Assembly: GCA_029582155.1 (NCBI GenBank)
Contig: CM055897.1
Location: 15,552,482 to 15,616,481, forward strand
Source of the DNA: Panopea generosa
Taxonomy: Eukaryota; Mollusca; Bivalvia; Adapedonta; Hiatellidae
DNA length: 64,000 nucleotides
Direction: 5' to 3'
The translations under genes were made by a program, and so were the position numbers. A model generated the notes under the pieces. The model was given only the letters and a program-made list of their open reading frames with translations, was not told the DNA's origin and ran no database searches. Shown here in pieces: positions 1 through 64,000 of the stretch; position 1 is the stretch's first letter; each line of letters begins with the position of its first letter.

Positions 1-2010
1 AAGGCTAAGCACATGGTCCATTGGTAGAGCATCAAAACCCAGGATCAGAGGGTCATGGGTTCCATTCTCCCCCAAGGCTAAGCACATGGTCCAGTGGTAG
101 AACATCAAAACCCAGGATCAGAGGGTCATGGGTTCCATTCTCCCCCAAGGCTAAGCACATGGTCCATTGGTAGAGCATCAAAAACCCAGGATCAGAGGGT
201 CATGGGTTTCATTCTCCCCCAAGGCTAGGCACATGGTCCATTGGTAGAGCATCAAAACCCAGGATCAGAGGGTCATGGGTTCCACTCTCCCCCAAGGCTA
301 AGCACATGGTCCATTGGTAGAGCATCAAAAACCCAGGATCAGAGGGTCATGGGTTCCATTCTCCCCCAAGGCTAGGCACATCGTCCATTGGTAGAGCATC
401 AAAAACCCAGGATCAGAGGGTCATGGGTTCCATCCTCCCCCAAGGCTAAGCACATGGTCCATTGGTAGAGCATCAAAACCCAGGATCAGAGGGTCATGGG
501 TTCCATTCTCCCCCAAGGCTAAGCCTATGGTCCAGTGATAGAACATCAAAACCCAGGATCAGAGGGTCATGGGTTCCATTCTCCCCCAAGGCTAAGCACA
601 TGGTCCATTGGTAGAGCATCAAAACCCAGGATCAGAGGGTCATGGGTTCCATTCTCCCCCAAGGCTAAGCACATGGTCCAGTGGTAGAACATCAAAACCC
701 AGGATCAGAGGGTCATGGGTTCCATTCACCCCCAAGGCTAAGCACATGGTCCACTGGTAGAGCATCAAAAACCCAAGATCAGAGGGTCATGGGTTCCATT
801 CTCCCCCAAGGCTAGGCACATGGTCCATTGGTAGAGCATCAAAACCCGGGATCAGAGGGTCATGGGTTCCATTCTCCCCCAAGGCTAAGCACATGGTCCA
901 GTGGTAGAGCATCAAAACCCAGGATCAGAGGGTCATGGGTTCCATTCTCGCCCAAGGCTAGGCACATGGTCCATTGGTAGAGCATCAAAACCCGGGATCA
1001 GAGGGTCATAGGTTCCATTCTCCCCCAAGGCTAAGCACATGGTCCAGTGGTAGAGCATCAAAACCCAGGATCAGAGGGTCATGGGTTCCATTCTCCCCCA
1101 AGGCTAAGCACATGGTCCAGTGGTAGAACATCAAAACCCGGGATCAGAGGGTCATGGGTTCCATCCTCCCCCAAGGCTAGGCACATGGTCCATTGGTAGA
1201 GCATCAAAAACCCAGGATCAGAGGGTCATGGGTTCCATTCTCCCCCAAGGCTAGGCACAAAATCCATTGGTAGAGCATCAAAAACCCAGGATCGGAGGGT
1301 CATGGGTTCCATTCTCCCCCAAGGCTAAGCACATGGTCCAGTGGTAAAGCATCAAAACCCAGGATCAAAGGGTCATGGGTTCCATTCTCCCCCAAGGCTA
1401 AGCACATGGTCCATTGGTAGAGCATCAAAAACCCAGGATCAGAGGGTCATGGGTTCCATTCTCCCCCAAGGCTAGGCACATGGGCCATTGGTAGAGCATC
1501 AAAAACCCAGGATCAGAGGGTCATGGGTTCCATTCTCCCCCAAGGCTAGGCACATGGTCCATTGGTAGAGCATCAAAACCCAGGATCAGAGGGTCATGGG
1601 TTCCATTCTCCCCCAAGGCTAAGCACATAGTCCAGTGGTAGAGCATCAAAAACCCAGGATCGGAGGGTCGTGGGTTCCATTTTCCCCAAAGGCTAGGCAC
1701 ATGGTCCAGTGGTAGAGCATCAAAACCCGGGATCAAAGGGTCATGGGTTCCATTCTCCCCCAAGGCTAGGCACATGGTCCATTGGTAGAGCATCAAAACC
1801 CAGGATCAGAGAGTCATGGGTTCCATTCTCCCCAAAGGCTAGACACATGGTCCATTGGTAGAGCATCAAAAACCCGGGATCAGAAGGTCATGGGTTCCAT
1901 CCTCCCCCAAGGCTAAGCACATGGTCCATTGGTAGATCATCAAAACCCAGGATCAGAGGGTCATGGGTTCCATTCTCCCCCAAGGCTAGGCACATGGTCC
2001 AGTGGTAGAG
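1..2010 (+). repeat. Satellite block duplicated at 3667-5675, copy 1
   Basis: This block and 3667-5675 share the same order of private variants at a constant offset of about 3666 bp. Examples are the gggtttcattc variant at about 204 and 3870, the aagcctatgg variant at 518 and 4184, and the identical stretch at 1521-1796 and 5186-5461. The offset equals 50 repeat units. Similarity in variant order fades after about 2010. The block may extend to the left of the window. Confidence 0.88.
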
Positions 2011-3666
2011 CATTAAAACCCAGGATCAGAGGGTCATGGGTTCCATTCTCCCACAAGGCTAAGCACATGGTCCATTGGTAGAGCTTCAAAACCCAGGATC
2101 AGAGGGTCATGGGTTCCATTCTCCCCCAAGGCTAGGCACATGGTCCAGTGGTAGAGCATTAAAACCCAGGATCAGAGGGTCATGGGTTCCATTCTCCCCC
2201 AAGGCTAGGCACATGGTCCAGTGGTAGAGCATCAAAACCCAGGATCAGAGGGTCATGGGTTCCATTCTCCCCCAAGGCTAGGCACATGGTCCAGTGGTAG
2301 AGCATCAAAAACCCAGGATCAGAGGGTCATGGGTTCCATTATCCCCCAAGGCTAGGCACATGGTCCAGTGGTAGATTATTAAAACCCAGGATCAGAGGGT
2401 CATGGGTTCCATTCTCCCTCAAGGCTAAGCACATGGTCCATTGGTAGAGCATCAAAACCCAGAATCGGAGGGTCATGGGTTCCATTCTCCCCCAAGGCTA
2501 AGCACATGGTCCAGTGACAGAGCATCAAAACCCATGATCAGAGGGTCATGGGTTCCATTCTCCCTCAAGGCTAAGCACATGGTCAAGTGGTAGAGCATCA
2601 AAACCCAGAATCGGAGGGTCATGGGTTCCATCATCCCCCAAGGCTAAGCACATGGTCCAGTGACAGAGCATCAAAACCCAGGATCAAAGGGTCATGGGTT
2701 CCATTCTCCCTCAAGGCTAAGCACATGGTCCAGTGGTAGAGCATCAAAAACCCAGGATCAGAGGGTCATGGGTTCCATTCTCACCCAAGGCTAAGCACAT
2801 AGTCCAGTGATAGAGCATCAAAACCCAGGATCAGAGGGTCATTGGATCCATTCTCCCCCAAGGCTAAGCACATGGTCCAGTGGTAGAACATCAAAACCCA
2901 GGATCAGAGGGTCCTGGGTTCCATTCTCCCCCAAGGCTAGGCACATGGTCCATTGGTAGAGCATCAAAACCCGGGATCAGAGGGTCATGGGTTCCATTCT
3001 CCCCCAAGGCTAAGCACATGGTCCATTGGTAGAGCATCAAAAACCCAGGATCAGAGGGTCATGGGTTCCATTCTCCCCCAAGGCTAGGAACATGGTCCAT
3101 TGGTAGAGCATCAAAACCCAGGATCAGAGGGTCATGGGTTCCATTCTCCCCCAAGGCTAGGCACATGGTCCATTGGTAGAGCATCAAAACCCAGGATCAG
3201 AGGGTCATGGGTTCCATTCTCCCCCAAGGCTAAGCACATGGTCCAGTGACAGAGCATCAAAACCCAGGATCAGAGGGTCATGGGTTCCATTCTCCCCCAA
3301 GGCTAGGCACATGGTCCATTGGTAGAGCATCAAAACCCAGGATCAGAGGGTCATGGGTTCCATTCTCCCCCAAGGCTAAGCACATGGTCCATTGGTAGAG
3401 CATCAAAAACCCAGGATCAGAGGGTCATGGGTTCCATTCTCCCCCAAGGCTAGGCACATGGTCCATTGGTAGAGCATCAAAACCCAGGATCAGAGGGTCA
3501 TGGGTTCCATTCTCCCCCAAGGCTAAGCACATGGTCCATTGGTAGAGCATCAAAAACCCAGGATCAGAGGGTCATGGGTTCCATTCTCCCCCAAGGCTAG
3601 GTACATGGTCCATTGGTAGAGCATCAAAAACCCAGGATCAGAGGGTCATGGGTTCCATCCTCCCCC

Positions 3667-5675
3667 AAGGCTAAGCACATGGTCCATTGGTAGAGCATCA
3701 AAACCCAGGATCAGAGGGTCATGGGTTCCATTCTCCCCCAAGGCTAAGCACATGGTCCAGTGGTAGAACATCAAAACCCAGGATCAGAGGGTCATGGGTT
3801 CCATTCTCCCCCAAGGCTAAGCACATGGTCCATTGGTAGAGCATCAAAAACCCATGATCAGAGGGTCATGGGTTTCATTCTCCCCCAAGGCTAGGCACAT
3901 GGTCCATTGGTAGAGCATCAAAACCCAGGATCAGAGGGTCATGGGTTCCACTCTCCCCCAAGGCTAAGCACATGGTCCATTGGTAGAGCATCAAAAACCC
4001 AGGATCAGAGGGTCATGGGTTCCATTCTCCCCCAAGGCTAGGCACATCGTCCATTGGTAGAGCATCAAAAACCCAGGATCAGAGGGTCATGGGTTCCATC
4101 CTCCCCCAAGGCTTAGCACATGGTCCATTGGTAGAGCATCAAAACCCAGGATCAGAGGGTCATGGGTTCCATTCTCCCCCAAGGCTAAGCCTATGGTCCA
4201 GTGGTAGAACATCAAAACCCAGGATCAGAGGGTCATGGGTTCCATTCTCCCCCAAGGCTAAGCACATGGTCCATTGGTAGAGCATCAAAACCCAGGATCA
4301 GAGGGTCATGGGTTCCATTCTCCCCCAAGGCTAAGCACATGGTCCAGTGGTAGAACATCAAAACCCAGGATCAGAGGGTCATGGGTTCCATTCACCCCCA
4401 AGGCTAAGCACATGGTCCACTGGTAGAGCATCAAAAACCCAAGATCAGAGGGTCATGGGTTCCATTCTCCCCCAAGGCTAGGCACATGGTCCATTGGTAG
4501 AGCATCAAAACCCGGGATCAGAGGGTCATGGGTTCCATTCTCCCCCAAGGCTAAGCACATGGTCCAGTGGTAGAGCATCAAAACCCTGGATCAGAGGGTC
4601 ATGGGTTCCATTCTCGCCCAAGGCTAGGCACATGGTCCATTGGTAGAGCATCAAAACCCGGGATCAGAGGGTCATGGGTTCCATTCTCCCCCAAGGCTAA
4701 GCACATTGTCCAGTGGTAGAGCATCAAAACCCAGGATCAGAGGGTCATGGGTTCCATTCTCCCCCAAGGCTAAGCACATGGTCCAGTGGTAGAACATCAA
4801 AACCCGGGATCAGAGGGTCATGGGTTCCATCCTCCCCCAAGGCTAGGCACATGGTCCATTGGTAGAGCATCAAAAACCCAGGATCAGAGGGTCATGGGTT
4901 CCATTCTCCCCCAAGGCTAGGCACAAAGTCCATTGGTAGAGCATCAAAAACCCAGGATCGGAGGGTCATGGGTTCCATTCTCCCCCAAGGCTAAGCACAT
5001 GGTCCAGTGGTAGAGCATCAAAACCCAGGATCAAAGGGTCATGGGTTCCATTCTCCCCCAAGGCTAAGCACATGGTCCATTGGTAGAGCATCAAAACCCA
5101 GGATCAGAGGGTCATGGGTTCCATTCTCCCCCAAGGCTAGGCACATGGGCCATTGGTAGAGCATCAAAAACCCAGGATCAGAGGGTCATGGGTTCCATTC
5201 TCCCCCAAGGCTAGGCACATGGTCCATTGGTAGAGCATCAAAACCCAGGATCAGAGGGTCATGGGTTCCATTCTCCCCCAAGGCTAAGCACATAGTCCAG
5301 TGGTAGAGCATCAAAAACCCAGGATCGGAGGGTCGTGGGTTCCATTTTCCCCAAAGGCTAGGCACATGGTCCAGTGGTAGAGCATCAAAACCCGGGATCA
5401 AAGGGTCATGGGTTCCATTCTCCCCCAAGGCTAGGCACATGGTCCATTGGTAGAGCATCAAAACCCAGGATCAGAGGGTCATGGGTTCCATTCTCCCCAA
5501 AGGCTAGACACATGGTCCATTGGTAGAGCATCAAAAACCCGGGATCAGAGGGTCATGGGTTCCATCCTCCCCCAAGGCTAAGCACATAGTCCATTGGTAG
5601 AGCATCAAAACCCAGGATCAGAGGGTCATGGGTTCCATTCTCCCCCAAGGCTAGGCACATGGTCCAGTTGTAGAG
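3667..5675 (+). repeat. Satellite block duplicated from 1-2010, copy 2
   Basis: Second copy of the approximately 2-kb block, about 27 units long. It differs from copy 1 by scattered single-base changes only, which indicates a recent block duplication or unequal exchange inside the array. Confidence 0.88.
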
Positions 5676-7705
5676 CATCAAAACCCAGGATCAGAGGGTC
5701 ATGGGTTCCATCCTCCCCCAAGGCTAGGCACATGGTCCATTGGTAGAGCATCAAAAACCCAGGATCAGAGGGTCATGGGTTCCATTCTCCCCCAAGGCTA
5801 GGCACATGGTCCATTGGTAGAGCATCAAAAACCCAGGATCAGAGGGTCATGGGTTCCATTCTCCCCCAAGGCTAAGCACATGGTCCAGTGGTAGAGCATC
5901 AAAACCCGGGATCAGAGGGTCATGGGTTCCATTCTCCCCCAAGGCTAAGCACATGGTCCAGTGGTAGAACATCAAAACCCGGTATCAGAGGGTCATGGGT
6001 TCCATCCTCCCCCAAGGCTATGCACATGGTCCATTGGTAGAGCATCAAAAACCCAGGATCAGAGGGTCATGGTTTCCATTCTCCGCCAAGGCTAGGCACA
6101 TGGTCCATTGGTAGAGCATCAAAAACCCAGGATCGGAGGGTCATGGGTTCCATTCTCCCCCAAGGCTAAGCACATGGTCCATTGGTAGAGCATCAAAAAC
6201 CCAGGATCAGAGGGTCATGGGTTCCATTTTCCCCCAAGGCTAGGCACATGGTCCATTGGTAGAGCATCAAAAACCCAGGATCAGAGGGTCATGGGTTCCA
6301 TTCTCCCCCAAGGCTAAGCACATGGTCCATTGGTAGAGCATCAAAAACCCAGGATCAGAGGGTCATGGGTTCAATTTTCCCCCAAGGCTAGGCACATGGT
6401 CCATTGGTAGAGCATCAAAAACCCAGGATCAGAGGGTCATGGGTTCCATTCTCCCCAAAGGCTAGGCACATGGTCCAGTGGTAGAGCATCAAAAACCCAG
6501 GATCAGAGGGTCATGGGTTCCATTCTCCCCCAAGGCTAAGCACATGGTCCAGTGGTAGAGCATCAAAACCCAGGATCAGAGGGTCATGGGTTCCATTCTC
6601 CCCCAAGGCTAAGCACATGGTCCATTGGTAGAGCATCAAAAACCCAGGATTGGAGGGTCATGTGTTCCATTCTCCCCCAAGGCTAAGCACATGGTCCATT
6701 GGTAGAGCTTCAAAAACCCAGGATCAGAGGGTCATGGGTTCCATTCTCCCCCAAGGCTAGGCACATGGTCCATTGGTAGAGCATCAAAAACCCAGGATCA
6801 GAGGGTCATGGGTTCCATTCTCCCCCAAGGCTAAGCACATGGTCCATTGGTAGAGCATCAAAAACCCAGGACCAGAGGGTCATGGGTTCCATTCTCCCCC
6901 AAGGCTAGGCACATGGTCCATTGGTAGAGCATCAAAAACCCAGGATCAGAGGGTCATGGGTTCCATTTTCCCCCAAGGCTAGGCACATGGTCCATTGGTA
7001 GAGCATCAAAACCCAGGATCAGAGGGTCATGGGTTCCATTCTCCCCCAAGGCTAGGTACATGGTCCATTGGTAGAGCATCAAAAACCCAGGATCGGAGGG
7101 TCATGGGTTCCATTCTCCCCCAAGGCTAGGCACATGGTCCATTGGTAGAGCATCAAAACCCAGAATCAGAGGGTCACGGGTTCCATTCTCCCCCAAGGCT
7201 AAGCACATAGTCCAGTGGTAGAGCATCAAAAACCCAGGATCAGAGGGTCATGGGTTCCATTCTCTTCCAAGGCTAAGCACATGGTCCAGTGGTAGAGCAT
7301 CAAAAACCCAGGATCAGAGGGTCATGGGTTCCATTCTCCCCCAAGGCTAAGAACATGGTCCAGTGGTAGAGCATCAAAAACCCAGGATCAGAGGGTCATG
7401 GGTTCCATTCTCCCCCAAGGCTAGGCACATGGTCCATTGGTAGAGCATCAAAACCCGGGATCAAAGGGTCATGGGTTCCATTCTCCCCCAAGGTTAAGCA
7501 CATAGTCCATTGGTAGAGCATCAAAACCCAGGATCGGAGGGTCATGGGTTCCATCCTCCCCAAGGCTAGGCACATGGTCCATTGGTAGAACATCAAAACC
7601 CAGGATCGGAGGGTCATGAGTTCCATTCTCCCCCAAGGCTAAGCACATGGTCCAGTGATAGAGCATCAAAACCCAGGATCAGAGGGTCATGGGTTCCCTT
7701 CTCCC

Positions 7706-7860
7706 CCAAGGCTATGTGTGGTGTCCTTGAGCAAAACACTTATTCCACATATGCTTCGTACTTAGGTTCTATCCAGAAAGGCCTCGAGCATGAATTGTCA
7801 AGTTGTTATAACTTGTTACGCAATCAAAGTAAAATTAATATGTTTAAAATAAACAGATGG
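7706..7860 (+). mobile_element. SINE A body at the end of the satellite
   Basis: After the last satellite unit the sequence continues with gtgtccttgagcaaaacact, a pause, then ttctatccagaaaggc, gttataacttgtta and an A-rich end containing aaaataaacag. The same body follows the tRNA-like head in the SINE at 27066-27275 (gtccttgagcaagacact, ttctctccaggaat, gtaagaacttgtt, aaaataaataag). This marks the satellite as expanded from the head of this very SINE. No second body copy is seen in the array. Confidence 0.9.
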
Positions 7861-7889
7861 CCATGACCAGAAAAGATAACCCTGAGTCC

Positions 7890-8010
7890 AGTAAATTTAA
7901 TAAGAAATATTCATGCAATGAATGAACCTGAGTAGAGCCACCATCCTTCCTCATGTAACTGGCAGATTTTCTCACATACAGTGTTAACACTGGTTGTGAT
8001 CTAATTAAAA
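7890..8010 (-). mobile_element. SINE D fragment
   Basis: Shares the segment for tctcacata, aactggcaga and accatccttcc with the other SINE D copies (for example 50130-50290 and 59755-59850), reading on the minus strand. The tRNA-like head is missing. Confidence 0.55.
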
Positions 8011-8148
8011 CTTTTTTGTAAGAGACACTTAAGCATACAAAAAAATTTATCATAAAACAATATTATCATATTTATCTTATAAACATTTTTTATTTTTAAC
8101 CTTATCTCCTCGTCTACAGAAATAAACAAGATGCAGTTTTCCTACAAG

Positions 8149-8437
8149 ATTGATTGAATATTTAGCACATTTTTATGCCATCAAGGGCAAACAGATGATC
8201 AGTTAACCTAACCACTGTTTCTGGGATCCTGAAAGGTTAACCAGTACTGGAGCACACCCCGTCTCCGCAAGTTACTGATAACTTTCCCACTTAAATCAGT
8301 GGTGAGAGAAGAATGATAATGAGACACAATGTCTTATATCAATCATCACGGAGAATGTTTCCGGGTGGGGATTCAAACTCACAACCCCTGGATTGATAGT
8401 CAGACCCGTAACAGACTGAGCTAATTGGGCCCGGCCT
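8149..8437 (-). mobile_element. SINE C, complete
   Basis: On the minus strand it begins with a tRNA-like head: box A region aattagctcagtctgtta and box B region gtgagtttgaatcccc. A body of about 200 bp follows, ending in ctaaatattcaatcaatc. It matches 34716-35000 over its whole length, in the opposite orientation. Confidence 0.88.
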
Positions 8438-8439
8438 TC

Positions 8440-10263
8440 CTACAAAAAAATCTCGTAAAATTTTATAAATAAAAATACAAAAATTAAAAATTAACAGTCA
8501 TTAAAGAAACACTTAATACATATTAAATATATTCAACAATGCCAATTTATAGCATTATAAAAAGTATCAATAAACAGCTGCAAATAAATACATTCCTCCC
8601 CCATTTCTGGAAATGTTGTCCATAATAAGCGATAATTTACGGCTTTTGGCATTAAAGTAAATGAGGCAACTATTACCTAAGCCAGGCACCTGTTTGCAGT
8701 TTTTATTCACCACATGCACTCTAATGTAAGCAATGCATATTTTTGTATTTATATCAGAACATGCACACTACATATTGCATAATGCACATTCACCTCATTG
8801 CACTTTATATAAAACCTCTATTCACCAACATGCACTTTTAAAGGAGACTCAGCACCAAAAGTTGGCTCGGAACTAATCTACCAGTTAAAACAATACCAGA
8901 AACACATGCCTACTCCATCGTATATTTGTTGTGTTGTGCAATTTTTCATCAACAAAGGGCACTTCTATTTGTGCAACTTAAAAAAACAAGATTCATGCAA
9001 AATCTTAGAAAGAGAATGTTGTAATTCTCTATTATAAAATAATAGAAATTGGTGAGTTATTATAAAGTACAATAAAGTACAAGCAATATTGGTGACAAAA
9101 CCTTTGTAAGTTCAATAAAAATAGAGGCAAGTTTACTGTTAACGTCATGAACTCCAGTTTTGCCCAATGTTTTAAATTATTGCCCTTTTAAGTTCTGCAG
9201 CAGCATTTATAAACATTTCTATAGAATATGTTATTGATTACATTCTCGTTAATAGCTTTAAAACTAATGTAGGTCTTCATCAGTTACAACACCACCATCT
9301 TTAGCCTCATCACTGTAAACACCTCATACTATCTTAGCAAATACCATTTACACACCAATTCCTATTCGATTTGTGAGTCAGTTACATAAAATATGCATGC
9401 TATCTTAAAATTCTACAACTTACATAAATTATAAAACATAATCCAATCATATATTTATTCTTCAGCATTTAGATTATATAATACTATAAGAGAGAAATCT
9501 TGTATCCCAATTAGCCATATTAAATTGACTTGAAGTTTAAAAATTAGAATTTGTCTTGCGGGTTGATGACTCAGTATTAGCAATTGTGGCTTTTTTTTCA
9601 AGAAAGAGCGATAAAAACTAACACAAAAGTCATCTAATGTCCTGATTTATGTGAAACTGTAAGCTTCTTAAGGTTTCAAATAAATCTGGGGACATCAGAT
9701 GAATTTTGCATAAGTTTTTTGCCCTCTTTCTTGGTAACCTTGGAAACACTTGAAAAAACTCTTAAGTAAGAATAAATTTCGCCTAAATAAAATCACTTTT
9801 TTTTTATTTCAACGCTTATTACTTTATGAATATTTTTGAGCAAAATCAATATTCAGTTGCCGTGCTCTTCATAATAAAATGTTCAATCTGCAGAAATATT
9901 GTACTACAATGTTTTGAAACCATTATATTCTAATAAAATATCCTTAAAACTTAATTATTAACAATAAAACTAACAAAGGCATTCGGACGGTTTCAAATAT
10001 CAAACATCTTTTTTTTCATGAAAGAGTCTAAAAACATTGCAAAAGTTTTCTGATTGCATTCAAAAACAGAACTGAACATACTAGCATATGATTGGGGAAT
10101 GCTTTATATTGTCAAATATTGACGATATCGCGCAACATCAACTGGACAACATTTTAATAGAACACCCACCACATTTAGTACACAATATCTACATAATATC
10201 CAATCACAACAGCTCTTACAATTAACTACTATGTATTAGCCAATCAAAGGGCTTGTTACATAC
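8440..10263. other. AT-rich intron sequence, no feature seen
   Basis: This is presumed intron downstream of the last visible phospholipase C-beta exon. I searched the minus strand for the expected continuation of the PH domain (a Trp-containing segment) and saw nothing convincing. Only short A/T runs are present. Confidence 0.5.
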
Positions 10264-10404
10264 CGAGGCCACTTCTCTGCTTGCACACACAAAGTTGACA
10301 AACTCAATATTGACCATGTCTGTTCCATAGGCAATAGTAACGGTCTTGTCTTCTACTGGAATGTCGGAAGGTCCTATAGTACAAGACTCGCGGAGTTTAC
10401 CTTC
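10264..10404 (-). CDS. PLCB: Phospholipase C-beta, internal exon (PH domain, C-terminal part)
   Basis: Phospholipase C-beta is the Gq-activated enzyme that cleaves phosphatidylinositol 4,5-bisphosphate at the plasma membrane into inositol trisphosphate and diacylglycerol. This exon is 141 bp, 47 codons in phase 0. It is preceded by a pyrimidine-containing acceptor ending in ttcag and followed by the donor gtatgt. It encodes EGKLRESCTIGPS, then VTIAYGTDMVNIEFVNFVC and REVAS. From knowledge of the family, the K-L-R-E start, the V-[TC]-V-x-[YCH]-G-[PST]-D-[LMF]-V-N-[IM] core and the E-[VI]-A end belong to the second half of the N-terminal PH domain, about residues 84-130 of animal PLC-beta. The next exon should begin just before the conserved Trp of the PH domain helix and is not visible here. 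Subtype looks closer to PLC-beta1-3/fly PLC21C than to PLC-beta4/norpA, which is inference. Confidence 0.88.
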
Positions 10405-10802
10405 CTGAAATATAAGCATTATTTTCTGATGTTTATTCAAATTTATAAAAAAAGCATAGTAAGAGTTATTTTGAATCACTGTCCAGTCCGTTTCCTAAGC
10501 AGATAGAACAAGAACTGAGTCAGACAGGAAACTTAACATGAATGATTCACCATGGATATGACCGATACATCATATACAGTTTATCTCACTATCTGTAACA
10601 GATTGGCTCAAGAATCTAGTACTAATTAAATTATATATTTGTTTCCAAGGCCTTGTACTTATTATTATGGAAAACAAAACTCTCCTCTGTCTATCTGAGA
10701 CTTGGAGAGAAAGTTTTAACAGACTGTGATTCTTTCATATTTCTGAAATAATTTTTTATAAGTATGAGTTTCTGCACATGCCACAATAAAATAACATTGA
10801 TA

Positions 10803-11100
10803 CTTGTTGTATGGTGTTTAGCGTCGCTTTCAACAATTTTTCAGTCACATCGCGACAATATCTACTAGAGGCATTATTTTGAGACCTGCCATACTGGAGT
10901 ATCATGCCGCAGACACATGGTACAATACCCCACCCAGTCACATTATACTGGCACCGGCCCAACCAGACTTAGAACTATGTGCTAAGCGTCACGCAACAGA
11001 AGTTTCTAGTTTCATTTTTCAAGTTTTTGGTAAGACATGCCCAGGAATCGAATCTACGACCTTCTGAATGCGAGACAGATACTCTACCACTAGACCACTT
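10803..11100 (-). mobile_element. SINE F, copy 1
   Basis: A tRNA-derived SINE of about 300 bp. On the minus strand the head reads gtggtctagtggtagag (box A) and cgtagattcgattcct (box B). The body contains acataattctaagtctgg-type sequence, tgtctgcggcatgata and cgcgatgtgactgaaaaatt. The same body and head occur at 15420-15722, 17664-17972 and 23310-23615. Confidence 0.88.
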
Positions 11101-11139
11101 TTTAAAAAGAAGTATGTGACTCTTACATATCAATATCAA

Positions 11140-11575
11140 GGAGGGGGAACCTACGTCACGTGCACCGCTAAATACAGTGCCGGAACTTTTTTTCAAAAGT
11201 TGGTTTAAGCGATTTTTCATGTCAATTTTTGGAACATGTGTAGATTTCATAGTTCCCACCGATCGTCTGGGTATTAGAGGAATCTATTTCACTGACATAC
11301 AATTCAGTGTGACCTACAAAATTCCAGATTACCCCAAAATAGTTGAGTGTCATGTCGATACTGATAACATTTAGAATGGAGTACAACTGTTTTGAGGTAA
11401 TCTGGAATTGTGTTGATCGTACTGATCTATATATCAGTGAAAATGATTCCTCTGATACTCAAATGGTCAGTGCAAAATTCAAACGAAAAATCACATAACC
11501 AGCTTTAGAAGCAAAGTTTGGTACCGTATTTAGCAGTTCACATGACGTAGGTTCTCCCCACCCCCTCCACCCACA
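11140..11575. mobile_element. Long foldback (inverted-repeat) element
   Basis: The left arm begins gagggggaacctacgtca and the right arm ends as its reverse complement, tgacgtaggttctcccc. The arms can be paired nearly to the centre at about 11370: left ctaaatacagtgcc with right ggtaccgtatttag, left attagaggaatct with right attcctctgatac, left attccagattacc with right ggtaatctggaat. Arms are roughly 200-220 bp with scattered mismatches. This is the form of a MITE or foldback element. No target duplication was identified with certainty, and no transposase is visible. Confidence 0.8.
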
Positions 11576-12390
11576 CGTCCCCCAGTCCACTAAATATAGG
11601 AAAATATTGATACTTGAAGAGCAATGGATAAAAGATTAATATTATAATTTTTTTTTTATTTCATCATTCCAGTTGTTACCATTTTCTCTCTCAATACATA
11701 TCATATATGTATACAATTATATCTACATTTATTTTTTAATGTGGGTTTAAGCACCTTTTCAATATATTATGGATTAAAACATCAGCCAGTTTTATTCATG
11801 GAGAAAGTCCTAATTTGAATGTATATGGACCAATTAACAGCATACAACCTCAGGGTTGAAAAGTAAGTGATTCCGAGACAAAACCGTAGACCAATCAGCC
11901 GGGGACGACCCAATTATTGTAATACAACACAATCCAATTCAGTCTATTGTTATTCTCAAAGACAATATTCCAAAATAAACCAATATTCTTTGTAAATATT
12001 GTTCATTTAAATTGATTCTCCAACACTCAATTTATATTGAATTCCATGTTGTAATATGTGCTGTTTTTTTTTAATTCAAAATGTGTCCAGATAATTTTGG
12101 TTAAACTTTGTGTTTTTTTTCTCATTGATTAAAAAACAGAAATTACAACTTATACCAATCACGTTAAATGTCTCCTTAGGGTATGTTATTCTTGGGTCTG
12201 ACCCAATAGTATACGGGGTTTCAGGCTAATACATCATTTAACATGTGATATTTGAGTCTACCCCTTCCCCACCTTTTTTTATTATTGGGTCTAGACCAAA
12301 TAATGTTAAAAATGACCCATTCATCAACCTTTGATCCAACAATACCGATCTCCTACTGACAAAAAAGTAACTAAGTTACCAACATATACT
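11576..12390. other. Intron sequence with a possible SINE D relic
   Basis: About 11735-11900 resembles SINE D on the minus strand (ccagttttattcatggagaa, aacctcagggttgaa, and a degraded ccaatcagccggggacgacc end), but it is strongly diverged. The rest is AT-rich sequence without any recognised feature. Confidence 0.35.
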
Positions 12391-14610
12391 TTAATTCACT
12401 TTTGTGCAATATGTATTGAAATACAGTTTTGTGCAATATGTACCATAATACAGTGTTGTTTTTTTAAATATGAATTGCAATACAGAGTTTTGCAATATGT
12501 AATGTAATACACTTTTGTGAAATATGTATTGTATTACAGTTTTGTAAAATATGTATCGTAATACAGCGTTGTTGTTTTTAAATATGAAAACGCAATATAA
12601 AAGTTTTGCAATATGCAATGTAATACAGTATTGTGCAATATGTAGTGTAATACAGTTTTGTACATTATTAATTGTAATACAATTTTGTACAATATGTATT
12701 GTATACAGATTAATACAATATATATCGTAATACAGTGTTGTTTTTTATATATGAATTATAATACAGTTTTTTGCAATATGCTTACAAACAGTTTCGTACA
12801 ATATGTAGTGTAAACAGTTATGTACAATATGTAGTGTATACAGTTATGTACAATATGTAGTGAAATACAGTTATGTACAATATGTAGTGTTATACAGTTA
12901 TGTACAATATGTAGTGTATACAGTAATGTACAATATGTAGTGTAAAACAGTTATGTACACTATGTAGTGTATACAGTAATGTACAACATGTAATGTATAC
13001 AGTTTTGTACATTGTTTATTGTAATACAGTTATGTACAATATGTAGTGTTATACAGTTATGTACAATATGTAGTGTATACAGTAATGTACAATATGTAGT
13101 GTAAAACAGTTATGTACACTATGTAGTGTATACAGTTATGTACAATATGTAGTGTATACAGTTTTGTACATTATTTATTGTAATACAGTTATGTACAATA
13201 TGTAGTGTAATACAGTTTTGCACATTATTTATTGTAATACATTTATGTACAATATGTAGTGTAATACTGTTTTGCACATTATTTATTGTAATACAGATAT
13301 GTACAATATGTAGTGTTATACAGTTTTGCACATTATTTATTGTAATACAGTTATGTACAATATGTAGTGAAATACAGTTTTGCACATTATTTATTGTAAT
13401 ACAGTTATGTACAATATGTAGTGTAATACAGTTATGTACAATATGTAGTGTAATACAGTTATGTACAATATGTAGTGTAATACAGTTATGTACAATATGT
13501 AGTGTATACAGTTATGTACAATATATAGTGTAATACAGTTATGTACAATACATAGTGTATACAGTTATGTACAATATATAGTGTAATACAGTGTTGTTTT
13601 TTTAAATATGAATTGCAAAACAGTGTTTTGCAATGTGCAATGCAATACAGTTTTGTGCAATATATAGTGTAATACAATTTTGTACAATATGTATTGTAAA
13701 CAGTTTTATACAATATGTATCATTATACAGTGTTTATTTTTTAAGTATGAATTGCAATACCATGTCTCGCAATATGCAATGTAATATGGTTTTGTGCAAT
13801 ATGTAGTGTAATACAGTTTTGTACATTATTTATTGTAATACAGTTATGTACAATATGTATTGTATACAGTTTTGAGCAATATGTATCATAATACAGTTTT
13901 ATGCAATGTGTATTGTATTACAGCTTTCTGACATATGTATTATAATACAGCTTTCTGCAATATACATTATAATACACTTTGTATTACAGTTTAGTACAAT
14001 TTGTAATATATTTATGTGCAATATGTAACACAATAGTTTTACACAATATGCATTGTAAAAGTTTTGTGCAATACATCTGTCATAGTTCTGTGCAATATGT
14101 AATGTAATATAATTTTACGCAATATGCACTGTTATAGTTTTGTGCAATATGTATTGTAAAACAGTTTTTGTGCAATATGTACTGCAACACATTTTATGCA
14201 ATATGCATTATAATACATGTTTGTACAGATATGTAATGTAATGTAATACAAACACAGTTTTGTGCAATATGTAATGAAATACATTTTTGCAATATCTAAT
14301 GTAATACAGATTTGTGCAATATATAATGTATGAAGTTTTGTGCAATGTGCATTGCAACAGTTTTGTGTAATATGTAATGCAATACAGGATTGTACAATAT
14401 GTAATGTAATACAAATACATTTCTGTGCTTTTTGTAATGTAATAGTTTTTTTGCAATTTGTAATAAAATACATATTTGTGCAATTTGTAAGGTATGAAGT
14501 TTTGTGCAATGTGCATTGTAACAGTTTTGTGTGATATGTAATGCAATACATGTTTGTACAATATGTAATGTAATACATTTATGTGCAATATGTATTGAAA
14601 TACAGTTTCA
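12390..14610. repeat. AT-rich ~27-bp minisatellite
   Basis: Degenerate tandem copies of a unit with core tgtacaatatgtagtgtaat and acagttatg fill 2.2 kb. Periods range from about 24 to 29 bp, and 54-bp dimers occur (13120-13400). A longer module with ttgttttttt and aaatatgaattgcaatac recurs near 12455, 12565, 12735, 13590 and 13730, so the array has a mosaic higher-order structure. Units become more diverged after 13900. Long open frames on both strands come from the repeat and are not considered genes. Confidence 0.92.
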
Positions 14611-15415
14611 TGCCATGTGATAAACCAAACATGTTACAAAGTCATAGATTGTAAAATATATAAGGTGAGAACCACATCTATTGGCAGAAACCAAGCTGGT
14701 ACCTCCAATATATCTGAAGTTTGAGACAGCCCTTTCCTAGGTTAAAAAAACAACAGCATAATTAATTATACACAACCAAAGAATGTGACCATGACCATGA
14801 AGGAGGGAAAGAATTTTGGGCATAATACATCTCTTAATGCATTTTATTTGAATGTACAATTCTTCAAAGTAACAGCAAAGGCTAAAAGTGTCATCTTAAT
14901 CCAGAGATCTTTGGAATGACACATTGTAAACAATACAATTCAAGGCTTCTATTTGTTTGTAGAGCAACATCTAATTGAGATATGTTAGGTTATAAGCTGA
15001 CTTTTAAAACTATAAAAACAAACTTGAATATTTGACACAAAAGTGATCACACTCCCAGAGAATTAAAGAAGGCTGGCTGGCTGATATTCAGCTTCGATGT
15101 TTTTGTCAAAACTTTAAAGAATGATTCTGATAGCAAAAAAGAGACATAGCTCTGATTACTGATTGAAAAGCATATTACTTGCCACATTGTTGGTCATATA
15201 TGATAAAAAGTGCAAAATGTACTTTTAGTTTCATCAGTTTTGATTTGTTAGATATATAAGCACTCACTGAAACACTGATTAATATCAAAATTATTGTAAT
15301 TTTATATATTTTTTCTCAACTTAGACCAAAGCCTGTAATGGCATGCACACAACTAGACTTCACACTGATACTTCAGACAAAGTTTTAACAAAATCCAATG
15401 GGTAGTAGAGGAGAT
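14611..15415. other. Intron sequence, no feature seen
   Basis: Unique-looking AT-rich DNA. I saw no exon, tRNA-like head or terminal repeat. Confidence 0.5.
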
Positions 15416-15419
15416 AATG

Positions 15420-15722
15420 TTGATGTATGGTGTTTAGTGTCGCTTTCAACAATTTTTCAGTCATATCGCGACGGTGTCTACTTGAGACAGTATTCTGAGC
15501 ACTGTCACACTGGAATATCATGCCGCAGACACATTGTATGATACCCCACCCAGTCACATTATACTGACACCGGGCCGACCAGACCTAGAACTCTCCTCTA
15601 AATGCTGAGCGTCAAACGAGGAAGCTTCTAGTACAATTTTTAAAGTCTTTGGTATGACCCGGCCGGGGATCGAACCCATGACCTTCTGCATGCGAGGCGG
15701 ACGCTCTACCACTAGACCACGC
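15420..15722 (-). mobile_element. SINE F, copy 2 (best preserved head)
   Basis: On the minus strand the head reads gtggtctagtggtagagcg and gggttcgatccccgg, both excellent Pol III box A and box B matches. A stem/loop with loop ctcgcat suggests an Ala(CGC)-like origin by eye. No full tRNA acceptor stem is present, so this is a SINE head and not a tRNA gene. The body matches copies 1, 3 and 4. Confidence 0.9.
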
Positions 15723-15724
15723 CG

Positions 15725-16775
15725 CAGTCTTAGAGGAGATGAAGCACAGACACTATTTCTGACAAATAGACAAATGGATGTTCTAAAAAAGCTTCTTTGC
15801 ACCCAGCTGATTATTTGTGTGACTAAACAAATTTTCACCAGTCAAAAGCTGTTTTTTAAGTGTCTAAAAACAACCACATAATTTTTTTCAACTGATTTTC
15901 AACTGTCCAAAAAATTTTTTACCCTTACCACTAGACTCTTAAATACCCGTTTGTGTGTGAAGACAGATGGACAGACGGAAAGATTAACAAACTTGGTCTT
16001 TCAAAACTTTTACGGTATAAAACAATAACACTCATAATACAATTTGGCACAGAGTCGAATAATGTCACTGAATTCACTCATACAGATCACCTGCAAGTCT
16101 CCAATGATCTTCATCAACACAAATCAATAACTTTTTTTTTAAATGAACAGCAATTAAAAGTTAATTGTTACAATTCAAGAAAGTTACAGGCCCTCATCCA
16201 TTGGTTCAGTTTTCCTACTAATTGGAACTCTTCATTAAGCAAGTTAAAGGTAGTGTGTCAGTTATTTTCCTGTTTTAGTTTTGGAACTGACAAACAGCAT
16301 TATATGTTCCCACTAGGCCCTTATCACCATACAGAATTTTATTTAAAAAAGCCAAAACAAAAAACTGGAAAGGAATTTTCTAACTTGGCATACAAACCAA
16401 GTTAAACTGCAAAAAATGACATGATATTGTAAGAACCATAACTAATTTAATAAAATAACTTACAATAATAAATTAAAATCAACATTTATACACTCAACTA
16501 ATGAATATTTAGACCACTTCTTATTACACTGAAGGTCACTATTAAACAGTTTATCTAATATATTTGAGGAGTAAAACTCTCTGTTTGACAGTTGTCCGCC
16601 ATATTTGTTGTTGTTGTTAAAAGTATCGATAACTGAGTTATGTTATTCCTATGCATTTGTCTATTGTCATACCAGTTGATGAGTATTGCTGTGTAAATCT
16701 TACAGTTATTTATATAACTATTGTAGACAGATTGCATATTTATATAAAGAGATTTAATAAACAACATGTGGATTA
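15725..16775. other. Intron sequence, no supported feature
   Basis: A 150-codon open frame lies at 15953-16405 on the plus strand. Its translation resembles no known family and spans a T9 run, so I do not call it a gene. The start of that frame (acagatggacagacgg) resembles the end region of the Helitron-like elements, so some of it may be decayed repeat. Confidence 0.4.
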
Positions 16776-16784
16776 GAGGTCACG

Positions 16785-17230
16785 GTGATCGTCTGAACCG
16801 GTCTCACTTTATGGTAACTTTCATGAAAGCGAGACCTTTATTCATAAACCATTATTATATTCTTGTTATGACGAAATTGCTGAAAGTTTATACTAATTGC
16901 AATATTGTGTATTTTAACTCACGTTACATGTTTACTTTAGTTGAATATCAAGGGCTGCTGACTTTTGACAGGTCCGGTGAGGAAGTGCTCTCAGTCAGAC
17001 TTGCACGGTTCACCAGACTCGATAGCGATTGGTTGTCGGTGAACCGTGCCTGTTCTGATTGGTTAGCCCAGCTGCTGGGCTCCTCCGACTCCTCAGCTGT
17101 TGGTCGTATCAGGTCAGGTGGACATTTCCAAGAGGTTATAGATAAGAGCTTGGCTCTCATTTGGGGACTTTCCATGTAAGCAAAGAGGGCAACCCGCAAT
17201 TGCTATAAACAAAAACTCAGGTCACCGGGA
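16785..17230. promoter_or_regulatory. GC-richer island with CCAAT, kappaB-like site and hairpin
   Basis: This stretch is visibly richer in GC than its surroundings. It has an exact 12-bp inverted repeat at 17003-17014 and 17038-17049 (gcacggttcacc/ggtgaaccgtgc), GATTGG (reverse CCAAT) motifs near 17026 and 17058, and GGGGACTTTCC at 17163-17173, which equals the classic kappaB core. It is followed by a possible splice donor, gtaagc, at 17176. It may be an intronic promoter or enhancer or an old element, and function is not shown by sequence alone. Confidence 0.3.
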
Positions 17231-17663
17231 GTTTTTGAATCTCCGGGGTTATATATAAATTCAATTACATATCTTAGAGATCTTGCAGGTAGATCATCAT
17301 TACAACATAAAGTAAATTTAAATAGCTGGTGTCCACCTGACAGATAGCAAAATATAATAACATAATTAATTATTAGATCTAAGTGCGAGAAAATAAATCG
17401 TGTTGTTGATAGATCTTAATCGGGGTTGTAAGCTTTTTATTTCCTGTTTACGGTTGGTGGTACCTTACAATATTCCTGCTTAAAATTTGCAATACATTCT
17501 GGGATGTATCATAATTATGACCCGTGTCAATTTGATTTTGTTTGATTCACCATATTGATTATGTCACCATGTAATAATTCTTATAGTACAGTAATATGGT
17601 ATAATTATTACACGGTTACAATTACGTCACGATTATTGTTCTGGTTCATCTTAGAAAGCTGTT
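17231..17663. other. Intron sequence, no feature seen
   Basis: AT-rich, no recognised repeat or exon. Confidence 0.45.
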
Positions 17664-17972
17664 GTTGTATGATGTTTAACATTGCATTCAAAAAATTTTC
17701 AGTTATTTTGCTACAATGTCTACTTGAGACTGTATTCTAAGTGCAGCCACACTAGAGTATCATGCTGCAGACGCATGGTATGAAATCCCAGCCAGTCACG
17801 TTATACTGACTTCCGGCCAACCAGACCAAGAATTATCCTCTTAATGCTGGGCAGCAAGCAAGAAAGCATTTAATACCATTTTTCAAGTCTTTGGTACGTC
17901 CTGGCCGAGAATCGAACTCACAATCTTCTGCATGCATTGCCGAAGCTTTAAGCTTACAGCACTGCTGCAGTG
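17664..17972 (-). mobile_element. SINE F, copy 3
   Basis: Same body as the other SINE F copies (tgatgtttaacattgcattc, atcatgctgcagacgcatgg, cacgttatactgac). The head region is degraded: the box B side is still recognisable (gagaatcgaactcacaatct) but the box A side is largely lost. Confidence 0.82.
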
Positions 17973-18457
17973 TATTAAAAACAACCCGAATGATGGGATG
18001 CTATAGTCAAGCAATGCATGCATAATATTGATATTTAGAATCGGGATTACTTGTCTAATTCACTATTCACTAATACTTTTTTTTATCATTTTTGGCAGAT
18101 TTGAAAATCCAAATATATGTAATGCATATTTTAGATATTTCATAATGATAATTCCATGTTTTATATTAATTTCAAACGTATTCTTATTTTCTTTTTGACG
18201 TTCATAGTGATTTTTCCTGACAAGCCGTCTTCAAAGATCCTATGTAAATTAATTGATTTGTTTGTTAGCATGTATAATATTATAATAGAGGACGACATCA
18301 AAGGGAAAAGACTGAAAATTGTTCCATCTGTGTTTCATCTCTAATGATTAATATTATTATGGTATATACATGTAATATAATATTAATAAGATAGTGGACC
18401 AAGCAAAGGGACAAGTTACGGTATAATGATGCTATTCAAAGTTAACAACAAAAACAG
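17973..18457. other. Intron sequence, no feature seen
   Basis: AT-rich, no recognised exon or repeat. Confidence 0.45.
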
Positions 18458-18625
18458 TGGGGTGATAGTGAAGTGCAAAGAGTGTTGGCTGCTCAAGCTC
18501 CAGGTTGTGGGTTTGATCCCCAGCTCAAACTATTGTTTTTTAAAAAAATAATACTCAGAACTAGTTCTACTTGGGAAGCCGAGTCGGGAACATTGATATT
18601 GAGCTCAAATAAAATAAGTATAATT
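18458..18625 (+). mobile_element. SINE B, copy 1
   Basis: The tRNA-like head reads ggggtgatagtgaagtgcaa (box A region, degraded) and aggttgtgggtttgatcccc (box B). The body shows atactcagaactagttctac and gggaagccgagtcggga, ending in caaataaaataagtataat. It matches the copies at 22045, 35792 and 49017. Confidence 0.85.
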
Positions 18626-19074
18626 TAAACCTAACTTACAACAAAAACGGCATTTCTGTGTATCGACGCTTTATTAATATGGTATATCTATTACCAACAG
18701 ACAAGCGGACAACAATGACCAGATCAAGGAGGCAATTGAATTATTGTTTAAAATCTGAGCAGCTTCCCTACAGCATATAACATGCTATATAATGTCTTGT
18801 TTCCCTCTCTCTCTCTTCCCTATCTCAGCATGGAATCGCAGCATCTTATGAATATGCAAAGTCAGGACTGGGTTTGTATGGATCATTGACCAGATAAAGC
18901 TCGCTTCAAACAATCCAACATCAGTTTGAAATATTGGAAACTGGGACATCATCCAGTTTGTTTAAAGTCATTTATATCAACCGTATGCATATTTGTAGAG
19001 AGCGACCATAATTGTTCAGCATCTTAGACAAGGGTTGTTTTTCAAGTAGAATGCTTCAATTTAGTCACTTCTTA

Positions 19075-19266
19075 TTTATTTTAGCTTATTTGCAAAGAAA
19101 GCTCAAAGCTTATATGAACAGCTCTTGGGTCAGATTCCTGGGCAGAATTAGAACCTAGTTGTTTTTGAGATGCATTATACTGTTGAGCTGGGTATTGAAC
19201 CAGCAACCTCTAGTTTGAGCAGACAACACTTTATAAATAAAAATGACGCTAAATATTCAATCAATC
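19075..19266. mobile_element. SINE B (minus) fused to a SINE C tail (plus)
   Basis: Bases 19075-19235 are a SINE B on the minus strand (ttagcttatttgcaaagaaa, gtattgaaccagcaacctct). Directly after it comes atgacgctaaatattcaatc with further aatc units, which is the 3' end of SINE C on the plus strand without the rest of that element. This is either a nested or chimeric insertion or a recombination junction. Confidence 0.72.
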
Positions 19267-20205
19267 AATCATCAAGAGGGGCCTTGATCTAAGCGAATCC
19301 AGAGAATTGATGTCACAGTATAATATGGGGACAACAAAATTATCACTGCCAGCTAGATTCTTCCTCATAGTTTTTTAAATGTTGTATTAACAATACCATC
19401 GTCGAATACCCAGGGGTGTCAATTCGGATACAATCCATCCATCACACTCGGGAAATTATGCTAGCTCTGTGTCGTTTTATTTGAACAGAACAGAACAAAA
19501 TACAGCTAATGTTTAAAACGTCTTATCAAAATGGCATTTGCACGAAACTACCATTGCGATTGGATAACATTCCCTTCACGAAATCGTGAAGGAACTAATC
19601 ATATAGTTGCATCGTGGCTTGGTAGAAATGACACAAAGCTAGTGTAATATCCCACGGGTATCCGACTATGCAACAATACATGCACAATCCGGTTATTTTT
19701 GGGAGCAATCGAGTTTGAAAATGTATAAGGTTGTTTCTGAAAGGTTATTTGAGGTTTCAGACGCGTGAAAAACAAACATTATGCGCATTAATTACAATTT
19801 GCCTCTGATTTACCTAATTGTGGATTACCTTTGAACTTATGATTGAAAAGGATTGTGGAATATGGGGGAAGAAAACTAAATAGCATTTTTTTCCCAGCTT
19901 TATGAACCAAAGTATTAATAATGGATTTGCTTTCTGAAATTGGGCCACTCCTTAATATTTATAGTTATCAGGGCTGTTGATTGCACTTTTTTGAATGGGG
20001 TCGGGGGGCCCCTGACTTTAGGAAACTTTTTCCCAAATATTTTCTTTGTTTTTTTTTACATTTTGAAATTGGGAATTGTGTTACTTTAGATAGGGAATAA
20101 AAAGATACTATTTGCCATTGGAAATGGGGCAGAATTACAACGGCCCCAAAAAAACAATGACTCCTTTGTTTATTAGTATTATAGACAGGCCTATGGCAAA
20201 AAAGT
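19267..20205. other. Intron sequence, no feature seen
   Basis: Mostly unique-looking sequence, including a C/G-rich patch near 19995 (ggggtcggggggcccctg). No exon or repeat family recognised. Confidence 0.45.
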
Positions 20206-20210
20206 TGAAA

Positions 20211-21356
20211 CTGACCCCTGTGTAAATGTCTATATCAATACCGTAGTTGAATACTGGCCCCTGTGTAAATGTCTATATCAATACCGTAGTTGAATACGGG
20301 CCCCTGTGTAAATGTCTATATCAATACCGTAGTTGAATACTGGCCCCTGTGTAAATGTCTATATCAATACCGTAGTTGAATACTGGCCCCTGTGTAAATG
20401 TCTATATCAATACCGTAGTTGAATACTGGCACCTGTGTAAATGTCTATATCAATACCGTAGTTGAATACTGGCCCCTGTGTAAATGTCTATATCAATACC
20501 GTAGTTGAATACTGGCCCCTGTGTAAATGTCTATATCAATACCGTAGTTGAATACTGGCCCCTGTGTAAATGTCTATATCAATACCGTAGTTGAATACTG
20601 GCCCCTGTGTAAATGTCTATATCAATACCGTAGTTGAAACTGGCCCCTGTGTAAATGTCTATATCAATACCGTAGTTGAATACTGGCCCCTGTGTAAATG
20701 TCTATATCAATACCGTAGTTGAATACTGGCCCCTGTGTAAATGTCTATATCAATACCATAGTTGAATACTGGCCCCTGTGTAAATGTCTATATCAATACC
20801 GTAGTTGAATAAATGTCTATATCAATACCGTAGTTGAAACTGGCCCCTGTGTAAATGTCTATATCAATACCGTAGTTGAATACTGGCACCTGTGTAAATG
20901 TCTATATCAATACCGTAGTTGAATACTGGCCCCTGTGTAAATGTCTATATCAATACCATAGTTAAATACTGGCCCCTGTGTAAATGTCTATATCAATACC
21001 GTAGTTGAATACTGGCCCCTGTGTAAATGTCTATATCAATACCATAGTTGAATACTGGCCCCTGTGTAAATGTCTATATCAATACCGTAGTTAAATACTG
21101 GCCCCTGTGTAAATGTCTATATCAATACCGAAGTTGAAACTGGCCCCTGTGTAAATGTCTATATCAATACCGTAGTTAAATACTGGCCCCTGTGTAAATG
21201 TCTATATCAATACCGTAGTTGAATACTGGCCCGTGTAAATGTCTATATCAATACCGTAGTTGAATACTGGCCCCTGTGTAAATGTCTATGTCAATACCAT
21301 AGTTGAATACTGGCCCCTGTGTAAATGTCTATATCAATACCATAGTTGAATACTGG
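20211..21356 (+). repeat. 43-bp minisatellite, highly homogeneous
   Basis: About 27 copies of a 43-bp unit that starts ctggcccctgtgtaaatgtc and ends ccgtagttgaata. Most copies are identical. Variants are single changes (gtag/atag, cccc/cacc), loss of the tact step before ctggcc (near 20636, 20838 and 21139), and one truncated copy near 20810. No flanking SINE is recognised as its source. Confidence 0.96.
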
Positions 21357-22040
21357 CATTCTTTGATCATAAATACCATAAAACTCTTCAAACAGCTTCC
21401 ACCATGTAGAACTGACCAACAATTCAATCGAAGCAATCAAACTAGGCGATACATACAAATCGCGAAGGTAAATACTAATAACCGCAGAGCTTGTTATGAT
21501 GAATTGAAATCAGTTGCGATTATCTGGTACTGCTGATGTTTTGACATTTACATCATACAGATAGTATTGATGTCTTACTGCCTGCTCTATATTGATCAGG
21601 AAAGATCTCTACGAAAAAACCCATTGTTCATTGCTAACTCTCCAAGGAGGTGGATTTTGTTGGAAGAAATGATGTGAATCTTTTTACAGATGTGCCATTA
21701 CATTATAGCATAATGTCTTACATGGAGCAAGTGTCAGTTTTAACTCCCCACCCCCAACTTGCTAAATTTCTATATTTCTATATTGGACTATTCTATCTTT
21801 AGTTTAAGACCATTCCATTTCCATTTAGAAAGAGTGTTCATATAAGAATTCACTGATAACAAGTCAATGGCGTCATTAAATTTTGTCAGACTCCCCAAGA
21901 ATGATAAATCTGAACATTAAAATTAAAGAAAGTGCTCTTTTCTACTACATCGCGTGTTGGAGACTGCAAGTCTGTAACAGTAGTGCAATCAGAAGCATAT
22001 TTAAATAATTTAACATATGAACTAAAACAATGACTAAATC
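21357..22040. other. Intron sequence, no feature seen
   Basis: No exon or recognised repeat. A short open frame at 21303-21536 begins inside the array and has no family resemblance. Confidence 0.45.
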
Positions 22041-22044
22041 AATT

Positions 22045-22240
22045 AAGCGGGGTAGTAGTGCAGTGGATAGAGTTAGGTTCTCACACTAGAGGTTGCGGGT
22101 TCGATACCCTGTACGACCTGATGTCTGAAAAAACAACACTCAGTACTCGTTATAACCTGGAAGCAGACTTGAGAATAGTTCAAAATTATCAGCTCTGATC
22201 TTTCAATGGAGCTTAAATAAATAAGTATAAACTAAATCGA
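22045..22240 (+). mobile_element. SINE B, copy with intact boxes
   Basis: The head ggtagtagtgcagtggatag (box A) and gaggttgcgggttcgatacc (box B) is followed by the body caacactcagtactcgttat and ggaagcagacttgaga, with an aaataaataagtataaac end. Confidence 0.87.
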
Positions 22241-22394
22241 TCAGAATTAAATGAAACAATCATTCAATTAATCATACCAGTCCCTGATAATAGCAGTATA
22301 AACCACTGTATTAATGATGGCAGAAAAGTTTTAATCTAGATCAGTATTTGCGACAAATATAACTTCATCTATGACTAATGTCTATATCATATAC

Positions 22395-22463
22395 CTTTGG
22401 AACTTTTGCATATTTCCCTGTCCTTGTGTCCCTGATGATGGAAATATCCAGGGAGTCCATGTC
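22395..22463 (-). CDS. PLCB: Phospholipase C-beta, internal exon (PH domain, middle)
   Basis: A 69-bp, 23-codon exon in phase 0, with acceptor ttttacag before it and donor gtatat after it. It encodes DMDSLDISIIRD followed by TRTGKYAKVPK. From family knowledge this matches the PH-domain strand of PLC-beta with L-[DE]-[LI]-[SA]-x-[IV]-[KR]-D, then G-[RKQ]-[HY]-A-K-x-P-K, about residues 61-83. It joins in frame to the upstream exon ending RDQNK and to the downstream exon starting EGKLRE, so all three exons read as one continuous protein segment. The very small exon would be missed by a simple open-frame search. Nothing unusual is seen in the splice sites. The assignment to PLC-beta rests on the three-exon reading rather than on this exon alone. 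Confidence 0.9.
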
Positions 22464-22734
22464 CTGTAAAAGAACAATTACATCTTTAAAACACAGTACA
22501 CTGTAATTAAAACTATAGCATAGTAACATAACAGCATCTAATGGTGTATGAAAAACATTGTGACTTATTTAAAGTTTAAACAAGTAGTTAAATGAAATTT
22601 TATTTTATTAGGTGAAGCAAATAAAAAGCCATCAATGACAGCATCAAAGTCTCATTCTGGGCAGGCAAACAAACAATTAAGAAGAAATCGATAATAAAAT
22701 GCAGATATTATAAGGGTCACAGTTACTGCATGTT

Positions 22735-23290
22735 GGTCAACAGAATCTCAGAACTGCATGCTAATACACAGGAATTAAATTACTGCATGGCTGGTTGTAA
22801 ATAGCAAACAATTGCTGAAGAACTGGGGAAACTCACTGAATTACCAGCCTTAGCCGTAAATAGCATTCAATTACTGAATTTACACTTAATTGTTGAATAC
22901 TGGCAAACAGTATCTTAATACGCCATGCTCACCTAAACAGCGCCTAATTACCATGTGCTGGTCAACAGCACCTAGTTACTGAGTGCTGGTCAAAAGCATC
23001 CAATTATTCTATGCAGGAAAACAGAATGTTATTATTGCTGGTAAACAGTACTTTATAGCAGCTGTATGCTCTGAGAAGCTGTATGCTGAGAAACAGCATG
23101 GTATTACTTGATGCTGGTAAACAGCACTTAATGGTTTTATGCTGGGAAACAGCATGGTATTACATGATGCTGGTAAACAGCACTAAATGTTTTTATGCTG
23201 GGAAACTGCATGAAATAACTTGATGCTGGTAAACAGCACTTTATATATATAACTCTAACCTGGTAAATAGCATGCTATTACTACATTAAT
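22735..23290 (+). repeat. Degenerate minisatellite (aacagca core)
   Basis: Diverged tandem units with the cores tgctggtaaacagcac and gaaacagcatggtattac. They are best preserved at 23085-23260, where a roughly 57-bp double unit repeats three times, and decay to the left. It is older than the neighbouring arrays. Confidence 0.75.
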
Positions 23291-23309
23291 GTATCACAAC
23301 ATGATGCTG

Positions 23310-23615
23310 AAGCACAGTGCCGTCTGGGGCATTATGTAGCATTAACAATTGTTCAGTTATATGGCGACGGTTTTGAGTGCGGCAATACTGGATTATCATG
23401 CCACAGTCACATGGTACGATGCCCCGCCCAGTCACATTATACCGACACTGGCTTGAAAAAACCTAGAACTATCTATCCTCTTGATGATGAGCACCAAGTG
23501 AAGAAGATTTTAGTACAATTTTTCAAGTGTTTGGTACACTCGACTGGGGATCGAACCCACGACAATCCACAAGTGAGGTGAACACTCCACCACCAGACCA
23601 CCACTGTGGTTAACA
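23310..23615 (-). mobile_element. SINE F, copy 4
   Basis: Body tatggcgacggttttgagtg, catgccacagtcacatggta and cagtcacattataccgacac, with a tRNA-like head at the right end (ggggatcgaacccacgacaa; ccaccagaccacc). Diverged from copies 1-3. Confidence 0.85.
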
Positions 23616-23940
23616 TTAGTATGTCAACAAATTATCATCAGTCCATAGTATTAAACAATTCTCTCAATGGTTAAGACTTATTCATAGGAAACTATTTGAT
23701 GACATGAACTTCAGAAAAAAATACATCTGAAGTTAAATTGTATCCCTTAATGGATACAATACACTCAAAGAAAACATTTACTGAATAAAAGGAAATAAAA
23801 CTATAAAGCATACACAATACATATGTATTTCAAATTCCTACCAGAAAAGATAATATCATTGTAATATAATACTATTATTGTATGTAAAATATTTACTTCA
23901 TCTGTACTTTGTCAAACATAAAACAACTTAAATGTTCTGT
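23616..23940. other. Intron sequence, no feature seen
   Basis: AT-rich, no recognised repeat or exon. Confidence 0.45.
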
Positions 23941-23941
23941 A

Positions 23942-24990
23942 TGGTCGACTACAGGACTGGTAGACATCACCATATGACTACAGGACAGGTAGACAGCACC
24001 ATATAACTACAGGACAGGTAGACATCACCATATGACTACAGGACTGGCAGACAACACCATATGACTACAGGGCTGGTAGACAGCACCATGACTACAGGGC
24101 TTGTAGACAGCACCATGACTACAGGGCTTGTAGACAGCACCATGACTACAGGGCTTGTAGACAGCACCATATGACTACAGTACTGGTAGACAGCACCGCA
24201 CCATGACTACAGGACTGGTAGACAACACCATATGACCACAGGACAGGTAGACATCACCATTTGACTACAGGACAGGTAGACGGCAGACAGCACCATGACT
24301 ACAGGGCTTGTAGACAGCACCATATGACTACAGGGCTTGTAGACAGCACCATATGACTACAGGACTGGTAGACAGCACCGCACCATATGACTACAGGACT
24401 GGTAGACAGCACCATATAACTACAGGACAGGTAGACATCACCATATAACTACAGGACTGGTAGACAGCACCATGACTACAGGGCTTGTGGACAGCACCAT
24501 ATGACTACAGGACTGGTAGACAACACCATGACTACAGCACTGGTAGACAGCACCATATGACTACAGGACTGGCAGACAACACCATATGACTACAGCGCTG
24601 GAAGACAGCACCATTAATACAGAGCTTGGAGACAGCACCATGACTACAGGGCTTGTAGACAGCACCATATGACTACAGGACTGGTAGACAGCACCGCACC
24701 ATATGACTACAGGACTGGTAGACAACACCATATGACAACAGGACTGGTAGACAGCACCGCACCATATGACTACATGACTGGTAGACAGCACCATTTGACT
24801 ACAGGAGTGGCAGACAGCATCATATGACTACAGGGCTGGTAGACATCACCATGACTACAGGACTGGTAGACAACACCATATGAGTACAGTGCTTGTAGAA
24901 AGCACAGTATGACTAGAGGACTGGTAGACAGCACCATTTGACAGTAGATAGTACCACATGACTACAGGGCTGGTTGAGCACCAGTAGAGC
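23942..24990 (+). repeat. ~29-bp minisatellite (gactacaggactggtagaca)
   Basis: About 37 copies of a unit with core gactacaggactggtagaca plus gcaccatat. Unit length varies (about 26, 29 and 34 bp) through loss of the tat step or duplication of gcacc. Sub-variants (ggcttgt, ggacagg, ggactgg) recur in blocks, indicating local segment duplication. The minus-strand open frame at 24561-24794 is a by-product. Confidence 0.94.
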
Positions 24991-25735
24991 ATTCTTTGAT
25001 AAAAGGACTGGTAAATATCACTCGGTTGTGGTAGGCATTAAAACAGTTACCAGTGATGGCTAGTTCCATGCAAAAAGCTTATGAGATAGCTTGAACTTGA
25101 AACCATTAATATTATCCATGCAAAGATGATTTACTTTGTACTCCACACGGGGACTGATAAGTGTAACAACTTTGCATATAAATATTTGATCAATTTTATT
25201 ACATAAATGTTGTATTACACATTCACAAATCTGGAAGTTACCAAATAAAATGAAGATCCTAAATCAAATACATTTCTATGGCAGGATAATGCATAGTTCA
25301 ATAAAATCTGAGGTGACAAGAAGAAGTTCCTGGAATAGATGCAATACACTTTAGAAATGATTATCTAGTGAAAGGAAGTAAAAGATATCTCATCCATAAC
25401 ACTATAACTTAATTCTATTTCAGAGAAGATAATTATTATTGCCATAGATACTGTTAAAGAATACTTCAAACATCTATGGCTTTTTTCAAATTGTCATTTC
25501 AGCTATCACAAAATACTCCTAATATTTCTGGACTGCGTTCTGATTTTAAAAAACAGCAAAATGGAAAAAGTGAGCAAGTCTGTCACTGAACACACAATAA
25601 AAAGCCATGAATCTAAAGGCCCAATTGTGATTTGAATGTCAAAAGATGGCTCTGGGGCCGGTTTTTATGTGATTATAGACATGATTCAAATCAAATAATT
25701 TTTTGTTTAATTTCGCAGTAATCACTGTATTGTTT
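24991..25735. other. Intron sequence, no feature seen
   Basis: AT-rich; no recognised element or exon. Confidence 0.45.
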
Positions 25736-25739
25736 TTGT

Positions 25740-26140
25740 TGTTGTTTGGCATACACCAGACAATGAGGCTGACATGTGTTCAAAGTATTTTGATGTAACC
25801 TTGAACGGTTTTAGAGTTATGTAATTTTTTGTTTCCATGGTAACAGAAAAAGTAATGAAAATAAAAACTTTCACAAACCAAAAGGTACTTCTAGGCCACA
25901 AGGTTGACATGTGTTCACATTTTAGTAAAGTTCCATGAACGGTTTTGGAGTTGTGCTCAGTAAACGGCACATTTTGTAATTTTCACTATTTGTTTCCATG
26001 GTAACAGAAAAAATATTGAAAGTGAAAACTTTGCCATAGCAAAAAGCACTACTAGACCACTAGGTTGACATGCATACAAAGTTTCATGAAGTTATCTTGA
26101 ACAGTTCTGGAATTGTGCTCTGGAAAAGCTTTCAGACGCA
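25740..26140 (+). repeat. Three imperfect copies of a ~135-158-bp module
   Basis: Modules share gttgacatgtgttcaaag, a tgaacggttttggagttgtg-type segment and tttccatggtaacagaaaaa, starting near 25770, 25905 and 26063. The layout (modular copies, then ttcagacgcatggccgtaag) resembles the modular Helitron-like elements in this window, but the end is not preserved. Confidence 0.7.
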
Positions 26141-26429
26141 TGGCCGTAAGGATACACAAATGTATGCAAACACAAATTTGTAGTTAATTGGCTAAGATTT
26201 AGGATTAGTGATTTTTTGGCCACACAAGTAATCAGCTGGGTGTAAAAAAAGTCCGTAAATATGAAGCAAATTAATACTCTTTTTTTACTTTTTGCGTGGG
26301 ATTAAAATAGATTTTTCCAAAATTATTTGTTATATTAATGCAGTTTTGGACAATACTCTATCAGATTAACATATATATATATATAATAAATTATATATAT
26401 GACATAAAAAATTGTCCAGTTTTATTGTT

Positions 26430-26570
26430 TTATTGGTGGAGGAGGACCTCAGATTGAATCTCTGCACAATCACCATCCTTCCACAAGTAACTTAGCCCAA
26501 ACCAACTGCCTCAGCGAAAAGTTGTCATTAGATGATTGAACCTTAGACCAATCAACAACAGCGGATCATT
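26430..26570 (-). mobile_element. SINE D fragment
   Basis: Carries aggacctcagattgaatctc and caccatccttccacaagtaa, as in other SINE D bodies. The head side is lost or very diverged. Confidence 0.6.
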
Positions 26571-27065
26571 TAAGCCTGCTATGTCATGCACTGAATATGC
26601 ACACATAAACACATGGATGTCTATGTAGTCATCACTTCATCAAATTTTAAACATGATACAATAATAACTGACATACAGACAATACAGCTGTTATAGCATA
26701 GCCACTCCCACAAAGTATCCCTACCAGGGCAGGGAATGTTGAAGGACAAGATGACAAGTTGGCAGCAAATGTTTACTGTAAGCACACTGTCCTGAGTTGA
26801 CTTCTATTAGATGAAAAATGTTGGCTGTTATTAACTACTGTTCCTAATTCATGACTCAGAAAAGGATAAGAGATGTCAATATCACTACTGTATGGTAGTG
26901 TTTTTAATCCAAATGGATGACATGAATAGTCAGAAACATTACATTTGTATTATCTAAACAAAACATTTTTCATACATGAAGAGCATGCTTGGTTCTGTAC
27001 TGTATTATTTTTTCTTCTTTTAAGTCTCAGCGATAAGAGTGAGGTATGTCTAATTCATCTGGAAG
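26571..27065. other. Intron sequence, no feature seen
   Basis: No recognised exon or repeat. Confidence 0.45.
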
Positions 27066-27275
27066 TGTGGAGCTCGAGGTCCAGTGGTAGAGCACCAAAC
27101 CCATGATCGGAGGGTCGTAGATTCAATCCTCCGCCACGGCTATGTGAGATGTCCTTGAGCAAGACACTTTCTGCATATGCTTAGTACTGGTTCTCTCCAG
27201 GAATACTTCAAGAGTGATTTGTCTAAGTTGTAAGAACTTGTTTCACAATCAATGTAAAATAAATAAGTTTTAACT
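27066..27275 (+). mobile_element. SINE A, complete single copy (parent type of the satellite)
   Basis: The tRNA-like head has box A gaggtccagtggtagagcac and box B gtagattcaatcctcc. It is followed by ccacggctatgtgagatgtc, cttgagcaagacactttctg, agtactggttctctccagga, and an A-rich end with aatgtaaaataaataag. The head matches the 73-bp satellite unit and the body matches 7706-7860, so this monomer shows what the satellite arose from. A third copy is at 53452-53608. Confidence 0.9.
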
Positions 27276-27443
27276 AATTCCCCTGAAAATGACAAAAATA
27301 TTACGTAATGGTTCGTGGTCAAGTGAATCAGATATTTGTGACTCCTCTCAACGGAGGCATAATAAAAGTTGGAAGTGCAAGGGTTATGGTTTAGAACCAA
27401 AATGAAAGGAACATAGTTTTAACACTATTTTGTCACTTTCTAG

Positions 27444-27612
27444 GGTCCTCCATGGCTAAGTGGTCTAAAGCGCTGTCTCAAGATCACTTACCCCTCATTG
27501 TTCATAGGTTCAAGTCCCGCTTACCCTAAAAACCTTATGTGAGAAATTTTGCCAGTTAGTTGCGAAAGGATAGTAATTCTATTGAGATTCATTCTGAGGT
27601 CTTCCTATACCA
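27444..27612 (+). mobile_element. SINE D with tRNA-Leu-like head
   Basis: The head reads ctccatggctaagtggtcta, aagcgctgtctcaagatcac and ataggttcaagtcccgc. The gtggtctaaagcgctg D-arm, the ctcaaga anticodon-loop pattern and a long region before box B are typical of tRNA-Leu (by eye, CAA-like). The body tgtgagaaattttgccagtt, tgcgaaaggatagtaattct and gagattcattctgaggtctt matches the minus-strand copies at 40525, 50130 and 57005. Confidence 0.85.
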
Positions 27613-28500
27613 ATGAAACTGGATTTGCCATATATAACCTTAAATGTGTTGAAAATGGCATTTAACCCATTAAGAGAAAAAAAAAACTTTCTTCCTCATC
27701 CCCTTCTGAAAATACACATGAAATTCAGTATTGAACAACACTGTAAATGTATTTCATTTATCCACCTGTTCTGTCAAAAACACAATTGTAACTGAAAATG
27801 CATACAATTCCAATATCATAATATGTCACAGAATCATAAATTAATTTGAAAAAACAAACTATCAATTTTAAATGAACATTCTTCGAGCATAATCCATGCA
27901 AATTAACATAGTAGAGTTGAAAAAAAATCATGCATAAAAAGGAAACAATTAAAAATTGGTACTAATTACAAAAAAAAAACATCACTTCAGAGATGTTCTT
28001 TCCCTAATTCTTATTTTCTGTTCTCTTTTCGCTTTTTTCTTATTAACAAATTCTTAACTTGAAGAAAAGCTAACACACAGGGACACACTGCAATTTTGAT
28101 ATATTTTCACTTAAATCTACTTCTCAAATTAAAATCTACACAATGTGAATATAAAGTTAGAATATCCCAGAATTTGAGCTGACTTTCAATTACATTTGTT
28201 TTGGGGTTTTTTGGCAAAGGGCATCAACCTTGCAAATTGTGGAAAGGCATATTCCAGATCAAACGTGACAAATAGTGTATTAAATATTTTCGTTTCAATA
28301 TTTAATGATGTGATACCAAGGAAATATCAATTTGTATTTTTTACTCACATTTGTAAAAAAAATGTTAACAAGGCCATCCTTAAAAAAATGTTTGTTTACT
28401 GTGCACTGACCCAGTATTTTTTTCAAATCGAGTAGTTAGTAGCTAAATTTTTATTTTTTTTTACAAGATTTTAATTTTGCATTACGTGTCATCTTAACTA
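27613..28500. other. Intron sequence, no feature seen
   Basis: AT-rich. Short open frames here show no family resemblance. Confidence 0.45.
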
Positions 28501-29001
28501 GCAAGTGGCCCAGGAGGGTCACAGGATGCAGTGGAACCCAGTCATTTTTACGAGTATGAACCTCCTTGACCAAACAATGCTTCTGTGAAAATACGGGCAA
28601 AATCAGCTCTATAATTCAAAAATAATTAATGTTTATTATAATGACATGTGTCCCCCTAATTGAACCCGCGGGGCGGATAATTTTTAACCCCAGGAACACC
28701 ATTGGAACAAATCTAATAGAACTATAGTTGGTTATCATTACTAAATAAATATTTTCAAATCTGTTGGGCTGTTCATGGGAATATAACTATATCATTTCTA
28801 GAAAAGGCGGCCATCTTGAATTTCAGATCGAAAAAAAAAAAGAAGTCTTCTGTATAATCTCTTATGCAAACATCCATGTGAAGTTTGATTTTAACTGACC
28901 AAGTAGTTTCAGAGAAAGTGCTGCTAACAGACGATGTACGACAGACAACGGACAAATTGGACCATTGCATAAGCCTTTCTGGCCTTTGGCAGCACAGCTA
29001 A
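28501..29001 (+). mobile_element. Helitron-like element, single-module copy
   Basis: Starts near gcaagtggcccaggagggtc and ends ctggcctttggcagcacagc followed by CTAA at 28998-29001. It contains one copy of the module found three times at 60124-61826 (aatctaatagaactatagtt, gcggccatcttgaatttcag, gtcttctgtataatctctta) and a 3' part with agaaagtgctgctaacagac and gacgacagac-type sequence. It has no terminal inverted repeats and ends in CTAA, which fits a non-autonomous Helitron-type element (inference). Confidence 0.7.
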
Positions 29002-29970
29002 AAATGGAAATCATGAAAAAACAAATTTCAATGCTTTAAAAGTCAACAAAAAGTTTGGTTCTGCAATTTTGAGTGAGTACTTAGGAGCACAAAAAAACAA
29101 TTTCTTTTTGAAAGAGGTCCTAATATCTTAAAGTAAGGTTTTAGATAGAAATAAAGATTTGTATATATGGCTATATGTTCAGAGACATAAATACTAATTT
29201 GATTTGGGAATTTGAACACAATGTCAACATTACTGTGTATCCATCTATGGTCATTTGTCTCTTTTTACTTATTAATTTTTTTAAAGTCAAATTCTAGGTT
29301 TTCTCTGTTTCCTGAAGCATACATCTTTCAAAGAATCGCACTGGCAACCAATCAATAAAACCACGGTGATAATCATCTTGACAACAACATAAACTTCCTG
29401 ACATGAAAATAAGTTTTGTTACTCTGCTGTAATGATAATAGAGAAATAATTGCTGTGTTACCAACTTGACCCAAATACTTCCAAAGTAAACCCAATTTTG
29501 TAAAATTATATCCATGGGCCTATTTTATCGGGAACAAAAAAGGAAAAGCAAACAGAACGGTTAGCCAATTATATAGTATAGTCTCTGGTAATGATTGAGG
29601 CTTTGCTTGTCACATCACGCCATTATATGCACCAATATCAGGCGATATGACCATTACTTGGTGTTAACAATCGTTAAACCCTATTTTAGATTTTGCACAT
29701 TTGGTCCAATGAAATTGGGTCGAAAGAAAAAGAAATTTAGATTTCATTTGGTATTGTATCAATGGTGTGAATAAAATATCAGAACATATTCAGAAGGAAA
29801 TGAAATTAAGTTTGCACAAAGGTAGTCGACACGAGGCAGTCATTCTCAACTGTAGTGAGTTGAGATTACTGAAAAAAGGCCAAGTCAGCTAAAAAGGATA
29901 AAAAAAGGATAACTTAAAATTTTCACCCTGCCAATTCCCATTACAATTCTATTCTAAAGCTGCAGTACTG
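29002..29970. other. Intron sequence, no feature seen
   Basis: No recognised exon or repeat. Confidence 0.45.
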
Positions 29971-29974
29971 CTTC

Positions 29975-30405
29975 AGTATAACTGAGCCCATGTGGTTCCA
30001 GGTAAAAATAGATCTCTGTTTATCTCTGCAGAGCGGCAGGAGTTCTCCAAATGGGTGACATGTTCATTTTATCTTTTTTTGTCATGTTCATTATTGTGGT
30101 TAAATTACCAACCCCTGTGTGGTTCCAGGGAGCCATATGAGTGATGTCAAGAATAGGATCACTGTGGCTAAGGCATGTCGTAAGAAGCAACAATTTGAAT
30201 TATACAATGGAATTTGCTGAAACTCTGCAGTTCTGCAGGTATTAAGGTTGTAGGTTCATTCTGCATATTCTTTTGTTGATGTTTTTTATCTGTATGATAA
30301 TTTGTTTTTTACATGTAGAATCAATCTGGAATCTTCACTCCTGTTGGCATCATAAAAACCTATGTGTTGGTACGCCGTAAAACCCCAGTCATTCATTCAA
30401 TGTAA
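29975..30405 (+). mobile_element. Family E retroposon, copy 1
   Basis: A roughly 430-bp element matching 58078-58515 throughout: cccatgtggttccaggtaaa, gtcatgttcattattgtggt, cgtaagaagcaacaatttga and gttcattctgcatattc. The end gccgtaaaaccccag is followed by ttcattcattca. The short-repeat 3' tail suggests a SINE or a LINE 3' fragment. No tRNA-like head is obvious. Confidence 0.78.
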
Positions 30406-30499
30406 CTGTTTATAAACTATAAGTGCGTATGTTTGTTCAATTGTATGGGATTTTGCACCTTTTTTCATTAGTATTTCAATTATTTAAGGGCAATCATTT

Positions 30500-30695
30500 C
30501 ACCTAGTTATTTTTCCTGGGGTCCACTAAGATGTTCGCCAGTACTAGACAAACCTTATCTCTGCAAGGAGATTCATAGCTGTTAAACAAAGTTCATGGCC
30601 AATCATCAAAGATTGTACTGGGCAGGGATTTGAACTCACAATTGCTGGAGTCTTATACACATTACCAACCGAGCTAGTCAGTCCCAGCTGTAGGT
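30500..30695 (-). mobile_element. SINE C, degraded copy
   Basis: On the minus strand the head is aaccgagctagtcag-like with box B tgtgagttcaaatccctg. The body parts ccagtactagacaaacctta, tctctgcaaggagattcata and tggccaatcatcaa are recognisable but diverged. Confidence 0.6.
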
Positions 30696-31544
30696 GCATA
30701 AGACATTTACCACTGTTCTTAGAGTGTACTCTAGAAATTCTTACAATGCCAGACTAAAAATCAGAAATCACAGAGACACACACAGGGATAATAAACTGTA
30801 ACTTGGTAATCTGAAGGAATATCTATACCCAACGCTTGTATACACTTTAATTGCATGGCCACATAAGGTCTGTAACTCACTAGTGAAACCTTACAACCGT
30901 ATATCAATGACAGGGACATTGGTAATTACAGCATCGTCAATGCCAAAGAAATTATGCCCTCGTAGAAAACGACAAACTTAATTTTAACATAAGGAAACCG
31001 TTTCATGCCCTCGTATGACGTCAACGCACTAAACCAATTCAAGTGTCTATATAATTTCCACAATAGCTAGGGAAAATTAAGATGAACTGCATAAATATTG
31101 CTGAATAAAATGTGACAAATCAATACTTGGCCATTATGCAGAAAAAAGTATCTTTGCAGTCTTGAAGAATATTGAATGTCACATGAGCCGGCTTCTATTT
31201 GTTAGAAAATATATCACCCACTTTGAAGACGACCAAGTTGATTAATGGTATGCGTATAATACTGTTGTTGTTGTTGCTGCTGCTGCTGCAGTTGCTTCTG
31301 CATATATGGAGAAGAGACGTGTTTCAGGAAATGCATTTTTTAAATCGAGGGAACTTACAACCAATAGTGATAGTGAAAGCACTTTAATAATCAGAAAATA
31401 ATTAAAGAATACATTTATGACCATAAAATGTTTTTAAGTAATTTCCTTCTAAAATGAAAAAACAACAACATTAAGATGGAAATAAAGCAAAAAATTGTTT
31501 CACCTTCTAAAACGTATTGTTGATTTGATTTTTTTAATTTGATG
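30696..31544. other. Intron sequence with a short (ttg/ctg)n microsatellite
   Basis: At 31262-31288 gttgttgttgttgctgctgc and further ctg repeats form a short trinucleotide tract. Otherwise no exon or repeat is recognised. Apparent Leu- or Ala-rich frames over this tract are repeat artefacts. Confidence 0.6.
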
Positions 31545-31650
31545 ATTTTGTACATGAAGAATGAACCTGGAATCTTACTTCCTTGGTGTCATATAACCTA
31601 CAATGTATGCCGTAAAACTCCATTTATTCATTCATTCTAAGGCATATAAT
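31545..31650 (+). mobile_element. Family E 3' fragment
   Basis: Only the tail of family E is present: tttgtacatgaagaatgaac, ctggaatcttacttcc and tatgccgtaaaactccattt, ending in ttcattcattc. Confidence 0.7.
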
Positions 31651-31819
31651 TAATTTATTGATTAAAATTAAACTAGACAACAGTCATTATAGTAATGAAA
31701 AAATTATAGAAAAGACATCATCTCTTGGAGAAGAAATTAATTATAGATGTCTTTGAGCAGGTAGACAACCATCTGTACAAAGTTTAAAGTGACCTCTCGC
31801 AGCAAGCAATTCATCATTT

Positions 31820-32135
31820 ACATGAGTGACCCCTATGAGCAAGCCTTTCATCAACTGTACATGTTAGCTCTACTGGAGCAAGCCGTCCCTCAACTGTACA
31901 CGTTAGCCCTATTGGAGCAAGCTGTTCCTCAACTGTACACGTTAGCCCTTTTGGAGCAAGCCGTCCCTCAACTGTACAAGTTAGCCCTATTGGAGCAAAC
32001 AGTTCATAAACTGTACACGTTAGCCCTATTGGAGCAAGCTGTTCATCAACTGTACACTTTAGCCCTGTTGCAGCAAGCTGTTCATCAACTGTACACGTTA
32101 GCCCTATTGGAGCAAGCCGTTCCTCAATTGTACTA
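31820..32135 (+). repeat. 39-bp minisatellite, in-frame
   Basis: Eight copies of a 39-bp unit with core ctattggagcaagctgttcc and tcaactgtacacgttagcc. Because 39 is a multiple of three and the units lack stops in one frame, a 115-codon frame (31789-32136) stays open with period LALLEQAVPQLYT. The flanking text (catctgtacaaagtttaaag, agtttgatgagaatctttca) resembles the modular text of Helitron-like elements, so the repeat is probably a non-coding module expansion. Confidence 0.9.
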
Positions 32136-33485
32136 AGTTTGATGAGAATCTTTCAGGGGTTTAGGGAATACACAGCAGGTGATACGAAATCAAGGTGAAA
32201 AACATTTTATCTTGAAGCAAAATGATTGGAATGTTGATTTTGCACATCACCTGAAGGATTTGGAACATCTGAAGGAGATTTGATTTCCTAGTTTAAAGTA
32301 AATCCTTAAAAGGTTTAAAGAAGTAAGTAGCAGCTGCTGACACAAAATCTCAGAAAAACATCACCATTCATACTCTGCAGTGAGGGATACTTAAATGTAT
32401 GAACAAACAGTTACAATAAAATAAATGGAAGATACAAAATGGCATTTGTGTCAAACATGGGTTTTGTCTTCTTTAAGTGTGACTTTGAGCTTGAATGTTG
32501 TGACTTTAAATATCCACTTTATCATGACAATAACATATACAACACTTAAGTGAAGTTTGATGGAATTTCATCTGTCTTTCATAACTGTTTCTGTTAAGCA
32601 GCCTATACACTTTTTTTTTTCAAAAAATTTTATCGAAAAACTGGGACAGACATTTAAAGAGCATGACATACAAAATGGATATCAGCCCTGTCAGTAATTG
32701 TCATTGCTGCTATAACAATGTGTCAGACAGCAATGTTCGATAAATCAATAGGAAAGAATAGCAGCCCAAAGAAATTAAACCGATCTGATAATTCCAAACA
32801 ACCTCTAGAGATCTGGTTTTAAACATTTCCTCCAATCAGCATTATCTAATTGTCCTATTAACCTATAAATATTTCCCGTGACTTTCAACTACTATTAGAA
32901 CTCTGAAATATATCAGTCATGAACAGCTGTCAACAACTTTGATAATACAGTTAAAAAAAATATGGCAGCTAGTATTTCTGATATTAAATGTCAATCAGAG
33001 AGGAATCATGAATATTATACTATCAATTTATTTATGAAAAGTGCAGTTTAGATATTAGAAAGGGCAGGAATTCCTAATGGACACAATGACATTTATATTT
33101 ATTCACAACACACACAAACAAAAACTGCTCAATCGCTAATTGGAAAACATGTATAATTATCGCAATTATGTACGAGAGATATATTTACTCTGATGTTTGC
33201 CTTGTTTTCCGAGATCATACGACTATTTCTTGGAAAGGATTTTTAACAGTTAATTAATGACAATAAAATGCAAGATCACATGTACCAGTGCCACAAGGTC
33301 AACAAATACATATGCAATGTTGCATGTACCATCAAAACTAACAAAATGACGAGCTTGATTTCATATTCCATTTACAATTAAGTGTATTGTATTTGTTGAA
33401 CAATCATATGGGACTTAAAAAGTTTACATGTTACATGTGCAAAACCTGTGAAACCTGTCTCATTCCCTACAAAGTGGCATGCTTG
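32136..33485. other. Intron sequence, no feature seen
   Basis: AT-rich, no recognised exon or repeat. Confidence 0.45.
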
Positions 33486-33489
33486 ATCT

Positions 33490-33745
33490 CTTCTGGCTCA
33501 GTTAGTTAAGTCGGAAGTGTGTCCAGGGAACACAGGGAGTTTGAATCCCTGTACAGCCACAGTTTCTGTTATAATTGATATACGAGCATTGTGTCTCATT
33601 GTCATTCACCTTTTTCCTCTGATTCCAGTGGGAAAGTTATCAGTTACTTACGGAGATGAGTGTGATAACCTTTTTGAATCCAAGAAAAGAGTGGTTAAAT
33701 GATTGTCTCTTAGCCCTTGATTTAATGATAAATATCAAGTTTTAC
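33490..33745 (+). mobile_element. SINE C, diverged copy
   Basis: Head ctggctcagttagttaagtc and gagtttgaatccctgta. The body ttataattgatatacgagca, gtgggaaagttatcagttac and ttgtctcttagcccttgat follows SINE C order with many substitutions. Confidence 0.75.
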
Positions 33746-34714
33746 AAATGTAATGAATGTTGTTTTGTTCAATGCCTCTCGCAGCACATGTGAGTCTGCA
33801 TGAGAAAACATGCTCCTATCCCATAATTTAAATTAAATCCTGTGGACGACCCTGAATTGGGTATTAAATAATGCTTTTTTATGGGTAACAGTAGGTCCAG
33901 AGGGATGAAATGGACAATATTTTATTTCTGGCCTTGGAACTTTTAATTTTCGATTTGTAATTTGATTACGTTCTTCCAAATTACTGATTGAACTCACTTG
34001 TAATTTCTCACTGCCACACAATTTCTTGTACATTAAGTTTCTCATGATTCTTTACAATGCTTTTTCTTAAATGAATATAAATTGCGACACTTGATGCTGG
34101 AATACTCCTCTTTTTCTTTGAATAATCCGCAACTTCTACGTAATACGTTGAGACAATATTCAACATTTAAAGAAACTGAATGCATTATAGGTAATTTACA
34201 TATTCTTGGATGACACGGGCAGTTGTATACGAGACAGCTCAGTCTCTGTGTTTTGAATTTCCATCATGATTTTAAGTGTATTGAACAGATTACAAAATAA
34301 ATCGAATAGTCATGTTGTCTTCAGTAGAGTGTATTCTTTTCTTCTCCAGAAAAAGGAAGCCATATTTGCTGGTCGTACTGAGAAAATAATATCATGGTTT
34401 GTTTACATCTTAAGATTTCAAAAGAGTTTTCCGTAGATTTGAGATTCCAAACATTTTGTATTTTATTCATAAAGGATAATGAGGTGCTTTATATTCAGTT
34501 TAAGAATTAATTTATTTTTTAAACATTTATAGCAATTTTACCTGACACACTCCCTTAAGGGAATATATATCAAGATTTTTCAAAAATTTCCTGATATCCG
34601 GGTTTTAAATGAGATCAAGGCACAAGTCTGCAGAATAATCTGGAATCTCCAAAAATGTACCTGATACTTATCAAATGGCAACTCTTTCTTATTGCTGTTT
34701 CTATATTTTCTGCA
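33746..34714. other. Intron sequence, no feature seen
   Basis: No recognised exon or repeat. Confidence 0.45.
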
Positions 34715-34715
34715 G

Positions 34716-35000
34716 CCGGGCCCGATTAGCTCAGTCCGTAACATGTCTGACTATCAATCCAGGGGTTGTGAGTTTGAATCCCCGCACGGCTACAATCTGT
34801 GATGATTGATATACGACATTGCATTATCATTTGTCTCTCACCGCTGATTCAAGTGGGAAAGTTATCAGTTACTTGCAGAGATTGGGGCATGCTTGAGTAC
34901 TGGTTAACCTTCCAGGATCCCAGGAAACAGTGATTAAGTTAACTGATCGTCTGTTAGCCCTCAATGGCATAAAATGACGCTAAATATTCATTCTATATTT
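34716..35000 (+). mobile_element. SINE C, well preserved copy
   Basis: The tRNA-like head gcccgattagctcagtccgt (box A) and gtgagtttgaatccccgc (box B) is followed by tgattgatatacgacattgc, gtgggaaagttatcagttac, cttgagtactggttaacctt, ctgatcgtctgttagccctc and aatgacgctaaatattcatt. It serves as the reference for the family here. Confidence 0.9.
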
Positions 35001-35790
35001 TCTGACAGAAACATATTTCATAATATTTATCATGTGACATTGTTAAGAAACATTTATATTGTCTAAAAACTGGTTTATTTGCTGTGAGAGGACTTTTTTC
35101 TGTAAAAGGAGTAGAGGTCCAAGCTTTTCATAGAAAATAGGGAGATATTGAGACCAATTGGGATTGCAACAAGTACTACTGCAGCATCCGCAACAAGCTT
35201 CACAAAACTGAAAACTTCTACAACCAGAAGTTAAAAAGTCATGTCGAATAATGGTGAATTTTATCACACAAATCAATATTACAAAGACAATGCTGGGAGA
35301 AAATGTGAATGGTAGAAAAAGTTTTTTTAAAAAGGTTATAAATGTGTTATTTTAAGAAGGGATCAATGACCCAAGTTTTGGCCTCTGTTAGTGAGTCCTG
35401 GACAATATCAATCATCACATAGAATTTTATTGAAATTTCAATAATTTTATTTGACCCCTGCATGTACATGAAACACTGATGATAGTGACAATTAATACCC
35501 TCTACACTTATCATTCTAATTTTTAAAGGCAGTATATTAGGATTTTTTTCAAAATTTCATAATTGATAAAACTATCAGAATATTATATAGTTACTGAAAT
35601 CTTTAATTATGCCATAAGGACATCAATTTAAAACAGGCCATAATACTATAATTCCGGACTTGGACTATGCATCCAGATTAGACAGAAATAGAGTTCCCAC
35701 TTAAAATTGCTACCATTTTTAACCAAATGAGTCCTCTGATTTCATTTTTATTTCAATATGATTATCGTATTAATGTACATATTGTTTATA
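35001..35790. other. Intron sequence, no feature seen
   Basis: A 77-codon minus-strand frame at 35043-35276 is Cys-rich but lies in unremarkable AT-rich DNA without splice or family support. Confidence 0.45.
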
Positions 35791-35791
35791 C

Positions 35792-35972
35792 TAATTTATT
35801 TTAGCTCGATTGCGATGAAAGTTTATATGAACCGCTCTCAAGTCCGTTTCCTGGGTAGAACCAGTACTGAGTGTTGTTTTATGAGAGGCATCGGGTCGAT
35901 CGAGGGATCAAACCCACAACCTCTGGAGTGAGCGGCTAACAACACTCTATCCATTACACTACAGCCCTGCAA
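35792..35972 (-). mobile_element. SINE B, full copy
   Basis: On the minus strand: head gggctgtagtgtaatggata (box A) and aggttgtgggtttgatccct (box B), then gatgcctctc, caacactcagtactggttct, acccaggaaacggacttgag and tttatatgaaccgctctca read in reverse. It has a single copy of the segment that is expanded 13-fold at 49068-49535. Confidence 0.9.
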
Positions 35973-36059
35973 ATATTGTACATATTTTTGAAATCTAAGA
36001 GTTTTATTTATTATGTCCTAAGGAAGGAGGGTTCTCGTCACATTTACATCTAAATCACT

Positions 36060-37734
36060 GAATGGAGCTGCAGCATAAAATTAGTAAACGGGAGATTTTA
36101 AGGAAAACAAAACAAGATTGCCCTAAAGCACTCGCCTGTGGCGAAGGAGACAATGCTATAGAAGACAATTTTTACAAGGCCATATCTCAGACATTTAAAT
36201 TTGATCCGTCGATATATTATAGATATATTAAAACTACTGTGTAAGTTTGGTGAATGTCAATTGAAAACTGCAGGCGCTTGAGTACACACAACCTTGAATA
36301 ATGCAATTTTTGACAATTCAAGTGTCATAACTCCAACAATATATTTATCTTATTTGGCCAGCTCTAGATTTTGTCTAAGATATTATGGCTATATAACTAC
36401 TGTGTAAGACTGGTAAAGATCAAATGATCTGCAAGTGCTATATATTGCACATATGATAAAATAGCATAATTTTTTATAATTCAAGGGCCAAAATTTATGA
36501 TTTAGCCAGTTCAAAAACTTGTATGAGATATTTTGGTTATATAACTACTGTGTAAGTTTGATTAAGATCAAATGAAAACTGAGAGTGCTAGAGTGCACAC
36601 AAAATAAAACATATGCCATTTATGACGGTTCAAGGGCCACAACTCTAACACTATCCAATTTTGCCAGTTCACAAAATTGTCCAAGATGTTATGGTGATAT
36701 AACTACTGTGTAAGTTTGGTGAGGATCAAATCAAAAATGAGGGTGCTAAAGTGCACACAAGATCAAATAGTGCAATGTTTCAAGGGCCATAACTCTGATA
36801 TCAATTAACCGATTCGGCCAGTTCAAGAACTTGTCGAAGATATTATGGTTATATAACTACTGTGCAAGTTTGGTGAGGATCAAAGTAAAAATGCAGGTCA
36901 AATAGTGCAATTTCTTATATATCAAGATCCATAACTCTGACATTGATTATTTGATCTGGCCAGTTCTAGAACTTGTCCAAGATATTATGATTTTATAACT
37001 ACTATGTGTGTTTGGTGAAGACCTAATAAAAAATGCCAGTGCTAGAGTGCACACAACAAAAAATTAAGTGACCAACCGACACAGGGCGATCAGAATAATA
37101 TACAATCAAATACCATCCATTGAAAATATTAAAGCAATTAATCGCATCATAATTACAATATAACTATGTCAAATTGATTAAGACCCATGTAACCAAATTA
37201 GCAAAATGGGAGCTAAATTAAGAATTTACAAAATAATGTTAATTAATAGTGACACCTAATTGAGATCATTTGCCTAGTTAATATATACAACTGCCTGAAG
37301 GGCCCACTGTATAAGTTTATAATATGGCAATTAATTTAAATAAGAAGTACATCAATTTGCTTTAGAAATATTTTATCTAGCGAATAATGTGAGAGGAATT
37401 AACTCCGAGTCAAACATGAACTAAAGTTAATAAATTTGTTAAATTCAAATCCCCACCCCAACTCCCACCTGTCAAAACAGGTCAAAATCTCAAAGGGGCA
37501 AAACTCCAAGGCAAATTATCAGATCGAAAAGTTGTGAGAGCATACACAATTATGTTCATAGTCAAAAACTTGTCGGAGATCTTGTGTTATATTACTGCTG
37601 TGCAAGTTTGGTTAAGATTCAATGAAAAGTGAAGGTGCTATCGCGTCTACAAGAAAAAAGTTCACGGAAGGACGGACACCAATGGACAATTTACCATGAC
37701 CTAAGCCCGCCTGACCTTTGGCCGGTAGAGCTAA
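36060..37734 (+). mobile_element. Helitron-like element with ~150-bp internal modules
   Basis: A module containing ctactgtgtaagtttggtga, ggatcaaat and caagggccataactctga recurs about seven times (near 36241, 36403, 36552, 36710, 36864, 37006 and 37601). The 3' end has cacggaaggacggacaccaa, a hairpin-forming ctgacctttggccgg, then tagag and CTAA at 37731-37734. The same 3' end is shared with 28501-29001 and 60124-61826 although the modules differ. The 60-codon frame at 36062 is inside the element and not a gene. Confidence 0.72.
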
Positions 37735-38024
37735 AAACTGATGGCTGCCGTTATGATGTTCCTCTACTTTTCTTCAAAAAAGGCAGAGGACCATGACTGC
37801 ATTGACAGAGAGTAATCACAAACGCTAAAAATGAGACTTTGTTTCATGATTCTTGCGAGCTAAATTCACATTATACAGCATCAAATGAGATCCTTCTAAA
37901 CAATCAAAAACAAATATATCATTCAGAAGAAACATAAAACTAACAGAAATTCAAATGAATAAATAATTAAATTGCAATCACAGTCAATCTGTCTATCTAA
38001 TACATAACAGAAAATCATTATTCC
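37735..38024. other. Intron sequence, no feature seen
   Basis: No recognised feature. Confidence 0.45.
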
Positions 38025-38026
38025 TC

Positions 38027-38233
38027 TCAACTGACCTCACGCGGGCTGTCAATCAAACAAGTCGACAAACCAGTCATCGATTGATATTGGTTGCTATGCT
38101 ATGCCATTTTCCTGAGACAAGCAAACTGTCTATAAGAAAACACTACATTGTATTACATTGTATTTACTTGGACAAAACAACACCACGTGGCTAGTGGGCG
38201 GAGCAATAATCGCCCTTGCGTCAGGTCAATTGA
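38027..38233. mobile_element. MITE with ~20-bp terminal inverted repeats
   Basis: The left end tcaactgacctcacgcgggc pairs with the right end gcccttgcgtcaggtcaatt at roughly 80% identity. The interior contains ctgtcaatcaaacaagtcga, attgatattggttgctatgc and tttacttggacaaaacaaca. A partial inverted copy lies at 45428-45585. Confidence 0.7.
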
Positions 38234-40520
38234 AATTAATATATTTAAGTATACAAAAACGAAAGTGTTAAAAATGTTCTATGCTTATTTCTACCATGCT
38301 GAAATTGTAAATAACATACAAATTTAAAACATCTCGAAAACATTGAACTATTTTCAAATCTGACTTGTGCAATGGAGGATGAATTGTGTTTTAAAACACG
38401 CCTTCACAAAATTATTGTTTTTCTAATAGGTGGCAAACATTCTGTCACCTGTATCTAACTTTGATTAAAATATGATACTCTGTTTGGACTCATAATGGTT
38501 AAGGTAGAATCTGCCAAAAGATGTCAGATATAATAATTATGTAATAGGTTAGTTGTATCATTTGAAGAACTGCGAAAGCTCACGAGATGGTTGGATACAG
38601 GAATAGTGCCCTGCTTACAAACAAGTAAGGAAACAGAGCAGAGTTCTGTCAAACCAACATTGAAAACATTTATTTCTATTGCAATACTTTTTTTGTGTTT
38701 TCTTCACTTCCTCTCTCTACGTTAATTCACCTGATGACTTAACGAGTGTCATCTCATGCATATGATCTTGTTAAATCCCCAAATGTTGCATAATACCATA
38801 TTTCATTGGTCAGTAGCAGTCACATGAGGCATGACATCAGTTTTCATTGGGCAATAGTGGGTTCATATTCTTATTGTTACTCTAATAAGAAACAGAAATG
38901 AATAGTTTTTTAAATGTCATGACAGGGTAACAAACTGACAATCTCAACATTTTGTAAGCCATAATTTGATTGCCTTATCAATAGCAAGCATGATAATTTG
39001 TTTTAATTTCGGGCTTAAAGAGAAACAATACATATTTCATACTAATCAAGCAAAGATCAAAATATAACATTATGGTAGTAATGTAAAGGACAGTAATTAT
39101 TTTTTTTCCTCTGTTCAACTTTAAATCACCCAATATGCCTTAATATGGCTTCATAAATACCCAAATCAATAATTGAGAGTTAATTGAGCACTTGTGCATG
39201 TGCCCACAATTCTGTAATGCACATCATTAGGGAGTGCTCTACCCAGTAATTTTGGGTGCATCCTGGAACCCAAAACTCATTTTGTGAACACACCGAGGGA
39301 TTACCAACATGAATTTAGTTATTAAATGTCATTCAGACAATACAATTAGTAATAATGTCACAAAATTTAAAATACAAATAAACAACATAAATCTTGTCAC
39401 GCTGGTTAAATTCACGTTATAGAATATATATATATATACATGTATATAAATAATCACAAATAATGGAACTAAGTATAATTGATTGCACGTTTTGTTTTAA
39501 TAAACGGATACTGACAACAACATTCGGGACATGATCTAAGAAAAAATGACCATGCTGTACTTACACCCTCATGACCTGGCTGCTGAAAATGTCCCAATAC
39601 CCAACAAATACACATTAGCAAATAGAAGACACATGAGTTCCAGTCTGCAGCTACCAAATAGATTGCGGGAAAACATTTTACAAATAAAGACCCATTGGGT
39701 CGAAATATTGGAAATATTGTGTAATTAAATTTATATTTTACAAACGGTTCTGAATACTTTTTTTTTTTCCTCACCCAGATCACTATACGAGTGGTAACAT
39801 TTGTGGAAGACATTTTATGACATTGCCAGGAACATTGTAGTGGTTTAAATCTTACTCGACTCATTTCAATTAATTCATGGATAGATAGATGTACATTAAA
39901 TGAGCTGATAATAGCAAAGCCACCACAAAATGTAGTGAAATCAGGCCAATCTGCTAACCATGACATTATCTCTAGTAAATACCCTAGCTATTGTCTCATC
40001 TACTTTTTAATTGAAGTTTAAAGGTCAAAATCCTCGCAAAGAATTAAATTTAGTAAAAAAAAAATTGTTTTAATAATATGAAAACCTGCAATGATTATGC
40101 ATTATAATATGCATGTACAATGCAAAAAAGCATTCTGCAGAGAATGAAGACTAAATAGGAATTAAAACTCACTTTCAGGAGTATTCTTATCAAGGTAGCT
40201 GTGACCTTGACATTTGACCTAATTAGCATACACCAATCAAAATGGGTCACCACCTTCTTGCTTATTAGGCTAAAATGTGTATATAGAATTACACAATTCA
40301 CAAATCAGAATGTGTAATGAATTTCTTCATCATTTTGATCTTAATGTATACATAAATGACATTGCAATCTTATTTTTTTTTGTTGACCTTAAACATACCT
40401 CAAATCTGAAACAAGTAAAAGGACTTTATGATTAAATCAAAATAGAAATCTAAATACTACTGTGTCCCTTTAATAAAATAAACACAAAACTGTTTTTTTG
40501 CAGTTTAATACCCTTTTCAA
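38234..40520. other. Intron sequence, no supported feature
   Basis: Contains the longest non-repetitive open frame of the window (39469-39966, minus, 165 codons). It shows no family motif, contains long lysine/A-run codons and has no convincing splice or promoter context. The short (ta)n tract at 39425-39440 is a microsatellite. Confidence 0.4.
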
Positions 40521-40524
40521 CATA

Positions 40525-40960
40525 TGACAGCCATATACCAGTTTTACTGGTGGACTAAGACCTCAAAATAAATGGCAGTAGAACCACTACCAATTCCCCA
40601 ATTAAATGGCAAACTTTCTAACATAAATATTTGGACCAAGCTGGGCTTGAATTAACAACCTCAGTGGTGAGACAAAAGTAGTCATTAACCCTTTACTTCA
40701 TATAAACGCATTTGGACACCTCTAATATTGAAAGCATTAATTCACCACATATCAGCAATGGGTGAATTATGTTTATATTAACTGACAGAGGGGAAAACAG
40801 TGCAGGAAGTGTTCAGATTGCTCGTTACGAGCAATCTGAACTCTTCCTGCACTGTTTTCAAAGGCCTTCTGTGATTGGTGCGGGAAAATGCGTATCTATG
40901 GAGTAAAGGGTTAAATGACAGGACCTAAATTAGATCACTCGTCCACAGATGACCCTGAAT
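40525..40960 (-). mobile_element. SINE D interrupted by MITE-1
   Basis: Bases 40525-40684 carry the SINE D body (ccagttttactggtggacta, accactaccaattcccc, tttggaccaagctgggcttg) and box B side (aacctcagtggtgaga). After the MITE the sequence cctaaattagatcactcgtc resembles the diverged box A side of the head. The MITE therefore seems to have inserted inside an existing SINE. Confidence 0.62.
40689..40910. mobile_element. TTAA-flanked palindromic MITE, copy 1
   Basis: TTAA at 40685-40688 and 40911-40914 flanks CCCTTTAC...GTAAAGGG ends. The centre has a near-perfect palindrome of about 67 bp built on caggaagtgttcagattgct and its complement around ctcgttacgag. TTAA targets with CCC/GGG termini are typical of piggyBac-type elements (inference). 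No transposase is present. Orientation is opposite to copies 2 and 3. Confidence 0.87.
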
Positions 40961-41587
40961 TTGGTCTGAAATATGACACATTTAAAACTGTACGAATGCC
41001 ATTATTGTGTTCAAAGGTGAGTACTATTAGAGTGAATGTGTGTTATATACTACAATAAAATGCCAGCACAGTGTCTTTTAATCTTCACAAATGTACTTGA
41101 GTGGAATCAAACTTGCTCTAACTGACTGCATATAAGACATGGAGTTCAAACAATATTGAAGCAATGTCTAAATACAATGACTCACTATATCAGATATAGC
41201 TGCAGACCTCAAGAAAGAGGAAAAGGAAATTCGTTATATTAAATACAGATTTTCAAAATGTTTTAAATATCAGGAATACTTAAAAGAAGAAAATATCAAA
41301 AGGCTTTAAAGTCAGGAACCTATAAACCAAGATGCAAATATTGTTCAGATAAAATTTCAAAAAAAATCAAAACACAATTTAATTATGCAATCTTGAAAGA
41401 ATGTTTCTGCAAACATACCAGCATAAAGTACAAGTAATGGAATGACTTTAACATGCTTTTTATAATCAAAATAAACAGCAATCTATTTATTTGTAACATA
41501 TATATCATGTTGTTCTCTTAAAATCAACTACAACGATCAGAGAGCATTTTTTGTAAACCAGTACACTTTGTTAAGTCCAAGATAGGG
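40961..41587. other. Intron sequence, no feature seen
   Basis: No recognised exon or repeat. Confidence 0.45.
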
Positions 41588-43400
41588 AACTGAACTTCAG
41601 CGGTACAGGAAACCCTTCAACTTACAACTTAAAGATGGGGAATTGAACTTCAGAGTTACAGACAATACTGAATGATAGGGAATTGAACTTCAGTGGTACA
41701 GACAATATTGAACGATAGGGAATTGAACTTCAGTGGTACAAGCAACACTGAAAGATAGTGAAATCAGTGGTTTAGGCAAAACTGAACGATAGGGAATTAA
41801 TTGAACTTCAGTGGTACAGGCAACACTGAAAGATAGGGAATTGAACTTCAGTGATACAGGCAACACTGAAAGATAGGGAATTCAGTGGTACAGGCAACAC
41901 TGAAAGATAGGGAATTCAGTGGTACAGGCAACACTGAAAGATAGGGAATTGAACTTCAGTGATACAGGCAACACTGAAAGATAGGGAATTCAGTGGTACA
42001 GGCAACACTGAAAGATAGGGAATTCAGTGGTACAGGCAACACTGAAAGATAGGGAAATGAACTTCAGTGGTACAGACAACACTGAAAGATAGGGAATTGA
42101 ACTTCAGTGGTACAGACAACACTGAAAGATGGGGAATTGAACTTCAGTGGTACAGACAATACTGAACGATAGGGAATTGAACTTCAGAGGTACAGACAAT
42201 ATTGAACGATAGGGAATTGAACTTCAGTGGTACAGGCAACACTGAAAGATAGGGAATTCAGTGGTACAGGCAACACTGAAAGATAGGGAATTCAGTGGTA
42301 CAGGCAACACTGAAAGATAGGGTATTGAACTTCAGTGGTACAGACAACACTGAAAGATAGGGAATTGAACTTCAGTGGTAGATTCCAACACTGAAAGATA
42401 GGGAATTCAGTGGTACAGGCAACACTGAAAGATAGGGAATTCAGTGGTACAGGCAACACTGAAAGATAGGGAAATGAACTTCAGTGGTACAGACAACACT
42501 GAAAGATAGGGAATTGAACTTCAGTGGTACAGACAACACTGAAAGATGGGGAATTGAACTTCAGTGGTACAGACAATACTGAACGATAGGGAATTGAACT
42601 TCAGAGGTACAGACAATATTGAACGATAGGGAATTGAACTTCAGTGGTACAGGCAACACTGAAAGATAGGGAATTCAGTGGTACAGGCAACACTGAAAGA
42701 TAGGGAATTCAGTGGTACAGGCAACACTGAAAGATAGGGAATTGAACTTCAGTGGTACAGACAACACTGAAAGATAGGGAATTGAACTTCAGTGGTAGAT
42801 TCCAACACTGAAAGATAGGGAATTGAACTTCAGTGGTACAAGCAATACAGAAAGATAGGGAATTGAACTTCAGTGGTACAGGCAACACTGAAAGATAGGG
42901 AATTGAACTTCAGTGGTACAGGCAACACTGAAAGATAGGGAATTGAACTTCAGTGGTACAAGCAATACAGAAAGATAGGGAATTGAACTTTAGTGGTACA
43001 AGCAATACAGAAAGATGGGGAATTGAACTTCAGTGGTACAGGCAACATTGAACGATAGGGAATTGAACTTCAGTGGTACAGGCAACAATGAACGATAGGG
43101 AATTGAACTTCAGTGGAACAGACAACACTGAACGATAGGGAATTGAACTTCAGTGGTACAGGCAACACTGAAAGATAGGGAATTGAACTTCAGTGGTACA
43201 GACAACACTGAAAGATAGGGAATTCAGTGGTACAGCCAATACTGCACAATAGGGAATTGAACTTCAGTGGTACAGACAACACTAAAAGATAGATAATTTA
43301 GTGGTTCAGCCAATACTGCACAATACGGAATTGAACTTCAGTGGTACAGACAACACTGAAAGATAGAGAATTCAGTGGTACAGGCAACCCTTCAAATTAC
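41588..43400 (+). repeat. 40/34-bp minisatellite (gggaattgaacttcagtggt)
   Basis: About 47 units of 40 bp with gatagggaattgaacttcag and tggtacaggcaacactgaaa. A shorter 34-bp form lacks tgaact. The two forms alternate in a repeated order, for example 42047-42460 recurs about 417 bp later, including the rare variant gattccaaca (at about 42380 and 42797). That is a higher-order duplication. Confidence 0.95.
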
Positions 43401-43960
43401 AACTTAAAGATGGGGAACTGAACTTGAATGTTACCAGTACCTCACCAAACAAGGTAGATGGTTGAAGGTTGACCTCTTCAAAGTTATTGAATTAGGCGAT
43501 ACTTTAAACCTTTCAAATTACAACTCCAAGATGGGGTATTGAACTCAAGTGATATTGGTTATTACCCTTGAGAGGTACTAAAAACAACTCTAAGAGAGAG
43601 ATTTGAACTTTAGTGAATCCACCATAGGTACTGAATATGATAGGTAATAGAGACCTTTTAAACTGCAACTGTATGATAGGGAATTGGACTAAAGTGATAA
43701 TGCAAATCACAAATCAAGGAAAGGGAATTGAACTCTAGTGATAATGCAAATCACAAATCAAGGAAAAGGAATTGACCTCTAGTGATACTGCAAATCACAA
43801 ATCAAGGAAAGGGAGCTGAACTTGAAGTGATATTAGAATTTTAAACCCTTCAAATTTAAAGATAGGGAATTAAACTTTAGTTAAGATAATGAATAGAACA
43901 AGACTAATGCTGGTAACCCTTCATATTATAACTTAAAGTAAAGGAATTGAACTTAAGTGG
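43401..43960 (+). repeat. Diverged flank of the 40-bp array
   Basis: Longer, decayed units containing aaacccttcaaattacaact, taaagatggggaactgaact and ctctagtgataatgcaaatc. They share the gaact(t/c)nagtg core with the arrays on both sides and look like the ancestral form. Confidence 0.75.
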
Positions 43961-45140
43961 TATGTAAAAATTTCATGAAAGTTGAACTTGAGTGGTATGT
44001 AATTATTTCATGAAAGCTGAACTTGAGTGGTATGTAATTATTTCATGAAAGCTGAACTTGAGTGGTATGTAATTATTTCATGAAAGTTGAACTTGAGTGG
44101 TATGTAATAATTTCATGAAATTTGAACTTGAGTGGTATGTAATAAATTCATGAAATTTGAACTTGAGTGGTATGTAATAATTTCATGAAATTTGAACTTG
44201 AGTGGTAATGAAAGCTGAACTTGAATGGTATGTAATAGTTTCATGAAAGCTGAACTTGAGTGGTTTGTAATTATTTCATGAAAGTTAAGTTGAACTTAAG
44301 TGGTATGTAATTATTTCATGAAAGTTGAGCTTGAGTGGTATGTAATAATTTCATGAAAGTTGAACTTGAATGGTATGTAATAATTTCATGAAAGTTGAAC
44401 TTGAATGGTATGTAATTATTTAATGAAAGTTGAACTTGAATGGTATGAAATTATTTCATGAAAGTTGAACTTGAATGGTATGTAATAGTTTCATGAAAGT
44501 TGAACTTGAATGGTATGTAATTATTTAATGAAAGCTGAACTTGAATGGTATGTAATAATTTCATGAAAGTTGAACTTGAATGGTATGTAATAATTTCATG
44601 AAATTTGAACTTGAGTGGTATGTAATAATTTCATGAAATTTGAACTTGAGTGGTAATGAAAGCTGAACTTGAGTGGTATGTAATAATTTCATGAAAGCTG
44701 AACTTGAGTGGTTTGTAATTATTTCATGAAAGTTAAGTTGAACTTAACTTGGTATGTAATTATTTCATGAAAGTTGAACTTGAGTGGTATGTAATAATTT
44801 AATGAAGTTGAACTTGAATGGTATGTAATAATTTCATGAAAGTTGAACTTGAATGGTATGTAATTATTTAATGAAAGCTGAACTTGAATGGTATGTAATT
44901 ATTTCATGAAAGTTGAACTTGAATGGTATGTAATTATTTCATGAAAGTTGAACTTGAATGGTATGTAATTATTTCATGAAAGTTGAACTTGAATGGTATG
45001 TAATAATTTCATGAAAGTTGAACTTGAATGGTATGAAATATTTAATGAAAGCTGAACTTGAATGGTATGTAATAATTTCATGAAAGTTGAACTTGAATGG
45101 TATGTAATTATTTCATGAAAGCTGAACTTGAGTGGTAGTT
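43961..45140 (+). repeat. 35-bp minisatellite (gaacttgagtggtatgtaat)
   Basis: About 33 units with tgaacttgagtggtatgtaa followed by ttatttcatgaaagt. Variants such as tgaacttgaatgg and aattatttaatg occur in blocks. The block with ttgagtggtaatgaaagctg recurs at about 44197 and 44645, indicating segment duplication. The core gaactt(g/c)agtggta is shared with the preceding array. It ends about 100 bp before the PLC-beta exon at 45244. Confidence 0.95.
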
Positions 45141-45243
45141 ACTCAGACATTTTTTTACTGAGATAAAGATTACCAAAAATTCTTTTCAGTAAATTGTAGG
45201 ATGATTTATTAATAAATCATTATATATTAAAGAAAAGAAATAC

Positions 45244-45321
45244 CTTATTCTGGTCTCTCCAGTACAGTATGTAGCCCTTGGCATCCACCTTAAGGGTGAC
45301 AGGCACCCCGATTGTTGAACT
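45244..45321 (-). CDS. PLCB: Phospholipase C-beta, internal exon (PH domain, N-terminal part)
   Basis: A 78-bp, 26-codon exon in phase 0, with acceptor ctttcag-like tttttcag before it and donor gtatttc after it. It encodes SSTIGVPVTLKVDAKG followed by YILYWRDQNK. From family knowledge, the pattern S-T-[IV]-x-x-P-[VI]-x-[LV]-[KR]-[VT]-D-x-[KQ]-G-[FY]-x-x-Y-W-x-D-Q-N is the start of the PLC-beta PH domain, about residues 37-60, right after the K-W-[DE]-[DE] segment encoded by the preceding exon. That earlier exon, with the start codon, was not found to the right in this window. Gene direction is right to left. The exon lies only about 100 bp from the end of a 1.2-kb minisatellite on its downstream (intronic) side, so array growth could approach its donor site. 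Confidence 0.9.
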
Positions 45322-45427
45322 CTGAAAAATATGATAAGAAAATATAATTATGTAAATATTTAAATGTTCAATTTGTTCAAGGGTTCATCAGTGTTCCAGG
45401 TACTTAGACCCTACACGAGAATGACCA

Positions 45428-45585
45428 TCCCTCCGCCCACTGGCTATGTGGCAATGTTTGTCCAAGTAAATACAATATAGTGTTTACTTAGACATAGTTA
45501 GCTTGTCTAAGGAAAATAGTAGTAAGCAACCAATATTGATCGCTGACTGGATTATCAACTTGTTTGATTGACACCATGCATCTAG
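45428..45585. mobile_element. Partial inverted copy of the 38027 MITE
   Basis: Reads as the reverse complement of 38040-38215: ccgcccactggctatgtggc, gtttgtccaagtaaatacaa, gcaaccaatattgatcgctg and acttgtttgattgacacc. Ends are truncated. Confidence 0.75.
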
Positions 45586-46296
45586 AAATAACTTTTTCTT
45601 CAATTATGTTGTTATGTATCACTGTGTATTGAATATATGTACATGTAATTGTTGATAACAAAAAGATGTCTCAGTGGTATTCAAGTTATACTTCGGACAA
45701 GCAATGTTCAGAAAGTTATAAAAACAAAAAGTGAAGCAATTCTCCCCTAAAACAACCTAGAGTTATACATCCTTGTGCACTGCACATAACTATGGTCTCA
45801 TTGTGCTTCAAAAGTGCACCAAGTCTGGACGAAAAATCTTTCATTGTTTTCACGTTATGCTCAAGACAAGTTCAGGAAATTAAAATAAAGGGTGAAATTT
45901 TCTCAAAAAAAAAAAATACCCAGAGTTACTGCTCTTGTGCACATCACCTAATTGTGCTTTACATGCGTTAAATTTATGTGTTAAAAGTTATTGAAATTTT
46001 GATAACATAGTGACTGATAAGCCTTACTAGGCTAGGTATTTCTTTGCATGTACTAACGCTTTTGCAAATGTTGCAATTTTAAAATGTATTGTACCTGTCA
46101 CTTTAATAAATAAAATATGTATATAATAATTATATACATATATATATATACATGCAGAATGTCAAAGAATAATCTTCGGTACTTTTCAAGTTATGCTCCT
46201 AGACAATTAAAGTTTAGGAAAAATATAAAAAAAATAATTCTGTCAAAAAATCCCTGAGTTACGCCTTTATGCTCATAGCTTCATTTTGTTTTACAT
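45586..46296. other. Intron or flank sequence, no feature seen
   Basis: Text such as ggtattcaagttatacttcg and acgttatgctcaagacaagt with similar pieces near 46190 suggests decayed ~180-380-bp repeat modules, but I cannot define a unit. Confidence 0.4.
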
Positions 46297-46462
46297 GTGT
46301 AATGTCAAACCTGTGTAGGCGGTCACCCATATTGAGCAGGCAGCCACATTTGCTATTTCCCATTTCTATACTTTCAGAGCAAACTAACCTGTATTAAGCA
46401 ACAACCTGTCTTAAAAGGTCACTTTTACTTCTTCCCTTGACTGGCTGCTTAAGACAGAGTTT
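46297..46462. mobile_element. TA-type MITE, copy 1 (decayed ends)
   Basis: Shares tgtcaaacctgtgtaggcgg, gctatttcccatttctatac, taagcaacaacctgtcttaa and ttgactggctgcttaagaca with the intact copy at 47064-47227. Confidence 0.75.
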
Positions 46463-46814
46463 ACCATACAAAATTCCAATGAATAATTTAAGTAAAGCTT
46501 CCTTCCTGAAAAAGGACAGAAGGACTGAATGTCTGAATGGGAGGACATGCTAAGTGGCAGATATATACTGGCTCGACAGTCATTTACACACCCACCAACT
46601 AGTGTCAATGATAATAGACAGTTCAGGTTTCACAGCCTTGAAGGAAGATATACCCAGTAACTCAAACATATATGTAGGAAAGTGCATACATGATCAAGTA
46701 TATCAGGACAAAGTACAGGGAGCCGATACCATAATCTCTGAAGTAGTGAAACTTTGTATTTAAGAGAATTATGTTACAGGTTTTAACAACACTTAGTGGT
46801 GTTAAGGCTAGTAA

Positions 46815-46905
46815 AGAAATCTTTTTTCAACCTATGGCCTTAGCAGTGAGAGGTAAATGAACTTGAGAAGGCCCGGCACTCAGCCAAGGAGGACCCAACG
46901 TAATC
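46815..46905 (-). mobile_element. SINE D head fragment
   Basis: ccttagcagtgagaggtaaa and ctcagccaaggaggaccc match the head side of SINE D on the minus strand. The body is missing. Confidence 0.5.
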
Positions 46906-47063
46906 TTTATAGGAACACATGGCAATTTTATCACTTACCACCTTTGTAAAAGCATTTCCACTCCCATTGTAAAAATACCAGTTTTTTTACTGTTATAATA
47001 AAATGCCATTACATTAATCATCTTTTTATCATAACTATGTTGTTAAGTGCTTTATCTTAATTA

Positions 47064-47227
47064 CAGTCAAACCTGTGTTAGCGGCCACCTCTATTAAGCA
47101 GCAGCCACCTTTGCTATTTCCCATTTTTATGCTTTCAGAGCAACTTATCCTGTATCAAGCAACAATTTGTCTTAAAGGGCCACTTTCACTCTTTCCCTTG
47201 ACTGGCTGCTTAAGTCAGGTTTGACTG
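47064..47227. mobile_element. TA-flanked MITE, intact copy
   Basis: Flanked by TA at 47062-47063 and 47228-47229. Termini CAGTCAAACCTG and CAGGTTTGACTG are perfect inverted repeats, extending imperfectly through gttagcggcc/ggctgcttaa. The 164-bp length with TA target duplication fits a Tc1/mariner/pogo-type MITE (inference). Confidence 0.82.
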
Positions 47228-47229
47228 TA

Positions 47230-48480
47230 TTTATATATCTCTCAATAATTACTGAAGATTTTTTTTATATAGGGAAGGGGATCACTTTACTATGACCTTT
47301 GTACATGACCCTCAATCCCTTCATGTCTGTCTGTATGTTTTGAGAGGTTTAACAATACATTGCAAGAATATGATGAGGTCTAATTAAACAGGTTGTTATC
47401 ATTTATCTGACCTGTAATGTCTTATAAAACATGTTTATTTTAAAAACACAATTAAGCATTCAAGCCTCCAGAGCCACTAGTTAGGTCACAGGAATTTGAA
47501 AACTGTTTATATTTAAAATTCCTCTGTTCAACTGTTCAACAAATAAAACTGTATTGTTTACATACAATTCACAGCCTATTACATTTGCAGTTCTGAAAAT
47601 CTGAATATTTATAAATTGTTGGTTGTTTTTTTTTTAAATTGCACAAAACCTCGAGTCAATTGCCAAAAAAAATAAACCAACATCGGTGTATGATAAATAT
47701 AAGTATTCAAAGTTAAAATGCATTAATATCTGCTTCAAATTCATTTCTCGCATTATTTATCAATTCTGAATGACAGGCAGCCAGTGATATATCTCCCAAG
47801 TGTTATAATTTTTTTGTAACTGAAGCAAACACTATAAAACTAATGATATATAAAATGTTTGTTTTGAAATATTCATGGATAGAACCAAATTGCTTCCCAG
47901 ACACATTAATTTTGAGCAAAACAACAAGCTGTTTTTTTTACCCATAAGTATAAAAATACATTTTATTTCAATGTAGATGTATATTGTAACATATCTTACG
48001 AAACAGGGAACTTTATAAATTGAAGACAGCCAGTTGTAGGTCAGTGGTTCAGACAATAGTTGCATATTTAAATTAATAGCAGTGTTTCGTTTGAGGGCTG
48101 TCCCCTCACTTTGGGGTAATGGGGTCTGGGACATCATCTGAGCGGAAAATTTTCATCTCATTTTTGCCTCAGGTCATATCTGTTGTTATGCAGAAAAACT
48201 CATAATATATGTATAACAAGTTGAAGAGGAACATAATAAGGGTTTAAATATTAGAAATACCAAAAATACATATTGTTCCAGTAAAGCATGCTTAGATGTA
48301 CTAACAGAACCCTTATTGTAACAAGGCTAAAGATGCTAAAATAATATATTATAAAATATCAAAAGGAATATCACTACGGGCCAATGTTTGACAACAATAC
48401 ATTTCCCACATAAATTTGCAATGCATTGCCTGACAAATCAAATGAGTCATGGAACTTTGATTTAGATTTGAATCCTTATA
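47230..48480. other. Intron or flank sequence, no feature seen
   Basis: AT-rich. The 101-codon minus-strand frame at 47832-48137 has no family resemblance. Confidence 0.42.
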
Positions 48481-48484
48481 CTGG

Positions 48485-48758
48485 ACGCTGTACTTATCCA
48501 ATTCAGGGGTTGTGAGTTTGAATCCCCACCCGGCAACAGTCTCCATGATGACTGATATATGACATTTGCTTCATTATCATACGTCTCTCACCACTGATTC
48601 AAGTGGGGAAGTTATCAGTTACTTGCGGAGATGGGGTGTGTTTAAGTACTGGTTAACCTGTCAGAATCCCAGGAAATGGTGGTTAGGTTAACTGATCGTC
48701 TGTTAGCCCTCTATGGTATTAAATGATGCTTAATATTCAATCAATCAATCAATCTGTA
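48485..48758 (+). mobile_element. SINE C, 5'-truncated, with (aatc)n tail
   Basis: Begins within the head (tatccaattcaggggttgtg, agtttgaatccccacccgg), continues tgactgatatatgacatttg, gtggggaagttatcagttac and taactgatcgtctgttagcc, and ends ttaatattcaatcaatcaat. Box A is missing. Confidence 0.87.
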
Positions 48759-49016
48759 CTTATCCATATCTTTTAAAACATGAAACATTCCAGAGTGCAT
48801 ACCCCTGCTGTCAAACATACAGATTAACTGTGTTGACTTTTCTCCAATGTGGGAAAAGTACTACAAAGTTGGTATAGTATGAAAGAACTTTTTGATAAAT
48901 ATTTACATACATTCTAGATTTTTTAACAGAGGTTAAACTCTTTACTCATATTGAGTGGAAAGCCAGTTGACAGGTCAATCATTTTTATTACAAATGTCTA
49001 ATATTGTTTAGTTGTT

Positions 49017-49612
49017 TTTCAGCTTGATTATGAAGAAAGCTCAGAGCTTATATGAACCGGTCTTGAGCCAGCTTCCTGGTTAGAACCAGTACTGAGTGTT
49101 GTTAGCTTCCTGGTTAGAACCAGTACTGAGTGTTGTCAGCTTCCTGGTTAGAACCAGTACTGAGTGTTGTCAGCTTCCTGGTTAGAACCTGCAGTACTGA
49201 GTGTTGTCAGTTTCCTGGTTAGAACCTGCAGTACTGAGTGTTGTCAGCTTCCTTGTTAGAACCTGCATTACTGAGTGTTGTCAGCTTCCTGGTTAGAACC
49301 AGTGCTGAGTGTTGTCAGCTTCCTGGTTAGAACCTGCAGTACTGAGTGTTGTCAGCTTCCTGGTTAGAACCTGCAGTACTGAGTGTTGTCAGCTTCCTGG
49401 TTAGAACCTACAGTACTGAGTGTTGTCAGCTTCCTGGTTAGAACCAGTGCTGAATGTTGTCAGCTTCCTGGTTAGAACCAGTGCTGAGTGTTGTCAGCTT
49501 CCTGGTTAAAACCTGCAGTACTGATTGTGTTTTTCAGAGGCATCGGGTCAAGCTGGGGATCGAACCCACAACTTCTGGTGGCCAACACTATCCACTACAC
49601 TACCACTTGAAT
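49017..49612 (-). mobile_element. SINE B with an internal tandem expansion
   Basis: The left end ttcagcttgattatgaagaa, gctcagagcttatatgaacc and the right end tcgggtcaagctggggatcg, aacccacaacttctggtg, ccactacactacc are the two ends of SINE B (compare 35792-35972). Between them the segment holding cagcttcctggttagaacca is repeated 13 times (49068-49535). The rest of the SINE is single-copy, so the array grew inside the inserted SINE. Confidence 0.9.
49068..49535 (-). repeat. 34/37-bp minisatellite born inside SINE B
   Basis: Thirteen units made of cagcttcctggttagaacc, then agtactgagtgttgt (34 bp) or tgcagtactgagtgttgt (37 bp). The sequence of one unit is the normal single-copy SINE B segment seen at 35845-35880. 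Confidence 0.95.
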
Positions 49613-50125
49613 TTATATAAGACCTAATATTGTTTAAACTCTCCATTTATTCATATGTTTATTTGTAAATAGTTTTACTAAATTTCATCATTTATCACTG
49701 TCATCGTGAACAATCATTATAATCCTTGCACACACAAAACTATCTATTTATGTGTCAGTGTGCAGTAAAACTCCTTTCATTCATTTGGTCACATTTTAGT
49801 TGCATATAATATGATACCAATGTCAGTTTGAAGGTCATCAAGCAGACAGATTGATATTTATTTTTAAATGGTGATTCACTTTCGATATCTCACTCTGATG
49901 AAAATATAATTTTGTGTCACATTTCTAGGGATTTGAAATTCCAGAACATTGGTATTTCAGTTAAAAATGTCAATTATATACTAAGTATTCATTTTAAATT
50001 TAATTTTAATAATTGTTCTAAGACATTTCCAGCAACTTTTCCCCACACACATGCCTTTACTTGTTATATAAACGAAAACCAGTTTCATTCGGGAATGTAG
50101 ACCCCCAGATGCGTATATATATATA
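49613..50125. other. Intron or flank sequence with a family E tail remnant
   Basis: Near 49725-49795, cacacaaaactatctattta and gtgcagtaaaactcctttca ttcattt-type text resembles the tail of family E, but it is strongly diverged. Nothing else is recognised. Confidence 0.4.
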
Positions 50126-50129
50126 CACA

Positions 50130-50290
50130 ATGAATCATGAAAAGCCCCACACATTCTTCCGCAAGTACCTGGCAAACTTTCTCACATAAATAGTTTGGAA
50201 AGAGCAGGGCTCTTACTCACGACCTCTGCAGTGAGAGGTAGAGACCTGGCGACAGCCAAAGACCGCTCAGTAACGAAGGACCCCAAAGTT
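50130..50290 (-). mobile_element. SINE D, minus copy
   Basis: Carries cattcttccgcaagtacctg, gcaaactttctcacataaat, gagcagggctcttactcacg and acctctgcagtgagaggtag, in SINE D order on the minus strand. Confidence 0.75.
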
Positions 50291-50900
50291 CTGCACATCA
50301 ATAATTTGTTTGTTTTAAAACTGCCAAGTAAAGAATTCAAGTACGTGCCAAAATGATCCCCATTTGCCTACCTTTAAATCCCCACAAATTTAAATGTGAT
50401 AATTAAGCTCACGTTATGGACAACAAAAGTTCAATAAAATCAAAATAGCTGAATCATTTATTAAATTAATGCTTCTCAATTCTTCCCTTTGTAAAAAACC
50501 GCTCTCCATTCATAGCAAAAACAATTGAAAGTAGTTCCATCGCCAGCTACCTTGTAAAAGTTGCACCCCATAACAATTATGGTGCTTCATAATCAGACCC
50601 AGTGCGCACCTCTCACAACATGTGGTAGTAATTGCAGGGGAAATCCAATATTTTAAAACAGCCAGGTGTGGTACTTTTCAATGGTATAATTTATCTATCA
50701 ACCTGCTATTCTGGAACCGTTCAGTTTCTCATTTTTTACTATTGGTGTTGCGATGCCTTCGGATTGTCTCTTAGTTTGCCGATACCGTTTTGCACACAAT
50801 GTAGACCTGGTAGTGCAGACAATTATTGAACGACTTTCAGTAGGGTAATACATTCTTTGGCTCTCAGTTAGTCAGTAAATTGTTATAAACTGTCTTTCCA
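50291..50900. other. Intron or flank sequence, no feature seen
   Basis: No recognised exon or repeat. Confidence 0.42.
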
Positions 50901-50905
50901 AATCA

Positions 50906-51190
50906 TTGATTGATTGATTGAATATTTAGTATCATTTGTATACCATCGAGGACTAAGAGCCAATCAGTTAACCTAACCGCTCTTTCCTATGATCCTGGAC
51001 GGTTAACCAGAACTTGAGCACACTCCATCTGCACAATTAATTTTCTCCTCATAACAGCAGCGAGAGGTGAATGATAATGGGATGCAATATGGTATATCAA
51101 TCATCACAGAGAATGTGGCCAAGAGGCGATTCAAACTTAAACTTACAATCCCTGGATTGATAGTCAGATGCGCTACCAAACGAGCTTAAA
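50906..51190 (-). mobile_element. SINE C, minus copy
   Basis: Begins with the reversed tail (attgattgattgaatattta), then ccaatcagttaacctaaccg, atcaatcatcacagagaatg, acaatccctggattgatagt and the box A side cgctaccaaacgagct. Confidence 0.87.
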
Positions 51191-51227
51191 TTGTCATTTT
51201 CATAATGATAAAAAAATTTGGTGTAGG

Positions 51228-51335
51228 AAGGAAGAATGGCTGATTGATGAATATTTAGCATCATTTCAGCTACTTACCCAACCATTCTTTCCTGGCATCT
51301 GGGGAGGATAACCAATACTTGAGCATGCTTAAGAA
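51228..51335 (-). mobile_element. SINE C 3' fragment
   Basis: Only the 3' half: ttgatgaatatttagcatca, ctttcctggcatctggggag and ataaccaatacttgagcatg. Confidence 0.7.
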
Positions 51336-51444
51336 AGCTTCTATATGAGATGCCAGCATCTCAATCGTTCAATGTACTGGTTCAACAGTAACACATGGAG
51401 GGAATAAGGAATCACAGCTCAGCTCAACTTTTTCAATGTTTCAA

Positions 51445-51692
51445 AGATTTAAAATTTGCATATTTTTATGTTATGAGGGTTCACAGATGGTCAGTTAACC
51501 TAACTACTCTTTCCTGAGATCCTGAAAGGTTAACCAGTACTTGAGCACAGTCCCAATCTCCGCAATGAACTGATAACTTTTCCACTTGAATCGGCGGTAA
51601 GAGGCGAATGATAATGAAATACAATGTCGTATATTATTCATTACAGAGCCAGGCGGGGATTCAAACTTATGATCTCTGGATTTATAGTCAGA
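51445..51692 (-). mobile_element. SINE C body feeding the 19-bp array
   Basis: The minus-strand SINE C is intact in tgagggttcacagatggtca, gttaacctaactactctttc, cttgagcacagtcccaatct, catttgaatccccg-type box B (ggcggggattcaaacttatg) and tctggatttatagtcagatg. At the box A segment gcgctaccaactcagctaa it passes directly into the 19-bp array. Confidence 0.88.
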
Positions 51693-52830
51693 TGCGCTAC
51701 CAACTCAGCTAACTGCTACCAACTCAGCTTACTGCTACCAACTCAGCTTACTGCTACCAACTCAGCTAACTGCTACCAACTCAGCTAACTGCTTCCAACT
51801 CAGCTAACTGCTACCAACTCAGCTAATCACTACCAACTCAGCTAACTGCTACCAACTCAGCTAATAACTACCAACTCAGCTAAATGCTTCCAACTCAGCT
51901 AATCACTACCGACTCAGCTAACTGCTACCAACTCAGCTAACTGCTACCAACTCAGCTAATCACTACCAACTCAGCTAACTGCTACCAACTCAGCTAATCA
52001 CTACCAACTCAGCTAACTGCTACCAACTTAGCTAATCACTACCAACTCAGCTAACTGCTACCAACTCAGCTAATCACTACCAACTCAGCTAACTGCTACC
52101 AACTCAGCTAATCACTACCAACTCAGCTAACTGCTACCAACTCAGCTTATCACTACCAACTAAGCTAACTGCTACCAACTCATCTAATCACTACCAACTC
52201 AGCTAACCGCTACCAACTCAGCTAATCGCTACCAACTCAGCTAACCACTACCAACTCAGCTAATCACTACCAACTCAGCTAACTGCTACCAACTCAGCTA
52301 ACCGCTACCAACTCAGCTAATCACTACCAACTCAGCTAACTGCTACCAACTCAGCTAATCACTACCAACTCAGCTAACTGCTACCAACTCAGCTAATAAC
52401 TACCAACTCAGCTAACGGCTACCAACTCAGCTAATCACTACCAACTCAGCTAAGCGCTACCAACTCAGCTAACCGCTACCAACTCAGCTAATCACTACCA
52501 ACTCAGCTAATCGCTACCAACTCAGCTAACCGCTACCAACTCAGCTAATCGCTACCAACTCAGCTAACTGCTACCAACTCAGCTAATCACTACCAACTCA
52601 GCTAATCACTACCAACTCAGCTAACTGCTACCAACTCAGCTAATCACTACCAACTCAGCTAACTGCTACCAACTCAGCTAATCACTACCAACTCAGCTAA
52701 CCGCTACCAACTCATCTAATCACTACCAATTCAGCTAACCGCAACCAACTCAGCTAACCGCTACCAACTCATCTAATCACTACCAACTCACCTAACCGCT
52801 GCCAACTCAGCTAACCGCTACCAACTCAGC
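51690..52830 (-). repeat. 19-bp minisatellite made of the SINE C box A segment
   Basis: About 60 copies of taccaactcagctaactgc and variants. Units ending ctgc, tcac, ccgc or tcgc alternate, giving a common 38-bp dimer (tcac then ctgc). On the minus strand the unit contains tagctgagttggtag, a full box A. The array starts exactly where the SINE C at 51445 reaches its box A, and it ends in aactcagctggcctggcaca at about 52820-52840, which may be the SINE's 5' edge. Confidence 0.96.
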
Positions 52831-52840
52831 TGGCCTGGCA

Positions 52841-53140
52841 CATAAACATAATAATAATCATCCGCAATTGTGATTATAATCCAAAACATTACGAGTTTAC
52901 CTTTATGTACTGCCCACGCAACCACAATTTATGTCAGCATTTGAAGAGGGGTTTTTGAAGAGGCGTATGGTACTAAAACAAGTTTATATAGCAACTGTAT
53001 ACCCATACCATACACATATAAATAAATAGATATCATATCAATAGTCACAGTATCAGTAAGGAACACTGTTTTAGAAATGTATTAAAATTGGTTCAACAGT
53101 TTTCAAATTGACATTTTTACATTGTTTACTCTTTTTTTTA
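52841..53140. other. Intron or flank sequence, no feature seen
   Basis: No recognised exon or repeat. Confidence 0.42.
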
Positions 53141-53145
53141 TTTAA

Positions 53146-53366
53146 CCCTTTACTCCATAGATACCAATCACAGAAAGCCTTTGAAAACAGTGTAGGAAGA
53201 GTTCAGATTGCTCGTAACGAGCAATCTGAACACTTCCTGCACTGTTTTCCACTCTGTCAGTTAATATAAACATTATTCACCCAATAATTCAAAAGCCTTC
53301 TATATTAGAGGTGTCCTAAGGCGTCTATATTAGAGGTGTCCAAAGGCGTCTATATGAAGTAAAGGG
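53146..53366. mobile_element. TTAA-flanked palindromic MITE, copy 2
   Basis: TTAA at 53142-53145 and 53367-53370 flanks CCCTTTAC...GTAAAGGG-type ends. It has the same central palindrome (gagttcagattgctcgtaac). The right part carries a duplicated ctatattagaggtgtcc segment (53309-53345) that is not doubled in copy 1. Confidence 0.87.
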
Positions 53367-53451
53367 TTAAAAGAAAATTTTAATATTTTGTTTTTAACGT
53401 AATGATTTTATATCCATTATGAAATTTCTTCTAACGTAACTTTAGATAAAT

Positions 53452-53608
53452 CACTCTCAAAGTATTGCTGGACAGAACCAGGGTTGAGCATATGAGGCAA
53501 ATGTGTCTTGCTCAAGGACACCACACCTGGCACCGTTGCAGAGGATCAAACCCACAACCATCCAATCATGGGTCTGCTACTCTACCACTAGACCACGCGC
53601 ACCACATT
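53452..53608 (-). mobile_element. SINE A, copy on the minus strand
   Basis: On the minus strand: head gcgtggtctagtggtagagt, ttgtgggtttgatcctct, then gtgtggtgtccttgagcaag and tggttctgtccagcaatact. It is a monomer with a single head. Plus-strand open frames over it are not genes. Confidence 0.85.
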
Positions 53609-54940
53609 ATATCTTCCATACATCTCAACTCAAATCAATGTCTTATGATCATGGAATAATATATATATATATGATGACAAAAAATTTACAAGTTTACCAT
53701 CTCTGTGTATAATATGAATTCAAAACCTTTTGATTCGAGAGCAGATTATGGGAAATGTGACAAGAAGAAATTCTACACTTCTATGTTGTTACGGATAAAC
53801 GATACTTGTAAAGGATATTCTTTTGTTACAGATAAACAATATTTCAAAGGTTCTCATAAATATATCAAAAAGAACAAAAAACAAAAGTATATATTTTCCG
53901 ATACATCAGAAAATTTCAACAAAATTTGTGCATAGAATCAAAGGTAGTATATTTATATCAGGAAAAATCAATATCAATGTGTAAAAACAAAAATTAAAAT
54001 GGATACAAAGAATCTTATTATCATTAATAAATAAAATATGAATGATTTGGTATCTCAAATCTGCCAACACTTGACAAAAGAATATTTTTATCATCTGGCA
54101 CTATGGGTTTACTGTGCAAATATATAAAGGCAAAGAATAATTGAGAGAGAAAAAAATCGCCAATTTAAATACTTTTATAAATCCTTTATGTACTTAAGGT
54201 TCCTTTAAGGCCATTATAAATAACTGCCAGATTATCATCCCCGCCTGCATCCTAATTTATATGCCGCCCCCAACTTTTTTATTTTCAAAAATAAAATATA
54301 AAAAAAAAATTATTTTTAAAAATATATAATAATAATAAACATATAATTTATGTATATATAATATATAACATCAAAAATTTTAAAAATAAAATCCTCCCGC
54401 CCTCCCCATTTTAAGAAAAATTTGGATGAAAATCTAGCAATTAATTTATAATGGCCTAATTGTCTTTAATCTAGCCTGGAATTTCATCTTCAATTGTTCC
54501 AAAATATACAATGAAACATGTTGGTAATTAAATACTAAATAGGAACCAATATAGTATTTAATGGTGCAAAACGGACGATAATGCTGAAATTGATTGGTGT
54601 TCACACATCACATCAAACTTGACGCTTATGAGTGCATAATGGTGATATTAACATCGCCAAGTATTTATAACTGAAACTTCCAATATTTATAAGTATTATC
54701 AGCTTTAATAAATTTATTCCTGCATGACACTCGTTAGCTCTGAAATATAAGTAAAAATCTTTATAAAACAAAACGTTCTAATGAAATTTGAATATATTTT
54801 ACACAAATTTGCCACAAACGACTAAACAAATACGTGAACAAAAATAGTACAAAATTATAATTATATGGTCTTTTTACTGTTTTCAATCCTAAAATAAAAT
54901 TTTTGGATTCAGGGACATTTCAAACTTAGTTATTTCAGTA
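53609..54940. other. Intron or flank sequence, no feature seen
   Basis: Very AT-rich (homopolymer A/T runs near 54270-54400). Two 60-76-codon frames near 53705-54094 lack any family motif. Confidence 0.42.
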
Positions 54941-54944
54941 GGTT

Positions 54945-55195
54945 TGATGACTTAAGAAGCTTCGTGAGATATGGGCTAGATGGTACTTTCACACAGAACT
55001 TTTACCATAATTTCTAAGCCAAACAAGAGCAATAATTTCTATTATATTCATGCAAGAGTTATCTTACTTAGTTATTGTAGTAGGGTTGATGACTGGGAAG
55101 ACTTGCATAAAGTTTCAATCAAATACATTATGTGGTTGGTGAGATATGGACTTGAGGGTACTTTCAGGCAAAACTTTAACCATAATTTCTAAGTC
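54945..55195 (+). repeat. Two imperfect ~150-bp modules
   Basis: taggtttgatgacttaagaa / tagggttgatgactgggaag, gagatatgggctagatggta / gagatatggacttgagggta, and ccataatttctaagccaaac / ccataatttctaagtcaaac recur at a spacing of about 130-145 bp. They are reminiscent of the modules in the Helitron-like elements. Confidence 0.72.
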
Positions 55196-55199
55196 AAAC

Positions 55200-55435
55200 A
55201 AAGTTGACAGATTTGACACTTTAATTTTTTCTTGATTTAGCTATCACGTTTTCGCAGATTGAACACTTTAAAACTTTCTTAGTTTAGACATCAAGTTTTC
55301 GCAGATTTGAAACATTAAATCTTTCTTGTTTAAGCTATCACATTTTCACATTTGAAGTTTTAAATCTCTCTTTCTTTAGCTATCACGTTTTTTGCAGATT
55401 TTAAACATTAAATCTTTCTTGTTTTAAATACGAAT
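55200..55435 (+). repeat. ~58-bp degenerate tandem repeat
   Basis: Four copies with the cores gctatcacgttttcgcagat and cattaaatctttcttgttt, moderately diverged. Confidence 0.8.
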
Positions 55436-55499
55436 TAGATGCTTTATTTTTTCTATTTACTTAATTTTATTTTGTATAACTTTTATTGTAATTTTTGGT

Positions 55500-55760
55500 T
55501 AGGTCCCTCATGCGACCGAAACTATATATAAAGGCCAGTTAAGAAATTGACTCTGGGCGCTGCCATATTGAAACGTCACAATCACGTGTTAAAAACACGG
55601 CATTCACCACATTGAGGTCATCATTGTTCTTCTAAACAGTGCATTATGGGAATGTACAAACCGGTATTGTTATTACTACCTGGTCATGTTCCGGCTGTTA
55701 CAACCACTTTCTGGCTAAAAGGAAAATTTAAATGCGGTGTGTGTAATAATTGATTGTGAC
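55500..55760. promoter_or_regulatory. Island with TATA, CACGTG and CCATATTG motifs
   Basis: A tatatataaaggcc TATA-like motif near 55523 lies 30-60 bp from gggcgctgccatattg and an E-box CACGTG at about 55584. Further on are cattatgggaatgt and ctacctggtcatgttccgg. The stretch is less AT-rich than both sides and holds no recognised repeat. It could be an alternative promoter or an enhancer, and no transcript evidence exists here. Confidence 0.25.
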
Positions 55761-57000
55761 ATTTATTTCACCAATTGAGATCACTATGAATTGTTATTTG
55801 CATATTTAATCAGGGAATAATGAAAATGCCTTAAATCAAGGAATTTTCTAAAATCTTGCTTAAATAAGGTCTTGAAACTTATTTTTTTTGATAATTTATC
55901 GCTGTTTCTGACAGATTCCTACAGGGTTAATGTTAATAATTTTCAAATAGCCATGAATGTACTCAATTATTATAATATGCTGAACCCATAACAATGGAAA
56001 AAATAACAAAATTAAACAGCTACAGTTGTTTATTTTACTGGATACAATAGAAATTTCACTGGTGTGACATATTTTCAGAACGTCGTCAAAATCAGATTTA
56101 TCACCAAACATGCACAAGTTTTGAAAAACAGTAATTTTTAACTGTTGTTTTTCAAAAATAATATATCCACAAATTAATCTAAAATATGTATTCGAATTAT
56201 TTAAAATATATTATATATATAGAAAATTGTATAGAACATAGCAGTAAGTATGTTACACAATATATAAAGTATGTTTCTTTTCAAATATTCAAATGGCAAT
56301 ACATATAATGATTGCGATCAGTACATTTAAATATCAAAGTATCTATCTGGCACACCTGCAGTCGGGAATTCGCTGTGTCCATCGGGACCTTGTCAGGATT
56401 TGGTATCACCAATGTATTAAGTACCCTGTACAAGGAACCAAACTCACATATACATTCACTTTAACTGCCACTCTTTTATAAGACCAAACCATTGGATGCT
56501 TTTTAAAAGCAGCAAACTTGTTCCTGATACAATAATTTCAACAGCAAACTAAGAACAGACAAAGTTTTAGCTTATTCAATTGTCGTAGTGCCATATTGCT
56601 GTAACATCAACTCTAAAAAAGAAGATGGAACAACAATTTTGCACTAAACATTTTACTTGAGCTTCGTTCAATGTATTTTTACCATTTTCATACTTCTGGT
56701 TTAAAAGCCTTTTCTGAAAAGTCAATTACAGCTATCCTAAAACTTGATATTATTGTTGATTTAAGTGATTTGTTCTTCATGTAAACAAACCAATCTCGTT
56801 AAACCCCCACACAGCAAATATACAGACACCTCCATATCACCGAGATGCGAAAAGCATTACACATATCAGATAATTAAAATCAAACCTCTTTCTCCAAACA
56901 AATAAAATATGGTAATATATAATATCAGGTTCAAGTACATTATTTAAAGGGACTGAAGTATGCAACTAAATGGGGTCCAGTCCCATTTTCAATACATCTT
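55761..57000. other. Intron or flank sequence, no feature seen
   Basis: AT-rich, no recognised exon or repeat. Confidence 0.42.
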
Positions 57001-57004
57001 AAGG

Positions 57005-57435
57005 GACTGGCTATAATGGTATCCTGTTTTTATGATGGAGAAAGTGACCGGCTGGCCTCAAATTTAATATGTAGAACAACAGTAATCATCATTCCGCAGA
57101 TTCTCATGTTAACCCCTTTACTCCATAGATACGCATTTTCCCGCACCAATCACAGAAGGCTTTAGAAAACAGTGCAGGAAGAGTTCAGATTGCTCGTAAC
57201 GAGCAATCTGAACACTTCCTGCACTGTTTTCCACTCTGTCAGTTAATATAAACATAATTCGCCCAATAATTCAAAAGCCTTCAACATTAGGTGTCCAAAG
57301 GTGTCTATATTAGAGGTGTCAAAAGGCGTCTTTATGAATTAAAGGGTTAAGTTTTTGGACCGAGTAAGAGACTAGAACCCACAGCCTCAGCAGTGAGAGG
57401 TACATGATCCTCAGACAGCATCTTCAAGTGAAGTC
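57005..57435 (-). mobile_element. SINE D split by MITE-3
   Basis: The left part has ggtatcctgtttttatgatg and cattccgcagattctcatg, the right part tttttggaccgagtaagaga, ctagaacccacagcctcagc and agtgagaggtacatgatcct. Together they form a minus-strand SINE D in which the MITE sits at the tctcacataa/tttggacc point of the body. Confidence 0.72.
57113..57346. mobile_element. TTAA-flanked palindromic MITE, copy 3
   Basis: TTAA at 57109-57112 and 57347-57350. The left end has one extra C (CCCCTTTAC). The central palindrome spans 57165-57231 with 32 of 33 arm positions paired around base 57198. Confidence 0.87.
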
Positions 57436-57449
57436 AAACCTCTAACCCC

Positions 57450-58075
57450 TTAAATGTGTACATATGCAATGAATGAATGAATGAATAAATGGTGTTTTAT
57501 GGCATGTCAACAAATAGGTCATTTTGTGTGTGCAAAGATTGTGTGTTCATAATGTTATATCATTGATATCCACATATAGGCAAAGAAATATCAAGGTCTA
57601 ACAGTGCTCCTGATAAGGTGCATATTTGTGTAAAAACGCACTGAAATTGACAAAAAAAGCATTGCAAATTAAAATGTGTATACCAGTATGCAAAAAAATC
57701 ATTGATCAAGCATTTCACTAGTGACCTTGAACAGTGTGTATATTATTTCAAAAGACAGGATTTTGCACAATGTAAGTAGACACCATGCAATATAAACAAT
57801 CCTAAGAAAGGTAACTGTGGTGATACTTTACAGGAGTGAATTCCCACTACTAAAACGCACGTGTAGAGAATATTCTGAGTACTTTCAAGCCTTCCAGTGC
57901 TCTAGCTTGACCTTTTTGCCAATCCCAATGCAAATTTTTTCCCGGAATAAAAATATCCTGATTTCTAAAATGAAATGAAGCAAAAAAATTATCTGGGAAC
58001 ACTCATCCCGCTTTATTGTCACTCTTCCATCTAAATCATATAATGTGTTAATTCTAATTGTAATTTTCTATAAAG
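57450..58075. other. Intron or flank sequence with a family E-like tail (minus)
   Basis: Bases 57455-57560 read aatgaatgaatgaatgaata and tggtgttttatggcatgtca, which is the reverse of a ttcattcatt-tailed element like family E. The rest shows no feature. Confidence 0.5.
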
Positions 58076-58077
58076 GT

Positions 58078-58515
58078 TAGCCCGTGTGGTTCCGGCTAAG
58101 AACAGAATAACTGTCAATCTCTGCAGAGGAGTAAGAATCCTCCGAATAGGTGCCATGTTCACTATATCATTTTTGGTCATGTTCATTATTGTGGTTAGAT
58201 TACCATCCCTATGTAGTTCTAGGGAGCCATAATACTAGTAATGGCAAGAAAAGGATCGCTGTGGCTCATATATGTCGTAAGAAGCAACAATTTGAGTAAT
58301 ACGATAGAATTTCCTGAAATTCAGCAGTTCTGCAAGTACAAGGTATCAAGGTTCATTCTGCATATTCATTTGAAGTGGGAATTTTTAATCTGTCTGTTAA
58401 TTTGTTGTTTTTGTACATGTAGAGTGAACCTGGAATCTTCCTTCCTGTTGATGTCAAATAACCTATAATGTGTTTAACCAGGTACACCATAAAACCCCAT
58501 TTGTTCATTCATTCA
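58078..58515 (+). mobile_element. Family E retroposon, copy 2
   Basis: Matches 29975-30405 in order: gcccgtgtggttccggctaa, ggtcatgttcattattgtgg, cgtaagaagcaacaatttga, gttcattctgcatattcatt and gtacaccataaaaccccatt, ending in ttcattcattc. The open frame at 58241-58468 lies inside and is not a gene. Confidence 0.8.
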
Positions 58516-58824
58516 TTTTATAAATGTATTCTCCAATTTGTTTACCTCAACACGTTTATTTGGTCATGTGACAAGAAGTTGTAAACTGGAGTTGTCATTG
58601 ACATTTATCAAATAAAACATGTTTCAAGGCAATTTGCTTGTGCCTTTTGTATACTTGATTGAAATTATTCTTACAACAACCAACCATTTGCATTATTTAC
58701 ACCAGTTAATTTATGCTGCATTATTCAACGTCAATGGTATTCGCGATTTAGAATCTTTGCAAAATTAATGGATCCGGTAAAAAATAATAATAGTTTCAGT
58801 GAATACAAAGTGAATGGGGTATGG

Positions 58825-58910
58825 ATTACTGTGGTCAGGGTTACTGTGGTTAGATTTTCTGTGGTCATGGTTACTGTGGTTAGAGTTTCTGTGGTCAGGG
58901 TAAACTTCCT
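58825..58910 (+). repeat. Short ~30-bp tandem repeat
   Basis: ctgtggtcagggttactgtg and gttagattttctgtggtcat alternate, giving about three copies. Confidence 0.75.
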
Positions 58911-59104
58911 GGTGGATAGAATCAGATCTTTAAAAGAAAAGTAAGTAAATCAGTTGCCAGGTAAAATTTGGAGATTTTTTAATTTTAAGTTAAAGATAGT
59001 TTTTTACAAAAGGATCACAAAAAGACCATAGAATAGTGAAATAGAATGTGCATTTTAATCTATCTTCTCAAAACTGCAACACACAGTACACTGATTAACT
59101 TAGA

Positions 59105-59325
59105 AGTTCAGTGAGATCTTTTATGTGCACTGGGTATGACTCTCCCTGCACATGGGCTGCTTCAAATCCCATCCAAAGGATTTCATACTTTCACAGTACC
59201 TTACCTAAATAAGATGCTGAGGCAGTGCATTTGAAAAACTACACACGAAACCCAACCGGGGGTCGATCTGGGAACCTCTGGGGTAATGGAGCTAGCATGC
59301 TAACTCCTAGACCACCGCAATGCCT
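59105..59325 (-). mobile_element. SINE G, tRNA-derived, single copy here
   Basis: On the minus strand the right end reads gcggtggtctaggagttagc (box A-like) and gaggttcccagatcgacccc (diverged box B). The body contains tttgggatgggatttgaagc-type text in reverse (aatcccatccaaaggatttc). Distinct from families A-F. Confidence 0.6.
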
Positions 59326-59750
59326 GGAATGTATTTCTGTACATCATTTTAGTTTATGGAGTAAACTATTCTTTAAATTTCCAGTTTAAGTATTGCATTT
59401 AAATTTGGGGCTACTAATATGGTGTAGCTCAAATTGTTTAATAAAAGAAGTCTGTATTGAGTTTTAATGAGTATTTAAGTCTTATGATGGGTTATAATAA
59501 TGACAGCATGGATTCATTCAGTTCCATTAAAAATGTTAACTCACACGCTGCTGAACAAACAGCGAATGGAAATCGGACTACATCGGCTGTCCCTCCATTA
59601 GTTTTAAAATCACGTAATTAAACACAAGCAAAAAGCTTTCAAAGTCTTTTACTTTGTTAGCAAATGTTTAAATCAAACATGTTATTCAGTTAACTAATGT
59701 GTTATCAAACGTTTTTTAATGCAGTTCAACACCGTTTTTAACAAATTTCA
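59326..59750. other. Intron or flank sequence, no feature seen
   Basis: No recognised exon or repeat. Confidence 0.42.
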
Positions 59751-59754
59751 GGTT

Positions 59755-59850
59755 ATATAATGACATATCAAGTTTTACTTGTGGAGAAAGATCTCAGAAT
59801 GAATCTGAATAGAACCACCCTCCTTCCGCAAGTAACCTCATAACTGCAAG
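59755..59850 (-). mobile_element. SINE D 3' fragment
   Basis: tcaagttttacttgtggaga, agatctcagaatgaatctga and ccaccctccttccgcaagta match the 3' half of SINE D. Confidence 0.65.
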
Positions 59851-59925
59851 CACATTAAACATTTAACCAAACTGAATGCAACCCATGAAAATGTTTTACT
59901 GAAGCACCGTTAATAATATAAGGTT

Positions 59926-60084
59926 ATTTTACAGTGTTTTGTACAATATCAAAATATATTGTATGAGTTTGTATTGTGGTGGAAACCATATTGGGCGAAA
60001 TGCTGTAGGCCCAGAGTCTAGTGATTTTCACCACAATATGTATGAGTACAATATATTCCCATATTGTACAAAACACTGTAAAAT
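59926..60084. mobile_element. Foldback element with attttacagtgttttgtaca ends
   Basis: The left end attttacagtgttttgtaca and atat pairs with the right end atattgtacaaaacactgta and aaat. Inner segments caaaatatattgtatgag and gtgaaaatcactag-type text pair further. Arms are about 50 bp with mismatches around a short centre near 60005, a MITE-like structure. Confidence 0.78.
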
Positions 60085-60123
60085 GATCTTTTTATTCTAT
60101 GCCTCAATCTGAAAGAGTAAAGA

Positions 60124-61826
60124 AACAAGAGGCCCAAGAGGGCCTGAGGACGCTCTACTGACTCATAGTTGCCATAGCACTTTTTGAAATTCTACTATGC
60201 AATAGAAACATCGGGGCGGGGTCATTTTTAACTCTAGGGACACCATTTGAACAAATCTAACAAAAACTATAGTTGGTCATCATTACTACATAAACATTTT
60301 GAAAATCTGTTGGACCGTTCATGAGAAGAAGACTTTTTAAGTTTTGGACTATTTTTAGTAATGGTGGCCATCTTGAATTTTAGATAGAAAAATAATTCTT
60401 TTGTATAGTCTCCTATGCAATGGAAACATCCATGTGAAGTTTCAGTTTAATTGGCCTAGTGGTTTCAGAATAAATGGAAAAAAAAAGAGAATTTTCTGTT
60501 TTCCCATTGTATCTCTATGTAAAATTCTAAGTCCCCTTACAGGGCCCCTATATATCTTAACCCCTAAATTCTTATCTGCAATCAAACCCCTACACTTAGG
60601 GATAATTTATATCAAATATGTACAAATCTGACATACCAGTTCTTAAGAAAACAATTTTACTAATTCCCAATTTGTACCCTTTTGGGGCCCCTCCTGACCC
60701 CTAAAGACAAAGGAACCCAGTCATTTTTACAAATCTTAACCGCCTTTACCTAACAATGCTTTAGTGAAGATATAGGCAAAATTATTTCCGTTTAAAAAAA
60801 AAATAAATATCATATTGACATGTGTCCCCTTATTGAACTCTCGGGGCAGGGTCATTTTTTACCCTAGGGACACCATTTGAACAAATCTAACAGAACTATA
60901 GTTGGTCATCATTACTACATAAACATTTTGAAAATCTGTTGGGCCGTTCATGAGAAGAAGATTTTTTAGGTTTTGGATTATTTTTAGTAATGGCGGCCTA
61001 CTTGAATTTCAGATCGAAAAAAAAAAATCTTCTGTATAGTCTCCTATGCAATAGAAACACCCATGTGAAGTTTCAGTCTAATTGGCCTAGTGGTTTAAGA
61101 ACAGATGAAAGAAAAAGAGAATTTTCTGTTTTCCCATAGTATCTCTATGTAAAATTGTAAGTCCCCTTACAGGGCCCCTATAAATTTTAGCCCCTAAATT
61201 CTTATCTGCAATCAAACCCCTACACATAGGGATAATTTATGCAAAATATGAACAAATCTGACATACCGATTCTTAAGAAAACGAATTTAGTAATTCCCAA
61301 TTTTTACCCTTTTGGGGCCCCTCCTGACCACTTAAGACAGTGGAACCCAGGCATTTTTACAAATCTGAACCTCCTTCACTAAACAATGCTTCTGTGAACA
61401 TATAGGTAAAATCAATGCCATTTTAAAAAAAAAGAAATAAAAAATATTATGATATGTGTCCCCTAATTGAACCCTCGGGGCGGGGTCATATTTACCCTAG
61501 GGACACCATTTGAACAAATCTAACAAAACTATAGTTGGTCATCATTACTACATAAACATTTTGAAAATCTGTTGGGCTGTTCATGAGAAGAAGATTTTTT
61601 AAGTTTTGGACTATTTTTAGTAACAATGGCCATCTTGAATTTCAGATTGAAAAAAAAAATCTTCTGTATAGTCTCCTATGCAATAGAAACACCCATGTGA
61701 AGTTTCAGTTTAATTGGCCCAGTGGTGTCAGAGAAAGTGCTGCTAACAGACGACAGACGACGGACGACGGACGACAGACAACGCGCCATCGCATAAGCAC
61801 TTCTGGCCTTTGACCAGTAGAGCTAA
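60124..61826 (+). mobile_element. Helitron-like element with three ~630-bp modules
   Basis: The 5' end has the hairpin aggcccaagagggcct (60130-60145). The module marked by ggggcggggtcatttttaac and tagggacaccatttgaacaa starts near 60212, 60841 and 61476. Each includes a tggtggccatcttgaatttt-like and a tatagtctcctatgcaat segment. The last is followed by gagaaagtgctgctaacaga, a gacgacagacgacggacgac tract, the hairpin ctggcctttgaccag, tagag and CTAA at 61823-61826. It is the three-module version of the element at 28501-29001. Confidence 0.78.
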
Positions 61827-61829
61827 AAA

Positions 61830-64000
61830 ACAAGTAAATAAACCAGGAGTTCAAAGCTGCAGACGAGGGATGTTGCAGTGACAGCTATTCAGATTTTCAA
61901 ATCATCTCCATGTGTAACATTTTGTCAGTTGCTTGATTTTATCATTGAAATTTCTACTAAATCGATTTCCTTTTTTTTTTAAAACCCATCTTGAATTTTT
62001 AACTGTACATTATAAAAGTTATTCGATCCAATAAACTTATACATATTGCACGGTCACGTGCTAACATCTTGGATAGCTGATTGGCTATACACATACAGGT
62101 ATAGAACAATATACTTTAACAGTTAAAACTAGTGTTGGGAATCAGAGATAAATTTACTATTGCTATTATCATATATACACTAGTAAACTTATTATCACTG
62201 GTACACTCAATTTGATATGGTGAGGTTTGAAACACTTAAAATTAAAAAAAAAATTATAAGAAAAAAGAATTTTCAAACTATCGCTTGTAGAAATAACAAC
62301 CAGTGATTCCTTTTTCGTGCCTAAACTATTATAATGTAATCAATCATCTGAAAATGTTATCCCTAGTTAAAACAGAATCTGATGTTACTAAGACAGATTA
62401 CAACTGGGCATAACTGGACATTACAAGACATCCCAGCCATGAATGACAATCGATCATCCCTAGTTTTCTTTGAAAACATTTCCCTCAAAAAGTTCTCTCA
62501 TCCATTTACAGTTATCTAAACATATTTTTGTTCATCCTTACGATATCAGAGAAGTCTTCTAGCTGCAACCAATCATAACAGGATATAATATGGAAATTAG
62601 AGACACGAGATACCATCTTCCAGGAATACATTGTCTAACAAGAAATAGATTGTGTTGCATTGTGTTCAACAAGTTGTTCCCAGCAATTTTAGCAATTTTT
62701 CAGACTTATCTCAATTTTTCAGACATATCTCAATTTTTTCCGACATATCTCTTATCTGTACATCGATATTGTCTGCAACAGACTGCGATCTCCTAACTGA
62801 TGTTTACAAAACTATCACACTAAAGTAGCATCTTTACCAACACATGACAGACAGATATCAACCCCCACCCCTCCCCCGTCCACACCCCCGCCCAGCCAGT
62901 CACATTGACTGATGCCAGTTAGTATCCCCATCCTCGCTGAGTGATGAATTAGTCTATCCCAGAACCTGATATCTCCCAAATCAGGTCTATTAACCACCAA
63001 TGAAAAAAGCAGGGAATTATATGCCTGTCCCACTATTCATAGCAATTGAACGCCAACTAAACTGTGATATCATTCAAACTTTCCCTATAGCAATTGACCA
63101 ATCAGCGTGCGCTTTTCAATTGCTATTTAACTGACCCAATCTGGAGAGCTGTGTTTGTTATACAGACTAATGATGAATGCTGAGAGTCTGAAGGAAGCTA
63201 TACTGAACAGAACAACTAACCCACCACTCTTATTTTTCCCATATCTTCATCAAAATATGGAGAAGTGCTATTAAAATTTGACTACAAGTTTTACAGGCAA
63301 TTATGTATTTTTGCGAACCCTTAATATTCTTTCTTATTCAAGTCCAAATTTCAAAGGAATTGCTTTGATATTTTTTGAGAAAATGCACAAAATATCAGGT
63401 ACATCAAATGTCAGGTGGCTGGTTAGCTGTTCTGTTCAGATTTTATTTACAAGAACAGATAGGAGAGCAGGCACAATTATAGCTACACCACATACTAAAA
63501 AAAAAATGTGTTGGTCAGTAAATCCAACAGAGTAAATTTAAAGTCTGATGTGTCCCTGGATGTGGACAAAACAATTTTAAAGACACAACGTGAAATTGAA
63601 ATTGGGTCTGTAACAAAAATAATCTGTGATTTAATCCTGTTTACTAAGCTTTAATCAGATAATATCCATCATCCCAAATCGTTCTTATTTCAATGTAAAC
63701 GGAGGTAGATTATCAATTTTCTCAACTTTCAAAAGAGAATTACTTTTTTTAACAGTTGTTTTATTCTGTGTGTAGTCTCTCTTCATTTACATTGTCGGAC
63801 AAGAAATGTTTTTATTTGAACAAAAAAGTTTTACATGAAGGGGCAATAACTATCAGCCAGACAATAAAATGATTTAAAAAAATCTGTTCAAATCAAGTTA
63901 AATATTGACATCTTAATTTGTTTTGAGTATACTATCTTTGGTGTTAACAATAAACACTGCTGTTACACGCAGATACATCAAATAAAACTTATACTGAGAA
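61830..64000. other. Intron or flank sequence; one small inverted repeat
   Basis: No exon is recognised. At 63037-63127, catagcaattga and tcaattgctat form an 11-bp inverted pair that could be the ends of a tiny MITE. A C-rich patch lies at 62858-62895. Confidence 0.4.

Follow-up and report, generated by a model that had tools for sequence, protein, structure and literature searches.

The window analyzed here, a 64,000-nucleotide stretch of the Panopea generosa genome (contig CM055897.1, positions 15,552,482 to 15,616,481), opens with a long tandem array and contains further SINEs and SINE-derived repeats (Table 1). As a preliminary description of this stretch had noted, the array has a period of 73 bp (TRF, positions 1–7714, 105.1 copies, 94% matches), and splitting it at unit starts gives 105 units, the 104 measured spacings being 73 bp (60 cases), 74 bp (43 cases), and 72 bp (1 case). 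The same description counted about 105 heads and one body; the single body at the right edge stands, but the heads number 143 in the whole array (C4:15549698-15560195; 10,498 bp), the left end of which we located in the host genome at C4:15549698 (L039:5699), 2.8 kb to the left of the window. Mean pairwise identity among 142 of the 143 units is 94.1%, versus 96.8% at a lag of 50 units through a 3.5-kb block, and alignment of the two copies of this 48-unit block, which lie 50 units apart, reveals 15 differences in ~3,520 bp.

Table 1. Features of the window (positions as in the window unless prefixed C4)
Feature	Position	Strand	Evidence
73/74-bp array, right 105 of 143 units	1–7714	+	TRF, unit split, SINE consensus alignment
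48-unit block, second copy of C4:15550870-15554389	2055–5573	+	Lag-50 identity, block alignment
Single SINE A 3' part (positions 63–211: end of head, body, tail)	7701–7851	+	BLAST with consensus, 85%
Single-head full-length SINE A, 91% to consensus (reference copy of the preliminary description)	27067–27276	+	Flanking repeat, p = 0.005
One-head, one-tail SINE D with ~13 repeats of a 37-bp body unit (49069–49528)	49015–49604	-	SINE D matches
19-bp unit containing the A-box stretch of SINE B, ~60 copies, then one remaining SINE B	51488–52831	-	TRF periods 38, 57
Another ordinary copy of SINE A (79% to consensus)	53392–53605	-	Match to consensus

The proposed placement of the array inside a gene's intron finds no support, as Pfam searches with 10 of the 101 open reading frames of at least 60 residues in the array-masked window returned nothing above the cut-off, and no gene was found around the array among these ten. 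A PDB search with one window reading frame was uninformative, and neither Rfam (at the gathering threshold) nor ARAGORN gave a match in the window. One weak, sub-threshold Pfam match came from a reading frame lying over a 39-bp repeat at 31765–32133.

SINE A, to which the array unit is related, has 3,622 exact-anchor matches in the genome. In a consensus built from 30 copies, positions 2–74 form a cloverleaf in ARAGORN (at a permissive score), and both the A and B boxes are found in 21 of 30 single copies, giving SINE A the tRNA-like, box-bearing 5' head of a tRNA-derived SINE. Target-site duplication is likewise evident: 15 of 30 ordinary copies, which include some near-duplicate loci, have a flanking repeat at p < 0.05. 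The array unit corresponds to consensus positions 5–76, that is, the tRNA-like head plus about two bases of body, with an identity of 77.9% (1000 shuffles: mean 48.7%, maximum 57.8%), and its alignment to the SINE A head is thus far above background, in accordance with the derivation from a SINE head proposed earlier. Identity to single copies is 70.5% at 27066 and 61.3% at 53452 (global alignment of hand-cut segments), and the spacing from box A to box B, previously given as 44 bp, is ~45 bp by manual count on the unit. At the right edge, where the body had been placed at 7706–7860, the last unit passes unbroken and in the right register into the SINE A body, and the match runs to the SINE terminus (position 211 of 211), confirming the original observation of array and body.

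In-place tandem growth of the head of one SINE A insertion, with the body left at the right edge, is well supported and very probably the origin of the array. We infer the succession of steps and their mechanism at the DNA level as follows. A tandem duplication in a single SINE A insertion would have joined position 76, at the end of the head, back to position 5, and the resulting two-head copy would have grown in place to 143 units by slippage during replication or by unequal exchange among the units, with a late single step copying a block of ~48 units at once. Lying outside the duplicated segment, the SINE 3' part would have stayed single at the right edge, and the 5' end and left flank of the SINE may have been lost or replaced later.

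The left edge is less telling: the array starts there inside a unit and not at a SINE 5' end, and a truncated SINE B copy in reverse orientation lies 4 bp away. The array also has no flanking repeat (best common word five bases, given without a p value), so that a start inside one intact SINE is not directly demonstrable. There is no evident microhomology at the unit junction. The interpretation as an amplified SINE head holds on the strength of the sequence match, the continuity of the last unit with the body, and the independent multi-head copies described below. An edge of this kind would also suit an array derived independently from a tRNA gene, or from an unrelated repeat, that came to adjoin a SINE body by chance, as would a unit that extends about two bases beyond the cloverleaf and no further. 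Among 10 SINE A head arrays that were found without requiring a body and have their 3' edge in view, three (L006/L007, L053, and L057) lack a body, in keeping with such a chance neighborhood, but seven, the window array included, share the layout of a head array followed by a body; arrays with bare edges are thus not the rule. Given this, and the in-register continuation of the last unit into the body, we regard a chance neighborhood as very improbable.

The exact unit junction has 97 matches in the 1.47-Gb genome, all 97 at the window array locus, and the array is therefore a single-locus minisatellite; a dispersed satellite family for the 73-bp unit is excluded, the junction pattern being present at this locus alone. 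It also falls outside the classical notion of a satellite as an abundant sequence at several heterochromatic chromosome sites, since it is a single 10.5-kb locus. A dispersed family was excluded for 83-bp head arrays as well, although they resembled one: every one of the 8 loci retrieved has long flanks outside the array in common with one or more of the others. These are one array riding in a larger element that is itself dispersed, and its copies contain ~6 to 35 units.

SINE A copies with several heads, for which a genome search had been suggested, do occur elsewhere: independent copies carry 2 (L043), 3.6 (L067), 4 (L054), 8 (L040), 20 (L049), and ~43 heads (L050), with unit boundaries unlike those of the window array. 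At L044, L045, L049, L050, and L057, the arrays begin at or a few bases from the SINE 5' end. The junction of the 70-bp unit of L050 coincides with GTGGT at SINE positions 10–14 and 80–84, and those of L044 and L045 (20-bp units) with the internal SINE repeats GTGGAGCGC/GTAGAGCAC, 20 apart. In the copy with four heads and a body (L054), ACTCAAGT lies at each end, to within one base (p = 0.028, uncorrected); of the eight array loci tested besides the window array, five lack a significant flanking repeat. This flanked four-head copy, together with extra heads at the 5' end in arrays that start at or near SINE position 1, is what one might see if the heads arose in retrotransposition, the reverse transcriptase jumping back into the head when it reaches the 5' end of the SINE RNA, and ready-made multi-head inserts expanded later; a similar 5' pattern is described for 136 human partial-Alu repeats beside full Alus (PMC3389668). 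We nevertheless consider template jumping unlikely, since re-entry is often elsewhere than at position 1 (5, 8, 10, 11, 14, 16, and 19 across arrays) and since jumping cannot make arrays of bodies such as those at L077, L080, and window positions 49015–49604. A weaker point is that the 40 best-scoring places in a head-trimer search are all single heads, giving no hint of a young and mobile master with several heads, in a ranking that favors near-identical single copies.

These body arrays bear on whether the head itself matters for tandem growth. L077 and the SINE D repeat of the window (D 4–102 on the head side, D 86–172 on the tail side, and D 87–117 between) are mirror images of the window array, with one head and many bodies (8.5 body copies in one such single-headed SINE); because such arrays exist, neither the head nor its Pol III promoter need have a special role. 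A control search with the second anchor in the first body part gave four hits, three of which are one uninterrupted SINE by BLAST (the second anchor there being, presumably, a mutated internal site) and one a real duplication (L070), and a second control in the 3' body gave 11 hits at four loci, with real arrays at L077 and L080 and no tandem body at L078 and L079. Head-exclusive amplification is thus ruled out by the real body duplications at L070, L077, and L080. With false hits removed, duplicated anchors number 7 of 3,622 for the head versus 3 of 6,049 for the body (Fisher p = 0.047), a weak excess of heads that has p = 0.088 when two neighboring C1 loci are counted once and in which four of the seven head hits stem from arrays with 20- or 34-bp units, picked up at multiples of their period. 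That SINE 5' heads are preferred minisatellite seeds, through near-repeats at lags of 20 or 70 or through heads added by reverse transcriptase, and that the genome holds a time series from two to 143 heads, seems to us doubtful. The preliminary interpretation, in which a SINE head became satellite DNA, is therefore partly supported: the head of a SINE was amplified in tandem and its body left, but the product is a single-locus minisatellite and nothing specific to heads is required.

Scored with general consensus boxes (GWTCRANNC for the B box), 48 of the 143 units have a fitting A box and none a fitting B box, so no unit has the intact pair expected of an active Pol III/TFIIIC array. The B boxes have decayed, and no function is required to explain the array. 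Retention of the heads by selection, as Pol III or TFIIIC-binding arrays with a role in chromatin or factor sequestering, could draw on the tRNA gene spacing that they retain and on the 10 consensus-fitting A–B pairs of another array (L047); with the pair absent from the other seven arrays scanned, and no B box in the window array versus both boxes in most single SINEs, it is extremely improbable.

The array cleanly exemplifies a process that has already been described in other genomes, with human Alu minisatellites and squamate SINE satellites as direct precedents. The squamate sSat1-3 families (PMC10702118) are SINE-derived satellites whose unit types are common to up to thousands of loci, with a subtelomeric preference. 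Like them, the array consists of units (~70–290 nt in squamates) that derive from a segment of a tRNA SINE, few to hundreds in number, with a longer terminal unit reaching the SINE end on one side; different segments are used at different loci, and unit subvariants alternate. Its units number more than four (143), are homogeneous within the locus, and are similar to a defined segment of a same-genome SINE. Unlike sSat1-3, its unit type is confined to one locus, at 15.5 Mb of a 97-Mb contig, and several SINE families of one genome show tandem growth. Alu-derived minisatellites (PMC3389668, which cites Jurka and Gentles 2006) resemble it in local tandem growth of any SINE region by local duplication, in some cases with short direct repeats as seeds and in others with partial copies at the 5' end of a full element, but their mean unit numbers are 2.30–2.42, compared with up to 143 here. 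PcH-Sat of the limpet Patella caerulea is also a mollusc tandem repeat with a SINE-derived segment (PMC11121367); it differs in deriving from the Nin-SINE 3' part, without boxes A and B, and in being pericentromeric and making up ~10% of the genome. The amphibian PolIII/TAN, OAX, Rana/polIII, and Hy/polIII families are tandem repeats with a tRNA-like segment (PMC10702118 and PMC9659126), but their SINE origin is inconclusive according to the former, whereas in the present case both the SINE of origin and its residual body can be seen. In the series of 2, 3.6, 4, 8, 20, ~43, and 143 heads, the unamplified SINE remainder reveals the duplicated segment, so that within one genome it can be followed how a minisatellite arises from one mobile element; the series offers testable junctions and leaves existing knowledge of the process unchanged.

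As to tandem arrays in general, we took as SINE-seeded any array with two hits inside it to a library of four SINEs. Around ordinary SINE A copies (24 loci, 77,045 bases, after 5 of 29 loci were dropped as near-duplicates), none of 15 arrays was seeded in this sense, in a small sample and with the four-SINE library; one (L031) contains one hit to SINE A. The idea that tandem arrays come mainly from SINEs thus finds no support, and SINEs appear to be ordinary substrates in a genome rich in minisatellites. By the same rule, 2 of the 12 arrays of the window are seeded, and a third (51697–52831), with one SINE B hit, is so by inspection. It belongs to the SINE B repeat of Table 1, in which the match to SINE B itself spans 51488–51715 and the 19-bp unit and its copy number were read by inspection; this is the same tandem-growth process in another SINE family.

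A 211-bp consensus of SINE A (the source SINE, with a tRNA-like head, body, and tail) was built from 30 genome copies retrieved with the reference copy at window position 27066, and a tRNA-like cloverleaf is found at its positions 2–74 at a permissive score. Positions 5–76 of this consensus align with the array unit at 77.9% identity, compared with a maximum of 57.8% for 1000 shuffled units, bearing out the preliminary description, in which a 73-bp unit matched a SINE head. Because the unit aligns to 5–76 while the cloverleaf spans 2–74, it can be read from the alignment as the head plus about two bases more. The body that had been placed at the right end of the array is likewise present: SINE A sequence continues unbroken from the last unit up to SINE position 211 (window 7701–7851, 85%). 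That the array is unrelated to this body, the two being neighbors by chance, is therefore a reading we consider highly improbable, even with one argument against it weakened by the unit reaching about two bases past the cloverleaf; amplification of the SINE A head in tandem and in place would be a very probable origin. On its left, the array starts mid-unit (CAAGGCTA) and is flanked by a reverse, truncated copy of a second family, SINE B (71% over positions 101–243), which stops 4 bp short of the edge; the two sides lack a convincing flanking repeat, their best shared word being 5 bases (no p value computed).

Within the window, positions 1–7714 form a head-to-tail array of 105 units (94% matches by TRF), each 73 or 74 bp long except for one of 72 bp. 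The earlier count of about 105 heads holds inside the window (C4:15552482–15616481 of a 1.47-Gb genome; C numbers denote contigs) but not for the full array, which begins farther left, at C4:15549698, as read from the genome sequence, and therefore comprises 143 units over 10,498 bp. Mean unit identity is 94.1% and 74 distinct sequences occur among the 142 units compared; units 50 positions apart agree more closely (96.8%), since a block of 48 units (3,520 bp) is present twice, with 15 differences between its copies. The array thus grew by block duplication. All 97 genome-wide occurrences of the exact junction CCCCCAAGGCTARGCACATGG are at this locus, so the array is a one-locus minisatellite rather than the satellite DNA it had been called. 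None of its 143 units carries both Pol III boxes by consensus, a combination found in 21 of 30 ordinary SINE A copies and, among eight other arrays scanned, only in L047 (10 A–B box pairs; L numbers denote loci fetched from the same genome). Its proposed location in a gene's intron found no support, as Pfam searches of 10 of 101 ORFs revealed no gene or intron around it, and a gene may still exist.

Further head arrays were reached with a head-array query and two patterns, one of two A boxes before the body (7 places in the genome) and one of three A boxes (3,047 matches; 496 for the reversed-pattern control); many of the three-A-box matches listed are unrelated repeats, and only some places from this list and the query were fetched. 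Multi-head SINE A copies, for which the preliminary description had proposed a search, were found with 2, 3.6, 4, 8, 20, and about 43 heads; the arrays in L052 and L056 run off the edge of the fetched locus. Instead of many copies lacking a body at their edges, which the preliminary description had set against its own reading, a single SINE body terminates 7 of the 10 arrays that were found without requiring one and have their 3′ edge in view (the window array, L040, the 83-bp type, L049, L050, L054, and L067). A body was sought, relaxed search included, and not found at L006/L007, L053, and L057, and it is present by construction in the seven arrays retrieved by the pattern that includes a body. 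By inspection, L063 and L065 have the same anatomy with other SINEs, and L064 is a head-like array with no evident body. The shared anatomy (i.e., many heads and one body, the latter, where present, at the 3′ edge) is the outcome expected when a SINE 5′ segment is duplicated in tandem and in place.

Tandem arrays and related features in the window and in fetched loci
Feature	Location	Strand	SINE positions	Unit (bp)	Copies
Second copy of 48-unit block (block comparison)	window 2055–5573				
Minisatellites	window 12392–14608, 20203–21357, 23947–24942, 41627–45137			27, 43, 29, 40, and 35	
Third SINE family, one head + one tail, repeated body segment	window 49015–49604	minus		37	about 13
SINE B A-box stretch, ending in SINE B copy 51488–51715	window 51695–52831	minus		19	about 60
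SINE A array	L040		2–75	73	8
SINE A array	L049		1–81	77	20
SINE A array	L050		10–84	70	about 43
SINE A array	L054		11–92	79	4
SINE A array	L067		16–87	72	3.6
SINE A array	L046		1–58	63	25 or more
SINE A array	L047		11–86	79	20 or more
SINE A, two heads	L043				2
SINE A head arrays	L044, L045			20	
SINE A head arrays	L041, L042			34	
SINE A head array (one array)	L006 + L007			62	
SINE A head array	L053			40	
SINE A head array	L057			78	
SINE-head array, 83-bp type	L048, L051, L055, L058–L062 (8 fetched loci; C9, C1, C15, C13, C22, C32)			83	

In L044, L045, L049 (by inspection), L050, and L057, the array start coincides with the SINE 5′ end or lies only a few bases away. Flanking repeats with p < 0.05 (uncorrected) were detected in 3 of 8 array loci tested (L043, L049, and L054) and in 15 of 30 ordinary SINE A copies; only in the four-headed L054 does the repeat abut the array on both sides, where ACTCAAGT lies no more than one base from either end. 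Junctions coincide with a SINE near-repeat in L050 (GTGGT, lag 70) and in L044 and L045 (lag 20, 7/9 bases), 0–5 overlapping or inserted bases are seen at most other head-array junctions, the 34-bp units of L041 and L042 include about 14 bases with no SINE match, and the window array junction has no evident overlap. We infer that head arrays would have lengthened by slippage or unequal exchange. The 83-bp type shows length instability: it is carried inside one larger dispersed element, whose common flanks are 87–97% alike, and its unit number varies among copies of this element from about 6 to 35. Past the array, 8/8 loci contain an inverted SINE fragment, and the body is reduced to a fragment in two of them (L060 and L062). 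Among the matches listed, several 34-bp head arrays, including L041 and L042, lie inside about 110 kb at C1:11.82–11.93 Mb, which suggests that one such array spread locally.

Head and body amplification were compared by counting exact-anchor SINEs with a second anchor 58–88 bp away. A second head anchor was found in 7 of 3,622 SINEs (7/7 confirmed by BLAST, four of them being arrays with 20- or 34-bp units that were detected as multiples), a second anchor in the first part of the body in 4 of 3,622 (one real), and the 3′ body control, with 2,427 anchors, gave 11 matches, which fall at 4 loci (2 of them real). For head versus body (7/3,622 versus 3/6,049), p = 0.047, or 0.088 with neighboring C1 loci counted once, and a preference for heads in tandem amplification is possible but weak. 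L077 mirrors the window array, combining a single head with 8.5 copies of the body segment at positions 105–185; this locus, the body array in the window, and the SINE B head array, in which one SINE B copy remains, together show that amplification can affect heads and bodies alike.

A small background sample, 77 kb from 24 loci that surround ordinary SINE A copies, contains 15 tandem arrays, none SINE-seeded by the seeding rule with a library of four SINEs; in the window, 3 of 12 tandem arrays lie within SINEs, one of these by inspection. The genome is minisatellite-rich, and SINEs appear to be one substrate among others. Roughly one array per 5 kb was counted across the samples read, and the window minisatellites with 27-, 43-, 29-, 40-, and 35-bp units match none of the four SINEs tested.

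Published accounts of squamate satellites derived from SINEs (PMC10702118) and of human minisatellites derived from TEs (PMC3389668), the latter including 136 partial Alus repeated beside full Alus, describe events of this kind, so the window array is a further case of an already described process. A limpet satellite contains a SINE 3′ segment (PMC11121367), and context is provided by a survey of bivalve transposons (PMC10294476) and a review (PMC9659126).

Two SINE copies (C1:23853501 and C1:24140390) carry the same body start joined to a different tRNA-like head, a pattern that resembles an exchange of heads between SINE families. One SINE A copy has identical near flanks on three contigs (L018, L019, and L021, on C12, C11, and C8), so it probably lies within another dispersed repeat.
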